Below are positions 1 through 64,000 of a stretch of DNA of 64,000 nt, piece after piece. A program made the translations under genes and the position numbers. Each line of letters begins with the position of its first letter. Within the stretch, counting starts at the first letter, position 1. The notes beneath the pieces were generated by a model, which was not told the origin of the DNA, did not search any database, and saw only the letters and a list, made by a program, of their open reading frames with translations. Source of the DNA: Diplonema papillatum (taxonomy: Eukaryota > Euglenozoa > Diplonemea > Diplonemida > Diplonemidae); NCBI GenBank assembly GCA_030068145.1, contig JAPJBO010000056.1:62001-126000 (forward strand). The letters are read 5' to 3'.

Positions 1-176
1 GCAGTTGAGTACCCTGAGTTGTACGATCTTGCGCGCAGCTTCCGCAGCGGCGAGAAGCCGAAGCAATCTCCTGGGCTGTCCAAGGAAGACGCCATTGCAT
101 TCATGGAGAGTGAGCCGGAGGAAGACGACAACAAGTGGTATCATCTGGTGGAACCATACTGCAAAGCAGTATGGTT
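1..176 (+). CDS. Possible 3' part of a gene cut by the window edge
   Basis: Frame 1 is open from the first base and reads as low-repeat, charged protein (AVEYPELYDLARSFRSGEKP, later an EPEEDDNKWYHLVEPY stretch) until a short hairpin and then a foldback element begin at about 153-180. The acidic/aromatic composition looks more like coding sequence than the repeats that follow. No domain is recognised. The downstream continuation of the frame is element sequence, so the gene either ends near here or is interrupted. It could also be chance. Confidence 0.3.
153..174. repeat. Short perfect hairpin
   Basis: CCATACTGC and GCAGTATGG flank a 3-base loop just outside the left end of the 180-643 foldback. 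It may be a target-site feature of that element. Confidence 0.5.
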
Positions 177-179
177 TTC

Positions 180-643
180 TTTCCATCCTCGGGAATTTAT
201 TTTTCCCAATAAAATCATTTATTCGGCAATAATTTCCGCCAATTTTGCCTCGGTGTCGGTTTTAGTCCCTCGGGAGGCCCTCGGGGGGTTTGCAACCCCT
301 CGCCACTCGCTCCGCTCGTGGCTCGGGGTTGCAAACCCCCCTCGGGCCTCCCTCGGGACTAAAACCGACACCTCGACAAAATAAACGGAAATTATCTTGC
401 CGAATAAATGCTTATTATTCGCAAGATAATTTCCGTTTATTTTGTCGAGGTGTCGGTTTTAGTCCCGAGGGAGGCCCGAGGGGGGGTTTGCAACCCCGAG
501 CCACGAGCGGAGCGAGTGGCGAGGGGTTGCAAACCCCCCCGAGGGCCTCCCGAGGGACTAAAACCGACACCGAGGCAAAATTGGCGGAAATTATTGCCGA
601 ATAAATGATTTTATTGGGAAAGCTAAATTCCCGAGGGTGGAAA
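180..643. mobile_element. 464-bp foldback (palindromic) element
   Basis: The two halves are near-perfect inverted copies about a centre near 410. The left arm starts TTTCCATCCTCGGG and the right arm ends CCCGAGGGTGGAAA. Each arm contains a nested GC-rich palindrome (GGTTTGCAACCCC paired with GGGGTTGCAAACC). The whole unit can fold into a cruciform with side branches. It has no coding capacity. The motif GGGAATTTATTTTTCCCAAT recurs near 1,281, suggesting a related non-autonomous family. No clear target duplication was identified. Confidence 0.75.
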
Positions 644-659
644 CAAAACATCGTTGCTT

Positions 660-1090
660 GGACGGCGTGAAATTTTGATAAGTCGCGGGGAGTTGATGTG
701 GTGTTAGTTTGCAACGCGAGTGCTCGGCCGCTTGCACATGCACATCAGGCGATCAGCAGATGAACCAGACAGCTGGAATCCAGTGTGCTCAGGCAGACCC
801 ACAGATGTTCTTGCAACGAGACTCAAGCACACTGAATTGGTACAAGTTTTCTACGCACTTGGACCTGGAATTCAGCATGGGTGAGTTCGCTGGCGGTGAA
901 CTTCCTCTGACACTTACTGGGCTGGAGCGTTCACGGGAGGGGTTTTCTTCACAGGCCTTTGAGCACCGAGGATGAGACACCAATGAATTCGGCTCAAAAC
1001 GAGCTCAAAACACGCGATTTCACTCACCACAGGGAGAAAAAAAAATTTGCGAGGGGTCTCCCCTACAGATTTCTGCCTACGACCTTATTC
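660..1090. other. No recognisable gene
   Basis: Mixed-composition sequence between two foldback elements. It contains short open frames without any family resemblance and one A-rich run near 1,038. Nothing else is supported. Confidence 0.4.
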
Positions 1091-1191
1091 TGCGCCGCCA
1101 GCTATTTTCAGTCGGAAAAGTAAACGAATTTATTTCCCTAGGGACAATAAATTTCATTTATTTGTTTCGACTGAAAATAGCTGGCGGCGCA
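1091..1191. mobile_element. Small TIR/MITE-like element
   Basis: Inverted arms of 24 bp, 1,091-1,114 and 1,168-1,191 (TGCGCCGCCAGCTATTTTCA and complement), flank an AT-rich centre. The stretch after it (to about 1,305) repeats AAATAAATTCG-type sequence and ends with the same AATTTATTTTTCCCAATAAAA motif as the foldback at 180, so both may be parts of one family. Confidence 0.6.
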
Positions 1192-1366
1192 AAATAAATT
1201 CCGAGATCGGAAAAAATAAATTCGTTTATTTGTCCGGCCTGTGTAAACACAACGGAAGCTCCTCAAGCCATTTCCACCAGAGGGAATTTATTTTTCCCAA
1301 TAAAAGGGACATGGCTTTGCGACCGCACAGGCTCGTGCCTAGAAGAAAAAGTGGGTAAAGGTGACC

Positions 1367-1438
1367 ATGGAGTCACCGACAACACAATCCTGGTTCTGCA
1401 AGGGGTGTGACAAAGACTACTGTTCAGGATGTGTCTAA
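1367..1438 (+). CDS. Small Cys-rich zinc-ribbon-like fragment
   Basis: An ATG opens a 23-codon frame with the pattern W-F-C-x2-C-x4-C-x2-C, ending at a stop. The same W-x-C-x2-C-x4-C-x2-C signature closes the frame that ends at 1,757. Two such motifs so close suggest exons or duplicated exons of one zinc-binding protein interrupted by the repeat block at about 1,452-1,572. No splice pair could be fixed with confidence. Confidence 0.35.
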   Translation: MESPTTQSWFCKGCDKDYCSGCV

Positions 1439-1451
1439 CTTGCTCTAAGTC

Positions 1452-1572
1452 TTGCGCCAAAGCCAGCCCCGAAGCCCGCGCCAAAGCCAGCCCCGAAGCC
1501 AGCCCCGAAGCCAGCGCCAAAGCCAGCCCCGAAGCCCGCGCCAAAGCCAGCGCCAAAGCCAGCAGCGAGGAA
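1452..1572 (+). repeat. Tandem repeat of GCCAAAGCCAGCCCCGAA type
   Basis: Short units (GCCAAAGCCAGC, CCCGAAGCC) alternate for about 120 bp. Read in one frame they give KASPEA repeats, in another RQSQPRS repeats. Confidence 0.8.
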
Positions 1573-1757
1573 AAGAGCCCGTTCCCTCAAGCTACTGCAA
1601 ATGTGGACAGCTTTTGATACAACGAAAGAAGGGCGAATGGGATTGCGATGCCCCGGGTTGTTCGGGCGAAGGGAGCGCTGATGGTGACAACCGATCGGGC
1701 CCTACCCCCTGGCATTGTACTGCCTGCGATTTAGAGTTTTGCCCAGGTTGTATTTAG
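1452..1757 (+). CDS. Repeat-plus-zinc-finger reading frame (fragment)
   Basis: The first 40 codons are an Arg/Gln/Ser/Pro-rich tandem repeat. The last 50 codons hold C-x-C, C-x4-C, C-x2-C and C-x2-C pairs (CKCGQLL, CDAPGC, WHCTACDLEFCPGC), a layout reminiscent of C1-like or ZZ-like zinc fingers. There is no ATG in frame upstream of the finger, so the true start must come from elsewhere or the gene is broken. Whether the repeat is translated in this frame or in the KASPEA frame one base over cannot be told. Confidence 0.35.
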   Translation: MRQSQPRSPRQSQPRSQPRSQRQSQPRSPRQSQRQSQQRGKEPVPSSYCKCGQLLIQRKKGEWDCDAPGCSGEGSADGDNRSGPTPWHCTACDLEFCPGCI

Positions 1758-1859
1758 TTCTGTTTGGCGACCACTTTCTAACTTGCTGCCAGTTCCGACG
1801 CTTCCTACCAATCATATTCTTCGAAAATGAAAAATAGCTATTTATTCACCGAGAGAAAA

Positions 1860-1948
1860 GTCGTTTTCTTGCACGAGGTTTTCCAGATTGCCACGAGAGC
1901 CCGCAGGGCTCGAGTGGCAATCTGGAAAACCGAGTGCAAGAAAACGAC
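1860..1948. mobile_element. 89-bp hairpin element
   Basis: Arms GTCGTTTTCTTGCAC and GTGCAAGAAAACGAC enclose further paired sequence (TTTTCCAGATTGCCAC / GTGGCAATCTGGAAAA) and a short loop around GCCCGCAGGGC. This is a near-perfect long hairpin, probably a minimal MITE remnant. Confidence 0.65.
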
Positions 1949-2279
1949 GTCTCGAGGTAAGAAGATTGCTTTACTGCCGCATCACCTGACTTTTCTGCGT
2001 CCGAGAGAGCTACGCACAGGGTGTGGGAGACGCCGAAGGCCAATAAAGATGGCGTGCCACACACCAGCTACTGGCCAAGTTCCTGTCGTGTACAACAGCA
2101 CAGTCGGCTCACACAGTGTACGCTGCACGTCAGCATCCCAAGTTTCCATGGCACTGGCGGTCTCCGACTCCTGCTCCGCATCCTGCAACGAATGAGCTGG
2201 TCCTGCCATTCGAATCATTCTTCCGTTCGCTCAGTAGTGTCAGATCATGCGCGTCAACCTTGTCCCTTGCTGTTCTTTG

Positions 2280-2470
2280 GCACTGTGACTTCCACAGGAA
2301 TGCACCTGAATTGCCCACGAAGACACCGGATTGCCCACGAATGCACCTGTATTGCCCACAAAAGCACCTGGAAACCAAAACTGCTATGCGTGCAAGAAAA
2401 GTAGTTATGCGTGCAAGAAAAGTAGTTATGCGTGCAAGAAAAGTAGCTATGCGTGTAAGAAAAGTAGCTC
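2280..2470 (+). repeat. Two adjoining short tandem repeats
   Basis: A degenerate 18-bp-like unit (TTGCCCACRAAxxCACC) from about 2,300 is followed by four copies of a 21-bp unit (TATGCGTGCAAGAAAAGTAG) at 2,385-2,469. No gene is recognised in 1,960-2,750 otherwise. Confidence 0.75.
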
Positions 2471-2813
2471 TCAAGGATGCAGAAAAGTCAGGTGACAGGC
2501 AGTAAAAGACATCATCATGATCATGGTTGGTTACCCTAAAAACCTCGAAACAAGAACGCCAAAAAAAAAACCATCATCAAATTCAATGGCTTCGGAAAAA
2601 AAAGAACATAAACCCAATAATAAAATCCTCACTCCTATGCTTGTGTCTGTCACTCTCGTCCTCCGCTCCTGCTCTGCTTGCCGCGCGTAGTATAGTTGGA
2701 GCAAAAGGTGAAGCCAGAAAGCTGTTAATCTTGCTGCTGACCACATGAAGTGGTGCATCCCTATTTTGGATCCCAATTTTTTTGGTCAAAAATTCGGGAT
2801 CCAATTTTTTTGG

Positions 2814-3116
2814 TCAACTTTTTTTCAGAGTTGAAGTGGCAGCGGTTACACTTGGCACATGGCTGCATGATGGCAGGAGAAATGGCTCCTGCCATGCGCC
2901 CTGGCGGCTCGCCGGCAATTCCAGTCTCTCTCTCAGCATGCCAGCCTGCGGCAGGGAGGACAAGATCCAGTCACCATCCGCCAGCTCCTGATTATTTTCA
3001 GACGACTGGCACTTTTTCTTTGCAGCTTCTACTGTAAGAGTAGCATCACTCAAATCTTGATTGGCTGCGGCATTACTTACCGCTCTGAGTCTCTCCCGCT
3101 CCTCCTCTGGAGTCAT
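2814..3116 (-). pseudogene. Arm-encoded small frame, possibly HSP70-lid-like
   Basis: The frame starts TSRMTPEEERERLRAV and continues with an Ala-rich helix-like segment (VEAAKKKCQSSENNQELADG). It has a loose resemblance to the start of the C-terminal lid of HSP70 (TPEEIERM..., VxAxN). It is on the same strand as, and downstream of, the HSP70 exons at 9.3-20.1 kb, but 6 kb away and with a second inverted copy at 6,082. The resemblance is weak. A consensus-like GTAAGT...TTACAG pair lies inside it, but removing that segment would put a stop in frame. Confidence 0.25.
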
Positions 3117-3484
3117 TCGTGACGTCGCGCCCGTCGCTGGTTACTACTCGTGGTAAAACAGTGGCTCTGATTCTGAAGAGGTTTCGGCACAGAATTAGGA
3201 AGCGCTACAAGTAGAACGGGCTGGTCACTCGCGCATACCTGAATTATGCACGAATCTGTGTGCACAATGCCTTTAGAAAACCGTTTACCCGTAGTCTGCG
3301 GTGTCAGTGACCCAGTGCGCAACCAGGATACCGAGCCGGGACGCAGCAGCCAACCACAATGCTGGCACCTTGTTCGAGGAACGGATCCGACGGAAATCGG
3401 AATCGGAAATGGCGAACCCAAAAATGGCTGGGATTTTTTGGATGTATGGGTGGTGAGTTCGAATCCCACCCTGAGCAATTTTCA

Positions 3485-3590
3485 ATGTTCGAGAATGGGC
3501 AAAAAGTTAGGCGACTGTTCGAGAATGGGCAAAAAGTTAGCGAGTGTTCGAGAATGGGCAAAAAGTTAAATTGTGTTCGAGAATGGGAAT
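3485..3590 (+). repeat. 24-bp satellite, ATGGGCAAAAAGTTA core
   Basis: Four to five copies of TGTTCGAGAATGGGCAAAAA-GTTA, terminating at GGGAATTAGCCC. The inverted partner array is at 5,590-5,725. Confidence 0.85.
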
Positions 3591-5589
3591 TAGCCCGGTT
3601 AACAATGGAGGAAATTTGGCAAAAACGTTGCGGGACGGAAAGAGCTATCCCTGGCATGTATCGGCACCTTTTCTACACTCGATATAGCCAAAAAATCTGA
3701 CCCCCAGGTGGCACTTCAGACTTTGGAAAAACCACTCAATACCTTGACGCACGCGAACCTTATGGCCCCTTTCTTCTCCTCTCCCTCCCTCCAACATTGA
3801 ACCCAGATTTCCCTCCCAGTGGTGAGAGACCCGTATGTATACGCTACGCTGAGCGTACATCAGTGAACATTTAGGAACATACGGCAATCCAAGGTTGTCC
3901 TGAGCATACACCTGTCGTAAATTTGATGCATTAGTGTGATTGTCAGGCCTTCGACTACCCTGAGCAACGCGCTATGCACACTCCGTGTCTACGTCACAGC
4001 AGATGGAACGCGTCTGTTGCGCCGCCGCGGAGGCGGCCTACGAGTGGGCGTCGTTGTGGCCTCCCGGCCGGAGCCATCGTTGGATGACCCTTCGCTCGTT
4101 TCTTCGCGTTTGCGCCGGTTCGCGCGTCGTCCTGAGCATACACCAGTCAGAAGCCAATTGCCCCGTCGGCAATGCTCAGAAATAGCCAATCTTCTCTCCT
4201 GGGGAAGACGGAAGGGAACGGTGAATGGCTTGGCGCTTCCCCCTGCTTACTCGTCGTCGCGTGCGCTTCCGCTGGGAGCAAGGCGTCGTCCGTCCGTATT
4301 GCTTGCACGTTCACCGTTCGGTGGTCCCGCGGCCGACCCGCTTGTCCCGGTAGTAGTAGGAATTATGCACACAGATTCGTGCATAATTCAGTTCGCGCGG
4401 GTGACAGACCCGTTCTACAGTTCTGTAGTACAACTTCCACTTCTTCTTACAATTTCTGTCCGATAGCCTCTTCAGAACCAGCGACCGGCGGTCTCGAGGA
4501 GGAGGCAGACACCGCCGCAGAGAGCGGTAATGTACCACAGCAGCCAATCCGATTTGAATAATGCTAGAAAGCTGCAAAGAAAAAGGTATGGTCGAAGCTG
4601 GCAGGGGGCGGTGAAAATGGCGAGGGTTTTTGCTCCGCAGAAAATGCGTGCAACGTCAGCCTGGCGAAGGGGCCGCAACTTGAACCCAAAACCTATTGGA
4701 CCCAAAACTTGGACCCAAATGGTGCCAAAACCGGGAACCAAATTGAGAACCCAAAACTTGAACCTAAACCCTAAGCTTGGATCCAGACCCAAATCTTGAC
4801 AGTCACACTGACTAATGGATACGGGTAGCTGATGCGGACTCTCATCATTCGTGGATGCGGGATGCGAACGGAATGCGTCGCTGCGCCTGCAGTGTGTCAC
4901 TACATCGTCGCTGCGGCAGTGCCGCAAGTGCGTGCAAGGCGGTCACCGCCGCGGTGAGTGGAGAGCTTCGGAATGCGTGCTCGTCAAGTGCGCGGAACAC
5001 GCGAAGCGTGTGGCCACTATGAGGGTGCCATTGGGATGATTTGGCCCGGAATTTCGGATGAATGTTCCATGACAACAACTGCCATTTTCTTCTCAGTCTT
5101 GGCCGGCGACGTGGTTCAGCAGAATTTCAGCCAGAAACGGCGTAGCTGCGGGCGCCCTAAAACCCGTCAACCTCATCTGAACTTCTGACAGACTGAAGGT
5201 GTCCACCTGGCCACAAAGGTAGCCACAAGGTTGTGGCTACTTTGTGGTCAGATGGCTCACGGCTATGCCCGGTGACAGCCCATTGTCCATCGTCCAAAAT
5301 GTGGATGTCACAGTCACAATGCAGAGGAAGGTCTGAAGGTCGTGAGTTCGAGTCCTGCAGGTGACACTTTTTCGGGTTCAAAAAAAGCCAATCCCGCAAG
5401 TGACACTTTTTGAGGCACCGAATGGGCAAATCCAAGAAAACCGTGCTGTAATGGGCACTCGAAAACACCGAATGGGCAAATCTAAGGAAGACCATGCTGT
5501 AATGGGCACCAGCCCTCACCAGGCGGTCCGGAGGGGCCCTCCCCCCTGGATAAGGGCCCCCAACTTGCCATCATCCCGAACTTGGGCTA

Positions 5590-5725
5590 ATTCCCATTCT
5601 CGAACACAATTTAACTTTTTGCCCATTCTCGAACACTCGCTAACTTTTTGCCCATTCTCGAACACTTTTTAACTTTTTGCCCATTCTCGAACAGTCGCCT
5701 AACTTTTTGCCCATTCTCGAACATT
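5590..5725 (-). repeat. 24-bp satellite, inverted partner array
   Basis: Five copies of the complement (TTTTTGCCCATTCTCGAACA), starting at GGGCTAATTCCC, mirror the array at 3,485-3,590. Confidence 0.85.
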
Positions 5726-6081
5726 GAAATTTGCCCAGGGTGGGATTCGAACTCACCACCCATACATCCAAAAAATCCCAGCCATTTTTGGGTTCGCCAT
5801 TTCCGATTCCGATTTCCGTCGGATCCGTTCCTCGAACAAGGTGCCAGCATTGTGGTTGGCTGCTGCGTCCCGGCTCGGTATCCTGGTTGCGCACTGGGTC
5901 ATTGACACCGCAGACTACGGGTAAACGGTTTTCTAAACACAGATTCGTGCATAATTCAGGTATGCGCGAGTGACCAGCCCGTTCTACTTGTAGCGCTTCC
6001 TAATTCTGTGCCGAAACCTCTTCAGAATCAGAGCCACTGTTTTACCACGAGTAGTAACCAGCGACGGGCGCGACGTCACGA

Positions 6082-6327
6082 ATGACTCCAGAGGAGGAGC
6101 GGGAGAGACTCAGAGCGGTAAGTAACGCCGCAGCCAATCAAGATTTGAGTGATGCTACTCTTACAGTAGAAGCTGCAAAGAAAAAGTGCCAGTCGTCTGA
6201 AAATAATCAGGAGCTGGCGGATGGTGACTGGATCTTGTCCTCCCTGCCGCAGGCTGGCAGGCTGAGAGAGAGACTGAATTGCCGGCGAGCCGCCAGGGCG
6301 CATGATGCAGCCATGTGCCAAGTGTAA
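6082..6327 (+). pseudogene. Inverted second copy of the MTPEEERERL frame
   Basis: This is the same reading frame as 2,814-3,116, in the right arm of the inverted repeat and nearly identical for the first 60 codons. It lacks a short GGAGAAATGGCTCC hairpin insert present in the left copy. A third diverged copy (about 4,440-4,590, plus) has lost the frame. Confidence 0.3.
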
Positions 6328-6489
6328 CCGCCACTTCAACTCTGAAAAAAAATTGACCAAAAAAATTGGACCCCGAATTTTTGACCAAAAAATTTGACCC
6401 AAAAAATTGGTCCTAAATTTTTTACCCAAAATTTTTGTCCTAAATTTTTGACCCAAAAAATTTCGGTCAAATTTTTTGGATCACTTTGC

Positions 6490-6795
6490 TGCAGAGATTG
6501 CAAGCTGCTTCTCCTGGTGTAGGTCAGTGAACTAAGGTCACTCAATGGCCGCCGCGCAATTTGCAAGCAAGACGAGCAAACTCAGTGAAGTCTGTGCCGG
6601 GGTTTTAAACGGGGTAGCTCGCACACCACCGTCACGTGTAGAAGCTTGAAGCAACCAAGAACCCGAGTTTAGATGCCGAAGAGGCTGCGGCCTGAAGTTA
6701 GCAAGGGTACCGTCTTCGAATCAGTGAACGCAGCTGTTCTCGCGGTGAAACTTGAGGCAAATGTCTCGGGGAAGTGACATTTTCACCACAAAAAC
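6490..6795. other. No recognisable gene
   Basis: Unique-looking sequence between the inverted repeat and the next satellite pair. No domain, splice-consistent exon or RNA gene is seen. Confidence 0.35.
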
Positions 6796-7395
6796 TGGAA
6801 TGTTCGAGAATGGGCAAAAAGTTAAATAGTGTTCGAGAATGGGCACAAAGTTACCGAGAATGGGCAAAAAGTTAAAAAGTGTTCGAGAATGGGCAAAAAG
6901 TTAGCGAGTGTTCGAGAATGGGCAAAAAGTTAAATAGTGTTCGAGAATGGGCACAAACATAAGGAAGTGTACTATAATGGGAATTGTCCCCCCGAACTTA
7001 GCATCAAGGTTTTCCGGGGGGGGGGGGTCCGGGGGGGCCTCCCCCCGGGTACGCGCCCCGAACTTGCCATCAGGGTTCAACGGGCTCGGGTTTGCACAAA
7101 CGCCGGACTGGGCAAAAAGGTTCGGGTTGCACCAACGCCGGACTGGACAAAAAGGTTCGGGTTTGCGCAAACGCCGGACTGGACAAAAAGGTTCGGGTTT
7201 GCACCAACGCCGGAATGGGCAAACGGTTCGGGTTGCACAAACGCCGGACTGGACAAAAATATTCGGGTTTGCGCAAACGCCGGACGGGCTAATTCCCATT
7301 CTAGAACTGTTTTAACTTTTTGCCCATTCTCGATAACTTTGTGCCCAATATAGAACATTCCGCTAACTTTTTGCCCATTATAGAACATTGCTAAA
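6796..7395. mobile_element. Array-bounded element: satellite arms around a GC-rich core
   Basis: A plus-oriented satellite (6,796-6,985, ATGGGCAAAAAGTTA units) faces an inverted one (7,288-7,395). Both end inward at GGGAATT(A/G)... motifs. Between them lie a poly-G run and a tandem array of about 33-36 bp units (ACGCCGGACTGGACAAAAAG + GTTCGGGTTTGC) at 7,084-7,290. It has the architecture of a TIR element whose arms are satellite arrays. Confidence 0.55.
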
Positions 7396-7756
7396 TCGTC
7401 ACTTCTGGGACTCGATACCCCAACCTCCAGGCTGCCAAAATCTTGGGTCTAAATTTTGGTTCCCAACTCGGGTCCAGGTTTGGTCCAAGTTTTGGGTCAG
7501 GTTTTGGGCTCAAGTTTCGGTCCACGCGGGCCCGGTCTGAAGTCTGGGCCTAATTACTGGTAGCGCCAGGCCAGTAACCTGGTAACCAGACTGGTCCTGG
7601 ACCTGGATTATGTCATCATGCCACGGAAAAGCCTCGAACAGACCGGGCGGTCGGCTCAGAGTCAGACTGCTGTCAGGCTGCGTGCAGTCTGGTAGTGTTA
7701 GTCTGGCCTCTGGCAGCTGACGCTTGAAGTTGAACTGGTTGTCGTCTATTGATGAC

Positions 7757-8178
7757 CAACCCAAGTTTGGGGGACCCAAGTTTGGGACCCAAGTTTGGGA
7801 CCCAAGTTTGGGACCCAAGTTTGGGACCACCCAAGTTTGGGACCCAAGTTTGGGACCACCCAAGTTTGGGACCCAAGTTTGGGACCCAAGTTTGGGACCC
7901 AAGTTTGGGACCCAAGTTTGGGACCCAAGTTTGGGACCCAAGTTTGGGACCCAAGTTTGGGACCCAAGTTTGGGACCCAAGTTTGGGACCCAAGTTTGGG
8001 ACCCAAGTTTGGGACCCAAGTTTGGGACCCAAGTTTGGGACCCAAGTTTGGGACCCAAGTTTGGGACCCAAGTTTGGGACCCAAGTTTGGGACCCAAGTT
8101 TGGAACCCAAGTTTGGAACCCAAGTTTGGGAACCCAAGTTTGGAACCCAAGTTTGGGACCCAAGTTTGGAACCAAGTT
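7757..8178. repeat. 13-bp tandem array (TTTGGGACCCAAG)n, about 30 copies
   Basis: The unit TTTGGGACCCAAG is nearly palindromic and 13 bp long, so every frame on both strands is open and encodes the same 13-residue cycle (GPKLGSQTWVPNL on minus, GPKFGTQVWDPSL on plus). Degenerate relatives (GGACCCAAAACTTGG) occur at about 4,690-4,790, 7,440-7,520 and 8,385-8,470. Any predicted protein here is an artefact of the array. Confidence 0.9.
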
Positions 8179-8184
8179 TTGGGC

Positions 8185-8750
8185 ACAACCTCAGGTTTTG
8201 GTATTTCACCCCATTCTTGAATGGATTTCATAGGCTCGTCACTTCCTGCTGCCGTTGTCAACAGCGTTGATGCCCAGTTGCAGAACCGACTCCTCCGCGT
8301 TGGTTGCAAGCATCTTCCTGCGAAAAACAGCTGATTCGAAGACTTGGCAACTCCTTCAGCCGACTTTCACCCAGCTTTTCTCGGACCCAAAACTTGGAGT
8401 CCAAGTTGGACCCAAAGTCGCGGCCAAGATTTGGACTAAATCCAACCATTGGACCCAAGTTTGGGAACAATGCTGGTCGCGACGATCGAGACGTGAAAGC
8501 AAACATCACGTGCGAAGAGTAATAAACCCGTGTGCAGGTCTCTTCTACCACGCCGGCGATGCAGAGTACCGCCTGCGTGCTAACACAAACTTGAACTTAC
8601 TCTTGCCACGAGTCCTGGCAAACTTGGGTCCAAAGTTGGGAAAAGTAGGCACAAACTCAGGAAACCGTACTGTTCAAGTTTTGGACCAGATTTAGACCAA
8701 AACCCGTCCTGAAGGTTGTGGTATCGAGTCCCCGAAGTGACGATTTTTAG
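8185..8750. other. No recognisable gene
   Basis: Contains sporadic TTGGACCCAA motifs related to the neighbouring array. No coding signature is recognised. Confidence 0.4.
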
Positions 8751-8752
8751 CG

Positions 8753-9050
8753 AATGTTCTATAATGGGCAAAAAGTTAGCGAATGTTCTATAATGGGCAC
8801 AAAGTTATCGAGAATGGGCAAAAAGTTAAAAATAGTTCTATAATGGGCACAAAGTTAAGAACAGTTCTATAATGGGCAAAAAGTTAAGAATAGTTCTATA
8901 ATGGGCACAAAGTTAAGAAAATGTGCTATAATGGGAATTAGCCCAACGCCGGACTGGACAAAAAGGTTCGGGTTTGCACAAACGCCGGACTGGACAAAAA
9001 GGTTCGGACTGGGCAAAAAGGTTCGGGTTTGCGCAAACGCCGACTGAGCA
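8753..9050 (+). repeat. Satellite ATAATGGGCAAAAAGTTA followed by 33-bp units
   Basis: Seven copies of a GTTCTATAATGGGCAMAAAG-TTA unit end at GGGAATTAGCCC (8,935-8,945). The array then switches to the same ACGCCGGACTGGACAAAAAG unit found at 7,084-7,290. The order (satellite, GGGAATTAGCCC, 33-bp unit) repeats the left half of the 6,796-7,395 element. Confidence 0.8.
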
Positions 9051-9221
9051 AAAGGTTACCTCTAGACTCGCTAAGGGTGGTCCTAACACCCATGTACTTT
9101 TTTGGATTTGTTTGAGTATTTGCCGTCTTTGTAAGGAGCCAAAGCTGTGTGAACTTTTTGAGACCGCTTCGAAACAAAACGAGGTAGTAAGGAGCGAAAG
9201 CTGTTGGGGTGCAAACTACAT

Positions 9222-9265
9222 GGTGTACAGTTACAAAACCATTGGTGTCAGCATGACTTTGCGAC
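9222..9265 (-). pseudogene. HSP70-like continuation without clear splice site
   Basis: Codes HADTNGFVTVH, matching the D-x-NG-x-x-x-V segment that should follow exon 5. The preceding hydrophobic strand (VxIxVxF) is missing and no AG gives the right phase. This suggests decay, a small deletion or a non-canonical intron end. Confidence 0.45.
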
Positions 9266-9303
9266 GCCAGTTCCACAGGGGAAGTTCAGAGAAACAAACA
9301 TAC

Positions 9304-9384
9304 CTCTCCTTTTGGCTTGCGCGGGAGGTTCGAGATAGCAATTTGTCCAAGTTTGAAGTTCATCGAGGCGCGCTCATTCTCGCC
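9304..9384 (-). CDS. HSP70 exon 5
   Basis: Acceptor TTGCAG; 27 codons GENERASMNFKLGQIAISNL then PRKPKGE, matching the VYEGER..NN.LG.F.L.GIPPAPRG segment of the family; donor GTATGT. HADTNGFVTV-like residues lie only 40 bases further on without a usable in-phase AG acceptor. Confidence 0.8.
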
Positions 9385-12300
9385 CTGCAATTTGAAAGGG
9401 CTTGTGTAATAGAAGTTCGCTTGCTCCGGGGGGGTGGAGTCCGGGTAACCTTCGGCAACTGTATGGTTGCTTATTCAGCGCGTAGAGCTACATGCAGAGG
9501 GTGTCGGTGAGTACCTTTTTGTCGTTTCGTTTCTAGTTCTATTGTTTTCGAATTTCAAGAAGCCGGTTTCTCTGGAAAGATGAAAGGGGAGCAGCACCTG
9601 ATAAACTTTCCACCGAGAAAGTTCTTGGTTGTCGGTGATCGTCCGGTAGTTCATGGATTTAGTCAAGGGTCGGTCGTGGGGGATGGGTGTGTTTTTTGGA
9701 AGGATGATGGAGAGCGCGTCGCCTGCGAGTCCGACACCGAGGGAGAGGGGGATGACGTCTGTGACTTGTCCGATGTTTGGCTTCCCGCCCTTTTCATCCC
9801 ATATGTCAACCGCCTTCTCGTCCTGGGAGTAAAGGTGGGCTGCCCTTGATGATGCACCCATAGCTACGACTTCGTCCTGTGTCGGTGTATGATAGGTCTG
9901 ACATAATCGAGAACGATTGCGTTCGTAGAATCAAGATCCCGTGGGGATCTTGATAGATAGTCGTACTAAAGCCGACACTGAGGCACAGAGCCTTATCTTG
10001 CCGAATGTAGTATTTGTTATCGGATGCGGGCCCAATATCGGTTTTGAATGTTGAGCCCAGAATGATTCGATGGTGATTGGCTTGCTGATTATTGTTGATC
10101 GAGTTGAATCGGGTTTGAATCGAGAATGTGGCGGTGCAAAGATCACTCAAACCCGATCGATGCTCTGTTTGAAATCCTGGGTCCGAGAACGAGCATCGCA
10201 TATCTTCTGGAATTGAATCGCAAGGTTTGATGAAATTGGATGGTGTTCGATCAATGGATCTTCAATGAGAGCGACTGACGATTTCCAAAAATCGTCTAGT
10301 CTCGTGAGGTTCACACTTCAAAGGCATGGATTGATTTTTGGAAAAACAGGTCGTTCGAATGAAACTCTCACCGACCTCAGCTGTTGAAGATCTACGCGCT
10401 AAACTTAAGCATATCACTCAGCGCAGGAAAAGAAAGCAACAGCGATGCTCCTAGTAACGGCGAGTGAACAGGGCAGAGCCCAAGCCTGAACCGGGTGGCG
10501 CAAGCTGCTTGGGGACACAACTGGCGTCGAGGTAAGTCTCCTGGAATGGGGTATCCACAGAGGGTGAGAGTCCCGTATTTCCTCGACGAGCCATGTTGGT
10601 TAACTCCTTGCTAGCACGAGTCGCTCAGTTTGGGAATGCTGAGCTAATCGGCAGGTATCCCTCTGCTAAGGCTAAATATCTCCCGGAGGCCGATAGCGAA
10701 CAAGTACAGTGACGGAAAGATGCAAAGAACTTTGAAAAGAGGGTTAAAAGTCCCTGAAACCGATGAGTGGTAAGAGTTGGAGATGCGTTCAAATCTTAAT
10801 CATTGCTCCTTCACTGGGGTTTATGGTTGAGACGTCTGGACCTATTCGGATCGTTTTTTTTTTTTTTTTTCATCAGCGCCAGGCTATGAGCTTCATTTTT
10901 CCTCAGTTTTCCAAATTCCGTCTCAATAGCCAATTTGCTTTTCCCGCTCTGAAATCGAAGCCTTTGTTTAGTTAGGCCACCCGAACCTTCCAAAAGGGGG
11001 GTCCGGGGGGCACGCCCCCGGCAAACGGTACGGTACATTCAGGTGGAGAAAGAGTTTGCACTTCTCAGTCCGTTTGTCGCGTAAGACATACGACGAACGT
11101 ACTGGTGGCACTGTTTGCCATCTGTGTGACCCTCGCCCCGCTCCCCCTGATGCGAACTCCTGAAGCCACCAGCCCATTTCAAATTCATCCACCACTCAGA
11201 TAGTGTGTGCTGGTAAATCATCGGCACGTGTAGATGCAGACCGGAGATCACACGGAACAAGACACTTGTGTCAACTCGGAGAGAATCTGTCAAGAATTCT
11301 GGGCTGCTTCTGAGCCTCGACTCTCCCACTCGGCTCAGCACCGGCGGCAGCTCCAAACTTCTGCCAGTCAGCCCATCATGCCCAGCGGCGACCCACCGAT
11401 GGCCAGCCCCTGACCGCCAGCCAGCTTCCTGGCACAGCTGGCCTAACCCACGCCTCCACCGGACCCCCACGACCTTTTTCATCGAAGGTCGTTTTTTGCA
11501 CTTTTTTATTTATTTTTTGAGCTGCCCGGATTTCCATATTCCGTCAGCTGACGGAATTTGGAATGGGGAGCTAATGCCCTGATCAGCGCCCCATGGTTTT
11601 ATCGGGGGTAGGTGTACTGTTCCTACATTACTCGCGGTCGGCCGAGCCGTCGGAGCTACCGGTTTAAGCTTCTGTTGCGAGACGGCTTGCCGGCTGCCTC
11701 AGGTTTGCTCGGATCGACCAGGATAGGAATGAGTTGAGGAGGTGACCCGCGGCATCGTCAGCGAAGGGTAAGTGTCGGCGTCTTCGGACAACGTCCTTGC
11801 TCCCGCTGGCCTGACGTGGTTAAACGCTCGCAGGCTCATGTCAGACACAGCGATCTTCTACTACCCGTCTTGAAACACGGACCAAGGAGTCTAACACGTG
11901 TGCGAGGCTTAGGGTGTCAAACCCACAAGCCGCACTGAAAGGGAGATGTGCCAATCCTTGAGGACGCAGCACAGCCCGATCCTGATTTACTGGAAAGGGA
12001 TTTGAGGTTAAGTACACTTGTTGGGACCCGAAAGATGGTGAACTATGCCTGGATAGGACGAAGCCGGGGGAAACCCTGGTGGAGGTCCGTTGCGGTGTTG
12101 ACGTGCAAATCGCTCGTCAAAGCTGGGTATAGGGGCGAAAGACCCATCGAACCATCTAGTAGCTGGTTCACTCCGAAGTTTCCCTCAGGATAGCTAGAAC
12201 CAAAACAGGAGTTACGCCAGGTAAAGCGAATGATTGGAGGCATTGGGGAAATCGCTTCCTCGACCTATTCTCAAACTTTAAATGGGCGTGAGCTCGGGGT

Positions 12301-15300
12301 TACTTCATTGAACCCTGACGTAGAATCCTGGTTCTAAGTGGGCCACTTCTGGTAAGCAGGACTGGCGACGCGGGATGAACCGAGAGCTGACTTAAGGTGT
12401 CCGAGTGATCGCTCATCAGATCCCACAAAGGGTGTCGGTTCATCTTGACAGCAGGACGGTGGCCATGGAAGTCGGCATCCGATAATGAGTGTGTAACAAC
12501 TCAGCTGCCGAATGCACCGGTCCCGAAACTGGATGATGCTGAAGCGATCCACCCATAGTTGGCCGCGTACTGGTATCACAAGCCAGGCGTGCGTAGGAGT
12601 GCGTGGTCCACGCCGCGAAGTCGTTGGCGTGAGCCTCGATGGAGCGTGGATGAGTGCAGATCTTGGTTGTAGTAGCGAATATTCAATGGAGAACATTGAA
12701 GGCCGAAGTGGAGAAGGTTTCCGTGTCAACAGCAATTGGACATGGGCAAGGTGTAATTGCTCGCCTCAAAGCTGCCACTGACGAGCTTGCTCGGACGTGC
12801 GGGATTGCCGAAAGGGAATGCGTGAACATTCCGCAACCCGGATGCAGAGATCTGAAGTGGTGACACATTGACGATCCTGTTGACCATGTCCGCAGGCCCC
12901 GGATGATGCAGTAATTATCGGATTCAGTATCGTTTCATCGGCCGTTAACGGCCTATCAGCGGAAACATGATGCAACATCGGCCTCTCATCCGAATGCAGG
13001 GATCTTGAGCAGAAGAAATGCGTAGTTTTGTTTTATTCTTTTACTTGTTAGTTGTCGACAACTTTTTTTGTATTGAGAAATTCTTACCGGCCTGTGGAAG
13101 AGAGGCACCGCCGGTAAGTCGGCGTTACACTCTGGAAAGGGGTTTCCTTGAGTCCGGGGTCGGCATGCTGCCAGTTTTCCTGAGCCGGAGCGGGTACAAT
13201 CTCGCTCAACATCCATAAGTTTTTTCTGGATTTGTGTTTCCAGCGATATTCGCTCCGTCGGTTGCATGTGACGACGTTCTTTGGGCTGTTTGTCAGGTAT
13301 TAGTTTGCTTACAAAGCTGCTGCTCTGCTGCGTGGGTCTGCGGTTCAATGCGGACAGATGACGGAGTTGCGGGCTGATACGTGAGCGGCTGTTCATGGCG
13401 CATGGCGACTTTTATTTGATTTGGCGGGCCGCCCCAGAGAAGTAGCTAGGCCCAAAATTCTGCAAGGGGAGCCCTGCCAAATGTGGGAATACATGAGTCG
13501 GTGCTCAGACCGAGCGGAATGGACCCTCTACGCATTCCGTTTCGTCGCCATGCTCAAGAGGCACCTACTGGGGGGGCCCAAATACAATAGGTACCCAAAT
13601 ACAATATTATTTCGGAATACAATAGGTACGCTGAAATGGGGGTTTCGTTGAGCATTGTTTCGGAATACAATATTATTTGTCCCCAGTGGGGTTTTGCAGG
13701 GGGTTCCACGGGCTTCCCTCGCGAGAGCAGCTTCTTTTTCGAGAGAAGTTCAATGTGGATGAATCCCACTACTTGATTTCGCTATCTGTGGCATTTTCCT
13801 CAGGTCAGGGATCAATAATTCCTAAGGCCCGCACCCAAGCAAAAGTAAATGGCCCGCTTTTTTTTAGCCCGTGGTCCACCACACCCACATGTGATGCTGA
13901 GGGTGCTGGTTCGATTCCTCGGCGGAGTGGTTTTCCAAAGTCTGAAATGCCATCTGGGGGCCAGATTTTTGGCCACATCGAGTGTAGAAAAGGTGCCATA
14001 CATGCCGGGGGGTAGCTCTTTCCACCCCACAAAATATTTGCCAAATTTTCTCCAATGTTGACCTGCAAGTGCCTGCAGCCAGACTATCAGCATCCAGACT
14101 GTTTGAAAACCCTGTTTTCTCTATCCTTCCCCTCCAAATACAATATTATACCTATTGTATTTGGGCCCCCCCAGTAGTGGCAGTGCTTGCAGCACTAGGA
14201 CTCGGGCATCTTGCCAGTCAGAGGCCTGCTCGGGATGTACGGACATAATGTGCAAGGAAAACACAACGGGTTTGCGCATTGGGAGGTGGTCCCAGACTAT
14301 TTACAGTTCTTTGCATTTTCAACTGTTTATCAGAGTTGATGCCTAAGCTCTCCGAAACCGCTAATACAAACAGTCAGCGACGAGGGTCATGTCCGCCGCC
14401 AGTCATCTGACTCTCCCTCCTTCAAGCCCTCCCCATGTGAAACTGAGCAAAGTCTTGTCACGAGGGGCTTTCTCCCTGATGGGTGATACGGTGGACCACA
14501 AGCTGCAATCGGCAATCGTTGTGTTGCACCACCTCGGTCTATCGGAGCCCCTAGTTCCTCGTAGTTGAGACCTGATCAGTATTACTCCGGGAACCGCAGA
14601 GGTGGGACCTCCCTTACCACTAACTGCTAATTCTGTTGGGCCTTTGTCCATAAGGGCGTCGGGGTCAGGCTAGATTCGGGGGCTTGGAATGGGTATGTGC
14701 TCAACACCGCACTGGTCCCGTCTGCGCCGTGTTTCGGTCCTTTGAGCCACGGACACAAAAAGCGGACCATCATCAGCGCGGAACCTGAGTGTCTGCAGAC
14801 AGGACAGCGGTGTGAGTCTGGTTTGCCAGGCGGGGCGGGGCCGTCAAGCCGAAGGCTGGAATAAAAAAATGGGCGTACCGGGTTGATGTTCTTGTACGGC
14901 TCCTTTTGGAAGAAGTCCGAGATCATGACTTGCACTTTTCGCATTTTGCACGACCCGCCAACGAGAACCACGTCGTTGATTTCCTCGGGCTTGACCTTCG
15001 ACTCCCGGAGCACTTGCTGCAGTGTCTCCAGCGCTTTTTTGAAGAGATCCTTGCACAGGACTTCGAACTTTGCCCGCGTGATCCGCATTTCGTAGTTGCC
15101 GTCTGCGAATCCGTCGAGCTCCATGCGCACCTCGGCGTTGTCGGAGAGGTTCTCCTTGGTCTCCTTGCACGCTTTCCGCAAACGTTGCATGTCGTAAGGC
15201 GATATGTCGCCGAGTCCCCACTCCTTGAGGAAGTGCTCCATCAGTCGGTCGTCAAAGTCATCACCACCTAAATGCGAGTCACCGCCTGTCGCCTTCACGA

Positions 15301-18300
15301 CGAAGTCCCCGTTGCTCTTCACCTGCATGACGGTCACGTCGAACGTACCACCGCCCAAGTCGAAGATGCAGATGACCTTCTCTTTGCCCTGGTCGGACAT
15401 CAACCCGTACGCCAGTGCCGCGGCGGTGGGCTCGTTGATGATGCTGCGAACGTTCAGGCCGGCAATTCGCCCGGCGGTACGGGTGGCCTCGCGCTGGATG
15501 GAGTTGAAATACGCCGGCACTGTGATGACCGCGTCCGTGACTTCGACTCGGAGCGTGTCCGACGCCATCCCCTTCAGCTCCGACAGAATGGCAGCCCCGA
15601 TTTGCTCGGGGGTTTGGATCAACTTCCCATTCGGACCTTCCACCTCAAACGCCGGCTTGTCGAGGTGGTTGATGACTTTGAACGGCAGCTTTTGCTTCGT
15701 CATTTCGACGGCTGTGCGGTGGGCAAAGAGTTTTGTTGAGTGTTTCGAAAGTAGTTCGTGAGTAGTACTCTTTGCAGGGTCGGGGGGGGGGAGGGGACTT
15801 AGCTTAATGTTTAGGCAGGACACTGCCTCTCATGCATGTTTGATGCTAGCATCAAGTCTTCTTCGAGGAATATGTTGTCAAGGAAAGGGATGCAAAATAG
15901 AAAGAGGTAAAAAGGGGAGTGTACGGCTCCCAAAGTGGGGTGAGAAACCTTGAGGGACTAGCCCCCTGTGTTTTTTCACCGCGGTGTTGTGTGCACCTCG
16001 TTCTTCGTCTCAGGGTTCGCTCTTGAACGCAGACCAATCCAAAGTCGAGGGGGGAATGCAAGAACGTGCTTGGAATGGGTATGTGCTCAACACCGCACTG
16101 GTCCCGTCTGCGCCGTGTTTCGGTCCTTTAAGCCACGGACACATAGGCGGACCATCATCAGCGTGGAACCTGAGTGTCTGCAGACAGGACTGCGGTGTGA
16201 GTCTGGTTTGTCAGGCGGCTGTTCTCCAAAGTCGAGGGGGGAAGGGGGGATTGCAAGAACGTGCTTGGAAAATATACGCGCTCAGCACCGCCCTGGTTCC
16301 GTCTGCGCCGGTCCTCATGCCAGCCGGACACAGAAAGGCTGATCATCATCAGCGCGGAAAGTGGCGGTTTGTCAGGCGGCTGTTCGCAGCTCGTCACAGC
16401 CAAGACCACCCGTGCTACTAGAGCGCAGGCAAATCCGTCACGGGGGAAGGTTCTTGCAACCGTGTCTGAGCAATCAGTTAAAAAACTCAGGGCCGCCGCG
16501 CTGATTGTGACTGTGGATCGTCAGACCGCACTGACGTGTCGTCTTCGTGTGGCGATATGCGAAGTAAACTCCGAAGAGCACAGTTGTTCAAATAACGAGA
16601 TCTGAGGCCGGCCCTGTCTGTGCGCACCTGAGCGGGGCTCCTTGTTGTGGTGTGTGTGCGTGAGGCGGCGTGAAGGAACGATCCATCCACAAACCTTTCG
16701 CGGCGACAGTCATACTCCCACGAGAGCAATAGAACAACAAAAGGCGAAGCAAAACCTGCCCCCTGCGCCTGCTGTCCCTGACTGCAGGCAGTTCGACACA
16801 CTGATGTACTACATATGTGCAGTCTTTCGTCACAGAATGCTGCTGCATATCAAGTTCAAATTACTGTTACTACCGGGGCAGCAGGACGGGCTGATGTCCA
16901 TAACGGTAGACAAATCTAAGTGTTTGCCCATAACGGTATACTCGCCCACGTTTTTGCCCATAACGGTATGAAAATCGAAGTTTTTGCCCATAACGGTATG
17001 GAAATCGAAGTTTTTGCCCATAACGGTATGGAAATCGTAGTTTTTGCCTAACGGTATGGAAATCGAAGTTTTTGTCCATAACGGTGCACGGATGTGAAGT
17101 TTTTGCCCAAACCGGTTTTGAGACCAAAAAAAATGAGCCGCACCAAAAAACGGCCTGACCCATTTTGAATTATGCAGAAATTCCTTCGACCCCCCAGACC
17201 AGTTCGATTCAGCCACACCGGAACGTACGAGGGTTCTGGACCGGGGTCTGGCTGGGTTCACACCGGTGCCGTTGACGCGTTCGGGCGGCTCTGCTGGGAG
17301 TAACTGGAAGGCAGGTTGATGTAATGGGTGGACCGTGCGTTGCCCAACGGTCACGTACGTATAGGCCGTTATGGGCGAAAACTAAGAACTTCATACCTTT
17401 ATGGGCAAAAACTTAGGTATATACCGTTATGGGCAGAAACTTAGGTATATGCCGTTTTGGGCAAAAACTTGCGACTCTACCGTTATGGGCAAAACCTTAG
17501 ACTTGTCTACCGCTATGGGCAAAACTTGGAACTTCATACCTTTATGGGCAAAAACTTAGCGACCATACCGTTATGGGCAGAAACTTAGGTATATACCGTT
17601 ATGGGCAGAAACTTAGGTATATACCGTTATGGGCAGAAACTTAGGTATATACCGTTATGGGCAAAAACTTAGGTATATACCGTTATGGGCAAAACCTTAG
17701 ACTTGTCTACCGTTATGGGCAAAACTTGGAACTTCATACCTTTATGGGCAAAAACTTAGCGACCATACCGTTATGGGCAGAAACTTAGGTTTATACCGTT
17801 ATGGGCAAAACTTGGAACTTCATACCTTTATGGGCAAAAACTTAGCGACCATACCGTTATGGGCAGAAACTTAGGTATATACCGTTATGGGCAAAAACTT
17901 GCGACTCTACCGTTATGGGCAAAACCTTAGACTTGTCTACCGTTATGGGCAAAACTTGGAACTTCATACCTTTATGGGCAAAAACTTAGCGACCATACCG
18001 TTATGGGCAGAAACTTAGGTATATACCGTTATGGGCAGAAACTTAGGTATATACCGTTATGGGCAGAAACTTAGGTATATGCCGTTATGGGCAGAAACTT
18101 AGGTATATACCGTTATGGGCAGAAACTTAGGTATATGCCGTTTTGGGCAGAAACTTAGGTATATACCGTTATGGGCAGAAACTTAGGTATACACCGTTAT
18201 GGGCAAAAACTTGCGACTCTACCGTTATGGGCAAAACCTTAGACTTGTCTACCGTTATGGGCAAAACTTGGAACTTCATACCTTTATGGGCAAAAACTTA

Positions 18301-20077
18301 GCGACCATACCGTTATGGGCAGAAACTTAGGTATATACCGTTATGGGCAGAAACTTAGGTATATACCGTTATGGGCAGAAACTTAGGTATATACCGTTAT
18401 GGGCAGAAACTTAGGTATACACCGTTATGGGCAAAAACTTGCGACTCTACCGTTATGGGCAAAACCTTAGACGTGTCTACCGTTATGGGCAAAACTTGGA
18501 ACTTCATACCTTTATGGGCAAAAACTTAGCGACCATACCGTTATGGGCAGAAACTTAGGTATATACCGCTATGGGCAGAAACTTAGGTATATACCGTTAT
18601 GAGCAGAAACTTAGGTATATACCGTTATGGGCAAAAACTTAGGTATATACCGTTATGGGCAAAACCTTAGACTTGTCTACCGTTATGGGCAAAACTTGGA
18701 ACTTCATACCTTTATGGGCAAAAACTTAGCGACCATACCGTTATGGGCAGAAACTTAGGTATATACCGTTATGGGCAGAAACTAAGGTATATACCGTTAT
18801 GGGCAGAAACTTAGGTATATACCGTTATGGGCAAAAACTTGCGACTCTACCGTTATGGGCAAAACCTTAGACTTGTCTACCGTTATGGGCATCAGCCCCA
18901 GCAGGACACCTGGGTAGCGTCACCTCCCCGATGCGAGCTGATTGCCGGATGGATGCGGGCAACGCACCTTTGTACCACCGACACCCTCTGGGTGCTTCCA
19001 GGGTACGCGCAATCGGGGGTTTGAAACATGCTGATTAATATCAAAAGCCCGCATCCACGCGGCGTTGACTGTGGCTGGTTCTCGTGTTCCGGCGATATTC
19101 GCTCAGTCAGTTGCCTGAGACGCCGTCCTGTTGATTGGTGTTCAGAGTATTAGGCAGATTGGATTCGCTGCCGATCTGCTGCATGGCTCTGCAATATCAG
19201 TGTGTGGGGGGGTCTTTTCATTTGCGAGCATACTGGGATCATCGAATTGCCTTCCAATCAGACGCTTCGCAGAGAAAATCGTGTTGACGGGGTTTCGTTC
19301 CCACTGCGCGTAGGCCGGCCACCTGAGTTCAGCGTGTTTGATCATTTCCCGGAGGCCGATAGCGAACAAGTACAGTGATGGAAAGATGCAAAGAACTTTG
19401 AAAAGAGGGTTAAAAGTCCCTGAAACCGATGAGTGGTAAGAGTTGGAGATGCGTTCAAATCTTAATCATTGCTCCTTCACTGGGGTTTATGGTTGAGACG
19501 TCTGGACCTATTCGGATCGTCCAAGCTTCTGTTGCGAGACGGCTTGCCGGCTGCCTCAGTTTTGCTCGGATCGACCAGGATAGGAATGAGTTGAGGGGGC
19601 GACCCGCTCATCGATGTACACATTCCAACACTGTGGAGCACGGTGTGGAGCACGGTGTGGAGCACGGAAGAGTCCAGCATTTCACCCTTGCAGACAAGCC
19701 GTGATGAGTCCTAAAACGGGCACTCGTTGCATTCGCGCAACGCGTACTGCGGCTCTTACGCGTAAAAGGTATCCCCTGGATGGTTTCGACTTGCGCTCTC
19801 TGCATTCATTCTTGCAGTTCTGACTCGACAAGTATACAGCGCCAGCCACAAAGATGCGGAGCAGAGTCCCATCAGACACTCGGTAGATACTTTGGGATTG
19901 GACATACCCGACTAAACGGTCACCAGACCCCTTCTCATATGCGACGAACGACGGAATCAGCTTGTGAGAGCCATGTTGGAAAGAACGAATCACGACGTTC
20001 TGCTCACCGTCCCACACGGACACAACCGAGTTGGTTGTGCCCAGATCGATTCCGATGACTGGGCAGTAGCGCTCCAT
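9304..20077 (-). CDS. HSP70 family chaperone, five exons in an 10.8-kb gene
   Basis: ATP-dependent chaperone. Exons (minus strand): 20,077-19,908; 19,322-19,234; 15,711-14,879; 9,876-9,598; 9,384-9,304. They sum to 1,452 nt (484 codons) and every junction keeps phase: LVG|WPAYAQ, DDP|TVEMTK, KNINP|DEVVAMG, KVYQ|GENER. Visible landmarks are GIDLGTTNS (phosphate 1), IFDLGGGTFDV (phosphate 2), LVGGS (adenosine site) and TPLSLG-type start of the substrate-binding domain (TDVIPLSLGV). Introns use GTATGT, GTATGC, GTACGC and GTGCTG donors with AG acceptors. Intron sizes are 585, 3,522, 5,002 and 213 bp. After exon 5 the frame breaks although HADTNGFVTV-like residues follow at 9,222-9,262, so the C-terminal lid is unplaced. 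It may be a pseudogene or have an unusual splice. Family assignment is certain; compartment is not. Confidence 0.88.
9598..9876 (-). CDS. HSP70 exon 4 (start of substrate-binding domain)
   Basis: Acceptor ACACAG. Begins DEVVAMGASSRAAHL, directly continuing NINP of exon 3, and runs through TDVIPLSLGV, ILPKNTPIP and TDNQ to KVYQ at donor GTGCTG. Confidence 0.88.
10371..13215 (+). rRNA. LSU (28S-type) rRNA, 5' part, interrupted and 3'-truncated
   Basis: Starts CCGACCTCAG then CTAAACTTAAGCATATCACT and the conserved CTAGTAACGGCGAGTGAACA, as in eukaryotic 28S. Continues through GGTGAACTATGCCTGGATAG, TAGTAGCTGGTTC, GGACGGTGGCCATGGAAGTC and GTGTGTAACAACTCA. It is clearly LSU to about 13,010 and probably, diverged, to about 13,215, then is lost; the peptidyl-transferase half is missing. 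An 812-bp insertion (10,854-11,665) splits it. No 5.8S was recognised upstream, though 9,890-10,370 could be ITS2-like. It lies wholly in HSP70 intron 3, antisense to the gene, so it is probably a non-functional fragment. Confidence 0.85.
10854..11665 (-). mobile_element. 812-bp insertion in LSU rRNA with a poly(A)-like end
   Basis: The uninterrupted relative at 19,501-19,540 reads TTCGGATCGTCCAAGCTTCT. Here TTCGGATCG is followed by 17 T and 800 bp before AAGCTTCTG resumes. Poly-T at the left end means a poly(A) tail on the minus strand, as in retrotransposed sequences. Three bases of the target (TCC) appear replaced and no target duplication is evident. The insert has a 147-codon frame on the minus strand (11,482-11,039) with no recognised domain. 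Confidence 0.65.
13230..13310 (+). repeat. Dispersed repeat: TTTCCAGCGATATTCGCTC family
   Basis: The block GTGTTTCCGGCGATATTCGC + TCAGTCAGTTGCCTGTGACG + CCGTT recurs here and at about 19,080-19,150, 35,612-35,680 and 40,585-40,640. Shorter relatives (TTTCCGACGATCCCGT) are at 31,595 and 51,928. Function unknown. Confidence 0.7.
13565..14177. mobile_element. 613-bp TIR element in HSP70 intron 3
   Basis: Perfect terminal inverted repeats of about 29 bp, beginning CTACTGGGGGGGCCCAAATA at the left and ending with the complement at 14,177. An AATACAATATTATTT motif is repeated just inside. The interior block 13,920-14,065 is the inverse of 3,605-3,745. A GGTTCGATTCC box at 13,902-13,912 resembles a tRNA B box, so a tRNA-derived SINE passenger is possible. 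Confidence 0.75.
14178..14680. other. HSP70 intron 3 sequence, nothing recognised
   Basis: Intronic sequence between a TIR element and a dispersed repeat. No gene or RNA is seen. Confidence 0.4.
14681..14835 (+). repeat. Dispersed ~150-bp repeat, copy 1
   Basis: Begins GGCTTGGAATGGGTATGTGC and ends near GTCTGGTTTGCCAGGCGG. Highly similar copies: 16,068-16,225, a partial one at 16,262-16,382, and 26,729-26,875, all in plus orientation. Copies 1 and 2 flank HSP70 exon 3. Origin unknown. Confidence 0.8.
14879..15711 (-). CDS. HSP70 exon 3 (most of the nucleotide-binding domain)
   Basis: Acceptor CACAG precedes 15,711. Joining to exon 2 gives FDDPTVEMTKQKLPFKV. Contains the VPAYFN motif, the INEPTAAALAYG motif, IFDLGGGTFDV and VLVGGSCKMRKVQ. 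Ends KNINP at donor GTACGC. Both sides carry direct copies of one dispersed repeat (14,681-14,835 and 16,068-16,225). Confidence 0.92.
15805..15870 (+). repeat. Dispersed motif GGCAGGACACTGCCTCTCAT
   Basis: The segment GGCAGGACACTGCCTCTCAT with a following ATCAAGTCTTC recurs at 35,085-35,170 and, diverged, at 40,190-40,250 and 32,695-32,770. The remaining intron 2 sequence 15,870-16,068 holds nothing recognised. Confidence 0.6.
16068..16382 (+). repeat. Dispersed ~150-bp repeat, copy 2 plus partial copy
   Basis: Same family as 14,681-14,835. The partial copy from 16,262 has diverged and is preceded by a repeated AAAGTCGAGGGGGGAA leader found before each copy. 16,400-16,895 has no recognisable feature. 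Confidence 0.75.
16898..17112 (-). repeat. 30-bp satellite TTTTTGCCCATAACGGTATG, inverted to the next array
   Basis: Seven units of TTTTTGCCCATAACGGTATG + GAAATCGAAG. Its complement carries the same ATGGGCAAAAACTTA-like core as the array at 17,362-18,892, which runs in the opposite orientation, so the two arrays bracket a 250-bp unique segment. Confidence 0.85.
17362..18892 (+). repeat. 1.5-kb satellite (CCGTTATGGGCAGAAACTTA) with higher-order structure
   Basis: About 55 units of 26-30 bp, core ATGGGCARAAACTTA. Variants (AGGTATATACC, GCGACTCTACC, GACTTGTCTACC, GAACTTCATACC, GCGACCATACC spacers) recur in the same order six or more times, a higher-order repeat showing repeated block amplification. 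Lies in HSP70 intron 2. Confidence 0.9.
18897..19085 (+). repeat. Dispersed repeat AGGACACCTGGGTAGCGTCA
   Basis: Shares about 190 bp with 48,955-49,148 (both contain TAGCGTCACCTCCCCGATGC and TACCACCGACACCCTCTGGG). At both sites it lies near an LSU rRNA fragment, so the two may have moved together. No RNA family is recognised. Confidence 0.7.
19234..19322 (-). CDS. HSP70 exon 2
   Basis: Acceptor ACTCAG at 19,323-19,328; encodes WPAYAQWERNPVNT, then FSAKRLIGRQFDDP. The nine residues between G and NP equal the spacing in typical HSP70s (GDAAKNQVAMNP). Donor GTATGC follows CCCA (phase 1). Confidence 0.85.
19347..19607 (+). rRNA. LSU rRNA fragment in HSP70 intron 1
   Basis: 260 bp nearly identical to 10,680-10,853 plus 11,666-11,760, uninterrupted: CCCGGAGGCCGATAGCGAAC through AACCGATGAGTGGTAAGAG and CCAAGCTTCTGTTGCGAGAC. 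It is the empty-site reference for the 812-bp insertion. Both ends are abrupt. Antisense to HSP70. Confidence 0.88.
19908..20077 (-). CDS. HSP70 exon 1
   Basis: Encodes MERYCPVIGIDLGTTNSVVS through GSGDRLVG. The ATG at 20,077 matches the usual HSP70 N-terminus a few residues before GIDLGTT. Exon ends GTCGG before donor GTATGT (phase 2). Confidence 0.88.
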
Positions 20078-20215
20078 TTCGTTTGCCGAACTGCGGGATT
20101 ATTTAGCTTTTCCTCCTTTTATCCGTTGTGGCTTTTCTTTTCCCCTCTGCTTCCCTCACTCCTGTCGTGTGAATTCCGACAGGCGCTGTCGTAAGAAACG
20201 ACAGGACTCCTGGGT
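20078..20215 (-). promoter_or_regulatory. HSP70 upstream region with paired CTGTCG inverted repeats
   Basis: Immediately upstream of the HSP70 ATG, two inverted pairs are seen at about 20,163-20,210: CTGTCGTTTCTTACGACAG and CTGTCGGAATTCACACGACAG, the outer and inner arms sharing CTGTCG. An AT-rich CTAAATAAT lies about 30 bases from the ATG. These are candidate control elements by position only; no textbook heat-shock element (alternating GAA/TTC) is clear. Confidence 0.3.
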
Positions 20216-20249
20216 GTACACCTGACAGAGGGTCAGCCGACCAAGGTGG

Positions 20250-21530
20250 TTGAAGACGAGAGGGATGGGTTTACGACAACATGAGTCTCTCCGGATGAGT
20301 ACAGGCCTGGGCGTATGGCAGAAGGAGAGCCTTCCTCCGACAGTTCACGCGAAGGTGCATCGGGTGACAGCGTCCTTCGAGTGGCTTGAAGGGGTGCGTC
20401 CTCGGATAGTACATATGGAGGGTGGGTATTCTGTGGTTTCCTGGCTGTGGTGGCTGGTGCACCCAAACCTGCATACGCATACGGCGCTGCATACGGCTAT
20501 GCATTCGGCTGTGACTTTTCTGGCAAAGTTCCTTCGTCTGGGACGAAGGAGGAGCCGAAAAGGATACTGAAGCAGAGCTTCATGAGTGTCAGCGGAACCT
20601 ACGTCCACCCGTAACTCGGAGGTACACGGGCAAGCGCGTTCGCTCCTAGAAGCCGATCAGCCGCGCGCTCTGATGAGGCAGCCGAAGCTGGTTGTCCCAG
20701 GATATGCGGCTGTGCTGAGCAACTCGCTTTCGCAAAGGTTGTGGACGTTCCGCTCCACCCCGGGTTGCCGGCCACGTGGTGCGGGCCTTTTCCGCAAACC
20801 CGTCGTGCTCCATGAGGTGTGCTTGTTCAGTGCTTCGAGCTAGCGTTCGTCGTCGCTCGGGAAAAAGGCGCGCATTCTCATTGATTTCTGCTCTCTACCT
20901 TGGGCTGAGCGCAGCTGCAGCCTCGTGCGCGGGGCGGTTTTCAACGAGTTCACCTTTCCTGGCGAGAGTGAGGAAGTGATCTTGCACCGCATGTTCAGCT
21001 GGACACCACTCGACCAGTCGGTCACCGACGTGTGCAGGCACCACGGTCCGGTGACGAGAAGAAGCAACAACGAAGAATACCCGCATCAGCGCAGAAGGCG
21101 AGCGGGACATCTCAAGCGTACTAAACCTGTCGGCCGTCTTCGCAGTCCCACACTAAGCAGCCGTATGTGTGTGAATATTTTCCGATCTGCATACGCATAC
21201 GCATGCACGTGTGCAGCCAGCCCCGCCTAAGGGGGTTTGGCATCTTGTCAGCGTCCTTTGGTTTCTAGCCTTCCTTCGGCGCCCAACCGGAGGTGGCATT
21301 CAGGTCTTCAGACGGCCGCAGGAGAAGAGGTAGGGGAACGTGGAGAAAGGAAACGAAGTCGAATTACAATCAAAAGACAGGAACAAACGGCGATTCTTCT
21401 GTACGACACCACACTTCTATTCGGTCCTTCTGGCTGGAGAACCATCCGGCTCCTTTTCAGACACGGCACATTAAAGGCCGGGCAGTAAAAACCTTTCCCC
21501 CCCCCCCTAAAAGTATCCTCTTTTTTCGTT
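20250..21530. other. GC-rich stretch, no recognisable gene
   Basis: Between HSP70 and the DOMON-like gene. Contains a small GCATACG-type repeat (20,470-20,515, 21,187-21,205). Overlapping short frames exist on both strands but none shows a known motif. Confidence 0.4.
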
Positions 21531-21536
21531 AAAAAA

Positions 21537-21740
21537 CGCACCGTGTTGTCAGTACCTCTGCGGTGGTGGAAACCTGACACACTTGCAATTCGAAAACGTG
21601 CCTCTCAGTGAGACTCACTGGTCAAAATGAGGTCGGAACGCACGGTGTTGTCAGTACCTCTGCGGTGGTGGAAACCTGACACACTTGCAATTCGAAAAAG
21701 TGCCTCTCAGTGAGACTCACTGGTCAAAATGAGGTCGGAA
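21537..21740 (+). repeat. Two tandem copies of a 102-bp unit
   Basis: The segment from CGCACCGTGTTGTCAGTACC to GTCAAAATGAGGTCGGAA is duplicated head to tail with only a few differences, just downstream of the DOMON-like gene. A recent tandem duplication. Confidence 0.88.
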
Positions 21741-21918
21741 ACTGGAGTGGAATCCCACTTGAGAGAACGAATATTTTTCCTTCAAGAGGCCAGTTGCACG
21801 TCCTGTGTATACGCGAAGCAGAAGATCGCATGCCAGGGCGCGAGGCTTCAAAGATTTGCAGAGCACCCGCTGCATGCGCACAAGGGCAGGGCAGCGAACA
21901 GCGCCGCGCCGCGCCCCC

Positions 21919-23886
21919 TCATAAGTCGTCGAGGTTGATCGGGATGGGCACGGCCGGGGCTGCCGGCGGCGGAGGCGGCGGCGGCGGCGCGCCGGGGCCG
22001 ACCGGGAGCTTTTTTTCGGCCCGCGCCTGGGCGATCGCGGACTCGGTGGCGGCCAGCTCGGTGCCGATGAACTTGTTCCCGGCCTGGATGCGGGCGAGCT
22101 GCGTTTGCTTCGAGGCCAGTTCGCTCCGGAGGTCGCGCAGGTGCGAGTCCTCGTAGTAGTTGACCACGTGCTGCGGGTCCTTGAAGGAGATCCGCAAGTC
22201 GTCGATGTGGTCGACGTCACTCGTCCCGGCATCCGACCCCAACTTACCGTCGGACGCAGCGTCCAGCTCGGAGAGCTCGTGCTCCAGGTTATCCGTTTCA
22301 CCGGCTGGTTCTGACCCCTCCGCAGACGACCGGAAGGAGTCCGTGTCTATGAGGGACAGCCGGGTGAACTGCGGGGGAGGGGTGGCCCCGACGATTTCGG
22401 GGTCGATCCCGGCGTCTGAGAAGTCGCCGGAGTCGTTGGTCGACGGCCCGGATTTGGGCTCGGCCGCCAGCGGGTTCTGCGGGCCCGGCTCCTGCTGCGG
22501 CTGCTGCGCCGGGGGCGGGAACAGCGAGTCGTCGCCGAGCATGACGGCCTCCCGCGGGGTCTCGCCGGCGTCGGGCGGCAGTAGCGGCGCGCCCATGACG
22601 CCGCCGAAGTCTGGCCCGGCCCTCGCGTCCGCCTTGCCGCGGCGCAGGTAGCAGAAGGCGGCGAGGCACGCGCACAGCACCAGCACCGCGGCGGTGACGG
22701 CTACTGCTATCAGCGTCGCGTCGCCCTCATCCTCCTCGTCCGCCGCGCCTTGCGTGTTCGCCGGTGTCGGCTCCGGCGTGTCGGGCGGTGGCGGGCAAGC
22801 CTCCCACGCCAAGTCGACCGCCAGCCGGTTCGCTCCGCCGTGCGACGCGAACGTTGTCGTCCGCGAGCCCGCCTGGCAGCTCCCGCAGGCCAGCACGATG
22901 CGGGGGTCCGCCGCCGCCGAGAACACGGCGGCGCGCCCGGTGGCGGGCACTTCCGCCTCGACCGTTCGCCGGCCGCTGCGGAGCTCGTCGGACCACACGC
23001 CGAAGGCGACCATCGACCCCTTCGACCGCAGCCCCAGCACATACTCCGCGACGTGCATCGCAGTGCCGGCGCCAGAGGCGACGACGGCCCAGGTCCCCTC
23101 CATCGTGCTGCCGTTGAACCCGGCCGCGAACCACGTGTCTACCGGGCCTGTTAAAGAGAGGGTCACGGCGTCGCCGGAGAGGACGATGCCCGCCGTGACT
23201 TCCGAGCCCCACGAGTACGACGCGCAGCGCCGCACCGGCCCCGGCGAACCCGTCGCCGGAGCCAGCGTCCCAGCGCCAGGAGCCCCTGTCGTCCCATTCA
23301 CCGCGGGCGCCGCCGTGTCGCCGGGCGCGGGAGCCGGGGCGCCGGTTGCGTTCACTCCTGGCACACCGGTGGCGGGCGCCGCGGTGGCGGGCGCTTCGGT
23401 GGCAGGGGCGGCGGTGGGCACGCTGGGCAGGCGGGCGAAGTCGAAGGTGTTCGCGTCGGTGTCCTTGCCCATGTAGTGGATGAACACGACCCAGCTGTCG
23501 GACGCGTTCGCGAGGTCCCGCACGTACACAGGCGTGTTGACCATGGCGGCGGTGTTGCCGGTGCGGGCGGACCATCCGGTGCTCGATCCGCCGTTAGTGC
23601 ACTCGGCGTCAGTGGGCAAGGTGCCTGGCATATCGCTCAGCTTTGAAGCTGTGCCGGTCCATACGCACAGGGTTTGGTCGTTCCCGGGGGCGAGCATGAT
23701 CAGGAGCTGGTCGAGCGCCGACGTCTGGAACGACAGCTCCGCCCCGGCGCACGCGGTCACGGCGAGCGACGCGTTCGAGTCGAAGTCGTAGCACGTGGCC
23801 GGCGTCATCACCACCGCCCGCACAGGCAGCCACAGCGCCAGAAGCGCAACCAGGGGCAACGCGCTGCATGTTGCGCCGCCCCCCAT
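21919..23886 (-). CDS. Type I membrane protein with DOMON-like extracellular domain
   Basis: 655 residues from the ATG at 23,886, chosen because it opens a classic signal peptide (MGGGATCSALPLVALLALWL). Then: a Cys-containing N-terminal region; an Ala/Pro/Thr-rich linker at about 165-215 with NAT/NGT sequons; a DOMON-like domain at about 221-338 (YSWGSEVTAGIVLSGDAVTL, then WFAAGFNG and EGTWAVVASG); an acidic/proline stretch; one TM helix at about 388-412 (TLIAVAVTAAVLVLCACLAA) followed by RR; a 240-residue cytoplasmic tail with a coiled coil (HLRDLRSELASKQTQLARIQ) and a poly-proline C-terminus. DOMON domains elsewhere bind heme or sugars; ligand here is unknown. High GC and single exon. The N-terminal region is partially duplicated next door. 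Confidence 0.8.
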   Translation of the reverse strand: MGGGATCSALPLVALLALWLPVRAVVMTPATCYDFDSNASLAVTACAGAELSFQTSALDQLLIMLAPGNDQTLCVWTGTASKLSDMPGTLPTDAECTNGGSSTGWSARTGNTAAMVNTPVYVRDLANASDSWVVFIHYMGKDTDANTFDFARLPSVPTAAPATEAPATAAPATGVPGVNATGAPAPAPGDTAAPAVNGTTGAPGAGTLAPATGSPGPVRRCASYSWGSEVTAGIVLSGDAVTLSLTGPVDTWFAAGFNGSTMEGTWAVVASGAGTAMHVAEYVLGLRSKGSMVAFGVWSDELRSGRRTVEAEVPATGRAAVFSAAADPRIVLACGSCQAGSRTTTFASHGGANRLAVDLAWEACPPPPDTPEPTPANTQGAADEEDEGDATLIAVAVTAAVLVLCACLAAFCYLRRGKADARAGPDFGGVMGAPLLPPDAGETPREAVMLGDDSLFPPPAQQPQQEPGPQNPLAAEPKSGPSTNDSGDFSDAGIDPEIVGATPPPQFTRLSLIDTDSFRSSAEGSEPAGETDNLEHELSELDAASDGKLGSDAGTSDVDHIDDLRISFKDPQHVVNYYEDSHLRDLRSELASKQTQLARIQAGNKFIGTELAATESAIAQARAEKKLPVGPGAPPPPPPPPAAPAVPIPINLDDL

Positions 23887-24099
23887 GTACGCAGATAGAC
23901 AACGCCCCCTCCTTCCCCACCCCACAAACCACGACTCTATATCATTAGCGTTATTCTGTGGTTCAAAAGGTTGGCATTTTTCAAGTCTCATAATAAAGTG
24001 AGCCGGCCCCTTTTTTGCTGATAGACTGCGATGACTTTTGAAGGCTCGGATTAGAAGTTAAGAACGCAAATAATCTGTGCCGAAAATGCACCGCTGGCA

Positions 24100-24375
24100 A
24101 GGCGCCCGGCATGCCGCTCAGCTTTGAAGCTGTGCCGGTCCATACGCATAGGGTTTGGGGGCCGGCATGATCAGTAACTGGTCGAGCACCGACGTCTGGA
24201 ACGACAGCTCCGCCCCTAGCACGTGGCCGGCGTCATCACCACCGCCCGCGCGGGCGGCTACAGCGCCAGAAACGCAACCAGGGGCAACACGCTGCTTGTT
24301 GCGCCACCCCCCATGTATGCAGATAGGCAACGCCCCCTCCTCCCACCCGACAAACCACGACTCTATTGATTAGCG
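24100..24375 (-). pseudogene. Broken partial copy of the DOMON-like gene 5' end
   Basis: Aligns with 23,625-23,940 (shared GCTCAGCTTTGAAGCTGTGC, GAGCGCCGACGTCTGGAACG-type blocks) but with internal deletions that remove the start region and shift frame (AELSFQTSVLDQLLIMPAP remains). A tandem partial duplication upstream of the intact gene. Confidence 0.75.
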
Positions 24376-25780
24376 TTATTTTGCGGTTTCAAGTCGGTAT
24401 TTTTCAGAACACTGAGACCCTCTGATCACGATCAAGTGCCACCCGAAGCAACGTTCAGGATTCGAGTTCAGGGTCGTGCGGGATTTTTCAAACTAAAGCA
24501 TCGGGGTTGTAGCACTCTGCTGCGACTCAAGCTTTGCAAGCTGTTGTTGCCCGTCACGTTCCTGGACCCGGAGGGGCCTTTTTTCTTTCTTCTCTCCACT
24601 CTCACGTTCCCCCAACGCGTTTAAGGCTGATTTCGGTGCATGGTCATTCTAATTCGGCGTGAAAAGTCGGAGGGATTCCTCTCCGGTACCTGCGCTCGCG
24701 AGTAATGCTTGGAAGAGAGCGAAGACACCGAAAACCGCGAAGGAAGAGTGAGGCAATCAAAATAACCGCGGAAACAAGTAATTGTAAAGAAGAAGAACAA
24801 GAAAAAGAAGAAGAAAAGAAGCGCCCCCTCGAAATCACAATCAATAAGGCGTGCAACGGTTCGCAGAGCTCGCCCCTGTGGAGCAGTGAAGGCTCGCTTG
24901 ATAATCTGGCATCTGAATACTCTTGTGCAATCTTTTTCTCCCATACTATTTTGGGCGAGCTCCTTGGACCTAGCACACGCACGGAAGGGGAGAGTAAAGG
25001 GGAGAAGCGCGTATTGGGGGTTTTTATTAGACTGCTTTTCACGTGAGGGAAAAGTGAGAGAGACAAAGATGGAGAGGTTTTGGGGGAGAGAAGAAGCAAC
25101 AGAAGCCATTAAAATAGGTGGAGTCGGGCTAACGTGTCGGGGAGAAGGACAGGGGGAATGAAATTGACTAGGGGACAAACCTCCACGGCTGTGAAACAAG
25201 CATGAGAGAGAGAAGGAGACGAGTTGGAGTGCAGGGACCATCTCTCCTTTCCGGTCGCCTCTCTACCACGTACTCGCAATTCCACGGCCGACGGCGGCGG
25301 CTAGCGTCTTGATGGGGAACTTCAGCCTCCATTGAAAGAAGGGCACGTCTTGCGGGTACTCGGGCACGGCATCGGTCGCGGGCGCGGTATGATACCGCGT
25401 TGGAAGATCACCGCACGCGCGGTTCAACAACTTCGTGCCGTAAAAAGAAAAACCAGCAATGCATGAACAACACTACGCAATGTTTCACAGCCGTGGAAAA
25501 ATAGAACAGACAAAAAAAAAAGAAGAAGAAGGCAGAGGCAATCAGAAACTCGTCTACACTATTTTTTCCCGCTTCAACTCTATCAGATCTGGGGGGGGGG
25601 GGGGGGGGGGGGGGTAACTTTTTTAGCGTTATTTGTGGATTAGAAGGTCGGTATTTTAAAGTCTCCGGTTGACTTGAACTTTTAGTTACTTCACTCCTGC
25701 TTTCTGTCGTTTTAATGCCCGAGGCTATTCACGACCTTGATGTTGGAAGGCCCACCGTCCGGTAACACCGTGCAGTTTTT
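24376..25780. other. Gene-poor stretch with dispersed repeat and poly-G
   Basis: 24,500-24,620 (GACTCAAGCTTTGCAAGCTG and the following CGTCACGTTCCTGGAC) is repeated at 40,895-41,020. A 22-G run lies at 25,591-25,612. Long pyrimidine-rich frames on the minus strand at 24.6-25.2 kb are Ser/Phe-rich and look non-coding. Confidence 0.5.
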
Positions 25781-26545
25781 TGAACGACGTCGTTTTGTCA
25801 TCGAAGATGTGCACGGATGGAACAACAGAGTTTTGGTATCGGGCGACGACAACGGTCGTGGAGGAGGGGGTTGGGGTTGATGAAACTGTTGAGAAGACCG
25901 TGATTGTGTTTGACTCTCTAGTCCGGCATCAACGACCGCGGCGACGGTCGGACACCTTGCGTTGTGCGTGTTTTCCCTTCACTGACAATGCCGCGGGCGC
26001 CTTGCAAGCGTGGTGGGATTGTCCTTGAACAGAGTGAGCCAATGCCTCTCATCCCACCTTGAAGACACGGCTGCACCACGCGTGCTCTTGACAGACGCTA
26101 GCAACCGGATTGTGCATGTCACAGTCATTGGGTAGTATCGACAACGGGTTTCATCGGACACTTCGTCTTCACCGCGTAGGTTCCCCCTGCCCTGGGAGGT
26201 CTGCTTCGCTGTCTCGGTTTGTGCTTCCGTGACAGTGTCGTTGCGCTTGCCAACGCGTGGTGGAAGATCACCGTGTTTGGCATGCGAGCCTGCGAGCACT
26301 TTAAGCACGCTATGCTAATGGGAGCAAGGACGTTGTTCTCAAGACGCCGACACTTACCCTTGACTGACGATGCCACGGGTCTCCTCTTGAGCGCAACTGA
26401 GGTAGCCGACGAGCCGTGAGCTTGGACGATCCGAATAGGTTTAGACGTCTCAAACCCGAACCCCCCCCGTGAACGAGAAATTGTTGAGATTTAAACGCAT
26501 CTCCAACTCTTATCCTACCATCCATCGGTTTCAAGGACGTTTACC
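25780..26545 (-). rRNA. Degenerate LSU rRNA fragment(s)
   Basis: 26,215-26,545 read on minus follows the LSU D2-domain region of 10,740-11,860: AAACCGATGG, AGAGTTGGAGATGCGTTTAA, GAGACGTCTAAACCTATTCG, ATCGTCCAAGCTCACGGCTC, GGCATCGTCAGTCAAGGGTA, AAGTGTCGGCGTCTT. It is clearly diverged, and a second, weaker echo (TTCCCTTCACTGACAATGCC) sits at 25,970. The left limit is uncertain. A rDNA pseudogene older than the copy at 19,347. Confidence 0.65.
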
Positions 26546-26728
26546 CCCCCACTATCATTGTTTCGTGCATTCGAGTCGTTTTGCAAGTGGTGTCCAACAC
26601 TGAGTGATCGTCCTACCTTCAGGGACAAAACCCCCGGGGGGGGGTAGTTTCTTAACTACGACGAGCGCACGACGGTGCTTGCACCGCTAAAGGCCACGTC
26701 TTTCGGTTCGTGGGAAGAGGGAGGGGAT

Positions 26729-26875
26729 TGCAACAACGTGCTTGGAATGGATATGTGCTCAACAACGCACTGGTCCCGTCTGCATTGGTTCGGTCCTTTG
26801 AGCCACGGAAACATAAGGCGGATCATCATCCTTCGCGCGGAACCTGAGTGGCAGACAGGACGGCGGTGTGAGTAG
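26729..26875 (+). repeat. Dispersed ~150-bp repeat, copy 4
   Basis: Same family as 14,681 and 16,068 (TGCTTGGAATGGATATGTGC, GTCCTTTGAGCCACGGAAAC). Confidence 0.75.
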
Positions 26876-26879
26876 AGGG

Positions 26880-28220
26880 AGGGGACGCCTGCCAAAAAGC
26901 AGAGCACTAGGACAATCCGGCACTGCCGCCCCCCGGCCAGGGCGCTTGCCGCGCAACGCGTTGTCGCCAATACTCGCGGGTGCTTAAATTGCGCGGGCGG
27001 GGTGTGTTGGCGACCGCTAGTGGACACTGTGGTGCCGTCGTTGGAACGCCCTCGAAGTGGGACTGCTTCCACCGCCAAAGGCCACTGCTTCCGGGTTCGG
27101 TGTTTCGTTGAAAGAGTGAGAGAGAGAGAGGCTCCTCTATGTTTTCGGACTGTGTTCTTTTTTATTTGCAGGGTTCGAGAACCGAGACTTTCGTGTGAGT
27201 GCCAGCTTGCTTCCGAGGGGTCTGTTACTAAGGGGGGGGTGGTGCGGGTTGGTGTGTTTCGGTTGCTGCGATACCGCGCTGTTCTGTTGAGTCCGATTAT
27301 CGAAGCCGAGTCAGGCTGATGCGAAAAGGCCGCCGACATGACGAGGCCAGGGTTTGCGCGCAGGTTACTTGCGACCAGAGGCGGGAGGTGGGGTGATCAA
27401 CCTATTTCGCAGCAGAGAAATTCCCAGGATTTCAAATCATTTTGTCTTCTTGTTGCGTTAGTGGTATGGTCCTTTGACAGAGTGAGCCGATGCCTCTCAT
27501 CACACCTTTAAAACACGGCTGAGTCACGCATTCCACAGACAATTTGTCTTCTTGTTGCGTTAGTGGGAAGTCATTTGCCACACGAGTACCACACTATGCC
27601 AGCTTTTCGCTTCGTGACTCCAGAAGGGTCACTTTTGCCGCACTTTCGTCGTGGTGCAACCCTTGTCGGTTGCAACTGGTGCTGTCAATCAATTCACAAC
27701 AAGTAAGATCACAGTGCGTTGTTCAGGGTAGTCGAAGGCCTGACAATCACACTAATGCAACAAAATTACCAACTCGCAACAAGTAAAATCCATCCTTGTT
27801 GCGTCAGTGGGGAGCCATTTGTATGCAGATGACCAAGCTAAAGAGCAACTTTTCACAACTTTGCCTTAAGACGGAAGAGGAACCCTCTGCTATAAACTTG
27901 GTGGATCACCCAACCTCGGAGGGGTCTTTTTGGCATCGACAATTGGCGCCAGCTTTCCCAACGTTCTCCCGTTTCTCCGACCGCGGCCTGTGGCATTAAC
28001 CTTCTTTGCCAACGGTGCCTGAACCAAGTCCTCGATCACGCTGGCGGGACCATCTTCTAGAGCACTTCGGTGCAACCTTTTTACAGGCGCAATGCCCTTG
28101 GGGAGCCGAAAGACTGCTGCGGAATCGTAAGAACTGCCCGGCAGGCAAGCGATGTATTCTTCTTTGCTATTTCTTTCTCAAACCCCTCTTCAAGAAGCGG
28201 CCCCCTGCATCCCGGAAATA
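26880..28220. other. No recognisable gene; TTGTTGCGTTAGTGGG motifs
   Basis: CTTGTTGCGTTAGTGG occurs at 27,450, 27,548 and 27,795 and, inverted, at 61,600. A 38-bp block at 27,725-27,765 is the inverse of 3,925-3,962. The block around GAGTGAGCCAATGCCTCTCA (26,030) recurs at 27,478. No coding family is recognised. Confidence 0.45.
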
Positions 28221-28224
28221 CTCG

Positions 28225-28520
28225 ACGTAGCTGCTTCGACTCCGAATGGAAGGGGGGAAATATAGAGGTAAGGGGCAAATACAATACAAACACAATCTGA
28301 TTTGTTCTTCGCTTACACCACCGTGTGTTGTTTTCTCACTCAGGACTTTTGACCTGTTGTGTTTGTGTGATTTGTCGTGTAGGGGTAGACCCGCATGACC
28401 TCACGTCCGTTCAACACGTGGTTCGGTAGTTACAGCACTTGGGATCCCTTCTGTTCTTTGTCGGGCAGCATCGTCGAGCATTTCCTTTCAAGCTGGCGCT
28501 TATATAAAAAAAGAACACCC
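28225..28520 (+). repeat. Dispersed ~300-bp repeat, copy A
   Basis: Shares CGACGTAGCTGCTTCGACTC, ATACAATACAAACACAATCT, CACGTGGTTCGGTAGTTACA and AGCTGGCGCTTAT with 36,178-36,545. The two copies differ by two indels: copy B has a 128-bp segment where copy A has 38 bp, and copy A has 28 bp absent in B. Confidence 0.85.
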
Positions 28521-29180
28521 CTTGCTTAAAGAACACCGCACGGGGCGGCCGTGACTTCGAAGGCGTGACCTGCTCGATACGAACATGAAGACTTGCATTC
28601 TCGTCTTTCGGAGGCGCGAGCATGCAACGAAGTTAGAGAGGTCCGGGCCGGCTAGTTCCTGAAGGGTTTTGAACACGTTCGGGAGCACAAGTTGCCCCCC
28701 GCTTCCCAGTCGACCGGGGTGCATGTCTGTGTTAGCTATGATCACGGCCATGTATTTGGGTCCTTCTCTCTCGAGCACTTTTTTTTTTTTTTTTGGTTGT
28801 GCGCCTGGGAACCGACCCATCGGTTCCCAGACGCCTAACGGTCTTTCCGACTTGGCAACAAGGTTGCTCTCGTCTACAAGAAGACCGCAAGAGCGAAACA
28901 CGCGCAGATTTCGTTTCGGGGAATGCTGCAAATCTTCGAACAGGGCAACAAGCAAACGGGACTGTGGAGGAGGGGGGGCGGGACGATTTCTTTTGTTGTG
29001 CAATGTTTTGAAAAAAAAGACTTCGGGAGCGGGGCGTTCTTGAAACGCCAAGTGCCACGAGAAAAAGGCACTGCGTCGGCTGACTGGCGGCTAACGTTTT
29101 TTTTGTGTGTTTTTTTGTTGTGAAGCATACGAGCTAGACGGAAAAAAAAGCCCTGCTATGTTTTTTTTTCGTACACTGCA
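28521..29180. other. No recognisable gene
   Basis: Contains 28,779-28,795 poly-T and an inverted pair around GGAACCGACCCATCGGTTCC (28,808-28,827). No supported coding sequence. Confidence 0.4.
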
Positions 29181-29315
29181 TTGTAAACACGAAAGAGAAC
29201 GCTGGCTGCGTGTTTGAAGATTAGCCTAGCGAGCATATTCACTCACCATCATCCACTAGCAGGCTAATCCTCCCCCGGCACGTACAAACAAACACACGCC
29301 TATTCTTTTTGCGCC
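29180..29315 (+). repeat. Dispersed repeat shared with 52,148-52,285
   Basis: Both copies contain GAAAGAGARCGCTGGC, a run of CTCACTCA and a CCCCCGGCRCGTACRAACAA block. Function unknown. Confidence 0.7.
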
Positions 29316-29621
29316 GGACTAGCAGTCTAGATTCGGGAGTCAGCCCAAAGCCGAACTGAAGTCGAAGGTCAACTGGATCGTAAACGTTGAACCTCGGGAA
29401 AGTGGCTTCATTGTGTGCGGGCGGACGAGCCGGCTGCCGGCGCAGGCACTTTCGGAGCTGCAGGCACGCACACGCTGCATTCAACTTTGAAACCTTGCGG
29501 CACACGCGCCGCCGCAAGGACAGAAGCCCTGCACTGGCCAGGAGGAGGGTAAGCTAAGCACGTAACGGCATCCGGGGGGAATAGTTGAGTTGCAGCTCTT
29601 GACAAAGATAGATGGAAAAAA

Positions 29622-29903
29622 GAAGGTGTTTTTATTCTTCGCTTTTTCTCACGAACGGGGGGGGTCGGTCCTGCTTTTGGCTTTGTAGGTTCTCCCGACT
29701 CCCCTATTCGTGGTCAGCACAAACTCAAGAGGTCTAGTCAACTATTCCCTGCAGTATTGGCATACTTTCAAAAAAAGAAGGTGTTTTTATTCTTCGGGTT
29801 TTCTCACGGCTTTGTAGGTTCTCCCGACTCCCCAATTCGCGGTTAGCACAAACTCAAGAGGTCTAGTCAACTATTCCCTGCAGTATTGGCATACTTTCAA
29901 AAA
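29622..29903 (+). repeat. Two tandem copies of a ~130-150 bp unit
   Basis: The unit AAGAAGGTGTTTTTATTCTT ... GCAGTATTGGCATACTTTCA occurs twice in a row. The second copy lacks about 22 bp. Ends in A runs. Confidence 0.88.
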
Positions 29904-29914
29904 AAACTCGAGGG

Positions 29915-30080
29915 GCTGCCTTGTGCAAACAATACAACTACAAAATGGGTCTTTTTTGTTGAACGCTTACGCCCGCCACTAAACCCAGATTTACCTGTGT
30001 TTCGTGTGGGCTACAGCACATTTACCTCCTTTGATCTTTTGCAACTGGCAGCCTCCTCAAGTATTTCCTACAAAGCAGGT
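29915..30080 (+). repeat. Dispersed repeat; uninterrupted (empty-site) copy for the 6.3-kb transposon
   Basis: The sequence from AAACAATACAACTACAAAAT to AAGCAGGTGCTTATACAAAA is the complement of 53,195-53,353 joined to 59,681-59,700. At 29,931-29,957 it reads straight through the point where the 53,354-59,680 element is inserted. A third diverged copy is at 32,280-32,440. Confidence 0.85.
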
Positions 30081-30089
30081 GCTTATACA

Positions 30090-31150
30090 AAAAAAAATAT
30101 GGATGCGGGCGTAGATGATGATCCGGAAGAACCGCGCAACTTTTTTTTTTTCAGAGTGAAAAAAGTTCGTTTTTGGTTGTTTATCGAATCGGCGAAGAAG
30201 CGGGTCTGATGGCAAAGACAAAGGCGCCACGGTGCGTTTGATGGTGGAAGCTCCAGAAGGGACATGAAGCCGCTCCGATGCTCCAATGAACACTCGTCAG
30301 CAGCGCAGCTCTCCCTGAGCCGCGAACGTTCGACCGTTGAATGTGTAAACGTCTGACCTTTCACGCTTTGGTCCCTTATGCGGCGCGCCGGGGGGGGGTC
30401 AAAACGCCCCTTAGGGGTTTCGAGCTTTTGACGCGCCGTGTGGCACTAACACCACCGCAACAGGCCTCCATCATGGTGCACGAAAGCAAGGCTGCCACAG
30501 GAAGTCTGGGTGGTCGATGCCTGGCAGGAAAAGCTTGCATGAGAATAGCCGCAGCTATGGCCGAGCACCACGTTCTTTGTTTTTGGAGAGAGTGAGAGAG
30601 AGAAAGAGTGTGTGTGTGCGCGTGTGCGGGGTGGGGCCTGCATTGAATGTGCCCCCCTTTCGCGGGCAGCGCACACAGGCCCACTGGGGAGGAGGTCCCA
30701 CCAGCACCCCGCCAGCCAGCGGAAATGCGATCGCCGGTGACTGTCACCCCTTTGTGTTAGCAACGCCTACCGGACGGCCACTCGGTGGATGGGAGGGAGG
30801 AGCTCAGCAATAAGGAGAGGTAAGTGGCGCGAATCAATTTGCCGCCAGTCCTGCAGCCTGCCACCCCTGCGCTCGCCTGTATCTGTGTGCGGGTGTATGT
30901 ATATGGGGCCAGTTTTTTTATGTGCCGCCCTCCTTTTCGCGGGTGGCGCACACAGGCTCGCCCGGGAGGCTGCCCGCGGCCCACCGTGTATCTCGTCGCC
31001 CGGCAGAAAAATATGCAAAATGCCGGCGACTGCCTCCGTTCTCGCGTCTCCCCCCGCGACGGCGACTCGCCCCTGCCGCACGGAGGGGCGCCGAAATTAG
31101 GAAGAGGTGGCGCGAGCAACACTTGTGTCGCAATACTCACTCAAGACTGC
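30090..31150. other. No recognisable gene
   Basis: Two similar blocks (30,650-30,720 and 30,925-30,990, TTTCGCGGGY(G)GCGCACAC AGGC) suggest an internal duplication. A GAGAGAGAAAGAGTGTGTGTG microsatellite lies at 30,592-30,620. Nothing else is supported. Confidence 0.45.
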
Positions 31151-31159
31151 TAACCCCTT

Positions 31160-31364
<205 letters not shown>

Positions 31365-31682
31365 TATCGTACGGTTGGATTACCACCGTTTTCATGTCGC
31401 AAGCTTGTTGCGGTTCCGCATCAGCGACTGGAGGGCAGAGGGGAGAAGGATGAGAACTGCAGCACTTCGCACTGGAGTTGGTCGCTGCGCTGCTCCCCCT
31501 CCCATCATCCCCCCGGGAGTCAACTTCTTTCTCGCCTCTTTTCCGACGAAGCTGAGAGCGGGGAGCACTGTTTTTCACTCTCTTTTTTTTTGTGTTTTCC
31601 GACGATCCCGTACGGGCGTACGCTTTTTCTGTCGCTGGCGAAAGCATCCCTGTCCGTTTCCCCGCAGTCTAAAATGCAGTCC

Positions 31683-31972
31683 TGAGCCAATTCACCCCCC
31701 TGCCCGATCGAACATTGTCGAGCCTTGCAGTTAAGTTAGAATGCAAATAATCTGTGGCGATAATCTGCATCATCGAGAGTAATCGAGTGTACTCGCCGCA
31801 ATCTTTGAAGTTAGAATGCAAATAATCTGTGGCGATAATCTGCATCGTCAAGAGTAATCGAGTGTACTCGCCGTAATCTTTGAAGTTGAGAATGCAAAGA
31901 GTCTGTGGCGATAATCTGCATCCGCGTAATCGACCTCAGGTCGCTTTCAGGGAGGGTAGGTGAATCGGCTCA
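31683..31972. mobile_element. 290-bp TIR element containing three LINE-tail copies
   Basis: Ends are inverted: TGAGCCAATTCACC at 31,683 and GGTGAATCGGCTCA ending at 31,972. Inside, the segment TTAGAATGCAAATAATCTGT + GGCGATAATCTGCAT occurs three times, separated by GTAATCGAGTG-type repeats. The same internal segment is the 3' end of the LINE at 43.4 kb. Confidence 0.65.
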
Positions 31973-31974
31973 TA

Positions 31975-33043
31975 CCAGTCCTGAAGAGCTCCAGTCCGTC
32001 CGAGAAAACAAAACAAAACCGTCGATCATGCTACCTACTCCTAAGTTTGATAGCATGCTGACAGACGTCATGCGGAGGCCATCTGCAAGGAGCGCGGATT
32101 GCAGTTTCGGATTGCTCCGGCCCCGATGGCGCCAACCAAAGCAGTTTTTACGAGGTGTCTTTTCTCAGGAGGGAAGGCTAGCTTTTGGACACCCTCCAGT
32201 ATTTTAGGGTTCTCCGGGTGAACTTTCGTTGTCACGTTCCACGGTGCGTGGGTTCTTCTTTTTTTTTTTTTTTTTTTTTTTTGAATATGCACACGCTTTG
32301 TAGGAAATACACGAAGAGGCCGCCGGTTGCAAAATTTCAGAGACTTGGACCACCATTGCAACAAGAGTCCAAATCTCGAAGGAGGAATGTTCTGGCCCGC
32401 GTAAACCTGGGTTAGTGCCGGGTGTACGTGCTCAACAAACAACCGTTTGGGGCTGTCCGTGTATTACACGTATTAACCTCCATCGAAACAACCACCGGAC
32501 GGTCCTCCGAGTATTCTGTTCAGCGCTTTTTTTTTTTTTTTTTTTGAGTGTATTGTTGCTGTGCAATCTGCTGGGCACGGACAACACCTCGACGTCCGCC
32601 ATCAGGCGAAATTCCTCACATAAGGGGTTTTGCACGTGTCCGGGGTAGAGGGGGGGGGGGGGTTTGCGGTGAGGGGGGATCTTGTGTTCAATTCTCAGGC
32701 AGAACTCTGTCTCGTGCATGCTTGCTCAAGCATCGGCCTTCTCCAAGCGAAGGAAAGAGAGAGAGAAATAAGAGCTCGTCACTCGCACAACCGCGGCTGA
32801 TGCAAAACTGATGATGGGCAGGGAGCTGTTTCGTTGAACGCAGAGCCTGATCGTTTCTACGTGAAGCTGGAATCAGGACGCAAGTGAAAACGCCACGGTT
32901 CGCGGCAACGAGCTTCTCATTTCCTTCAACATTTCATGCTTAGTAAAAATAGGGGGGGGGGGGGGGGGGGGGGAGCCTGGGGAATCGGAGGGAGTCGCGG
33001 GGAATGGTTGCACAGCTTCGGATACCCGATTCAATAAAACCTG
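31975..33043. other. No recognisable gene; poly-T and poly-G runs
   Basis: Poly-T at 32,255-32,281 and 32,526-32,544, poly-G at 32,953-32,973, and a diverged third copy of the 29,915 repeat at 32,280-32,440. Confidence 0.45.
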
Positions 33044-33184
33044 TACACGGCGGAGTCCAGCCTCGGAAGCTGGAGAGTCAAAGCGGGGATGGTGGTAAAA
33101 AAAGCGGGCGCCACACCCGCTTTTTCGGGTGTGACTCGGGCACCCTCTTCAGCTCCAGCTTCTGGGGTTGGACCTCACCGTATA
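33044..33184. mobile_element. Hairpin MITE family, copy 1
   Basis: Terminal inverted repeats TACACGGCGGAGTCCAGCC and GGACCTCACCGTATA enclose an inner strong hairpin (AAAAAGCGGGCGCCACACCC-GCTTTTT). Other copies: 46,767-46,945, 50,367-50,503, 52,558-52,693. Confidence 0.8.
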
Positions 33185-33339
33185 GGAGCGACTTCGATCC
33201 GTGAGACCTTGCGATCCGCGCGTTTCTCCATAGAGGAGGTGGTCGAAAGTGCCTGTACCTCAGTCAGTAAAAAAAGCAGGGCTCCTCAGTGCGTTACGCC
33301 CGCCGGTCCATTCGGACTCGTATAGACCCGGTTGGAGAC

Positions 33340-34340
33340 ACGGGATCTGGATGTGAATTTGGAAGTTGCCGTTCGCCGAAGCTAGTCGTGGACCGATAAA
33401 TCCGATGTGCCCTGAGTAACTCACGCATTCCTCTAGACTGGGTTCTGGCTTAGAGGCGTTCAGCCATAATCCATCCAGTGGTAGCATCACGGCACTGTCC
33501 GATCGAACAACCGTAGATACCAGGGACTAGAAACGGGAGTTCCTCTGGTGGTGACCAGGTTGAGCTCGGGCAGGGGTGCACGACTTCTTCGCAATGGGGG
33601 AGCAGTGGGGTATCCAACGCGGAAGAGAGCGAGCCAATGTGCAGCTCAGCCTGCGATGACTCTTTTTAGCGTCGGGCTACAGCATTTTTCCACCCATTTT
33701 CCGTCGGGCTAATTACGATTAACGGGGTATAGTAGTGTGGCTTCGTTTGACGTTGCTTTGTGTAGAGCGATCTGTGATCATCAATGGCGAACATCAAAGA
33801 AAAGTCGTTTTTGTGACGTTTCTTTCCATACGACAGAATTTTCGTGGCGTGTCATCGTATCAGAGTGTAAGTTCGCTTTAGAGATCCGGGGGTTTGAAGA
33901 TATTCGTATCAACCGCGAACACACACTAATCGACCCCTCCCCCAGCTAAGAAGGAGTTAACCAACATGGCTTGCCGAGGAAACCCGGGCCACCCTCTGTG
34001 GATAACCCAATCCGGGAGACTTACGTCGCCGCCAGTTGTGCTGTCTCCCCAAGCAGCCGCCACACTTCGGGTACGGAGAACACAGGTTCCGGCGTGGGGC
34101 GCTGACCGCTTCACAACGGTACGACAGGATGCGATCTCCCCTGCGTTTTTCCATGCACATCCACAAGACACCCTACTGCACGAAGAAAGTGCAGCTTTCC
34201 AGGGTAGGTAACCCTGTCTCCGCGTGGAGCGTTTTCAAGGGTCAACCCTTCCTTCAAAAAGAGCGACTGCATCATCCGGGGCTCGCTGGGAGCATCGATG
34301 TTTGCTTTCTTTTCCTGCGCCGCGAGTGATCATATGCTGC
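33340..34340 (-). rRNA. Internally deleted LSU rRNA remnant
   Basis: Read on minus, 34,340-33,950 matches the LSU 5' region (GATCACTCGCGGCGCAGGAA then AAGAAAGCAAACATCGATGC near 34,330; CCTCGGCAAGCCATGTTGGT and TTAACTCCTT near 33,960). 33,560-33,340 matches the LSU 3' end (AGAGGAACTCCCGTTTC; GTGATGCTACCACTGGATGG; GGCTGAACGCCTCTAAGCC). The order is correct for one LSU gene, but the 2-3 kb between is replaced by about 390 bp. A rDNA pseudogene by internal deletion. Confidence 0.7.
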
Positions 34341-34380
34341 CATGGCCCGCTTCTCGAAGTACTTTCAATAACAGGCGCAC

Positions 34381-34645
34381 TGTTTGAGGGTTGTCCCACT
34401 TTTTTGGATCACCAATACTGACGTTTGAGGGTTGTCCCACTTTTTTGGATCACTAAAACGGACGTTTGAGGGTTGTCCCACTTTTTTCGATCACCAATAC
34501 TGACGTTTGAGGGTTGTCCCACTTTTTTGGATCACCAATACTGACGTTTGAGGGTTGTCCCACTTTTTCGATGACCAATACTGACGTTTGAGGGTTGTCC
34601 CACTTTTTTGGATCACCAATACTGACGTTTGAGGGTTGCTCGATG
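34381..34645 (+). repeat. 41-bp tandem repeat, about seven copies
   Basis: Unit GACGTTTGAGGGTTGTCCCA + CTTTTTTGGATCACCAATACT, with small variants (TCGATGACC, CTAAAACGG). Confidence 0.9.
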
Positions 34646-34854
34646 ATAGACTCCATGGATAAAAACCGTGTGCACCCCGCGGGATCAAAGAGAGAAAAGA
34701 AGAAAAAAAAGAAAGCAAAATTTTATCGGTGACCGCACTACCCTGACCAAAGCCTAGACGTGTGTTCAGGTGGCAATCGATCATGAATAGCGGGCTCTTC
34801 TCGGACGGTTCCGCTTCCTCCCGCATATAGCATGTGCAAGAGTCTCTTTTTTTT

Positions 34855-35066
34855 TTTGGGGGGGGGGGGGGGGGGAACTTAGTTTGGGGGGCCGTGTTAG
34901 CTTGGGGGGGGGGGGGGGGGATCTTAAATTTAGTGTGGGACGACGTTTTTGGAATACCGACGGACAATGTCCCACCCTGGGGCCGTGGCCGGGGTGGGTG
35001 GGTACCCCCCCCCCCCCCCCCCCCCCATTTTCGACGGACAATGTCCGTCGGTATTCCAAAAACGTC
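34855..35066. repeat. Poly-G/poly-C block inside an inverted repeat
   Basis: Inverted arms 34,942-34,971 and 35,036-35,066 (GACGTTTTTGGAATACCGAC / complement) enclose a 22-C run. Two poly-G runs lie just to the left. The segment can form a long hairpin and is prone to G-quadruplex formation. Confidence 0.8.
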
Positions 35067-35069
35067 ATC

Positions 35070-36177
35070 CCTGTGTGGGCACAATATTTTGCCTCTCATG
35101 TATGTTGATGTTGAGATCAAGTCTTCGCGGGAGGGGGTAAACTGTTTAGGCAGGACACTGCCTCTCATCAGGGGGGGGAGACGGCAGCGCCAAATTTTCG
35201 GAGAAATGCCGTGAGCCGGGCGGCAGAAGAGGACAACTGAGCCGGTCCGTCCCCATCTCTTGACACTGCATCGAAGTGCCTGCCGCTGTTTATCACAGTG
35301 AATCACGGTCCACCACGGTCTATCAGGTCCATCCCTAGTCCCTAGAGCTGCATCGAATTGCCCGGTGCTGTATTCTTCGGTCTATCACGGTCTATCAAGA
35401 GGGGATGGACCAGCTCAACACGTAAATACCAGGCAACTTCTTCCGCCTTCGGGGCCTGGGGGTTCTTGAGCCAGTCGACCCCTATTTCCTGGAAGTGCAT
35501 CGAACTGTCAGCAGTCGATCACAGGCAATTACAGTCTATCAGCAGTCTGTCCGACGGCGTGGACCGGCCCAGTTCTACATTCTTCAAGCGTTTTTTTTTC
35601 AGAGTGAAATTTTTCGTGTTTTCCGGCGATACTCGCTCAGTCAGTTGCCTGTGACGCCGTTCTCGGTTTCTCAGACTGTTTCGAGTTTTAAAGATCCGCG
35701 TTTTGTGTCTGCGGTCGACAGTCAAGGCGGGTTTGGGGTTTTATTTTTTATCTTCTTTTTTCATACTGCAGACTTCGTTTCTTCTGTTTCTTCTTCTTCT
35801 TCTTTTTTTTTTTTTTTTTCAGAGAGTAAAATGGTTCTTGTGTTGCCGGCAAATACCGAAACAGGGCAAGGGGGATCTCTTGTTTTTTTTTTTGAGGATT
35901 GAGGAAGAACTGCCGCCGAGGCGCGCCCGTGATGATCGCAAGAGGGCGATTCATGGTGGCGCACATCTCGAGGCGACTAGAAGATGTTTGTTCGGGCGGG
36001 GGTGGAAAGGGGGGGGGGGGGGTGGGCATACCCGCGACTTGCGGTAATAAACAAATTTCGGTGGAAGGGGGGGTGAGAGGGCGGCGGTTTTTTGGGGGAG
36101 GGGAAGAAGGATCACCACGTAGTAGGCGCCGCGGGCACCCGCCCCCGGGGGGTGCAAGTCGCGTCGTGTCAAAAATA
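35070..36177. other. No recognisable gene; ACGGTCTATCA motif repeats
   Basis: The motif GTCTATCA(C/G) with ACGG recurs at 35,297-35,400 and 35,531 and again at 49,437-49,450 beside a shared GAGGGGATGGACC. A (TTC)n/poly-T tract is at 35,795-35,820. Copies of the TTTCCGGCGATACTCGCTCA and GGCAGGACACTGCCTCTCAT dispersed repeats are present. Confidence 0.5.
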
Positions 36178-36545
36178 CCCGACGTAGCTGCTTTGACTCC
36201 GAATGGAAGTGAGGAATTATAGAGGTAGAGGGGCAAATACAATACAAACACAATCTGATTTGTTCTTCGCTTACGCCACCATTTTTTAGAGCTAAAGTTC
36301 GCTTTTGTAACAATGCATTGTTGGTACTATAAAATAGTAGTTGGCAGCGTACTAAAAGCAACTCACCAAACCAGGTGAAAAGCCGCTAGTGCGCACAAAT
36401 AAATTAAGTGTTTGTGTGATTTGTCGTGTAGGGCAACACGTGGTTCGGTAGCTACAGCACTTGGGATCCCTTCGGTTCTTTGTCTGGCAGCAATCGTCGA
36501 GCATTTCCTTCCAAGCTGGCGCTTATGTAAAAAAGAGTACCTTGA
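36178..36545 (+). repeat. Dispersed ~300-bp repeat, copy B with insertion
   Basis: Homolog of 28,225-28,520. A 128-bp AT-rich segment (about 36,284-36,411) is specific to this copy. Confidence 0.85.
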
Positions 36546-38957
36546 CGAGCGCAGCGCACCTGTGTGCACCGCGGCGGGCAAAGTGCGCGGAATGGGGATA
36601 TTAGGCGGATTCGACGCCGAGGAAGCAATCAAAAGTCGTTTCATCGGCACCCCCCGGATGGCTGGCGAGGGAAGCCTTTCATTTTCCGAAGCAGGGCCCC
36701 CCGTGGTGGTCCGGAGAGACGGCCGGGGTGGCCATCGATCCGACGGACGAGCGCACGCAATACGGCGAACCGTCGATTGAAAAAGACAGGCGCTTCGTTT
36801 TGTTTGTGTGTGCCGGTTGATCGTTTTCCCACTTGTATTTACCCTGTGTATATTCAGGTAAGGAATTCTGATCAACCACCAAAACACGCTGCCTACGTCT
36901 TTTTAGCCTGCGCAACATTGACGGGCAACCCACAAGATTGTTTGTACTAAAAAGAGGACACGGCCTCGTGTGATCAGTTTGAGGGTTTGCCAGGTTCTCG
37001 CAGGATTTGTACATGGTTCTTGCCGGGTTTCTATGAAAGGATGCGGAGCACACACAACACAGACGCTTCGTTTGTGCGTACCGGTTGTTCGTTTCCCAGT
37101 TGGATTCAATCCATTCCGTTTTTTTTCATGTGTCCACGGAAACGCGCAGTGCACTAGCGTGAGGACACCCCCGAAAGATGGGTACTAGCGCACCAGCTGA
37201 ACTGTCACAGTTTCACTGAGGGAGTTGCACGAAAAGCCGACAAGAGAACTTCACACAGCCTTCAGGGTGTGGTTGGTGCGAAGAAACAGTCAAGTTTTTC
37301 CCCGGTTGAGGCAGTCGCTCAACACTCCCTTGCAAAGACGTGTTGTTCCTTCTCCCTGTCTGCAAGGCAGTTCTCGTCAGCCAATTGCCCGATCGAGGCA
37401 GCCCCCTTCCGGTTTATTTTCCATCGTTCCCCCCAACACAATCGCCAGGCTTGCCCACCTGGAGGAGGCACATTCCTTTCTGACAGGTATTCCATACCGG
37501 CTGGAGTTGCTTGGGGTTTGTACTTTCTTTTCCGGGAGCGCGAAACGCGTCCCGCTTGGCAGTCTCCATTGCGCCGCCCACTGCCCTTTTTCTTTTTCTG
37601 TGAACGTTTTTCTAGAGTTATAGTTCGCTTGAGAATCCGGGATTTTAGAGTCTCCGGGTGACCTTCGACGAATGGGTTCTTTTAAAACTTTCTGTCGGTC
37701 TCAGTTCTTGGTACGGTAACCGACCACTCGTGCTCTCTTCGAGGGGGCTCGAGAGAGTACTGATCATCAATTTGTACGCGGAGCCTGTGTTTTTTTGACG
37801 GCTTCGGAGGGTCGGCAAATGAGAGTTTCGAGGCAAAGCGGGAGGCAACCAGGTGCAGCTTTGAGCAATCAGCAGGAGACAGATGCTGGCTCGTGCCCGT
37901 TTGGGTATGTCTGGAAGCGTCCACCGGCCGCCTGCTGCCCTTGTTTTGAACACCAGTTTTGGGCTCAAAAAAAGGCGTAAATCGCGGTCCCTGTGACAAA
38001 GGGAAGAGAAACCTTGACGGCTTTGAGATACAGGGGAAGGTGTTTTGCCTGAGTTGGGCACTCTTTTTTTTGACTTCGGAAACGAGGATGGGGTCTGGTG
38101 GAGTGGGGAGTGGTGGAGAAACTTCTTCTTTTTTTGGGGGGCGGGGCGGGTGGTGGGAATGCTGCAGCAAGCTTGCATGCGTTTTTTTTTCCGCCCTCAG
38201 CACGCGAAATCTCGACAACTGCCACTGCTTGCATCTACCTTCCAGCCACACATCCACCTTTATAACACCGCTGCACCATTTCCCGGATTCAGCGAGCAAG
38301 CCTTGCAGCGGACGTGAACAACACGGGCTAATTATACTATTAGTAGTACAAACTTGAACTCGGCGAGCAGCGAAAATCTAGACCGGAAGTGGTAACAGAA
38401 GTAGAACGTGTCGTTTCAGTTCGGGACTAAGTCTGGAAGAAAACAACCAAGGCGGCGCTGATCCGAGCGCAAAGAGCAGCAGTGACGCGTCGGCAGCATT
38501 CACATTTCAGGATAGGGCTGCTGCCGTGAGCGAGTAACGGAACAGGGTGCGGCAGGACACGTCGGGACAAGGGCTGTATGTGGCAAGTCGGTGATGCACA
38601 GATGAATTGGTCGATTGCACTGCGGCGCGTTAACCTTCCGCATGTCAACTGCACGACTAAAGAAGAGACTAAGAACAAAAAAAAAAACACCGCGGGGGTG
38701 GACACTTTCCATTGCTGTCCGCGCTTTCATTCGTCGTTGCTTGGTGTGTTTGCACCGGCCCCACGGCGCTTGGCGTTTTGCTGTATCCGGAGCAGGGTCG
38801 GCCTGCTGGGCGGGCGGGGCTTCCAGGCCGGGGGGGGCTGCGGCGTGGGAATCGCACCTGGCGACTCGCTGCACGCAGCCCTCTGGTTCCGATTCACGAC
38901 TTAAACCACATACGGACGGAGGGTGGGTGCTAATTTTTTTGGAATACCTAGCCCCCC
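36546..38957. other. No recognisable gene
   Basis: A 70-bp block near 36,790-36,860 (GGCGCTTCGTTTTGTTTGTG, CCGGTTGATCGTTTTCCC) is repeated at 37,060-37,130. The motif GAGTTATAGTTCGCTTGAGA at 37,614 belongs to a widespread short repeat also near 32,195, 33,865 and 36,288. No coding family is seen. Confidence 0.45.
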
Positions 38958-38958
38958 C

Positions 38959-39161
38959 CGTGCATAAGATGGATAAAAAACTCGGGTTTTGGCGGTATCC
39001 ATCTTAATCAAGGGGGGTATCCATCTTGAACACGGGGGCACTGTAGACTACTGCGTAGTCACTTTGCACAGGGGTACCTCACCCCCGTGTTTAAGATGGA
39101 TTGGCATTCTCGCCCGTTATCCATCTTAATCAAAAGGGTTTGGCTATCCATCTTATGCACG
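38959..39161. mobile_element. 203-bp MITE with TATCCATCTTATGCACG ends
   Basis: Perfect 17-bp terminal inverted repeats (CGTGCATAAGATGGATA at 38,959; complement ending 39,161). The interior carries further TATCCATCTTAATCAA copies in both orientations. Confidence 0.8.
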
Positions 39162-39164
39162 TAA

Positions 39165-41503
39165 CTTATTAATTCTCGAGAAAAAAAAAGGTAGTTTTCT
39201 GCACGAGTAGTTTTCCAGTGTCACGAGTGGACTTTTCAGGGCAAACCTCGGGTCGTACTCAAAAAAGGGAGTTTCGTAGGTCAAAATATAGGAACCGAGG
39301 AGCGCATTTGAAAGCTTTGGTGGCAGATCTTTCAAATGCGCAGCTCGACACTGGATGAAGAAACACATGGAAGTGGCCCAGGAAGGGCACCCGTGCCTCT
39401 TGCAGAGACTTGCGAAATAACTTGTACTATGACCTATGGCGTAGTTCGTCCGTATGTGGTTAAATTCCTCTCTGGGGAGGGCGGGGGCTTCTGTGTGACT
39501 AGCACTTTTTGTTTTCACGTTGTTGTGGAGTCCTGCCTCGAGCGATTAAAACGGGCACCCCCCCTTTGACACCAATTTTCGGCTAGCTTTTCCTGTGGTT
39601 TCGTTGTTCCGGAAAGTGTTGTGCATGTAAACACCACACAAATACGCTGGACCGTAACAGTGCCCCAATCCTGTAAAAAAGAAAGAAATCGGGCGCAACA
39701 TGTGAAACTTGGCCGCAAAACAGGTAGCGGGACTCACCGTGAAGATATGCCCGCACCCTCCCCGGATCCGGAGCCCAGATCCTGGAAAGCCCCCCTGCCG
39801 GTAGATAGAGGAAAATGGATGAAAAGGAAGAAGAGGTGGGGAAACACAAGCGACATTTCCTTATAGAACTGAGAAAATGAAAAAGAAAATGGGGGGAAAA
39901 CGACGCCAGAGGGGCGCGGTGCGGGGGCGCGGTGCGGGGGCGCTTGTAATCATCATTCCGGGTGCGGTCCGAGTGTGGGGAAAAGACGCTGCCCTCTCTG
40001 TCCTCTTCGAAAACGAAAAGCAGAGGAAGAGAGGCCAGCTCCTGCTGTATCAGCGACGAGTTCTGAAAGTAACGGGAAGGCTTGTGGAACGGGGGGAGAA
40101 GAGACGTCACGCACACACAAGTAGAAAGGGCCTTTCATGATACCACCTGGACTCATTTCAGGGAAGCCAGGGGAGTCAATTTGGGTTTATGTTTGGGCAG
40201 CACTTTGCCTCTCATGCATGTCTGTCAGCACCAAGTTTGTTTCGAAGAAAAAAGGAGAGAGTGAGAGAGAGAGAGAGTGAAAGGGTAGAGTGTCAGAATA
40301 GAGCATCCAATCGGTATCGGAAAGTAGGTGCGAGGTCAGGCGAACCTTTGTGCGCTGGCTTCGTTTAACCGTGAATCTAATAATCAGACTGCCCCCCGAA
40401 TTCTCGCTTTCCTTTCGCAAAGAGAGTTGAAGTATGGCTAAAGAGAGAACACATCATAGCAGTGTGTCCACCCACCTGCGTGCATTCTCGTTCATTGCCG
40501 CCGCGCTGACCTTCCTCGAATGAAAAGGAGGGAGTGACCCTGTGAGGGATTGGGTATCTCTGTTTGTTTCCCCCTCAATTGTGTGTTTCCAGCGATATTC
40601 GCGCAGTCGGCTTTTTTTCCTGTTGACAACTTGTGTCAGACTAACCCTCCCAGGGGTTCTTTTTTTTTTTTTTCCCCCACCGCGTTCCCCCGCGTAGGTA
40701 CCAGGGAAAGCCTGCTACACGGGAGCCAAGCTTCACGTGTTCGGCGGTACTGCAGAGCCACGGGCCTACGGGTCAAGTGGCTACCGATTTCCCAAACTAA
40801 AGCATCAAGGCTTGGCGCACTTTGGGGCTTGGCGCTCGCGCTGAACACAAGCTCGTCGAGACGGTCAGCCGCAGGGCAGAGCGGACGGGGTTGTGGCACT
40901 GTGCTGCCTCCGACTCAAGCTTTGCAAGCTGTGGTTGACCGTCACGTTCCTGGACCAGGAGCGGCCTTTTTCTTCTTCTCTCTTCTTTTCTCTTCCCACC
41001 GCGTTTGTGCGCACCTCTTTCTCCGTCTCGGCTTGCGCTTGTGATCCGCAAACCACTCATAGTGGGTCCTTTGGGGGGAAAATGTTTCTTGGGTTTTGAA
41101 GAGCGCGTGGTGCTTGCACCACTGAGGCCAGGTTATTTAACCGCGGATTTAGGGGGGGGGGGAAGGGGGCAGGAAGAAGAAACAAAACAACTACAAAACC
41201 TGTTCTTTTTTTTTGAGTAAAAGTTGCGCTTGAAACTCCAAGGTTTGGAGCCTCTGGGGGGTGGGGTGGTGAGGGAGCCGTTCGGCAAACAACGCTCATT
41301 TCTTCTGACTCGCAACGCTGTTCGACGAGTACCAGTGTACCTTTCGGAGTCGCTCATTTGTGACAGGCCGGCCGGGCCATCAGCGTGGTGCCGGTGTGGT
41401 GGTGTGAGGCGACACAGGCTTGGTTTCTCATGACAGGGACCTCCAGACAGGCGGTGGTGACCGGTACTGAAACCCGGAGATTTTTTTTTTTTTTTTCCGA
41501 CAA

Positions 41504-41534
<31 letters not shown>

Positions 41535-41580
41535 GAAAACGGGCGATGTTTTGTGCTGGCGAAACGTCGGACCGCGCGAG
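39165..41580. other. No recognisable gene; short repeats and A/T runs
   Basis: Contains an inverted pair GATCTTTCAAATGCGC / GCGCATTTGAAAG(C) near 39,302-39,342, the TTTCCAGCGATATTCGC family at 40,585, the 24,500-type repeat at 40,895-41,020, and a 30-A run at 41,507-41,535 after a 16-T run. Long frames on either strand show no known domain. Confidence 0.45.
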
Positions 41581-41583
41581 GCT

Positions 41584-42924
41584 TCACGCGAGTTCTTCCG
41601 CGTTTTTGGACGGCTTCGGGGGGACGGCGTCGGGGCGCATGCTGTTGCGCGACGTGGTGTTCGCGAAGCCGATGGGGCCCATGTGGTCGAGCTGGTGGGA
41701 GAGCTGCCGGCTGCTGATGCGCTGCGACGCCGTTTTTGCGAGCGAGCCGATGTGGGACGCCATGTTGTGCTGGCTGCCGCCGGTGTGCTGGGAGATCGCC
41801 GTGTGCAGGGCAACAGAGAACTTCTGCTCGATCGACGCCAGCTCGTCTTCGACACGCTCCTCCTCCAAGAACCCGTCGAACACACCAGTCGACGCCATGA
41901 CAATGTACACCAGACCGACCACTATCAACGCGCCACTCGGGAAGTACGCTGCCCGGAAGCCGATGCCCTCAACCGCCCGCGCGGATAGCATCGCCCCCAT
42001 GACGAACGAGAGGTACTGCGGCACCAACACGCGCATCTTCCACGTGTCGACATGCTTCTTGTCGGTAATGAGCAACCTGTACCGGATCCAGTGCCCCACG
42101 CACATGCCGATGTCGGTGAGCATTCCCGTCACGTGAGTCGTCCGGATGACCGCACCTGAGAACGACGTGCACATTGCGTTCTGCATCCCGGCGGCGTAAG
42201 CCCAAATGCCGTACGTGACCATGCCGTTTACGTCGTCCGTCTCGAGCAGCAGGGTCCCAAGGAGCATCAAGCACCCGATCGTCAGGATGAACACGCCGTA
42301 CCTGTGCCCCAGCACGAACTTACCCGACCCAACGCCCATTCCGGAGGTGATGGCGCCGAGGAGGAAGCCGGTGACGATGATGGCAGGGTTGCCCGCGAGC
42401 GTGTACTCGCCGCGAACCAGATTCTGGGCCATGTTCGCGGTGCTCCCGGACACGTGGGTGACCGTGAGCCCGCCGTGCAGGATGGCAACGGTGTTGACGA
42501 ACCCGGCGCTGAGGGACAGGAAGCAGCCGAAAAGGATCAGCCACTTGAAGTCAGGCCGCTCATGGACCGGCTTCACCGCGGGCGCCGGCGTCGGCGCGTC
42601 GTCGTCTCCGCTGGAGGAGGAGGAGGACGAAGACGAAGAGGTGTCTCCGGTGTCGGCGTTCACGCCGTACGGCAGGTGCTCCTTCGTGGGAACGTCGAAG
42701 AAAATGTGCCGCCCGTCTCCGTTGTTGCTCAGCTCGTCCTCGGTGTGGATCACCCGCGGGCCTTTCGTCAGCGGCGACCTCAGGATCGGCCTCCTGCTCG
42801 CGTCGGACAAGTTGGGAGACGCCGGATCTTCCGACGCAACCGTCATGCACGCGTCCGGCCGTGTCGCCCCGTCATCAAACGAATCCGGGTGTGTCGTCGA
42901 ATAGGCCATTGCCCCCACAGTCAT
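41584..42924 (-). CDS. DUF1275 (YoaK family) multi-pass membrane protein
   Basis: 446 residues, single exon. The first ~125 residues are acidic/Ser-rich and probably cytosolic (a poly-Ser run then GDDDAPTP). The rest is membrane-embedded with the DUF1275 layout: GFVNTVAILHGGLTVTHVSG followed by STANMAQNL, then an AAGMQNAMCTSFSG block and VIRTTHVTGMLTDIGMCVG, both hallmark motifs (x-x-G-x-Q-N-A, T-x-x-T-G-x-x-T-D). A charged C-terminal tail of ~100 residues follows (EEERVEDELASIEQKF). Family members in bacteria and fungi are of unknown transport function. The start could also be the Met six residues in (MAYSTTHPDS). Intact and of high GC, so likely a real gene. Confidence 0.85.
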   Translation of the reverse strand: MTVGAMAYSTTHPDSFDDGATRPDACMTVASEDPASPNLSDASRRPILRSPLTKGPRVIHTEDELSNNGDGRHIFFDVPTKEHLPYGVNADTGDTSSSSSSSSSSGDDDAPTPAPAVKPVHERPDFKWLILFGCFLSLSAGFVNTVAILHGGLTVTHVSGSTANMAQNLVRGEYTLAGNPAIIVTGFLLGAITSGMGVGSGKFVLGHRYGVFILTIGCLMLLGTLLLETDDVNGMVTYGIWAYAAGMQNAMCTSFSGAVIRTTHVTGMLTDIGMCVGHWIRYRLLITDKKHVDTWKMRVLVPQYLSFVMGAMLSARAVEGIGFRAAYFPSGALIVVGLVYIVMASTGVFDGFLEEERVEDELASIEQKFSVALHTAISQHTGGSQHNMASHIGSLAKTASQRISSRQLSHQLDHMGPIGFANTTSRNSMRPDAVPPKPSKNAEELA

Positions 42925-43425
42925 CTTGACACGCGAAGAAGGAAGAGTGGCTGCAAAAAGCAGGTGTGTATATGTGCACGGGACGAACCCGCTGGCGAAA
43001 GCGTGCGGATTCTTCGCTAGCTCTCGCTCTCGCTCTCTCTCTTTGGCTTGCTTGACCTGGTCTTACTTTCTTTTTTGGGGCTTCTGCTTTTACGCCTCCT
43101 GCTTTTTTTTTTTTTTTAGAGTGAAAAAAGCTTTCTCCTTTGCTTTTTAGCTGCGGGGAGCTCTGGTGCTGTGAGCAGCGGGGGCGAATGAGCAGCGGGG
43201 AGTGGTCCTTGTCCTTCTCCCGGGTAGATAAGATTTTCGCTTCTTTTTTCCCCGGTTCGGGTGGGGGGGGGGGTTACGTGAGCGCTCGCTCGTCCTCCTT
43301 TCGAGTAGGGCGAGGCGGGGAGGGATGTGTGTGGGAGATGAAGTGTTGTGCTGCTTTGGACTGTTCTGCGGATTTATTTCGTCGCTGTTCTGTTTCAAAA
43401 TAAGGGTGGTCGGGGATTTATATCT
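42925..43425. other. Upstream region of the DUF1275 gene
   Basis: Pyrimidine-rich (CTCTCGCTCTCGCTCTCTC at about 43,019) with a poly-T and the common TTTAGAGTGAAAAAAGCTTT motif at 43,104. No promoter motif can be assigned with confidence. Confidence 0.35.
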
Positions 43426-43439
43426 TGAGCCAATTCACC

Positions 43440-45262
43440 CACCCCCTGATCGAGCGTAATCGAGCGTAATATTTTGGGGTTAGAATGCAAAGAATCTGTG
43501 GCGATAATCTGCATCGCCGACGGCGCGGTTATCTCTTCGCACGTGAAGTGTCATGCTTTCGCCTCTTTAGCTCGTCTTGATCGTCGCGCTCAGGCGCGCG
43601 TTTGGTGCTTCGCTTCTTCTTCGATTGCTCGTCGAGGTTCATCGGTTGCGCGTCGATTTCTGCTTTTTCTCGGCGCCTGGGCGATGGTCGTGGCGCATCG
43701 ACGCGTCCTTTGCGTCTTTTCGGTACCGGCTCCGCCGCGGAGTCCGATTGCCGCTTCTTCGCTGGCGTTGATGCCGTCTTCCCGACCTTCGTTGCTGATG
43801 TCGGCGTTGATGTTGCGGGCTCTCGCTCGCCTTCCGCTGCTTCCCGCAGAATGAACACTACGTTCTCACGCTTCGCCTGTCTCGGCGCCGGCGCGGGGCC
43901 CTCCAGCTCCGCCTTCCTCTTCTTCGATGCTGCTTCTTCTCCTCTCTTCTCCTCATAACTCCTCGCCACGGCCGCCAGGTGGTGACCCTTCCGACAGCAC
44001 AGTTTCGGCCTTCGACTCCGCAAGTCCGCGAGCCGGCTGCAGTGCGCACACGTCGGCATGCCATGATCAAGGCACCGGTGGTGTCCGTTGCGGCAGCACT
44101 CCGCGATCGTCTTGCACGTCGCGCATTGCGTCAGGCGGTGTTGCGCGCAGAACTTCACCGCAAGGCCGTCGTCTTCCTTGTGGTGGGCCTTACAGCACCA
44201 CGCCACCGACTTGCCCTGGCGCTTGCACCCGTCGCATTTCACCTTCTGGTGCTCGTGGCACACCCGCTCACCCCACTTTTGGTGTCGGGGAACCCCTTCC
44301 GGCACGTACCACGGATCCCCTCCGACGACTGCCGTCTTCTTTCCTTTCTTCTTCTCCGTAGCGTCATTGAACACCGCCCATCTCGCCGCGCGCTCCGCCC
44401 TTCCACCTCCGTACGTCGGGAAAAGGTCCATCCCCCACGCCTCGCCGTTGAACTCGTGCCGAGCCGTCGTCAGCTGCGTCTCGAGAACTTCCATCGTCTC
44501 CGTACCACCACGGAAGATTGGCCTCATCTCGTACCCCGTGAGGCACGGCGGGGCTCCCACCGTTCTCAACGACCCTATCTTCTCCAATTTCCTTCCCGGC
44601 AGAGGCGAGTCGATGGCGAGCTCTGCCGTCGACACGTCACCCGCCACCGACCAGCACATCCCATCCAGCCAATACTGCAGCGCCCGGAACCACCTCTCTC
44701 CTCCGACCGCCGCGAAGGTCCCCGGTCCAGCGATCGCTTCGAAATTCAGCCGGCGCGGGGGGCAGTCGTCAGGGTGCAATTGTCTCCAGGGGTGGCCGAC
44801 CGCCCGGTCTCTTCCTTCTCTCTCCAGCCGTCGTCTCTCGTGCATGACCTCCGCCATGAACGTGTGCAGCACTTCGATGTTGACTCGACTTCCCTTCGGC
44901 AGTATCCCGTGTTCTTGCAGGCACGGGGGCCAAGTCGAGCGATCCGCGCCAACAATTTCGGCATATTGGTTTTGCCCTCGGATTCGTTCGTACGCCCGGC
45001 ACTGCCACCAAATGTGGCCCAGAGTTTCTTCCGTCGCCTCGTCACAGCGTCTGCACAGCCCGTCACCTCCCCACAGCTTGGCCGCATGTGACTCCGTCAT
45101 CACCGACCCAGCCACGACCTCGGCAACGTCCCGTGCAGCCGTCAGCGTTGTCGACGCTTTCAGCCCGTAGGCATTCGTCGCGACGTACTCTACACCTGCC
45201 CGTACCCCATCGAAGTCTCCCCGCCTCTTCTCAAGCTCCCCTAGTCGCCAGCCGCGAGCGTA
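43440..45262 (-). mobile_element. 5'-truncated LINE, copy A, with ATTACGCTCG tail
   Basis: Reads right to left. It begins mid-ORF at 45,262 next to the tail of copy B, ends the ORF at 43,529, then has the family 3' end (ATGCAGATTATCGCCACAGA + TTCTTTGCATTCTAAC) and a short ATTACGCTCG repeat tail instead of poly(A). Typical of target-primed insertion with 5' truncation. Confidence 0.75.
43529..45262 (-). CDS. C-terminal part of LINE ORF2 (zinc-knuckle region)
   Basis: The frame is open from the truncation point (RGWRLGELEKRR) to the stop at 43,529; about 577 codons. Near the N-terminal side a zf-RVT-type motif is seen (LCRRCDEATEETLGHIWWQC), as found after the reverse transcriptase domain of non-LTR elements. 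The C-terminal half has an unusual run of Cys/His pairs (CHEHQKVKCDGC, WCCKAHHKEDDG, CAQHRLTQCATC, CLDHGMPTCAHC), then a Lys/Arg-rich tail (KRRKHDTSRAKR). The reverse transcriptase itself is missing here; a compatible piece lies at 51,085-51,615. Not translatable as a full protein. Confidence 0.75.
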   Translation of the reverse strand, partial: YARGWRLGELEKRRGDFDGVRAGVEYVATNAYGLKASTTLTAARDVAEVVAGSVMTESHAAKLWGGDGLCRRCDEATEETLGHIWWQCRAYERIRGQNQYAEIVGADRSTWPPCLQEHGILPKGSRVNIEVLHTFMAEVMHERRRLEREGRDRAVGHPWRQLHPDDCPPRRLNFEAIAGPGTFAAVGGERWFRALQYWLDGMCWSVAGDVSTAELAIDSPLPGRKLEKIGSLRTVGAPPCLTGYEMRPIFRGGTETMEVLETQLTTARHEFNGEAWGMDLFPTYGGGRAERAARWAVFNDATEKKKGKKTAVVGGDPWYVPEGVPRHQKWGERVCHEHQKVKCDGCKRQGKSVAWCCKAHHKEDDGLAVKFCAQHRLTQCATCKTIAECCRNGHHRCLDHGMPTCAHCSRLADLRSRRPKLCCRKGHHLAAVARSYEEKRGEEAASKKRKAELEGPAPAPRQAKRENVVFILREAAEGEREPATSTPTSATKVGKTASTPAKKRQSDSAAEPVPKRRKGRVDAPRPSPRRREKAEIDAQPMNLDEQSKKKRSTKRAPERDDQDELKRRKHDTSRAKR

Positions 45263-45555
45263 ATATAGTGTAATCGAGTGTAGTAGTTTGGATTAGAATG
45301 CAAAGAATCTGTGGCGATAATCTGCATCGCCGACGGCGCGGTTATCTCTTCGCACGTGATGTGTCATGCTTTCGCCTCTTTAGCTCGTCTTGATCGTCGC
45401 GCTCAGGCGCGCGTTTGGTGCTTCGCTTCTCCTTCGATTGCTCGTCGAGGTTCATCGGTTGCGCGTCGATTTCTGCTTTTTCCCAGCGCCTGGGCGATGG
45501 TCGTGGCGCATCGACGCGTCCTTTGCGTCTTTTCGGTACCGGCTCCGCCGCGGAA
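45262..45555 (-). mobile_element. 5'-truncated LINE, copy B
   Basis: Contains only the last ~70 codons of the same ORF (KRRKGRVDAPRPSPRR ... KHDTSRAKR) plus the family 3' end, nearly identical to copy A. Its tail (CTACACTCGATTACACTATA) abuts the 5' truncation of copy A, and its own 5' end lies in another ACACTCTACT repeat (45,553-45,625). Confidence 0.8.
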
Positions 45556-45650
45556 TCGAGTGTAGTAGAGTGTAATCGAGTGTAGTAGAGTGTAGTAGAG
45601 TGTAGTCGAGCGTTGTAGACTGTGATCGAAATTGACACTAGTATTTTGGG
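45553..45650 (-). repeat. 10-bp repeat GAGTGTAGTA/GAGTGTAATC
   Basis: About seven units, matching the terminal repeat of the LINE family. Related runs are at 43,440-43,460, 45,262-45,285 and 46,668-46,730. Confidence 0.8.
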
Positions 45651-46640
45651 TTCGACCACTGGTGGACCCCTGGCTGCGACCATGTTGACCACTGTCTGAC
45701 CCAAGAAGTGCCAAGCACAAGCATACGAGGGACGGAAACCGCAGGTGTGGGCCTTCACCGTGGTGGAGCCAGGCTAGATTCGGGGTGGCGCCCTGGGAGG
45801 GACAGGGACGGGGGCAGTCACGCCTTAGTCCCAGGGCCTCTCCCGCGCTGACCTTTCCCGAGAGCACATCAAAACAAGTCAAAGCCCGCTGCCCACTGCC
45901 CTACAAGAGACATGCTTTGCACTCTCTGAATGCCCATTGACTGTGCTCCGCTTCAGCCGACTGCTTTGGAAGAGGTACTGTGCTCCGTTTGGCGCTGACT
46001 GCCCTGCCAGAGACGTGCTTGCAGACAGAGGTCGGCCGCCGCTACTTTGGTTTTCTCTCGCGTCTTCCCAGCTCCGCCACCTTCCCAGAGGCTTGGGGAG
46101 AGCCACGAGCTCCGGTTGTAAGGGACGAGACCGAGGTGCGACGCTGGCCCCGGTCGCAATCTGTATGTGCCGGCCCGGCCTGATTAGGCCTTTGGAGTAC
46201 CGCGTGAATGGCGCGATTGGGCCCATACACTACCCATCGGAATGTGACAGCGCAAGTAGGCTCGATGGAAGCACGAAGTGAAGCAGGATAGACGAGCTAC
46301 GGAGACGAGACGAGTCGTGTACCAGGGGCAGGCCCGGACGATGAACCGCATGAAGCCGAAGAAAAAGTTCAAGAACGAAGCAACACCACATATATATACC
46401 CGAGCCCCTATGCACTCGACAACCTGCTTCCACAAGTCAGTCCGAACTTCCTCGTCCCCTGCTGCACTGCCTGGCTACATCTTTTTTTCAGACGAATATG
46501 CTTCTTTTTGTTCGATATTCGATGATCGTGCTATCAGCATCTTTAGCCCCAGAAGAAGGCTCGATAATAGACACGTTGCATCACGTTGCATCAGCTAATC
46601 AGGATTGGCTGAGTGCTGTGTGTTTAATCAAATGTTACAG
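45651..46640. other. No recognisable gene
   Basis: 45,765-45,785 shares CAGGCTAGATTCGGGG with 14,668. A CATATATATACC run is at 46,389. Overlapping frames show no known domain. Confidence 0.4.
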
Positions 46641-46766
46641 TACCCCCCCAATTCACCAAAAGCTGATCGATTGTAATCGATCGTAATCGAGTGTAATCGA
46701 CGCGTAATCGAGTGTAATCGAGCTCAAGTCGCTTTCAGGGGGGGTAGGTGAATTGGCTCATATCTG

Positions 46767-46945
46767 GTAGTCCGAGGCTCGGAATCTGGAGTTAAAGCTG
46801 GACTTAAATTAGCGGGTGCCTCACCCGCTTTTCGGGTGGACTAACACGCGTTTTGGTTGTAGCACACCCGCTTTTCGGGTGTGCTACAACAACTGGCGGG
46901 CACACCCTCTTTAACTCCAGCTTCTGAGGCTGGACCTCACCGTAT
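46767..46945. mobile_element. Hairpin MITE family, copy 2
   Basis: Terminal CCGAGGCTCGGAATCTGGAG paired with CTCCAGCTTCTGAGGCTGG, and three inner CACCCGCTTTTCGGGTG hairpins in a row. It sits directly against the 43,426-46,760 boundary. Confidence 0.75.
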
Positions 46946-48045
46946 ACTAATGCTCCCCTCCGCAAACGCGGGTGGTCAGAATTTGATAACTCTGTGCACT
47001 CCCAGTATGGTATGGGAGCTTGTTGCAATGAAGGCGTCCTCATACAGATAACCTTGGGTGAACGTAGGAGAACAGCCAACGTGCCATGCAGTCTAGATGA
47101 ACGCCAATCTTTCAGCGACAAGCGCCACACAAGTAGCAGGAAAGGCCACCGTTGACAAGCAGGGATACGCAGTTGCATGTTCGGTGGCTCTGCCTGCGCC
47201 TCTGCCAGCGAGAGGCGGGTGAACCGAGAGCCGACTACATCCATCTTCCTCACTACAGCTCAAAAGTTTGCAAAGGCCTCAATACCTTCTGACACCGCGA
47301 CAGGTATCCTATCGAGGAATCGTTGCAAATCCAGCGCCCCTTTTTTTAGGTCAGTGTTGATTGCTTATAGTCAAAGTATGACACGAGCCAGCACAAACTT
47401 GGAGGAAGAGCTGACTCCACATCTTCAACGTACACTAAAGGCGTCTCGTAATCGGGTGACAGTGAAGCTTCGGCGCAAAAAGAATGGATAGGGTGAGGAA
47501 GAGCGAACAAACAAACGAGAACGCTAAACAGGAAGGCTAGCAGCAGGTTCGTCGATGCCGTGGTTAGTTGGGTACGTGGCTAAGCCTTCATTTGAGGACG
47601 GAAGACTGCTGGGGTGGGAGGGTTGGCATGTTGATCCCGAACAGGTCCTGTGGCGCGTCCGTTTGTAGGGTAACGTCTCTGCACGGCGCAGTGCTGTTTG
47701 GACTAGTTTGTGCGTTGGTAAGGAACGTTGGGGACCAAGCCTCTACCGAAATCGGTCTCCAGGAACTGGAAAGTCACCAGCCGACAGAACGATGCAGACC
47801 GTGGTTGGGTGAGACGCGCAGTTAGAAAAGGGTTGCGAAGCACCGCAAAGTGTCACTGCGTGTGCTCATTGCACGGAGGCGGAAGAAAATACCGAGGACG
47901 ATACGCCTCCGATGGTAACAGAAACTGCAAGGCGCGTGTGCGCAGAGCGGTAACCAACGCATGTGGTTATTGCGCACGACTGCGTGTAGTCATACACACA
48001 GCCACTTACACACCAGAATCGACCCCTAGTTAGGGCGAAGCGACG
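46946..48045. other. No recognisable gene
   Basis: Intergenic. A minus-strand frame ending near 46,804 overlaps the MITE and is not credible as a gene. Confidence 0.4.
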
Positions 48046-48049
48046 GTTT

Positions 48050-48325
48050 CTACTCCTGCTCTCGGTACCTTTGCTTCAACGCCCGGTACTTGTGCAGGTA
48101 GATGAGTGCCTCGAACTCCTTGACCATGTACCGCCCGTACCCAAGGGCCCGCTTCCAGTCGGCGCTGCCGACTTCCAAGTCTTTGTTGGCGAGGAACTTG
48201 TTCCGGACCATAGTCCGCACCTGCTCCTTCGTCTTCGTGGGGTGATAGTCGGCGAGGTGCATGAATTGCTTGTACAGCGCAAACACGCGCGGGTGCATGC
48301 ACGGCACCGTCCCAATTCCGCACAT
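48050..48325 (-). CDS. LYR-motif (Complex1_LYR family) small protein
   Basis: 91 residues from ATG 48,325, or 82 from the Met at 48,298 (MHPRVFALYKQF), which is the more typical LYR start. Landmarks: ALYKQFMHLADYHP (L-Y-K in place of L-Y-R, with the F eight residues on replaced by a hydrophobic), then VRNKFLANKDL and a second helix (GYGRYMVKEFEALIYLHKYR). LYRM proteins are mitochondrial matrix factors that bind acyl carrier protein and assist Fe-S or respiratory complex assembly. Length and helix spacing fit; the specific member is not assignable. Could have an upstream exon. Confidence 0.65.
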   Translation of the reverse strand: MCGIGTVPCMHPRVFALYKQFMHLADYHPTKTKEQVRTMVRNKFLANKDLEVGSADWKRALGYGRYMVKEFEALIYLHKYRALKQRYREQE

Positions 48326-48329
48326 CAAT

Positions 48330-48745
48330 TTTGCAGCGGGAGTGCTTCGAACGCGGCTCTCAACGCAGCCTCTGTCCGTCTATGAAGGCTTCCGTTCGGG
48401 TGCCAAACGATGTCGTGTGTGTGACGAGATGCAAGTGATTCAATCGTTGGGCTACGGCGCCGTTTTGCACAAGGTTTTACGAGGGCCGCTGTAACTAGAA
48501 AAGATGGTGCGTTTGTGGTGTGTGTATCTGTTTGTTTCGTGGTCCTGTGTGTTCTGGGTTCGTTCATATGCTGTGTATATTTTGAGTGTTTGCCTGCGCT
48601 GCCAATGTGGTTGGCGCCAGTGCTGAACAAAACAAGTGGTTCGTGCACTTAAAAGAACTCAATGCTGAACAAAACACTACGTAGCACTCGTGACACCGGA
48701 CTTGGCGCCGCGTATCTTGTTTGCGCAGAGCCTACAAGATAGCTA
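48330..48745. other. No recognisable gene
   Basis: Intergenic sequence upstream of the LYR gene; ends at a LSU rRNA fragment. Confidence 0.35.
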
Positions 48746-48747
48746 AT

Positions 48748-48900
48748 AAGCGTAACCCCTGTTTTGGTTCTAGTTATCCTGAGGGAAACTTCGGGAGTGA
48801 ACCAGCTACTAGATGGTTCGATGGGTCTTTCGCCCCTGTACCCAGCTTTGACGAGCGAATTGCACGTCAACACTGCAACGGACCTCCACCAGGGTTTATC
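48748..48900 (-). rRNA. LSU rRNA fragment (domain II)
   Basis: The complement of 48,748-48,900 matches 12,070-12,222 of the long copy: AAACCCTGGTGGAGGTCCGT, GACCCATCGAACCATCTAGT, AGCTGGTTCACTCCCGAAGT. Directly followed on the plus strand by a LINE tail motif (ATCGCCACAGATTCTTTGCA). Confidence 0.88.
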
Positions 48901-49148
48901 GCCACAGATTCTTTGCATGCTAACCCAAAAACTAACCCACACTATCACGGTGGGGCAGCAGGACACCTTGTCCAGGTGGGTAGCGTCACCTCCCCGATGC
49001 GAGCTGATTGCCGGATGGATGCGGGCAACTGCACCTTTGTACCACCGACACCCTCTGGGTGCTTCCAGGTTGCGCGCAATCGAGGGTTTGAAGCATGATG
49101 ATTAATATGTCAGAAGCCCGCACCTACGCGGCGTTGACTGTGGCTGGT
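48896..49148 (+). repeat. LINE tail motif plus dispersed repeat (copy 2 of 18,897)
   Basis: TATCGCCACAGATTCTTTGC (48,898) is the LINE 3' end in plus orientation. 48,955-49,148 then repeats 18,897-19,085. A further LINE-tail copy lies at 49,228-49,262. Confidence 0.7.
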
Positions 49149-49149
49149 C

Positions 49150-50365
49150 TTTGTAAGGGCTGCCTTGATGTTACTTTGATCAAACTCACACTAAGCTGAA
49201 ACTAATCCAAAATCCTCCCTAATGCAGATTATCGCCACAGATTCTTTGCATTCTAACCCAAACTAGCCCAAACTATCACGGTGCAGCACGTTGCACCACG
49301 AACTATCAAGATACCTCCTGGTGTTGCATGGCATTGCCTGGAGTCGTCTTGCTCACGATGCGCTCGTGGTAACGCAGGCCATCGCTAGAGATATTCTGCA
49401 TTCTAACTTCAAACCTTCATGATAAACCGTGGTATATCACGGTCTATCAGGAGGGGATGGACCGGCTTTAGATACGATCGAGGGAAGAACGGGCATGGCA
49501 CGAAAAAAAAGAACGAAGAAAAGAAGGTTCAAAAAAAAAAAAAAAAAAAAAAAAAAAAGCAAACGAAAAATACACAAAAGAAAAAGGCGGAATCTCTCTT
49601 GACTCGGTGACTCGGTGACGAACACGTGACGAGCACGTGCAGACGCCGCATTCGAGAGGGCAGGGATGATAAAAGTGTCGTCTACATAGATGGAGCCGCG
49701 GTTGCTTCCGCGCTGCGCAAAAGCCGAGCACGCGCAGGCGCTGAAGTGGGCGGGAACAAACAGAAAAGCAAACGCAGCAGCAGCAGTGGCTGGCGTCGTG
49801 AAGGCGATTCCGTGATTGTCACGGCCGTATACATGCAGATTCCACCACGCGGGGACAAACGACACCCCGTAAAAAGGCACTTTTCGCGGTCCCCGCCGAA
49901 GGTGAATGTGGCAGCATGTGCTGATGACAATACAAATTCCCTTCTTCGATGAGGAACGCTATTGCAAGCGCAATAGACTGATTTCGTCCCTGCCATCTGT
50001 ACGCAACCTTCGTTGCTGCCGATTGGCTGTCGGGCTGAGCTTAGCGAAGCCAAGCGGTGTGCACGGCCAGCGACAAGGGTTCATTAGGAAAAAGCTTCCG
50101 ACCGCTCTCGGGTCCCTGCGGCGAACGGCGAAACAATAGAAGACTACCACTCCGCAGCGGGGAGATGCGCAGGCTTCTGCCGCACGCCCTGCAAGGCTCT
50201 TACCCTTTCTGTACCCCCCCCGAGGCATTTACACGACGCACTGGGTCCAATGCACCAAAGTGGTGATTTGGCAAGTAAAACACCCACACAAATCACTTGG
50301 GCTGTCCAGAGAGCAAAATATGTCGGGACCAACAATGTCAGGCCGCTAGCACCAAAACGGGAGTC
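49150..50365. other. No recognisable gene; LINE tail, poly-A
   Basis: Holds a LINE 3' end at 49,228, an ACGGTCTATCA block at 49,437, and a 28-A run at 49,530-49,558. No coding family is recognised. Confidence 0.45.
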
Positions 50366-50366
50366 A

Positions 50367-50503
50367 CACACGGTGAGGTCCCGTCAGAAGCAACTAGAGT
50401 TAAAGAGGCGTGTAAATCACGCCCAAAAAAAAAAAAACGGGTGTGACAGTGTCACACCCGATTTTTTTAACTCCAGCTTCTGAGGCTGGACTCCGCCGTG
50501 CAC
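50367..50503. mobile_element. Hairpin MITE family, copy 3
   Basis: CACACGGTGAGGTCC at the left, GGACTCCGCCGTGCAC at the right, inner hairpin CGGGTGTGACAGTGTCACACCCG. It ends 20 bp before a (GA)n tract. Confidence 0.8.
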
Positions 50504-50519
50504 CATGCCACGGAAAGCG

Positions 50520-50774
<255 letters not shown>

Positions 50775-51084
50775 GAGTTAGAGTGCAGGGGCCATCTCTC
50801 CGGGGAGTTTCCGGTCTCCTCACTTGTCTTACGCCCGCTGCAGCAGCCCGAAAGTCGCTTCGGAGGCGCGCTGCGAGTCGCGGCTCTGCTGCGGTGGGCA
50901 GCTATAAAAAAGGGACCCCGTCACGGGAGCTAATGACGGGCGGCAAGGACGCCACGTCGTAGCACGAAAACACTCCCCTTTCGATTTTCCAGCCAGGGAC
51001 ACAGGCATTCCTCAGCCGTGGAACGCTGTCTTCCAGAGGAAAGGTGCGGGCGGGTCCTCCGGCGACGATGCCGACCACGTGGCC

Positions 51085-51615
51085 TCACCATCGCTCGGAG
51101 CTCAAGAATGCGGCGTGGCTGCTGGCGCTTTGAATGATCGCCTCCCTCTGCAGGGAGTTGAATGCGTTCGCCAGGTCGATCTGGAGGATGCCCTTGCCCG
51201 CCCCGCCTTCCCTGCGGTACATGGCCGCCACCCTACGGACGGCGAGAATTCCCGCGTCCGCTCCGGCCTTCACCCCGACACCGACCTGCCCGCTTCGCAG
51301 GAGCACGCTTTGCCCGAGCTCCTTTACCACCCGGTCGGACGCGAGGACCTTTCCGGCCACCCTCCGCAGAATCTCGCCGCGACACGCGCAACGCGCCTCG
51401 AAAGGATGCTTTTGCTTGCACGGTCGGGCGGCTATTGCCTGCACGTGAGGTGTTGCGCGCCCTCTACTGGCAGTGTCGCAGCGTGCTCGCTTGAACAGCT
51501 GACAGCGTCGAAACCGAGTGCAGTCGTTCAAAAACGCATTCGAGACACACTTCTTTGCACCTCCGTGGATTGCTTGGGTGTCGTTGTATAAGGCCCCCAG
51601 GGCGGGCGGGATCAT
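51085..51615 (-). pseudogene. Reverse transcriptase fragment of a LINE-type element
   Basis: About 175 codons. C-terminal half shows a non-LTR reverse transcriptase signature: EILRRVAGKVLASDRVVKEL, then LLRSGQVGVGVKAGADAGIL and ILQIDLANAFNSLQREAIIQ, the last containing the first catalytic Asp block (I-D-L-x-N-A-F-N). The upstream half is less clear. No YADD box follows; the frame ends at the fragment edge. Could be from the same family as 43.5-45.3 kb. Confidence 0.8.
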
Positions 51616-51619
51616 GGGA

Positions 51620-52557
51620 CTACCAAAAACATTTTCCAGGTGCCCTTGTTTGCGGACTGCCGCTTCAGACCACCTTGTCCAGTTCGGCGCGCGCCTTTTC
51701 GTAGACGAGGAAAATCGTTGCGTTGGCGGGGAAGGCTCGGAGCTGTGAGGTTGATGTGGGTTGTGTTGTTGTTGAATGGAGCTGGGGCATCGAATTTCCG
51801 GGGACCACGAGAGAAGTCCCCGGGGTGGAGGCAGCAGTTAAGTTCGGGAAACAGTAAAGTTCGGGCGAAGCTAAGTTCGGGTTCTGGTGATGCTGATTTC
51901 GGCGTGTGCGTCCGTTTTTGTGTTGGGTTTCCGACGATCCCGTGTGGGCGTACAGATTGGTGTCTTTCGACGTTTTGTGCTTGTGAGGTTCAGCTTTTTT
52001 TCGTGAAGATCAAAGAAGGGGGGAGTCAGTGAACATGTCGCTTTGACGACGGCGGGCTATCGCTGGCACGGGTTCATGACGGCCGGGCAAAACCTGGGAC
52101 ACCTGGGTCCGTCATGAACCCGTTCCAGCTTTTATTCCGGTTCAATCAACTGTGAACTCGAAAGAGAGCGCTGGCAGCGTGTTTGGGAGGAGATTGGCTT
52201 ATCAATCATGCTCACTCACTCACAAACAGGCTAACTTCCCCCGGCGCGTACGAACAAACACCGCGCCCATTCCCTTTTTGAACTGCTTCTTCTTCGGAGC
52301 GAGAAGGTTTTACTGTTCCTTCTTTCCCCGACAGCACGTGTCAGAAGAGCCCATCGGGGTGGGACGGTTGATTCCTTTTGGCAGCTTTTCGGCGAACCTG
52401 TGATCTGCCGATGCACGCGTTATGCCCAGTTGTTCGAGCTTGTCGCTACTCGTAGCGTCGAGGTCCAGCGTGTCGGAAGGGTCCTCTGCCGGCAGGGGGT
52501 CCTGAGGCAGAGCGTCGATCTGGCGTACTCGATCTGGGGGACGTACTCATCACGCTC
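51620..52557. other. No recognisable gene; one hairpin and a dispersed repeat
   Basis: Inverted pair CGGGTTCATGACGG (52,069-52,082) and CCGTCATGAACCCG (52,109-52,122). 52,148-52,285 repeats 29,180-29,315. Confidence 0.5.
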
Positions 52558-52693
52558 GCACGGTGAGGTCCCAGCCTCAGAAGCTGGAGCTAAAGAAGGG
52601 TGCCCGCGAGTCTCACCCGAAAAAGCGGGTGCGACACCCGCTTTTTTTTTCAGCTCCAACTCCAGCTTCTCTGAGGATGGACTCCACCGTGCA
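52558..52693. mobile_element. Hairpin MITE family, copy 4
   Basis: GCACGGTGAGGTCCCAGCC / GGATGGACTCCACCGTGC ends, inner CCGAAAAAGCGGGTGCGACA + CCCGCTTTTT hairpin resembling an intrinsic terminator in shape. Confidence 0.8.
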
Positions 52694-53194
52694 TGAGTGT
52701 GCTTTCTGCTGCAAGGTTTAGCGAGGTCGGAACTGGCGAGTTCGAGCGGTACAGGCACCTTGCAATGCAATCTGCCCCTGGTCGACCGTGTCCTAGAAGG
52801 GCTGCTAAGGACGTCACCCCCCACCAAAGCTCAGATGACCTCTGCAAACCCTTGGGTATGTCACCCCTCTCATCACGGCGCAAGTTCAAAAGATTTCCCA
52901 TCTTCTTCAAGATAGGTAGCCGGAAGGCTCTCAAACTCGTTTAATGCCGTCAGTGTAGTGCGCGTGCCCTAGGACATTTAGGAGCATCACAGACCTGCTA
53001 TTGGCTCGCTCTTCCGCGCGCTATAAGCCGCGCGCAGTACCCTCAAGAAGTAGCTCTCTCTCTCTCGTCTCGGGTAAGCAGCAAGCCGCCGATGCCATAA
53101 GACACCCCCTACAACGAGTTGATGTGTTCACGGGGTAGGTAGACGAGGGTTTTGTGAAATAACAGCTGCTGCGTGGAAAAGAGTAGTGCCGGCA

Positions 53195-53353
53195 CTACTC
53201 TTTTTGTATAAGCACCTGCTTTGTAGGAAACGCTTGAGGAGACTGCCAGTTGCGATAGATCAAAGGAGGTAAATGTGCTGTAGCCCACACGAAACACAGG
53301 TCTTCTGGGTTTAGTGGCGTGCGTAAGCGTTCAACAAAAAAGACCCACTTTGT
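53195..53353 (-). repeat. Dispersed repeat, left half, split by the transposon
   Basis: Complement of 29,960-30,075. The missing right half resumes at 59,681 (TTTGTAGTTGTATTGTTTTC). Confidence 0.85.
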
Positions 53354-53559
53354 TGGTGTGATCGGTATAGCCATGGGGTACTACGGGGGAACTACGGGGA
53401 ACTGGCCTTGGGGTGTCCTTCTTTTTTTTGGTGGTACTTGAGGGGCATAGGTCTCATGTTTCCCTCAGACTGCGGGGGCTTTGGAGTTAGTTAAAGGGTT
53501 TGGGGCTTTTTGGGGGTGTTGGTGGACAGGGGCGCCAGGGGTCTTCAAACCGGCGCGTT

Positions 53560-53965
53560 TAAATTTAGGGAAAACGACAAAGTGGATTCTATATAACTGG
53601 ATTACGACAAAGTGGATTATAATCCACTTTGTCGCCAATCCACTTTGTCGCCTAATCCACTTTGTCGCCCCGTATGACGGACCTAAGCTCACTTTTGATG
53701 GTTTCATTGAACTCAAACAGCTCAAAATAGTCACTTTCCCTGTGGGAACTTTTTGTGAAAGGGTCCCCCTATATAATTCATGCCGGTTGTCAGAAGCGAC
53801 AAAGTGGATTATCAAAAGCGACAAAGTGGATTATTACTGGATTATAATCCACTAATAATCCACTTTGTCGCGACAAAGTGGAATAATCCAATTTGTCTCG
53901 ACAAAGTGGATTATGAATCCGTTTCCAGTTATATAGAATCCGTTTTGTCGTTGACCCTAAATTTA
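53560..53965. mobile_element. 406-bp nested MITE rich in CGACAAAGTGGATTA
   Basis: Terminal TAAATTTAGGG (53,560-53,570) and CCCTAAATTTA (53,955-53,965), with paired subterminal CTATATAACTGGA / TCCAGTTATATAG. The interior carries about ten copies of CGACAAAGTGGATTA in both orientations. Confidence 0.8.
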
Positions 53966-53966
53966 A

Positions 53967-54017
53967 CAGAGAAGCATTGCATAATAAAGCTAGACAGCTT
54001 TATGAAATGCTTCTCTG
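53967..54017. repeat. 51-bp double hairpin
   Basis: CAGAGAAGCAT / ATGCTTCTCTG arms enclose a second stem ATAAAGCT / AGCTTTAT. Immediately next to the MITE and 140 bp before ORF1; a structural element of unknown role. Confidence 0.7.
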
Positions 54018-54153
54018 TGTTCTAACATCTGCTGCTGTAGCCTAAACGAAATGTGACCCCAATACGATGCAATCGCCTTACAGGTGACTTTTGCATCCGG
54101 AATCTCAAGCGAGCTCGAACTCTAAATAAAGCGCAAATCATCTCTCTCGTAAA

Positions 54154-55107
54154 ATGATCGTTTCCATTGAACTGGCTACAAAAGAAAGTACCCAAATAAA
54201 GGCACGAAACAAAATTCAAAAGCGTAAAATGCAATTCTGTATCGGCGTTACGTTTCACTGCTTTACGAAATATCTCCAAGTCCGCACGACGGAAGAGCGT
54301 GAGGAGAACGACAACAGCGAGACCGAAGAAAGCGACACCATCGACCTGAAGGAAGAAGACATGAAGTACAACGCCGACTTTATGACTAACGGCTCGCTGC
54401 AAACGTTCCACGAGTCCACAATACGGCCGCACCTGCTGGAATGCGGAAACCAGCTTGCAGAAAAGAAAGACGCTCCTTTCCTTAGGGGGGCTACCGGTGT
54501 CGCACGTCGCTGGTTTTATAAGGAGCGCGACGACGAGACGGAAGTGCTCAACGACGCGGGACTACAAAAGGTCGTCGAAAAGAAGTTGAACCTCCATATA
54601 GTGGTCCGTTTGGAGCTGAAAAAGCACTCGGCAAAGCACGTCCGAAAGCACCTGCTAACACACGACGCGGAAGTGCACGACAACTCATACACATCGCGGG
54701 CGGACAGTAGCTCGATGATTACGAACAAGTTGGAGGAGGCGCTGTGTGACAGGTTCGGCAAGGTGGGGCTGAAGTTCGGACCCTCTTGGGTGCTTTGTAT
54801 TTGTGGCACAAAGGTCAGCAACCCGCCGGACAGGCTTTCTGACGGGACGTCGTTTGTACGACACGGTTGTCGATGCCCGAAGTTCGCCAAGAAGCTGTCA
54901 AAGAACGCGAAAGCAGACCTAAAAGCTTTCAGAGAAAAAGAAGCTGCTAAAAATAAGAAGAAGGTGGCGGCCAGGAAGGATCTCACAAGGGGCATGTCCG
55001 AACAAGAAAAGGCCAACGCCAAAAAGATGTTTGAAATGGTTGGCTTCAAACGAAAGGCAGACGAGGAAGCAGAGGTCGAGAACCCACGCAAAGAGGCAAA
55101 AATCTAG
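54154..55107 (+). CDS. Transposon ORF1: basic protein with CxC...HxCxC motif
   Basis: 317 residues from ATG 54,154. Composition: N-terminal basic stretch, acidic patch (TEEREENDNSETEESDTIDL), a central region without recognised fold, a Cys cluster (LCICGTKVSNP ... RHGCRCPKF: C-x-C and H-x-C-x-C, about 20 residues apart) that could bind zinc, and a long Lys-rich helical tail (KNKKKVAARKDL; KRKADEEAEVENPRKEAKI) that looks DNA-binding or nuclear. No family recognised. It lies in the same orientation 210 bp upstream of ORF2; the TTTGTTGCAG at about 55,320-55,329 could be an acceptor that fuses the two. Confidence 0.65.
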   Translation: MIVSIELATKESTQIKARNKIQKRKMQFCIGVTFHCFTKYLQVRTTEEREENDNSETEESDTIDLKEEDMKYNADFMTNGSLQTFHESTIRPHLLECGNQLAEKKDAPFLRGATGVARRWFYKERDDETEVLNDAGLQKVVEKKLNLHIVVRLELKKHSAKHVRKHLLTHDAEVHDNSYTSRADSSSMITNKLEEALCDRFGKVGLKFGPSWVLCICGTKVSNPPDRLSDGTSFVRHGCRCPKFAKKLSKNAKADLKAFREKEAAKNKKKVAARKDLTRGMSEQEKANAKKMFEMVGFKRKADEEAEVENPRKEAKI

Positions 55108-55373
55108 CTTTCTGGTGATAGCCTCCATCGTAAAGGCATTTCTTTTTTTGTGTGTTCCCGACGATCAATTATAGTTTTTTGTTGTCTCAATTCTCTTTTG
55201 TTCTGGATGTCCATTGGAAGCGACGGCCTGTCTATCCGGCGGCAACTCGGGTATTCGACTAGCTGACGAAGAGAAATTAACGTTTGTAATGTCGGTGTGT
55301 TCAAAACCAATGCAGGGGTTTGTTGCAGGAAAAGGAACGAGAGCGAGTCAGGAAAGCCTGGAACAACGGGGAG

Positions 55374-57680
55374 ATGAAGATTGACGTTACTTTCGTGAAG
55401 CCGTGTGGAATGCGCCATGAAGGTTTTCTCGTCGAGAATGCTGACTGGAACGCTATCGTAGGACTTGCGAAGTCGGTTGGCTACGCGCTTGCTGGGACAT
55501 ATGTGCGCCTCGCTACCGGCCCCCCTTCAACAGTTTGTCTGGCCGACTGTCCTGTTGTTCTCAAGGAGGACTTGTGGAAGCTCAGTTGCGGCCATTGCGT
55601 GCTTGTACCAGTCCTCGACAAGAATCGCGCTGTGGTGACGGACGGCGGAGGCCTGGCCGACGGAGAACTGCGAGGTATCGTAGACAGCCTGATGGCGGAA
55701 GATGTCAAGATCCGACGCATACCCCGGGTACTCCTCATTATCCAGCGAGTAAAAGTGAGTCGTTTCAGGGTTGAGCGAGCATGGCAGAGCAACCTGGTTG
55801 CGCGTGATATCTCGTTTTTGTGTGCCATCGAAGACAAGGATGTCGCCTTGCAGCACGATAGCACACCTGTTAACGAGAATTGGCATGCAATCCACTTGAC
55901 AGCAACTTGGATGCAAGGAACATCACAAAGGCACCATTTCCTGAAGGCGTGCCTTTCAACCGTGCACGATGGCAGCATGGTGGAAGACGCAGTGACAGAA
56001 ATCTGTTGCTACTTCTCGTCTCTCACGCAAGAACTTCGAGGGCTTGGCGTTCTCGGCCCTGATGCCTTTTTCGAGCAAGACCGCTTCTGCTGTATGTTTA
56101 CGGACCGCGGAGCAGGTGTGGGGGGCCTCAAACAACCCCGGGTATACGAACCAGTGCACAGGTTGCATCGGACGATGAGCAGGGTTGTGACCGAGCTCAA
56201 GATTGGGAAGGAGATGACGTTCCTGTGTGCAGCAGCGAACGACGTGGCATCTTCACCTGCATTTGCTGTATGGCTGCGGGAACAGGGCGGCCCGGAGTTG
56301 AAAGGTGTGTTGTGGCAGAGGGCGACGACAGGGAGATTCGGAACGTCCTGGGCAGCCGCGTGGTCTCTATCATGCACCGTTGGTCAGAAGACCCTATTGG
56401 GATGGTACTTGGACTTCCTCGGCAGCTTTGATGAAACGACAGAGTATTCGAAAAAAAAGAAGAATATCGTCATGTACCTGACTCCTCGTGGTACCCAGGA
56501 GCGCTTCCGTCGAATAGGTTTAGCATTTGAGATCATTGCATATCCGGCGTTGAGGCGAATCTGGCAGTACGCTGGGGAAGAAGTACTCGACGACGACTTT
56601 ACTGCCGGCTTTGCCAGCGATTTGATGGCTACCCTGGGTCTCTATTTCACAAAAATTCGAACTGGAAAGGACATTTTCGGGAATCCGCTGTGGATGGAAA
56701 AAGCGAGACGAGGTGTGACATTTCCTACGAAGGCCCCGGAAGTAAAGTTTGTGTGCCAGCGGAACTCCGTTCAGCAGTTCATTCGGCGTATGAAAGCCCA
56801 CTTAGACGCGGCTGGCTCTATTGCGAGCTATTACGGAGGTCCCGGCGTGCAGATGCCAACCATTAAACCCATAGACGAGGCAACAGATTCAGCTTTCCTG
56901 TCTTCTGTTGCCCACAGGTTTGCCTGCGGCATTGTTGCAGAGCTGACCATGTACAGCAAGGCAACAGCGGATACCCCAAGACCCGTAAAGCTAGGACCGA
57001 GTCTCATAGAGGGCACCGTTGGATCCATGAAACGTCACCTGCAACAGCAGACAAACACGCGCATCCGCGATGAATGCATCAGGGCAAAGCTATCGAGCAC
57101 CAACGCTCACCTGAGCATTCACCAGCCCTACCCAAAGACAATTCAGCAATATGCTGCGCAAAGGATAGAAACTATCCAGGCGAGGAAAGACCGATGCGGT
57201 TTGCTGAAGTTGACCCACTACAAGGCGAAGCAAGTTTCTCATGACGACAGGAAAAAGTGGCAGGCAGAACGCAATGACTTCATCAAAAGGATTCCTTGGC
57301 GATTCGATGCAGACAGTCATTGGCGAAAGGATGCGCTTGTGCAGCAAGCTGAACGGCGAGGTATCAAGTCCTGCCAAAACTGGAGCAAAGACAAGCTTGT
57401 GTCTGCATGTCAGGAAGCTGATGAGAAGTTGCTTCTTGACGAGCTAAAACAGCACGCCCTTGCCCGAAGCATGCGATTCCGGGCTAATGTTGTTGCTGGC
57501 AAGTTGCTCCATGACCTGGAACAGAAGGATGCAAAAACCGAAGAACCCGAGGCTTTGCCGCGTCCGAGGTCTCCCTCCCGGCAGCGAAAGAAGCAACCCC
57601 AAGAAGACGAGCCCCCCCTGAAAAAGGTGCGCTTCGAGACAGCTAATAGCGAGGATAGTGAAAGCAGCGAGGAGATGTAG
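55374..57680 (+). CDS. Transposon ORF2: candidate transposase, unassigned family
   Basis: 768 residues from the first in-frame ATG (55,374); the open frame extends back to 55,320. The length and the context (only large protein of a TIR element) make it the likely transposase. No D-D-E/D triad can be assigned by eye; candidate acidic blocks are CMFTDRGAG, LGWYLDFLGSFDE and GEEVLDDDF, with a hAT-like but unproven TGRFGTSWAAAW motif. The C-terminal part has a SAP/HeH-like helix-loop-helix (HWRKDALVQQAERRGI, then NWSKDKLVSACQEAD), suited to DNA binding, and ends in a basic then acidic tail (RSPSRQRKKQP; SEDSESSEEM). No stop or frameshift, so possibly recently active. Confidence 0.7.
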   Translation: MKIDVTFVKPCGMRHEGFLVENADWNAIVGLAKSVGYALAGTYVRLATGPPSTVCLADCPVVLKEDLWKLSCGHCVLVPVLDKNRAVVTDGGGLADGELRGIVDSLMAEDVKIRRIPRVLLIIQRVKVSRFRVERAWQSNLVARDISFLCAIEDKDVALQHDSTPVNENWHAIHLTATWMQGTSQRHHFLKACLSTVHDGSMVEDAVTEICCYFSSLTQELRGLGVLGPDAFFEQDRFCCMFTDRGAGVGGLKQPRVYEPVHRLHRTMSRVVTELKIGKEMTFLCAAANDVASSPAFAVWLREQGGPELKGVLWQRATTGRFGTSWAAAWSLSCTVGQKTLLGWYLDFLGSFDETTEYSKKKKNIVMYLTPRGTQERFRRIGLAFEIIAYPALRRIWQYAGEEVLDDDFTAGFASDLMATLGLYFTKIRTGKDIFGNPLWMEKARRGVTFPTKAPEVKFVCQRNSVQQFIRRMKAHLDAAGSIASYYGGPGVQMPTIKPIDEATDSAFLSSVAHRFACGIVAELTMYSKATADTPRPVKLGPSLIEGTVGSMKRHLQQQTNTRIRDECIRAKLSSTNAHLSIHQPYPKTIQQYAAQRIETIQARKDRCGLLKLTHYKAKQVSHDDRKKWQAERNDFIKRIPWRFDADSHWRKDALVQQAERRGIKSCQNWSKDKLVSACQEADEKLLLDELKQHALARSMRFRANVVAGKLLHDLEQKDAKTEEPEALPRPRSPSRQRKKQPQEDEPPLKKVRFETANSEDSESSEEM

Positions 57681-57994
57681 CGCAGAAACGTCACAGGTTT
57701 GCAGACTGGGTTATTTCATCAAGATGTTGGAACCGTTTGACCGTCGAGATCCCACAAATTTCGCTTTCCAATTTCCGGAGGACGTGTGCCGTCTTGTTTT
57801 TTGATCGTTTTATTTTGTTTTTACGCAGTGTCTTCTTCTTCATCCTCTTGGCTTTCCGACCTTCGTGGGCCAAATATCATCAGAATTGTCCACATTGTGT
57901 GACAGAAAGGTGCAAAGTCGCTAGGAAGTGCTCACCAAGATCAAGAATCACAGCCCTGAAGTACTCAGCAAAAACTGAAAAAGCAAAAAAAAAA
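57681..57994 (+). other. 3' region of transposon ORF2
   Basis: AT-rich sequence after the stop, no further gene. Ends at a nested palindromic element. Confidence 0.4.
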
Positions 57995-59606
57995 GGGTAA
58001 GGTGCCTTAGGGGACTAGTCCCAATGTGAAATGTGCCCTTAGGGGACTAGTCCCACTTGGAAATTGTTACCTTGACTTTTGTCAGGGAAATGCACTTTGC
58101 AGATTTTGAGCAAATTTTGGAAATTTTCATTTTTTCCAGATTTTTGCAGATTTTGGCAGATTATGGCCATTTTTGCCCAGTTTTGCCGATTTTTCCAGAT
58201 TTTGGCCGATTTTTCCAGATTTTGGCCATTTTTGGCCATTCTTGCCGATTTTTCCAGATTTTGGCCGATTTTGCCGATTTTTCCAGATTTTGACCATTTT
58301 TGGCCATTTTTGCCGATTTTTCCAGATTTTGGCCGATTTTGCCGATTTTTCCAGATTTTGGCCATTTTTGGCCATTTTTGCCGATTTTTCCAGATTTTCC
58401 AGATTTTGACCATTTTTGGCCATTTTTGCCGATTTTTCCAGATTTTCCAGATTTTGACCATTTTTGGCCATTTTTGCCGATTTTTCCAGATTTGGGCCAA
58501 TTTTGCCGATTTTTCCAGATTTTGGCCAATTTTGCCGATTTTTCCAGATTTTGGCCAATTTTGCCGATTTTTCCAGATTTTTCCAGATTTTTCCAGATTT
58601 TGGCCATTTTCGGCCATTTTTGCCGATTTTTGGGGACTAGTCCCACTTGGAAATTGTTACCTTGACTTTTTACTTAGCAGATTTTGAGCAAATTTTGGAA
58701 ATTTTCATCTTTTCCACATTTTTGCAGATTTTGGCAGATTTTGGCCATTTTTGCCCATTTTTGCCGATTTTTGGCTTTTTGGAAGCTGCAAACGTCCAAT
58801 ACAAACTGGACAATACGGCAAACTCGGCCAAAATGGCCAAAATCTGGAACAATCGGCAAAAATGGTCAACATCTGGAAAATCTATAAAAATCGGCAAAAA
58901 TGGCCAAAAATGACCAAAAATGGCCAAATTCTGGAAAAATCAGCAAAAATGGCCAAAATCTGGAAAATGGCAAAAATGGCCGAAAATGGCCAAAAATGGT
59001 CAAAATCTGGAAAATCTGGAAAGATCGGCAAAAATATGCCAAAATCTGGAAAAATCGGCAAAAATGGCCAAACATGGTCAAAATCTGCAAAATCTGGAAA
59101 AATCGGCAAAAATGGCCAAAAATGACCAAAAATGGTCAAAATCTGAAAAATCTGGAAAAATCGGCAAAATTGGCCAAAAATGGCCAAAATCTGGAAAATC
59201 TGGAAAAATCTGGAAAAATCGGCAAAAATGGCCAAAAATGACCAAAAATGGTCAAAATCTGGAAAATCTGGAAAAATCGGCAAAATTGGCCAAAATGTGG
59301 AAAAATCGGCCAAAATGGCCAAAATCTGCCAAAATGTGGCAAAATCGGCCAAAATGGGCCAAAATCCGAAAAATCCGAAAAATCTGAAAATTTCCGAAAA
59401 CTTGCTAAAATTTTGCTAAGTACATTTCCCTGGCAAAAAGTCCAATGAAATTGTTTGCCCTTAGGGGACTTTTTCATTGGGAAGTACTGGGAAATGCACT
59501 TAGCAACTTTTTTGCAAATTCTTACCAGGAATTGTAATGCAAAATAGGGACTAGTCCCCTAAGGGCACATTTCACATTGGGACTAGTCCCCTAAGGCACT
59601 TTTCCC
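57995..59606. mobile_element. 1.6-kb palindromic element with satellite arms
   Basis: Terminal GGTGCCTTAGGGGACTAG... at 58,001 is mirrored by CTAGTCCCCTAAGGCAC ending at 59,599. CCTTAGGGGACTAGTCCC recurs several times. Left arm 58,100-58,640 is (TTTGCCGATTTTTCCAGATT + TTGGCCA)n; right arm 58,840-59,390 is its complement. The centre near 58,800 has a short unique segment. No gene; the frames (NRQKWPK... or FPDFGHF...) are array artefacts. Confidence 0.8.
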
Positions 59607-59754
59607 AAAAAAAAAACGACACCCCCCCCCCTGGTTGAACTACGGGGGAACTACGGGGAACTGGCCCACCGACCACACCATTTGTAGTTGTATTGTTTTC
59701 TCCCCCTCTAGCCTCCTTCGAAATGAGCACAAGGCAGTCCCTCGAGTATTTTCG

Positions 59755-60573
59755 CTACGGTATCCCCTCGTCCCAAAGAATACCCACGGGGGCGCATACC
59801 ATCGTCACGCCCCAGCCCCTGTAGAGGCCGCTCCACCCCTGCTCTCGGTAGATTTGTTTGAACGTGGCGGAGAACGATTGCGCGTCGCTGCCGCGCATGC
59901 GCGACCCGACGACGTCGGCGGGGAAGAACGCCGACCAGTACGCGCACCCGCCGAAGGCGCCGGACAGCGCGATGTACGCAGGGTGCAGCTCCTCTTTTTT
60001 GACGCCCTTCATCGAGCAGAAGATCTTGCAGAACATCTCGTACCCGCCGTACCACGCGGCGTTCCCGGGGATTTCGCGCAGCAGCATCGAGCTGTGCCCT
60101 TTGAACAGCGAAGCCACGCCGCCTGTGCGCACCGTGTCGACAGCGCAGTGCACGAAGTTGCGGTACTTCGCGCCCTGCAGCTGCATCAGGCACTTCACCC
60201 GCTCGACGGGCGACAGCACGTGTGCAACTGCCACCCCGCTGCAGCTCCCGCAGAGGGAAAGTTGAAGGAGGGACAGCTGCTCACCCTCCTTCACCCCGCA
60301 GTAGTTCCGCATGGTGCGCTGGGCGAGGCCGTACGCCCAGAAGAGCGTAGCGTTCTCTGCCATGGCGCCCGCGATGGGCGAGCCGACGCCCCTGTATATC
60401 CCGCGGACGCCGCCTTCGGCGAACGTCGACTTCAGGCAGTGCAGCGCGCCGGTGTACTTGCCGGTGACGTCGGTGTGCAGCCGCACCTTGACCGTGTCGA
60501 ACGGGTACTCGATCAGCTTCGAGCACATGCCGCTGATCGTGCCGGCCGCGACATCTTTAATGGCCGCGTCCAT
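59755..60573 (-). CDS. Mitochondrial carrier family (SLC25) protein
   Basis: 272 residues from the ATG at 60,573 (MDAAIKDVAAGTISGMCSKL), which places the first repeat at the usual distance. Three tandem carrier repeats with P-x-(D/E)-x-x-(K/R) signatures: PFDTVKVR (repeat 1), PVERVKCL (repeat 2), PADVVGSR (repeat 3, R position shifted). GIYRGVGSPIAGAMAENATL, LFKGHSSMLLREIPGNAAWY and GLYRGWGVTM are the companion motifs. The G-M-x-S-K-x-x-E-Y-P-F-D-T-V-K-V-R segment is most like ornithine/basic amino acid carriers; substrate remains an inference. The C-terminus (APVGILWDEGIP) is slightly short of the family norm, so a last exon may be missed. It lies 75 bp from the transposon end. Confidence 0.88.
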   Translation of the reverse strand: MDAAIKDVAAGTISGMCSKLIEYPFDTVKVRLHTDVTGKYTGALHCLKSTFAEGGVRGIYRGVGSPIAGAMAENATLFWAYGLAQRTMRNYCGVKEGEQLSLLQLSLCGSCSGVAVAHVLSPVERVKCLMQLQGAKYRNFVHCAVDTVRTGGVASLFKGHSSMLLREIPGNAAWYGGYEMFCKIFCSMKGVKKEELHPAYIALSGAFGGCAYWSAFFPADVVGSRMRGSDAQSFSATFKQIYREQGWSGLYRGWGVTMVCAPVGILWDEGIP

Positions 60574-61990
60574 GTGAGCAACGGGCGGGGGGTGTGTGGG
60601 TGGGGAAAAGTTCTTGCCCTCCCGCTGCCTCTTTCCCCCTCTGGCCCGGCTGCAAAAAGCCCGCGCAAAGCGGTGATTCTGAGATTGCAAGGAGTGGAAC
60701 CCAAATGGAAGTTAAGAGGGCGCCCGAGTCGCATCCGAAAAGCGGGCGTTGTCACCCCGAAAGCTGGAGGAGGGACAGCTGCTTGCCCTCCTTCACCCCG
60801 CAGTAGTTCCGCATGGTGCGCTGGGCGAGGCCATCTCGTCATGGCAACAATCCACGCTGTAGGTGGTATGTGTATACCATACCTACGTACTGTGTAGCAG
60901 CGTAGCATGTACACCGAGGTGTGTATACACAACCACGAGGACGCAGTAGCATGCTATGTATCTACATACGTAGGTGTATGTATACCATACGTAGTACCCT
61001 GTAGTACTACGTTGTATGCTAGCGGATTCGGGCAGAGCCCAAGCCAGCGATCTTTGCACTGCCACATTCTCATTCAAACCGGGTCGACTCGCGTTGAAAC
61101 CATAATTACGCAGTGCAGCTTGCATCGATCCATGGTAGTCATCACGCTGCTAGCTGAGGATAGTGGGGGGGAGCCACATGGTACGCTGGCGCAGCCCTGA
61201 CCGTAAACGTGCTGGGAAAGGCAAGTCACAACAAGCAACGCAGGCGGCTCAGGCATGTCGTCTGGCAAGGATGGAGGATAGGAACCGACGCGAGAACAGC
61301 AAAAGGGAGGAGGGCGGAAGTCGAAACCCCACTGTCCAGCAGGGACGCGCGGCCCTTTACGGGCCCGCGCTCCGTTTTTGGTTCTTAAGATCTTTGAACG
61401 GACCTCCGAATTCGACGGTACTGCCGCCCGGGTTCAGCTGCGGCAGCCTACTTTTGTTTCGCGAAAGCGCAACAGAAAGCGGCGGAGAAAGGTGTAGATA
61501 TAGCGCCGCCGCGGGGGTATAAAGATGCTAGGGGGGGGGTTCTAGAAGATTTGGTTCACGTAGCGAAAAGCTGGTATAGTGTGGTACTCATTTGCATGCA
61601 ATGACTCCCCACTAACGCAACAAGACGACGAAGATTCGCGATCTTTTATGAGACGTTTGGATGGAGGTATACTTTCCGTACTGGGTTGGACCCGGTCAGA
61701 GGGGTTCACAACTATTCCATCGACAGCATTTTGAGCGTTCCCGTCGAATAGTAGAGCCCAAAGGTCATATGGTCAAGGGTAACACAACTGCACGTAGTTG
61801 ACCAGTGGATGTCGTCGGAGCTGTCATCTTAGGTACATCGAGCATAGACACACCACCATCTTCCGCCAAGCATCCGAGAACTGTCGGAACAGAGTGTGCT
61901 TTGGTTGATGTGCTTCTTGGCCTGCGAGTATTAGGTGACCATGCCTTCTCGAACGCACCGCTGCGAGTTGGTCTGTGCGCCTGGAGCGAG
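60574..61990. other. Intergenic; carrier fragment and palindrome-rich block
   Basis: 60,765-60,832 is a near-identical copy of 60,266-60,340 of the carrier gene. 60,855-61,020 is full of GTATACATAC-type palindromes (GTGTATACCATACCTACGTA, CATACGTAGGTGTATG). 61,530-61,800 shows nothing. Confidence 0.55.
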
Positions 61991-62195
61991 CACTCGACGG
62001 CCGGCAGCTTCGCCTCTTCGGCACGCATTTTGAACAGCATGGCACGAACCACCGTGCGCACGTGGCAGCGGAAGTGGTTCAGCACCACGGTGTTGGCGCA
62101 CGACTCCACCCAGCGGCCACCGCCCCGGGATAGATGGTGGTGTGAGCAGATGGTGGCGTGAGTGAAGCCCAGCTCACTGACTTGGCTTGCAAGCT
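61975..62195 (-). pseudogene. Duplicated 3' fragment of the TIP30-like gene
   Basis: Closely matches 62,339-62,530 (GRWVESCANTVVLNHFRCHV, then RAMLFKMRAEEAKLPAVE) but has point changes, a shortened Tyr-Lys side and no flanking exons. A local duplication downstream of the intact gene. Confidence 0.85.
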
Positions 62196-62260
62196 TGTTG
62201 TTGCTAATCCGTTGACTTGGCCTGCAGGCGCCTTCCCAACACATCGCCCGGGCCGTTTGC

Positions 62261-62977
62261 TCAAACAACCTTGTCGAACAGAGCATCCTTCCCGCCGACC
62301 GTCTCGACAAATTTTTTGATCGCCGCGTTTTCCACAAACTCGACGGCCGGCAGCTTCGCCTCGTCGGCACGCGTTTTGAACAGCATGGCACGGGCCACCG
62401 TGCGCACGTGGCAGCGGAAGTGGTTCGGCACCACGGTGTTGGCGCACGACTCCACCCAGCGGCCGCCGCCTCTCCCGGCGAGCAGCCCCGGGCGGTAGAT
62501 GGTGGTGTGCGCGAAGCCCAGCGCGGTGGCTTCGTTTTCGAGCTTGCCCTTGGTCTGCGGATACAGCAGCCAGCTGCTGGCGCTGGCACCCTGGGAGGAG
62601 ACCAACTGGTAGTGTCCGACGCCGGTTTGCTTCATCAACTTCGCCGCAGCGAGGTTGTAGTCGAAGTCGACCTTTTTGAAGGCTTCTGCGCTGCCTGCGT
62701 CCTTCCTGGTCGTGCCGAGGGCGCTGAACCCGTGCGTGAAGCCGCCTTCGAACGCCGCCGGGTCCATCGCGTCGTGGTCCAGCACGCGCTGGTCGAGCCG
62801 CGGGCTGGTGGCGGGCAGCCCGTAGTAGTCGGGGCTCCGCTCCTTCCGCACCAGCACGCGCACCGCTGCGAAGTCGCCGGACTCGCACAACTCGCGCACC
62901 AGCTCCTTCCCGATCATGCCGGTGCCGCCCAGCACGATCGCCTTCTTCGCGGGGGCGGCATCCTGCTCGGCCGACAT
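62261..62977 (-). CDS. TIP30/HTATIP2-like NAD(P)-binding oxidoreductase
   Basis: 238 residues from the Met at 62,977 (MSAEQDAAPAKKAIVLGGTG), very close to the ~240 of human HTATIP2. Atypical SDR fold: Rossmann GGTGMIGKEL, an acidic/basic strand-2 end (VLVRKER), the FSALGTTRKDAGS motif characteristic of the TIP30 group, the Ser of LVSSQGAS and the Y-x-x-x-K of YPQTKGK, then IYRPGLLAGRGGGRW. All catalytic elements are present. An alternative start 11 codons upstream (63,010) is possible. Single exon; no sign of decay. Confidence 0.88.
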   Translation of the reverse strand: MSAEQDAAPAKKAIVLGGTGMIGKELVRELCESGDFAAVRVLVRKERSPDYYGLPATSPRLDQRVLDHDAMDPAAFEGGFTHGFSALGTTRKDAGSAEAFKKVDFDYNLAAAKLMKQTGVGHYQLVSSQGASASSWLLYPQTKGKLENEATALGFAHTTIYRPGLLAGRGGGRWVESCANTVVPNHFRCHVRTVARAMLFKTRADEAKLPAVEFVENAAIKKFVETVGGKDALFDKVV

Positions 62978-64000
62978 TGTTTGCCTTCTTCTTGTTTGTT
63001 GTTTGCTCACAGCCCTTGTGTTGTGTTCAGGATTTCATGTAGCCCGAGGAGCCTTAGGGCGTCACGGAGGAGTCAATTTCGAAAATGGTCTAATTTTGTC
63101 CAGGATTGTATTTGGCCCGCGGATAGGTCAAATTTTCGAAGATGGCCAATTTTGTCCGTGTGAAATTCGGAAAGACATATTTGTTCTGTACTTCAATGAA
63201 CAGGGTTTATGTAGCTGCAGTTATAAAACATCTGAGTAGTGAGTGGTAAGGCAGCTGCGTCCTTCCTGGTCGTGCCGAGGCGCTGAACCCATGCGTAAAG
63301 CCGCCTTCGAACGCCGCCGGATCCATCGCGTCGTGCTAGCTGCAGCTAGAAAACTACCGGTCCTGGGACCCTATCCACGAGGGGTTAGGGTATCCACTTA
63401 TGGAACACTTCTGGACCAGTTATGCACACGTAGTATGCACATTGCCTGCACACGTAGTACCACTACGTAGCGGAGTGAATACCTTATCCCGGCATCTGAG
63501 TGGCAGTGATTGGCAGGGCCAGTTGCAGTCATCCGCCGTTCCGTTCACCGCAGCCAGTTTTCCCGGGGGATTGCTTTTTTCTGCTGGTTTCGCTTTGTCT
63601 TCGTCGTTCTACTTGGCTTCGCGGCTCAGTTCGAACAGAGAGGGGGAACAGACACCGCTAGGGGAAACAACCACGCGGGTGGGGAGGAGACAAGAAAGAA
63701 GGCAGAACGGTTTTGCGGAGGGGGCGAGAGAGACGAGAAAACAGAGGGAGCACAAAAAAAAAGAAGAAGAAAAACAAGGGCCCACGTTCATTGGATTTTA
63801 TTTCGGTCTTTTCTTCTGCGTGCTCCGGTTTTTCGTTTTCCAGTTGTTTCGGACTTGCCGAGTGCGGAGGCGGGTTTTGAGGATGCATTGGCAAAAGTGT
63901 CCGGCTGGCTGCTTTCGACTCGTCTTGTTCTCTTTCCGTAAATGCATGCCGCCAGTGCTTCGAAACTGGGCGTTTTTTTTTTTTTTGTAATCCTTGAGCC
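62978..64000. other. Intergenic; second TIP30-like fragment
   Basis: 63,262-63,345 repeats 62,703-62,775 (GTCCTTCCTGGTCGTGCCGA; AACGCCGCCGGATCCATCGC), a short plus-side echo of the gene. 63,415-63,470 has CACACGTAGTATGCAC-like repeats. The rest has no recognisable gene. Confidence 0.5.

Follow-up and report, generated by a model that had tools for sequence, protein, structure and literature searches.

A probable young autonomous two-gene DNA transposon of unplaced lineage in Diplonema papillatum

The window analysed here, a stretch of 64,000 nucleotides corresponding to bases 62001-126000 of contig 56 of the Diplonema papillatum assembly, contains at positions 53354-59680 an element of 6,327 bp. 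We read it, with a probability of roughly 0.7, as a copy of a young autonomous two-gene DNA transposon of an unplaced lineage, in which ORF2 would be an RNase H-fold DDE transposase (D162, D244 and E546) and ORF1 its partner. The element has defined ends and a 5-bp target site duplication (TSD), inserts in a recurrent target pattern, has amplified recently and shares its architecture with two related families in the same genome.

Ends, target sites and copies of the element

The ends of the element and the site used as an empty-site control are as follows.

53349..53353, no strand: left TSD, TTTGT, from the sequence and the copy census
53354..53366, forward strand: 5′ terminal inverted repeat (TIR), TGGTGTGATCGGT, with the same start in matches to a 301-bp 5′-end query
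59668..59680, reverse strand: 3′ TIR, ACCGACCACACCA
59681..59685, no strand: right TSD, TTTGT
29927..30093, reverse strand: unoccupied copy of a dispersed repeat, the empty-site control

The two TIRs agree as an inverted repeat at 12 of 13 positions and are flanked by TTTGT on each side, as expected of the true ends and 5-bp TSD proposed in an earlier note on this DNA. The same note had pointed to an unsplit copy of the surrounding repeat, and the two flanks, when fused via a single TTTGT, do match positions 30093-29927 of the minus strand at 94% over 167 bp, spanning the junction; this control is a different copy of the dispersed repeat and not a vacated donor site. By eye, a reverse-strand ORF at 59755-60690, the end of which lies about 75 bp from the element, has the look of a mitochondrial carrier, and another at 14627-15823 (reverse strand) resembles part of Hsp70.

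Copies elsewhere in the 271-Mb assembly, the comparison that the earlier note had proposed, have the same TIRs with 5-bp TSDs. The census comprises 38 rows including the window, of which 36 have both ends (C121b and C339a are without the 5′ end); among the 29 non-window loci L010-L038, C487, C112, C175 and C224 were left out because the 5′ TIR was outside the fetched piece, the 3′ TIR was not found or the contig ended. The TSD is exactly 5 bp in 31/36 copies and 6 bp in one (C185), and in the other four (C103, C243, C272 and C3) one additional base lies between the 5-bp TSD and the element end, where the cut could have been made one base outside the end. Because identical ends with 5-bp TSDs recur at other loci, those of the window copy are not due to chance, and TIRs with a TSD of fixed length in independent copies are a feature of the DDE cut-and-paste class. 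The target sites also share a pattern: at positions 6-12 bp from the TSD, the left side is 69% A and the right side 70% T (30 sites), and the bias persists (67% and 70%) after removal of five sites in one shared repeat. The A-left/T-right fraction of 0.690 compares with a best value of 0.305 among 2,000 random sets of window sites. The same dispersed repeat hosts 6 of the 36 insertions.

Copy numbers were estimated with 5′-end, ORF1 and ORF2 queries, of which only the best candidates were scored, so that the counts are lower bounds. All of the 40 best candidates scored with the 301-bp 5′-end query match at full length and 99-100% identity; ORF2 gave at least 57 intact matches near 100% (from 1,562 first-look candidates), every scored one being open, and the ORF1 query produced at least 126 match rows, with full-length matches at 100% in 92. 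A comparison of 30 copies across 3,527 bp, spanning ORF1 through the end of ORF2, shows 25 of them to be identical to the letter; two, one being the window copy, have a two-base difference in common, and the remaining three are distinguished by indels or larger changes. This identity, together with the intact ORFs, bears out the recent activity that had been suggested from the window alone. Older relatives with frame damage are also present in the genome. In one locus, L060 (C679:106300-111000), a deletion fuses ORF1 and ORF2 into a single open frame of 913 codons.

The abundance of identical copies might also be produced if the element spread by copying, without being cut out, via another enzyme chemistry that leaves the same 5-bp TSD, and no excision footprint was seen, the empty site compared being a paralogous repeat copy. 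However, short TIRs with fixed 5-bp TSDs are usual for cut-and-paste elements, and no replication or polymerase gene was recognised in the profile searches; spread by copying is therefore considered improbable.

The earlier note had described a complete transposon of 6.3 kb. The transposon stands, but that size does not apply to the family: the distance from the ORF2 stop to the 3′ terminus is 367-372 bp in 28 of 30 loci (the exceptions are the window copy and L020) and, combined with the 5′-end positions, gives a standard copy of 4,656 bp. Aligned with the standard copy L012, the window copy carries an extra 1.62 kb between 57985 and 59607, inside an A-run. The 3′-end positions and this alignment exclude 6.3 kb as the family size; the window copy reaches 6.33 kb because a foldback repeat of about 1.6 kb sits near its 3′ end, making it a 4.66-kb element with a nested insertion.

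57995..59606, no strand: nested foldback repeat in the A-run, where its edges are ambiguous; missing from the aligned standard copy

The nested repeat is built of tandem arrays and is 74% self-complementary over 1,458 aligned columns. Its ends bear GGGACTAGTCCC, and its tandem CCAGATTTTGGCCATTTTTGCCGATTTTT-like arrays run in opposing orientations; about nine A residues were noted by eye as a possible TSD.

The two proteins and their relatives

Both ORFs are open, in agreement with the description of them as uninterrupted, and the features used below are listed here.

54154..55107, forward strand: ORF1, 317 aa; families A-C all retain its C-x-C...H...C motif
55374..57680, forward strand: ORF2, 768 aa, its ATG chosen by alignment with family B
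55857..55859, forward strand: D162 of ORF2, candidate catalytic residue, invariant, at the end of predicted strand 1
56103..56105, forward strand: D244 of ORF2, candidate catalytic residue, invariant, after predicted strand 4 in the first model
57009..57011, forward strand: E546 of ORF2, candidate catalytic residue, invariant, in a predicted helix past a helical insertion

The ORF2 frame is open farther upstream, with a TTG start listed at 55320. The ORF1 motif, read by eye, is possibly a zinc-binding one. A weak ORF1 match (29%) led to a second family, B, which contains ORF1 and an ORF2 that is 36% identical, in the same order, and a search with the family B ORF2 led to a third, C; a search with a family C protein revealed no further, more distant family among the matches scored. 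Across the three families in this genome, ORF2 identity is 36-57%. The L109 row in the ORF1 alignment does not represent ORF1, and L111, with its diverging C-terminus, was left out of alignment A4. In both ORFs, differences between families are smallest at codon positions 1 and 2 (0.33, 0.26 and 0.65 at positions 1, 2 and 3 for ORF2 between C1 and C2; 0.40, 0.32 and 0.70 for ORF1 between C1 and C3), as expected for proteins under selection; dS is saturated.

A single capture of two host genes by an unrelated non-autonomous element, as the origin of the ORFs, would fit the lack of any database match to a transposase. It is contradicted by three diverged families, in each of which ends of this kind enclose both ORFs in the same order, and it was rejected as extremely improbable.

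No matches to ORF1 or ORF2 were found in Pfam, NCBIfam, PHROGs or the PDB sequences. For ORF2, the Pfam and NCBIfam searches, run to E 10 with the A and B proteins and to E 1 with A2 members, gave only weak, unrelated matches; one ORF2 family member had a weak SAP match (E 0.13). The ORF2 proteins of A and B and alignment A2 had no match among the best 8,000 candidates by shared words in a protein collection, and scans of viral and prokaryote contigs gave none. The inability of the earlier note to name a superfamily thus holds against these profile and sequence sets, for the protein collection among the best candidates.

The assignment of ORF2 relies on conserved residues and predicted structure. 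Invariant positions in the family alignments include D162, D244, H262, H265, W314 and E546; an H-R-x-H-R motif follows D244, and an invariant L-W-Q-R-A lies within the insertion. The two structure models have mean pLDDT values of 39.7 (first) and 52.4 (second, pTM 0.34), and residues 141-262 and 521-605 are modelled below pLDDT 50; the second model is fair only at residues 1-80, with a beta-grasp order, and at the helical residues 620-725. In both models the strand ending in D162 precedes two more strands and a helix, and a long helical stretch leads up to the helix that holds E546; strand 4, ahead of D244, is formed in the first model and not in the second. The predicted order, with a low-confidence core, is strand-strand-strand-helix-(strand)-helix, a helical insertion and a helix with E. 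Since the three invariant acids occur in the predicted RNase H order with a helical insertion, ORF2 is probably a DDE transposase, and its helical C-terminal domain may bind DNA. The spacing of the triad (82 between the two D residues and 302 from D to E) and its order resemble those of insertion-bearing transposases, a likeness that serves as a lead and not as a test.

Subterminal repeats and architecture of the three families

Inside the TIRs, the element carries the following modules.

53380..53407, forward strand: 5′ copy of a 28-bp direct repeat, with two ACTACGG units of period about 11 bp plus AACTGG; conserved in families B and C
59639..59666, forward strand: 3′ copy of the 28-bp repeat, in the same orientation as the 5′ copy
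53410..53417, forward strand: GGGGTGTC module, inverted relative to 59618-59625
59618..59625, reverse strand: GACACCCC module, the inverse of 53410-53417
53559..53966, no strand: 5′ internal region rich in GACAAAGTGGATT palindromes, its outer 43-nt arms 91% complementary

That a 28-bp segment is direct and not inverted had been remarked upon before, and the 28-mer is indeed exact at both ends; shuffling the mononucleotides 200 times gave direct matches no longer than 9, and inverted matches between the element's two ends reach 10 at most. An accident of a single copy is ruled out, as the array recurs in families B and C, and the direct repeat is therefore a trait of the lineage. The GACAAAGTGGATT palindrome cluster, absent from the single family B element read, is perhaps an older insertion. 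Several standard copies are without 50 bp of this cluster.

Families A, B and C are alike in gene order, TIRs, 5-bp TSD and end arrays with a period of about 11 bp, which run in one direction at both ends and are based on ACTACGG in A and B and on ACAAACCCGGC in C. The ends of B and C have TGGTGTG(A/G)TC termini and carry an inverted GGGGTGTC-like module with a T-tract. Nine B and C copies were tested for the TSD: it is exactly 5 bp in six (L104, L106, L112, L102/L116, L107/L114 and L111/L115) and has one mismatch in L059, and no matching duplication was found in the other two (L105/L113 and L103/L117); L108 and L110 yielded no 3′ end that could be used. With a length of 2.6-2.7 kb and a 5′ terminus about 370 bp ahead of the ORF2 match, some B relatives have no space for ORF1.

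Placement among superfamilies and a model of transposition

Eukaryotic DNA transposons are sorted into approximately two dozen superfamilies. Those of Repbase are listed in PMC4455052. A literature search by the letters of the termini gave no related element, and no published element with this combination of features was found in the literature searched, in which journal coverage was incomplete.

The best known home for the element, should profile similarity appear later, remains hAT5, and one could suppose that it is a very divergent hAT member of this kind. The 5-bp TSD fits hAT5 only, the usual hAT duplication being 8 bp (hAT5 is described as hAT with 5-bp TSDs in PMC12730594). The RNase H fold of hAT transposases carries an insertion, and these enzymes feature a C-x-x-H motif as well as a conserved tryptophan close to the active site (PMC8230255, PMC4763223), to which the probable fold of ORF2, its H-R-x-H-R past the second D and its L-W-Q-R-A may be compared, and hAT ends bear repeated subterminal sites (PMC4763223, PMC3143072), as do the ends described here. 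On the other hand, no sequence similarity of ORF2 to hAT5 was detected in the searches above, and neither the hAT C-terminal domain nor another hAT family was found in the Pfam scans that gave no match at the thresholds above. To our knowledge, TGGTGTGATC termini are not of the hAT type. The element also differs in its two conserved ORFs and in arrays of the same orientation at both ends, and a hAT origin, while worth keeping in mind, is judged unlikely.

Transib shares a TSD of 5 bp with the element and, as a RAG1-like group, the insertion-bearing RNase H fold that is predicted here; its termini are CACWATG, whereas the ends read here are TGGTGTGATC and start with TGGTGTG. P elements, with THAP9, and KDZ (Zisupton) have an RNase H fold that a helical insertion interrupts, as predicted for ORF2, but the TSD of P is 8 bp. 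A fold split in this way is common to the P and RAG1-like transposases, the P triad being D230, D303 and E531 (PMC8230255). Zisupton has 8-bp TSDs as opposed to the 5 bp found here, and the CMCT groups listed have 2-3 bp TSDs or CAC ends (PMC12730594). With no sequence or profile match to any of these in the searches above, a divergent member of Transib/CMCT, P or KDZ/Zisupton appears quite unlikely. PIF/Harbinger is alike in pairing a transposase with a second protein of a DNA-binding type, but its TSDs are 3 bp (or 0-2 bp), the range for Harbinger relatives being 0-3 bp (PMC12730594) as against 5 bp here, and ORF1 has no Myb/SANT match in Pfam.

The profile and sequence searches above and the published descriptions placed the lineage in no known superfamily. 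We give about even odds to a new superfamily-level DDE lineage. It would be defined by two conserved genes, one for a transposase with a beta-grasp-like N-terminal domain and one for a partner bearing a zinc motif, by TGGTGTGATC termini, and by 5-bp TSDs at targets between A- and T-tracts; its TIRs would face inward, whereas its helically phased repeats, spaced about 11 bp, would share one direction at both ends. Subterminal repeats, their binding and insertion domains have been described for other elements (PMC4763223, PMC3143072, PMC8230255). In the model that we favour for this autonomous element, ORF2 is most likely an RNase H-fold DDE transposase that combines a long helical insertion with a beta-grasp-ordered N-terminal domain and a helical C-terminal domain, and ORF1, which has a possible zinc-binding motif, would act as its partner. 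The transposase, or perhaps ORF1, would recognise the TGGTGTGATC termini and the tandem sites of about 11-bp period, which have the same orientation at both ends. The element would then be cut out of the donor, presumably with ORF2 as the catalyst, and joined to both target strands with a 5-bp stagger, where an A-tract flanks one side of the target and a T-tract the opposite side.

Because so many copies agree to the letter and keep their genes intact, the element is likely to be active and is directly testable. If the reading as a new lineage is true, synapsis has to accommodate arrays of both orientations, one of each, and an additional superfamily with two genes and an unusual layout of its end sites would represent a separate solution to the pairing of two transposon ends.
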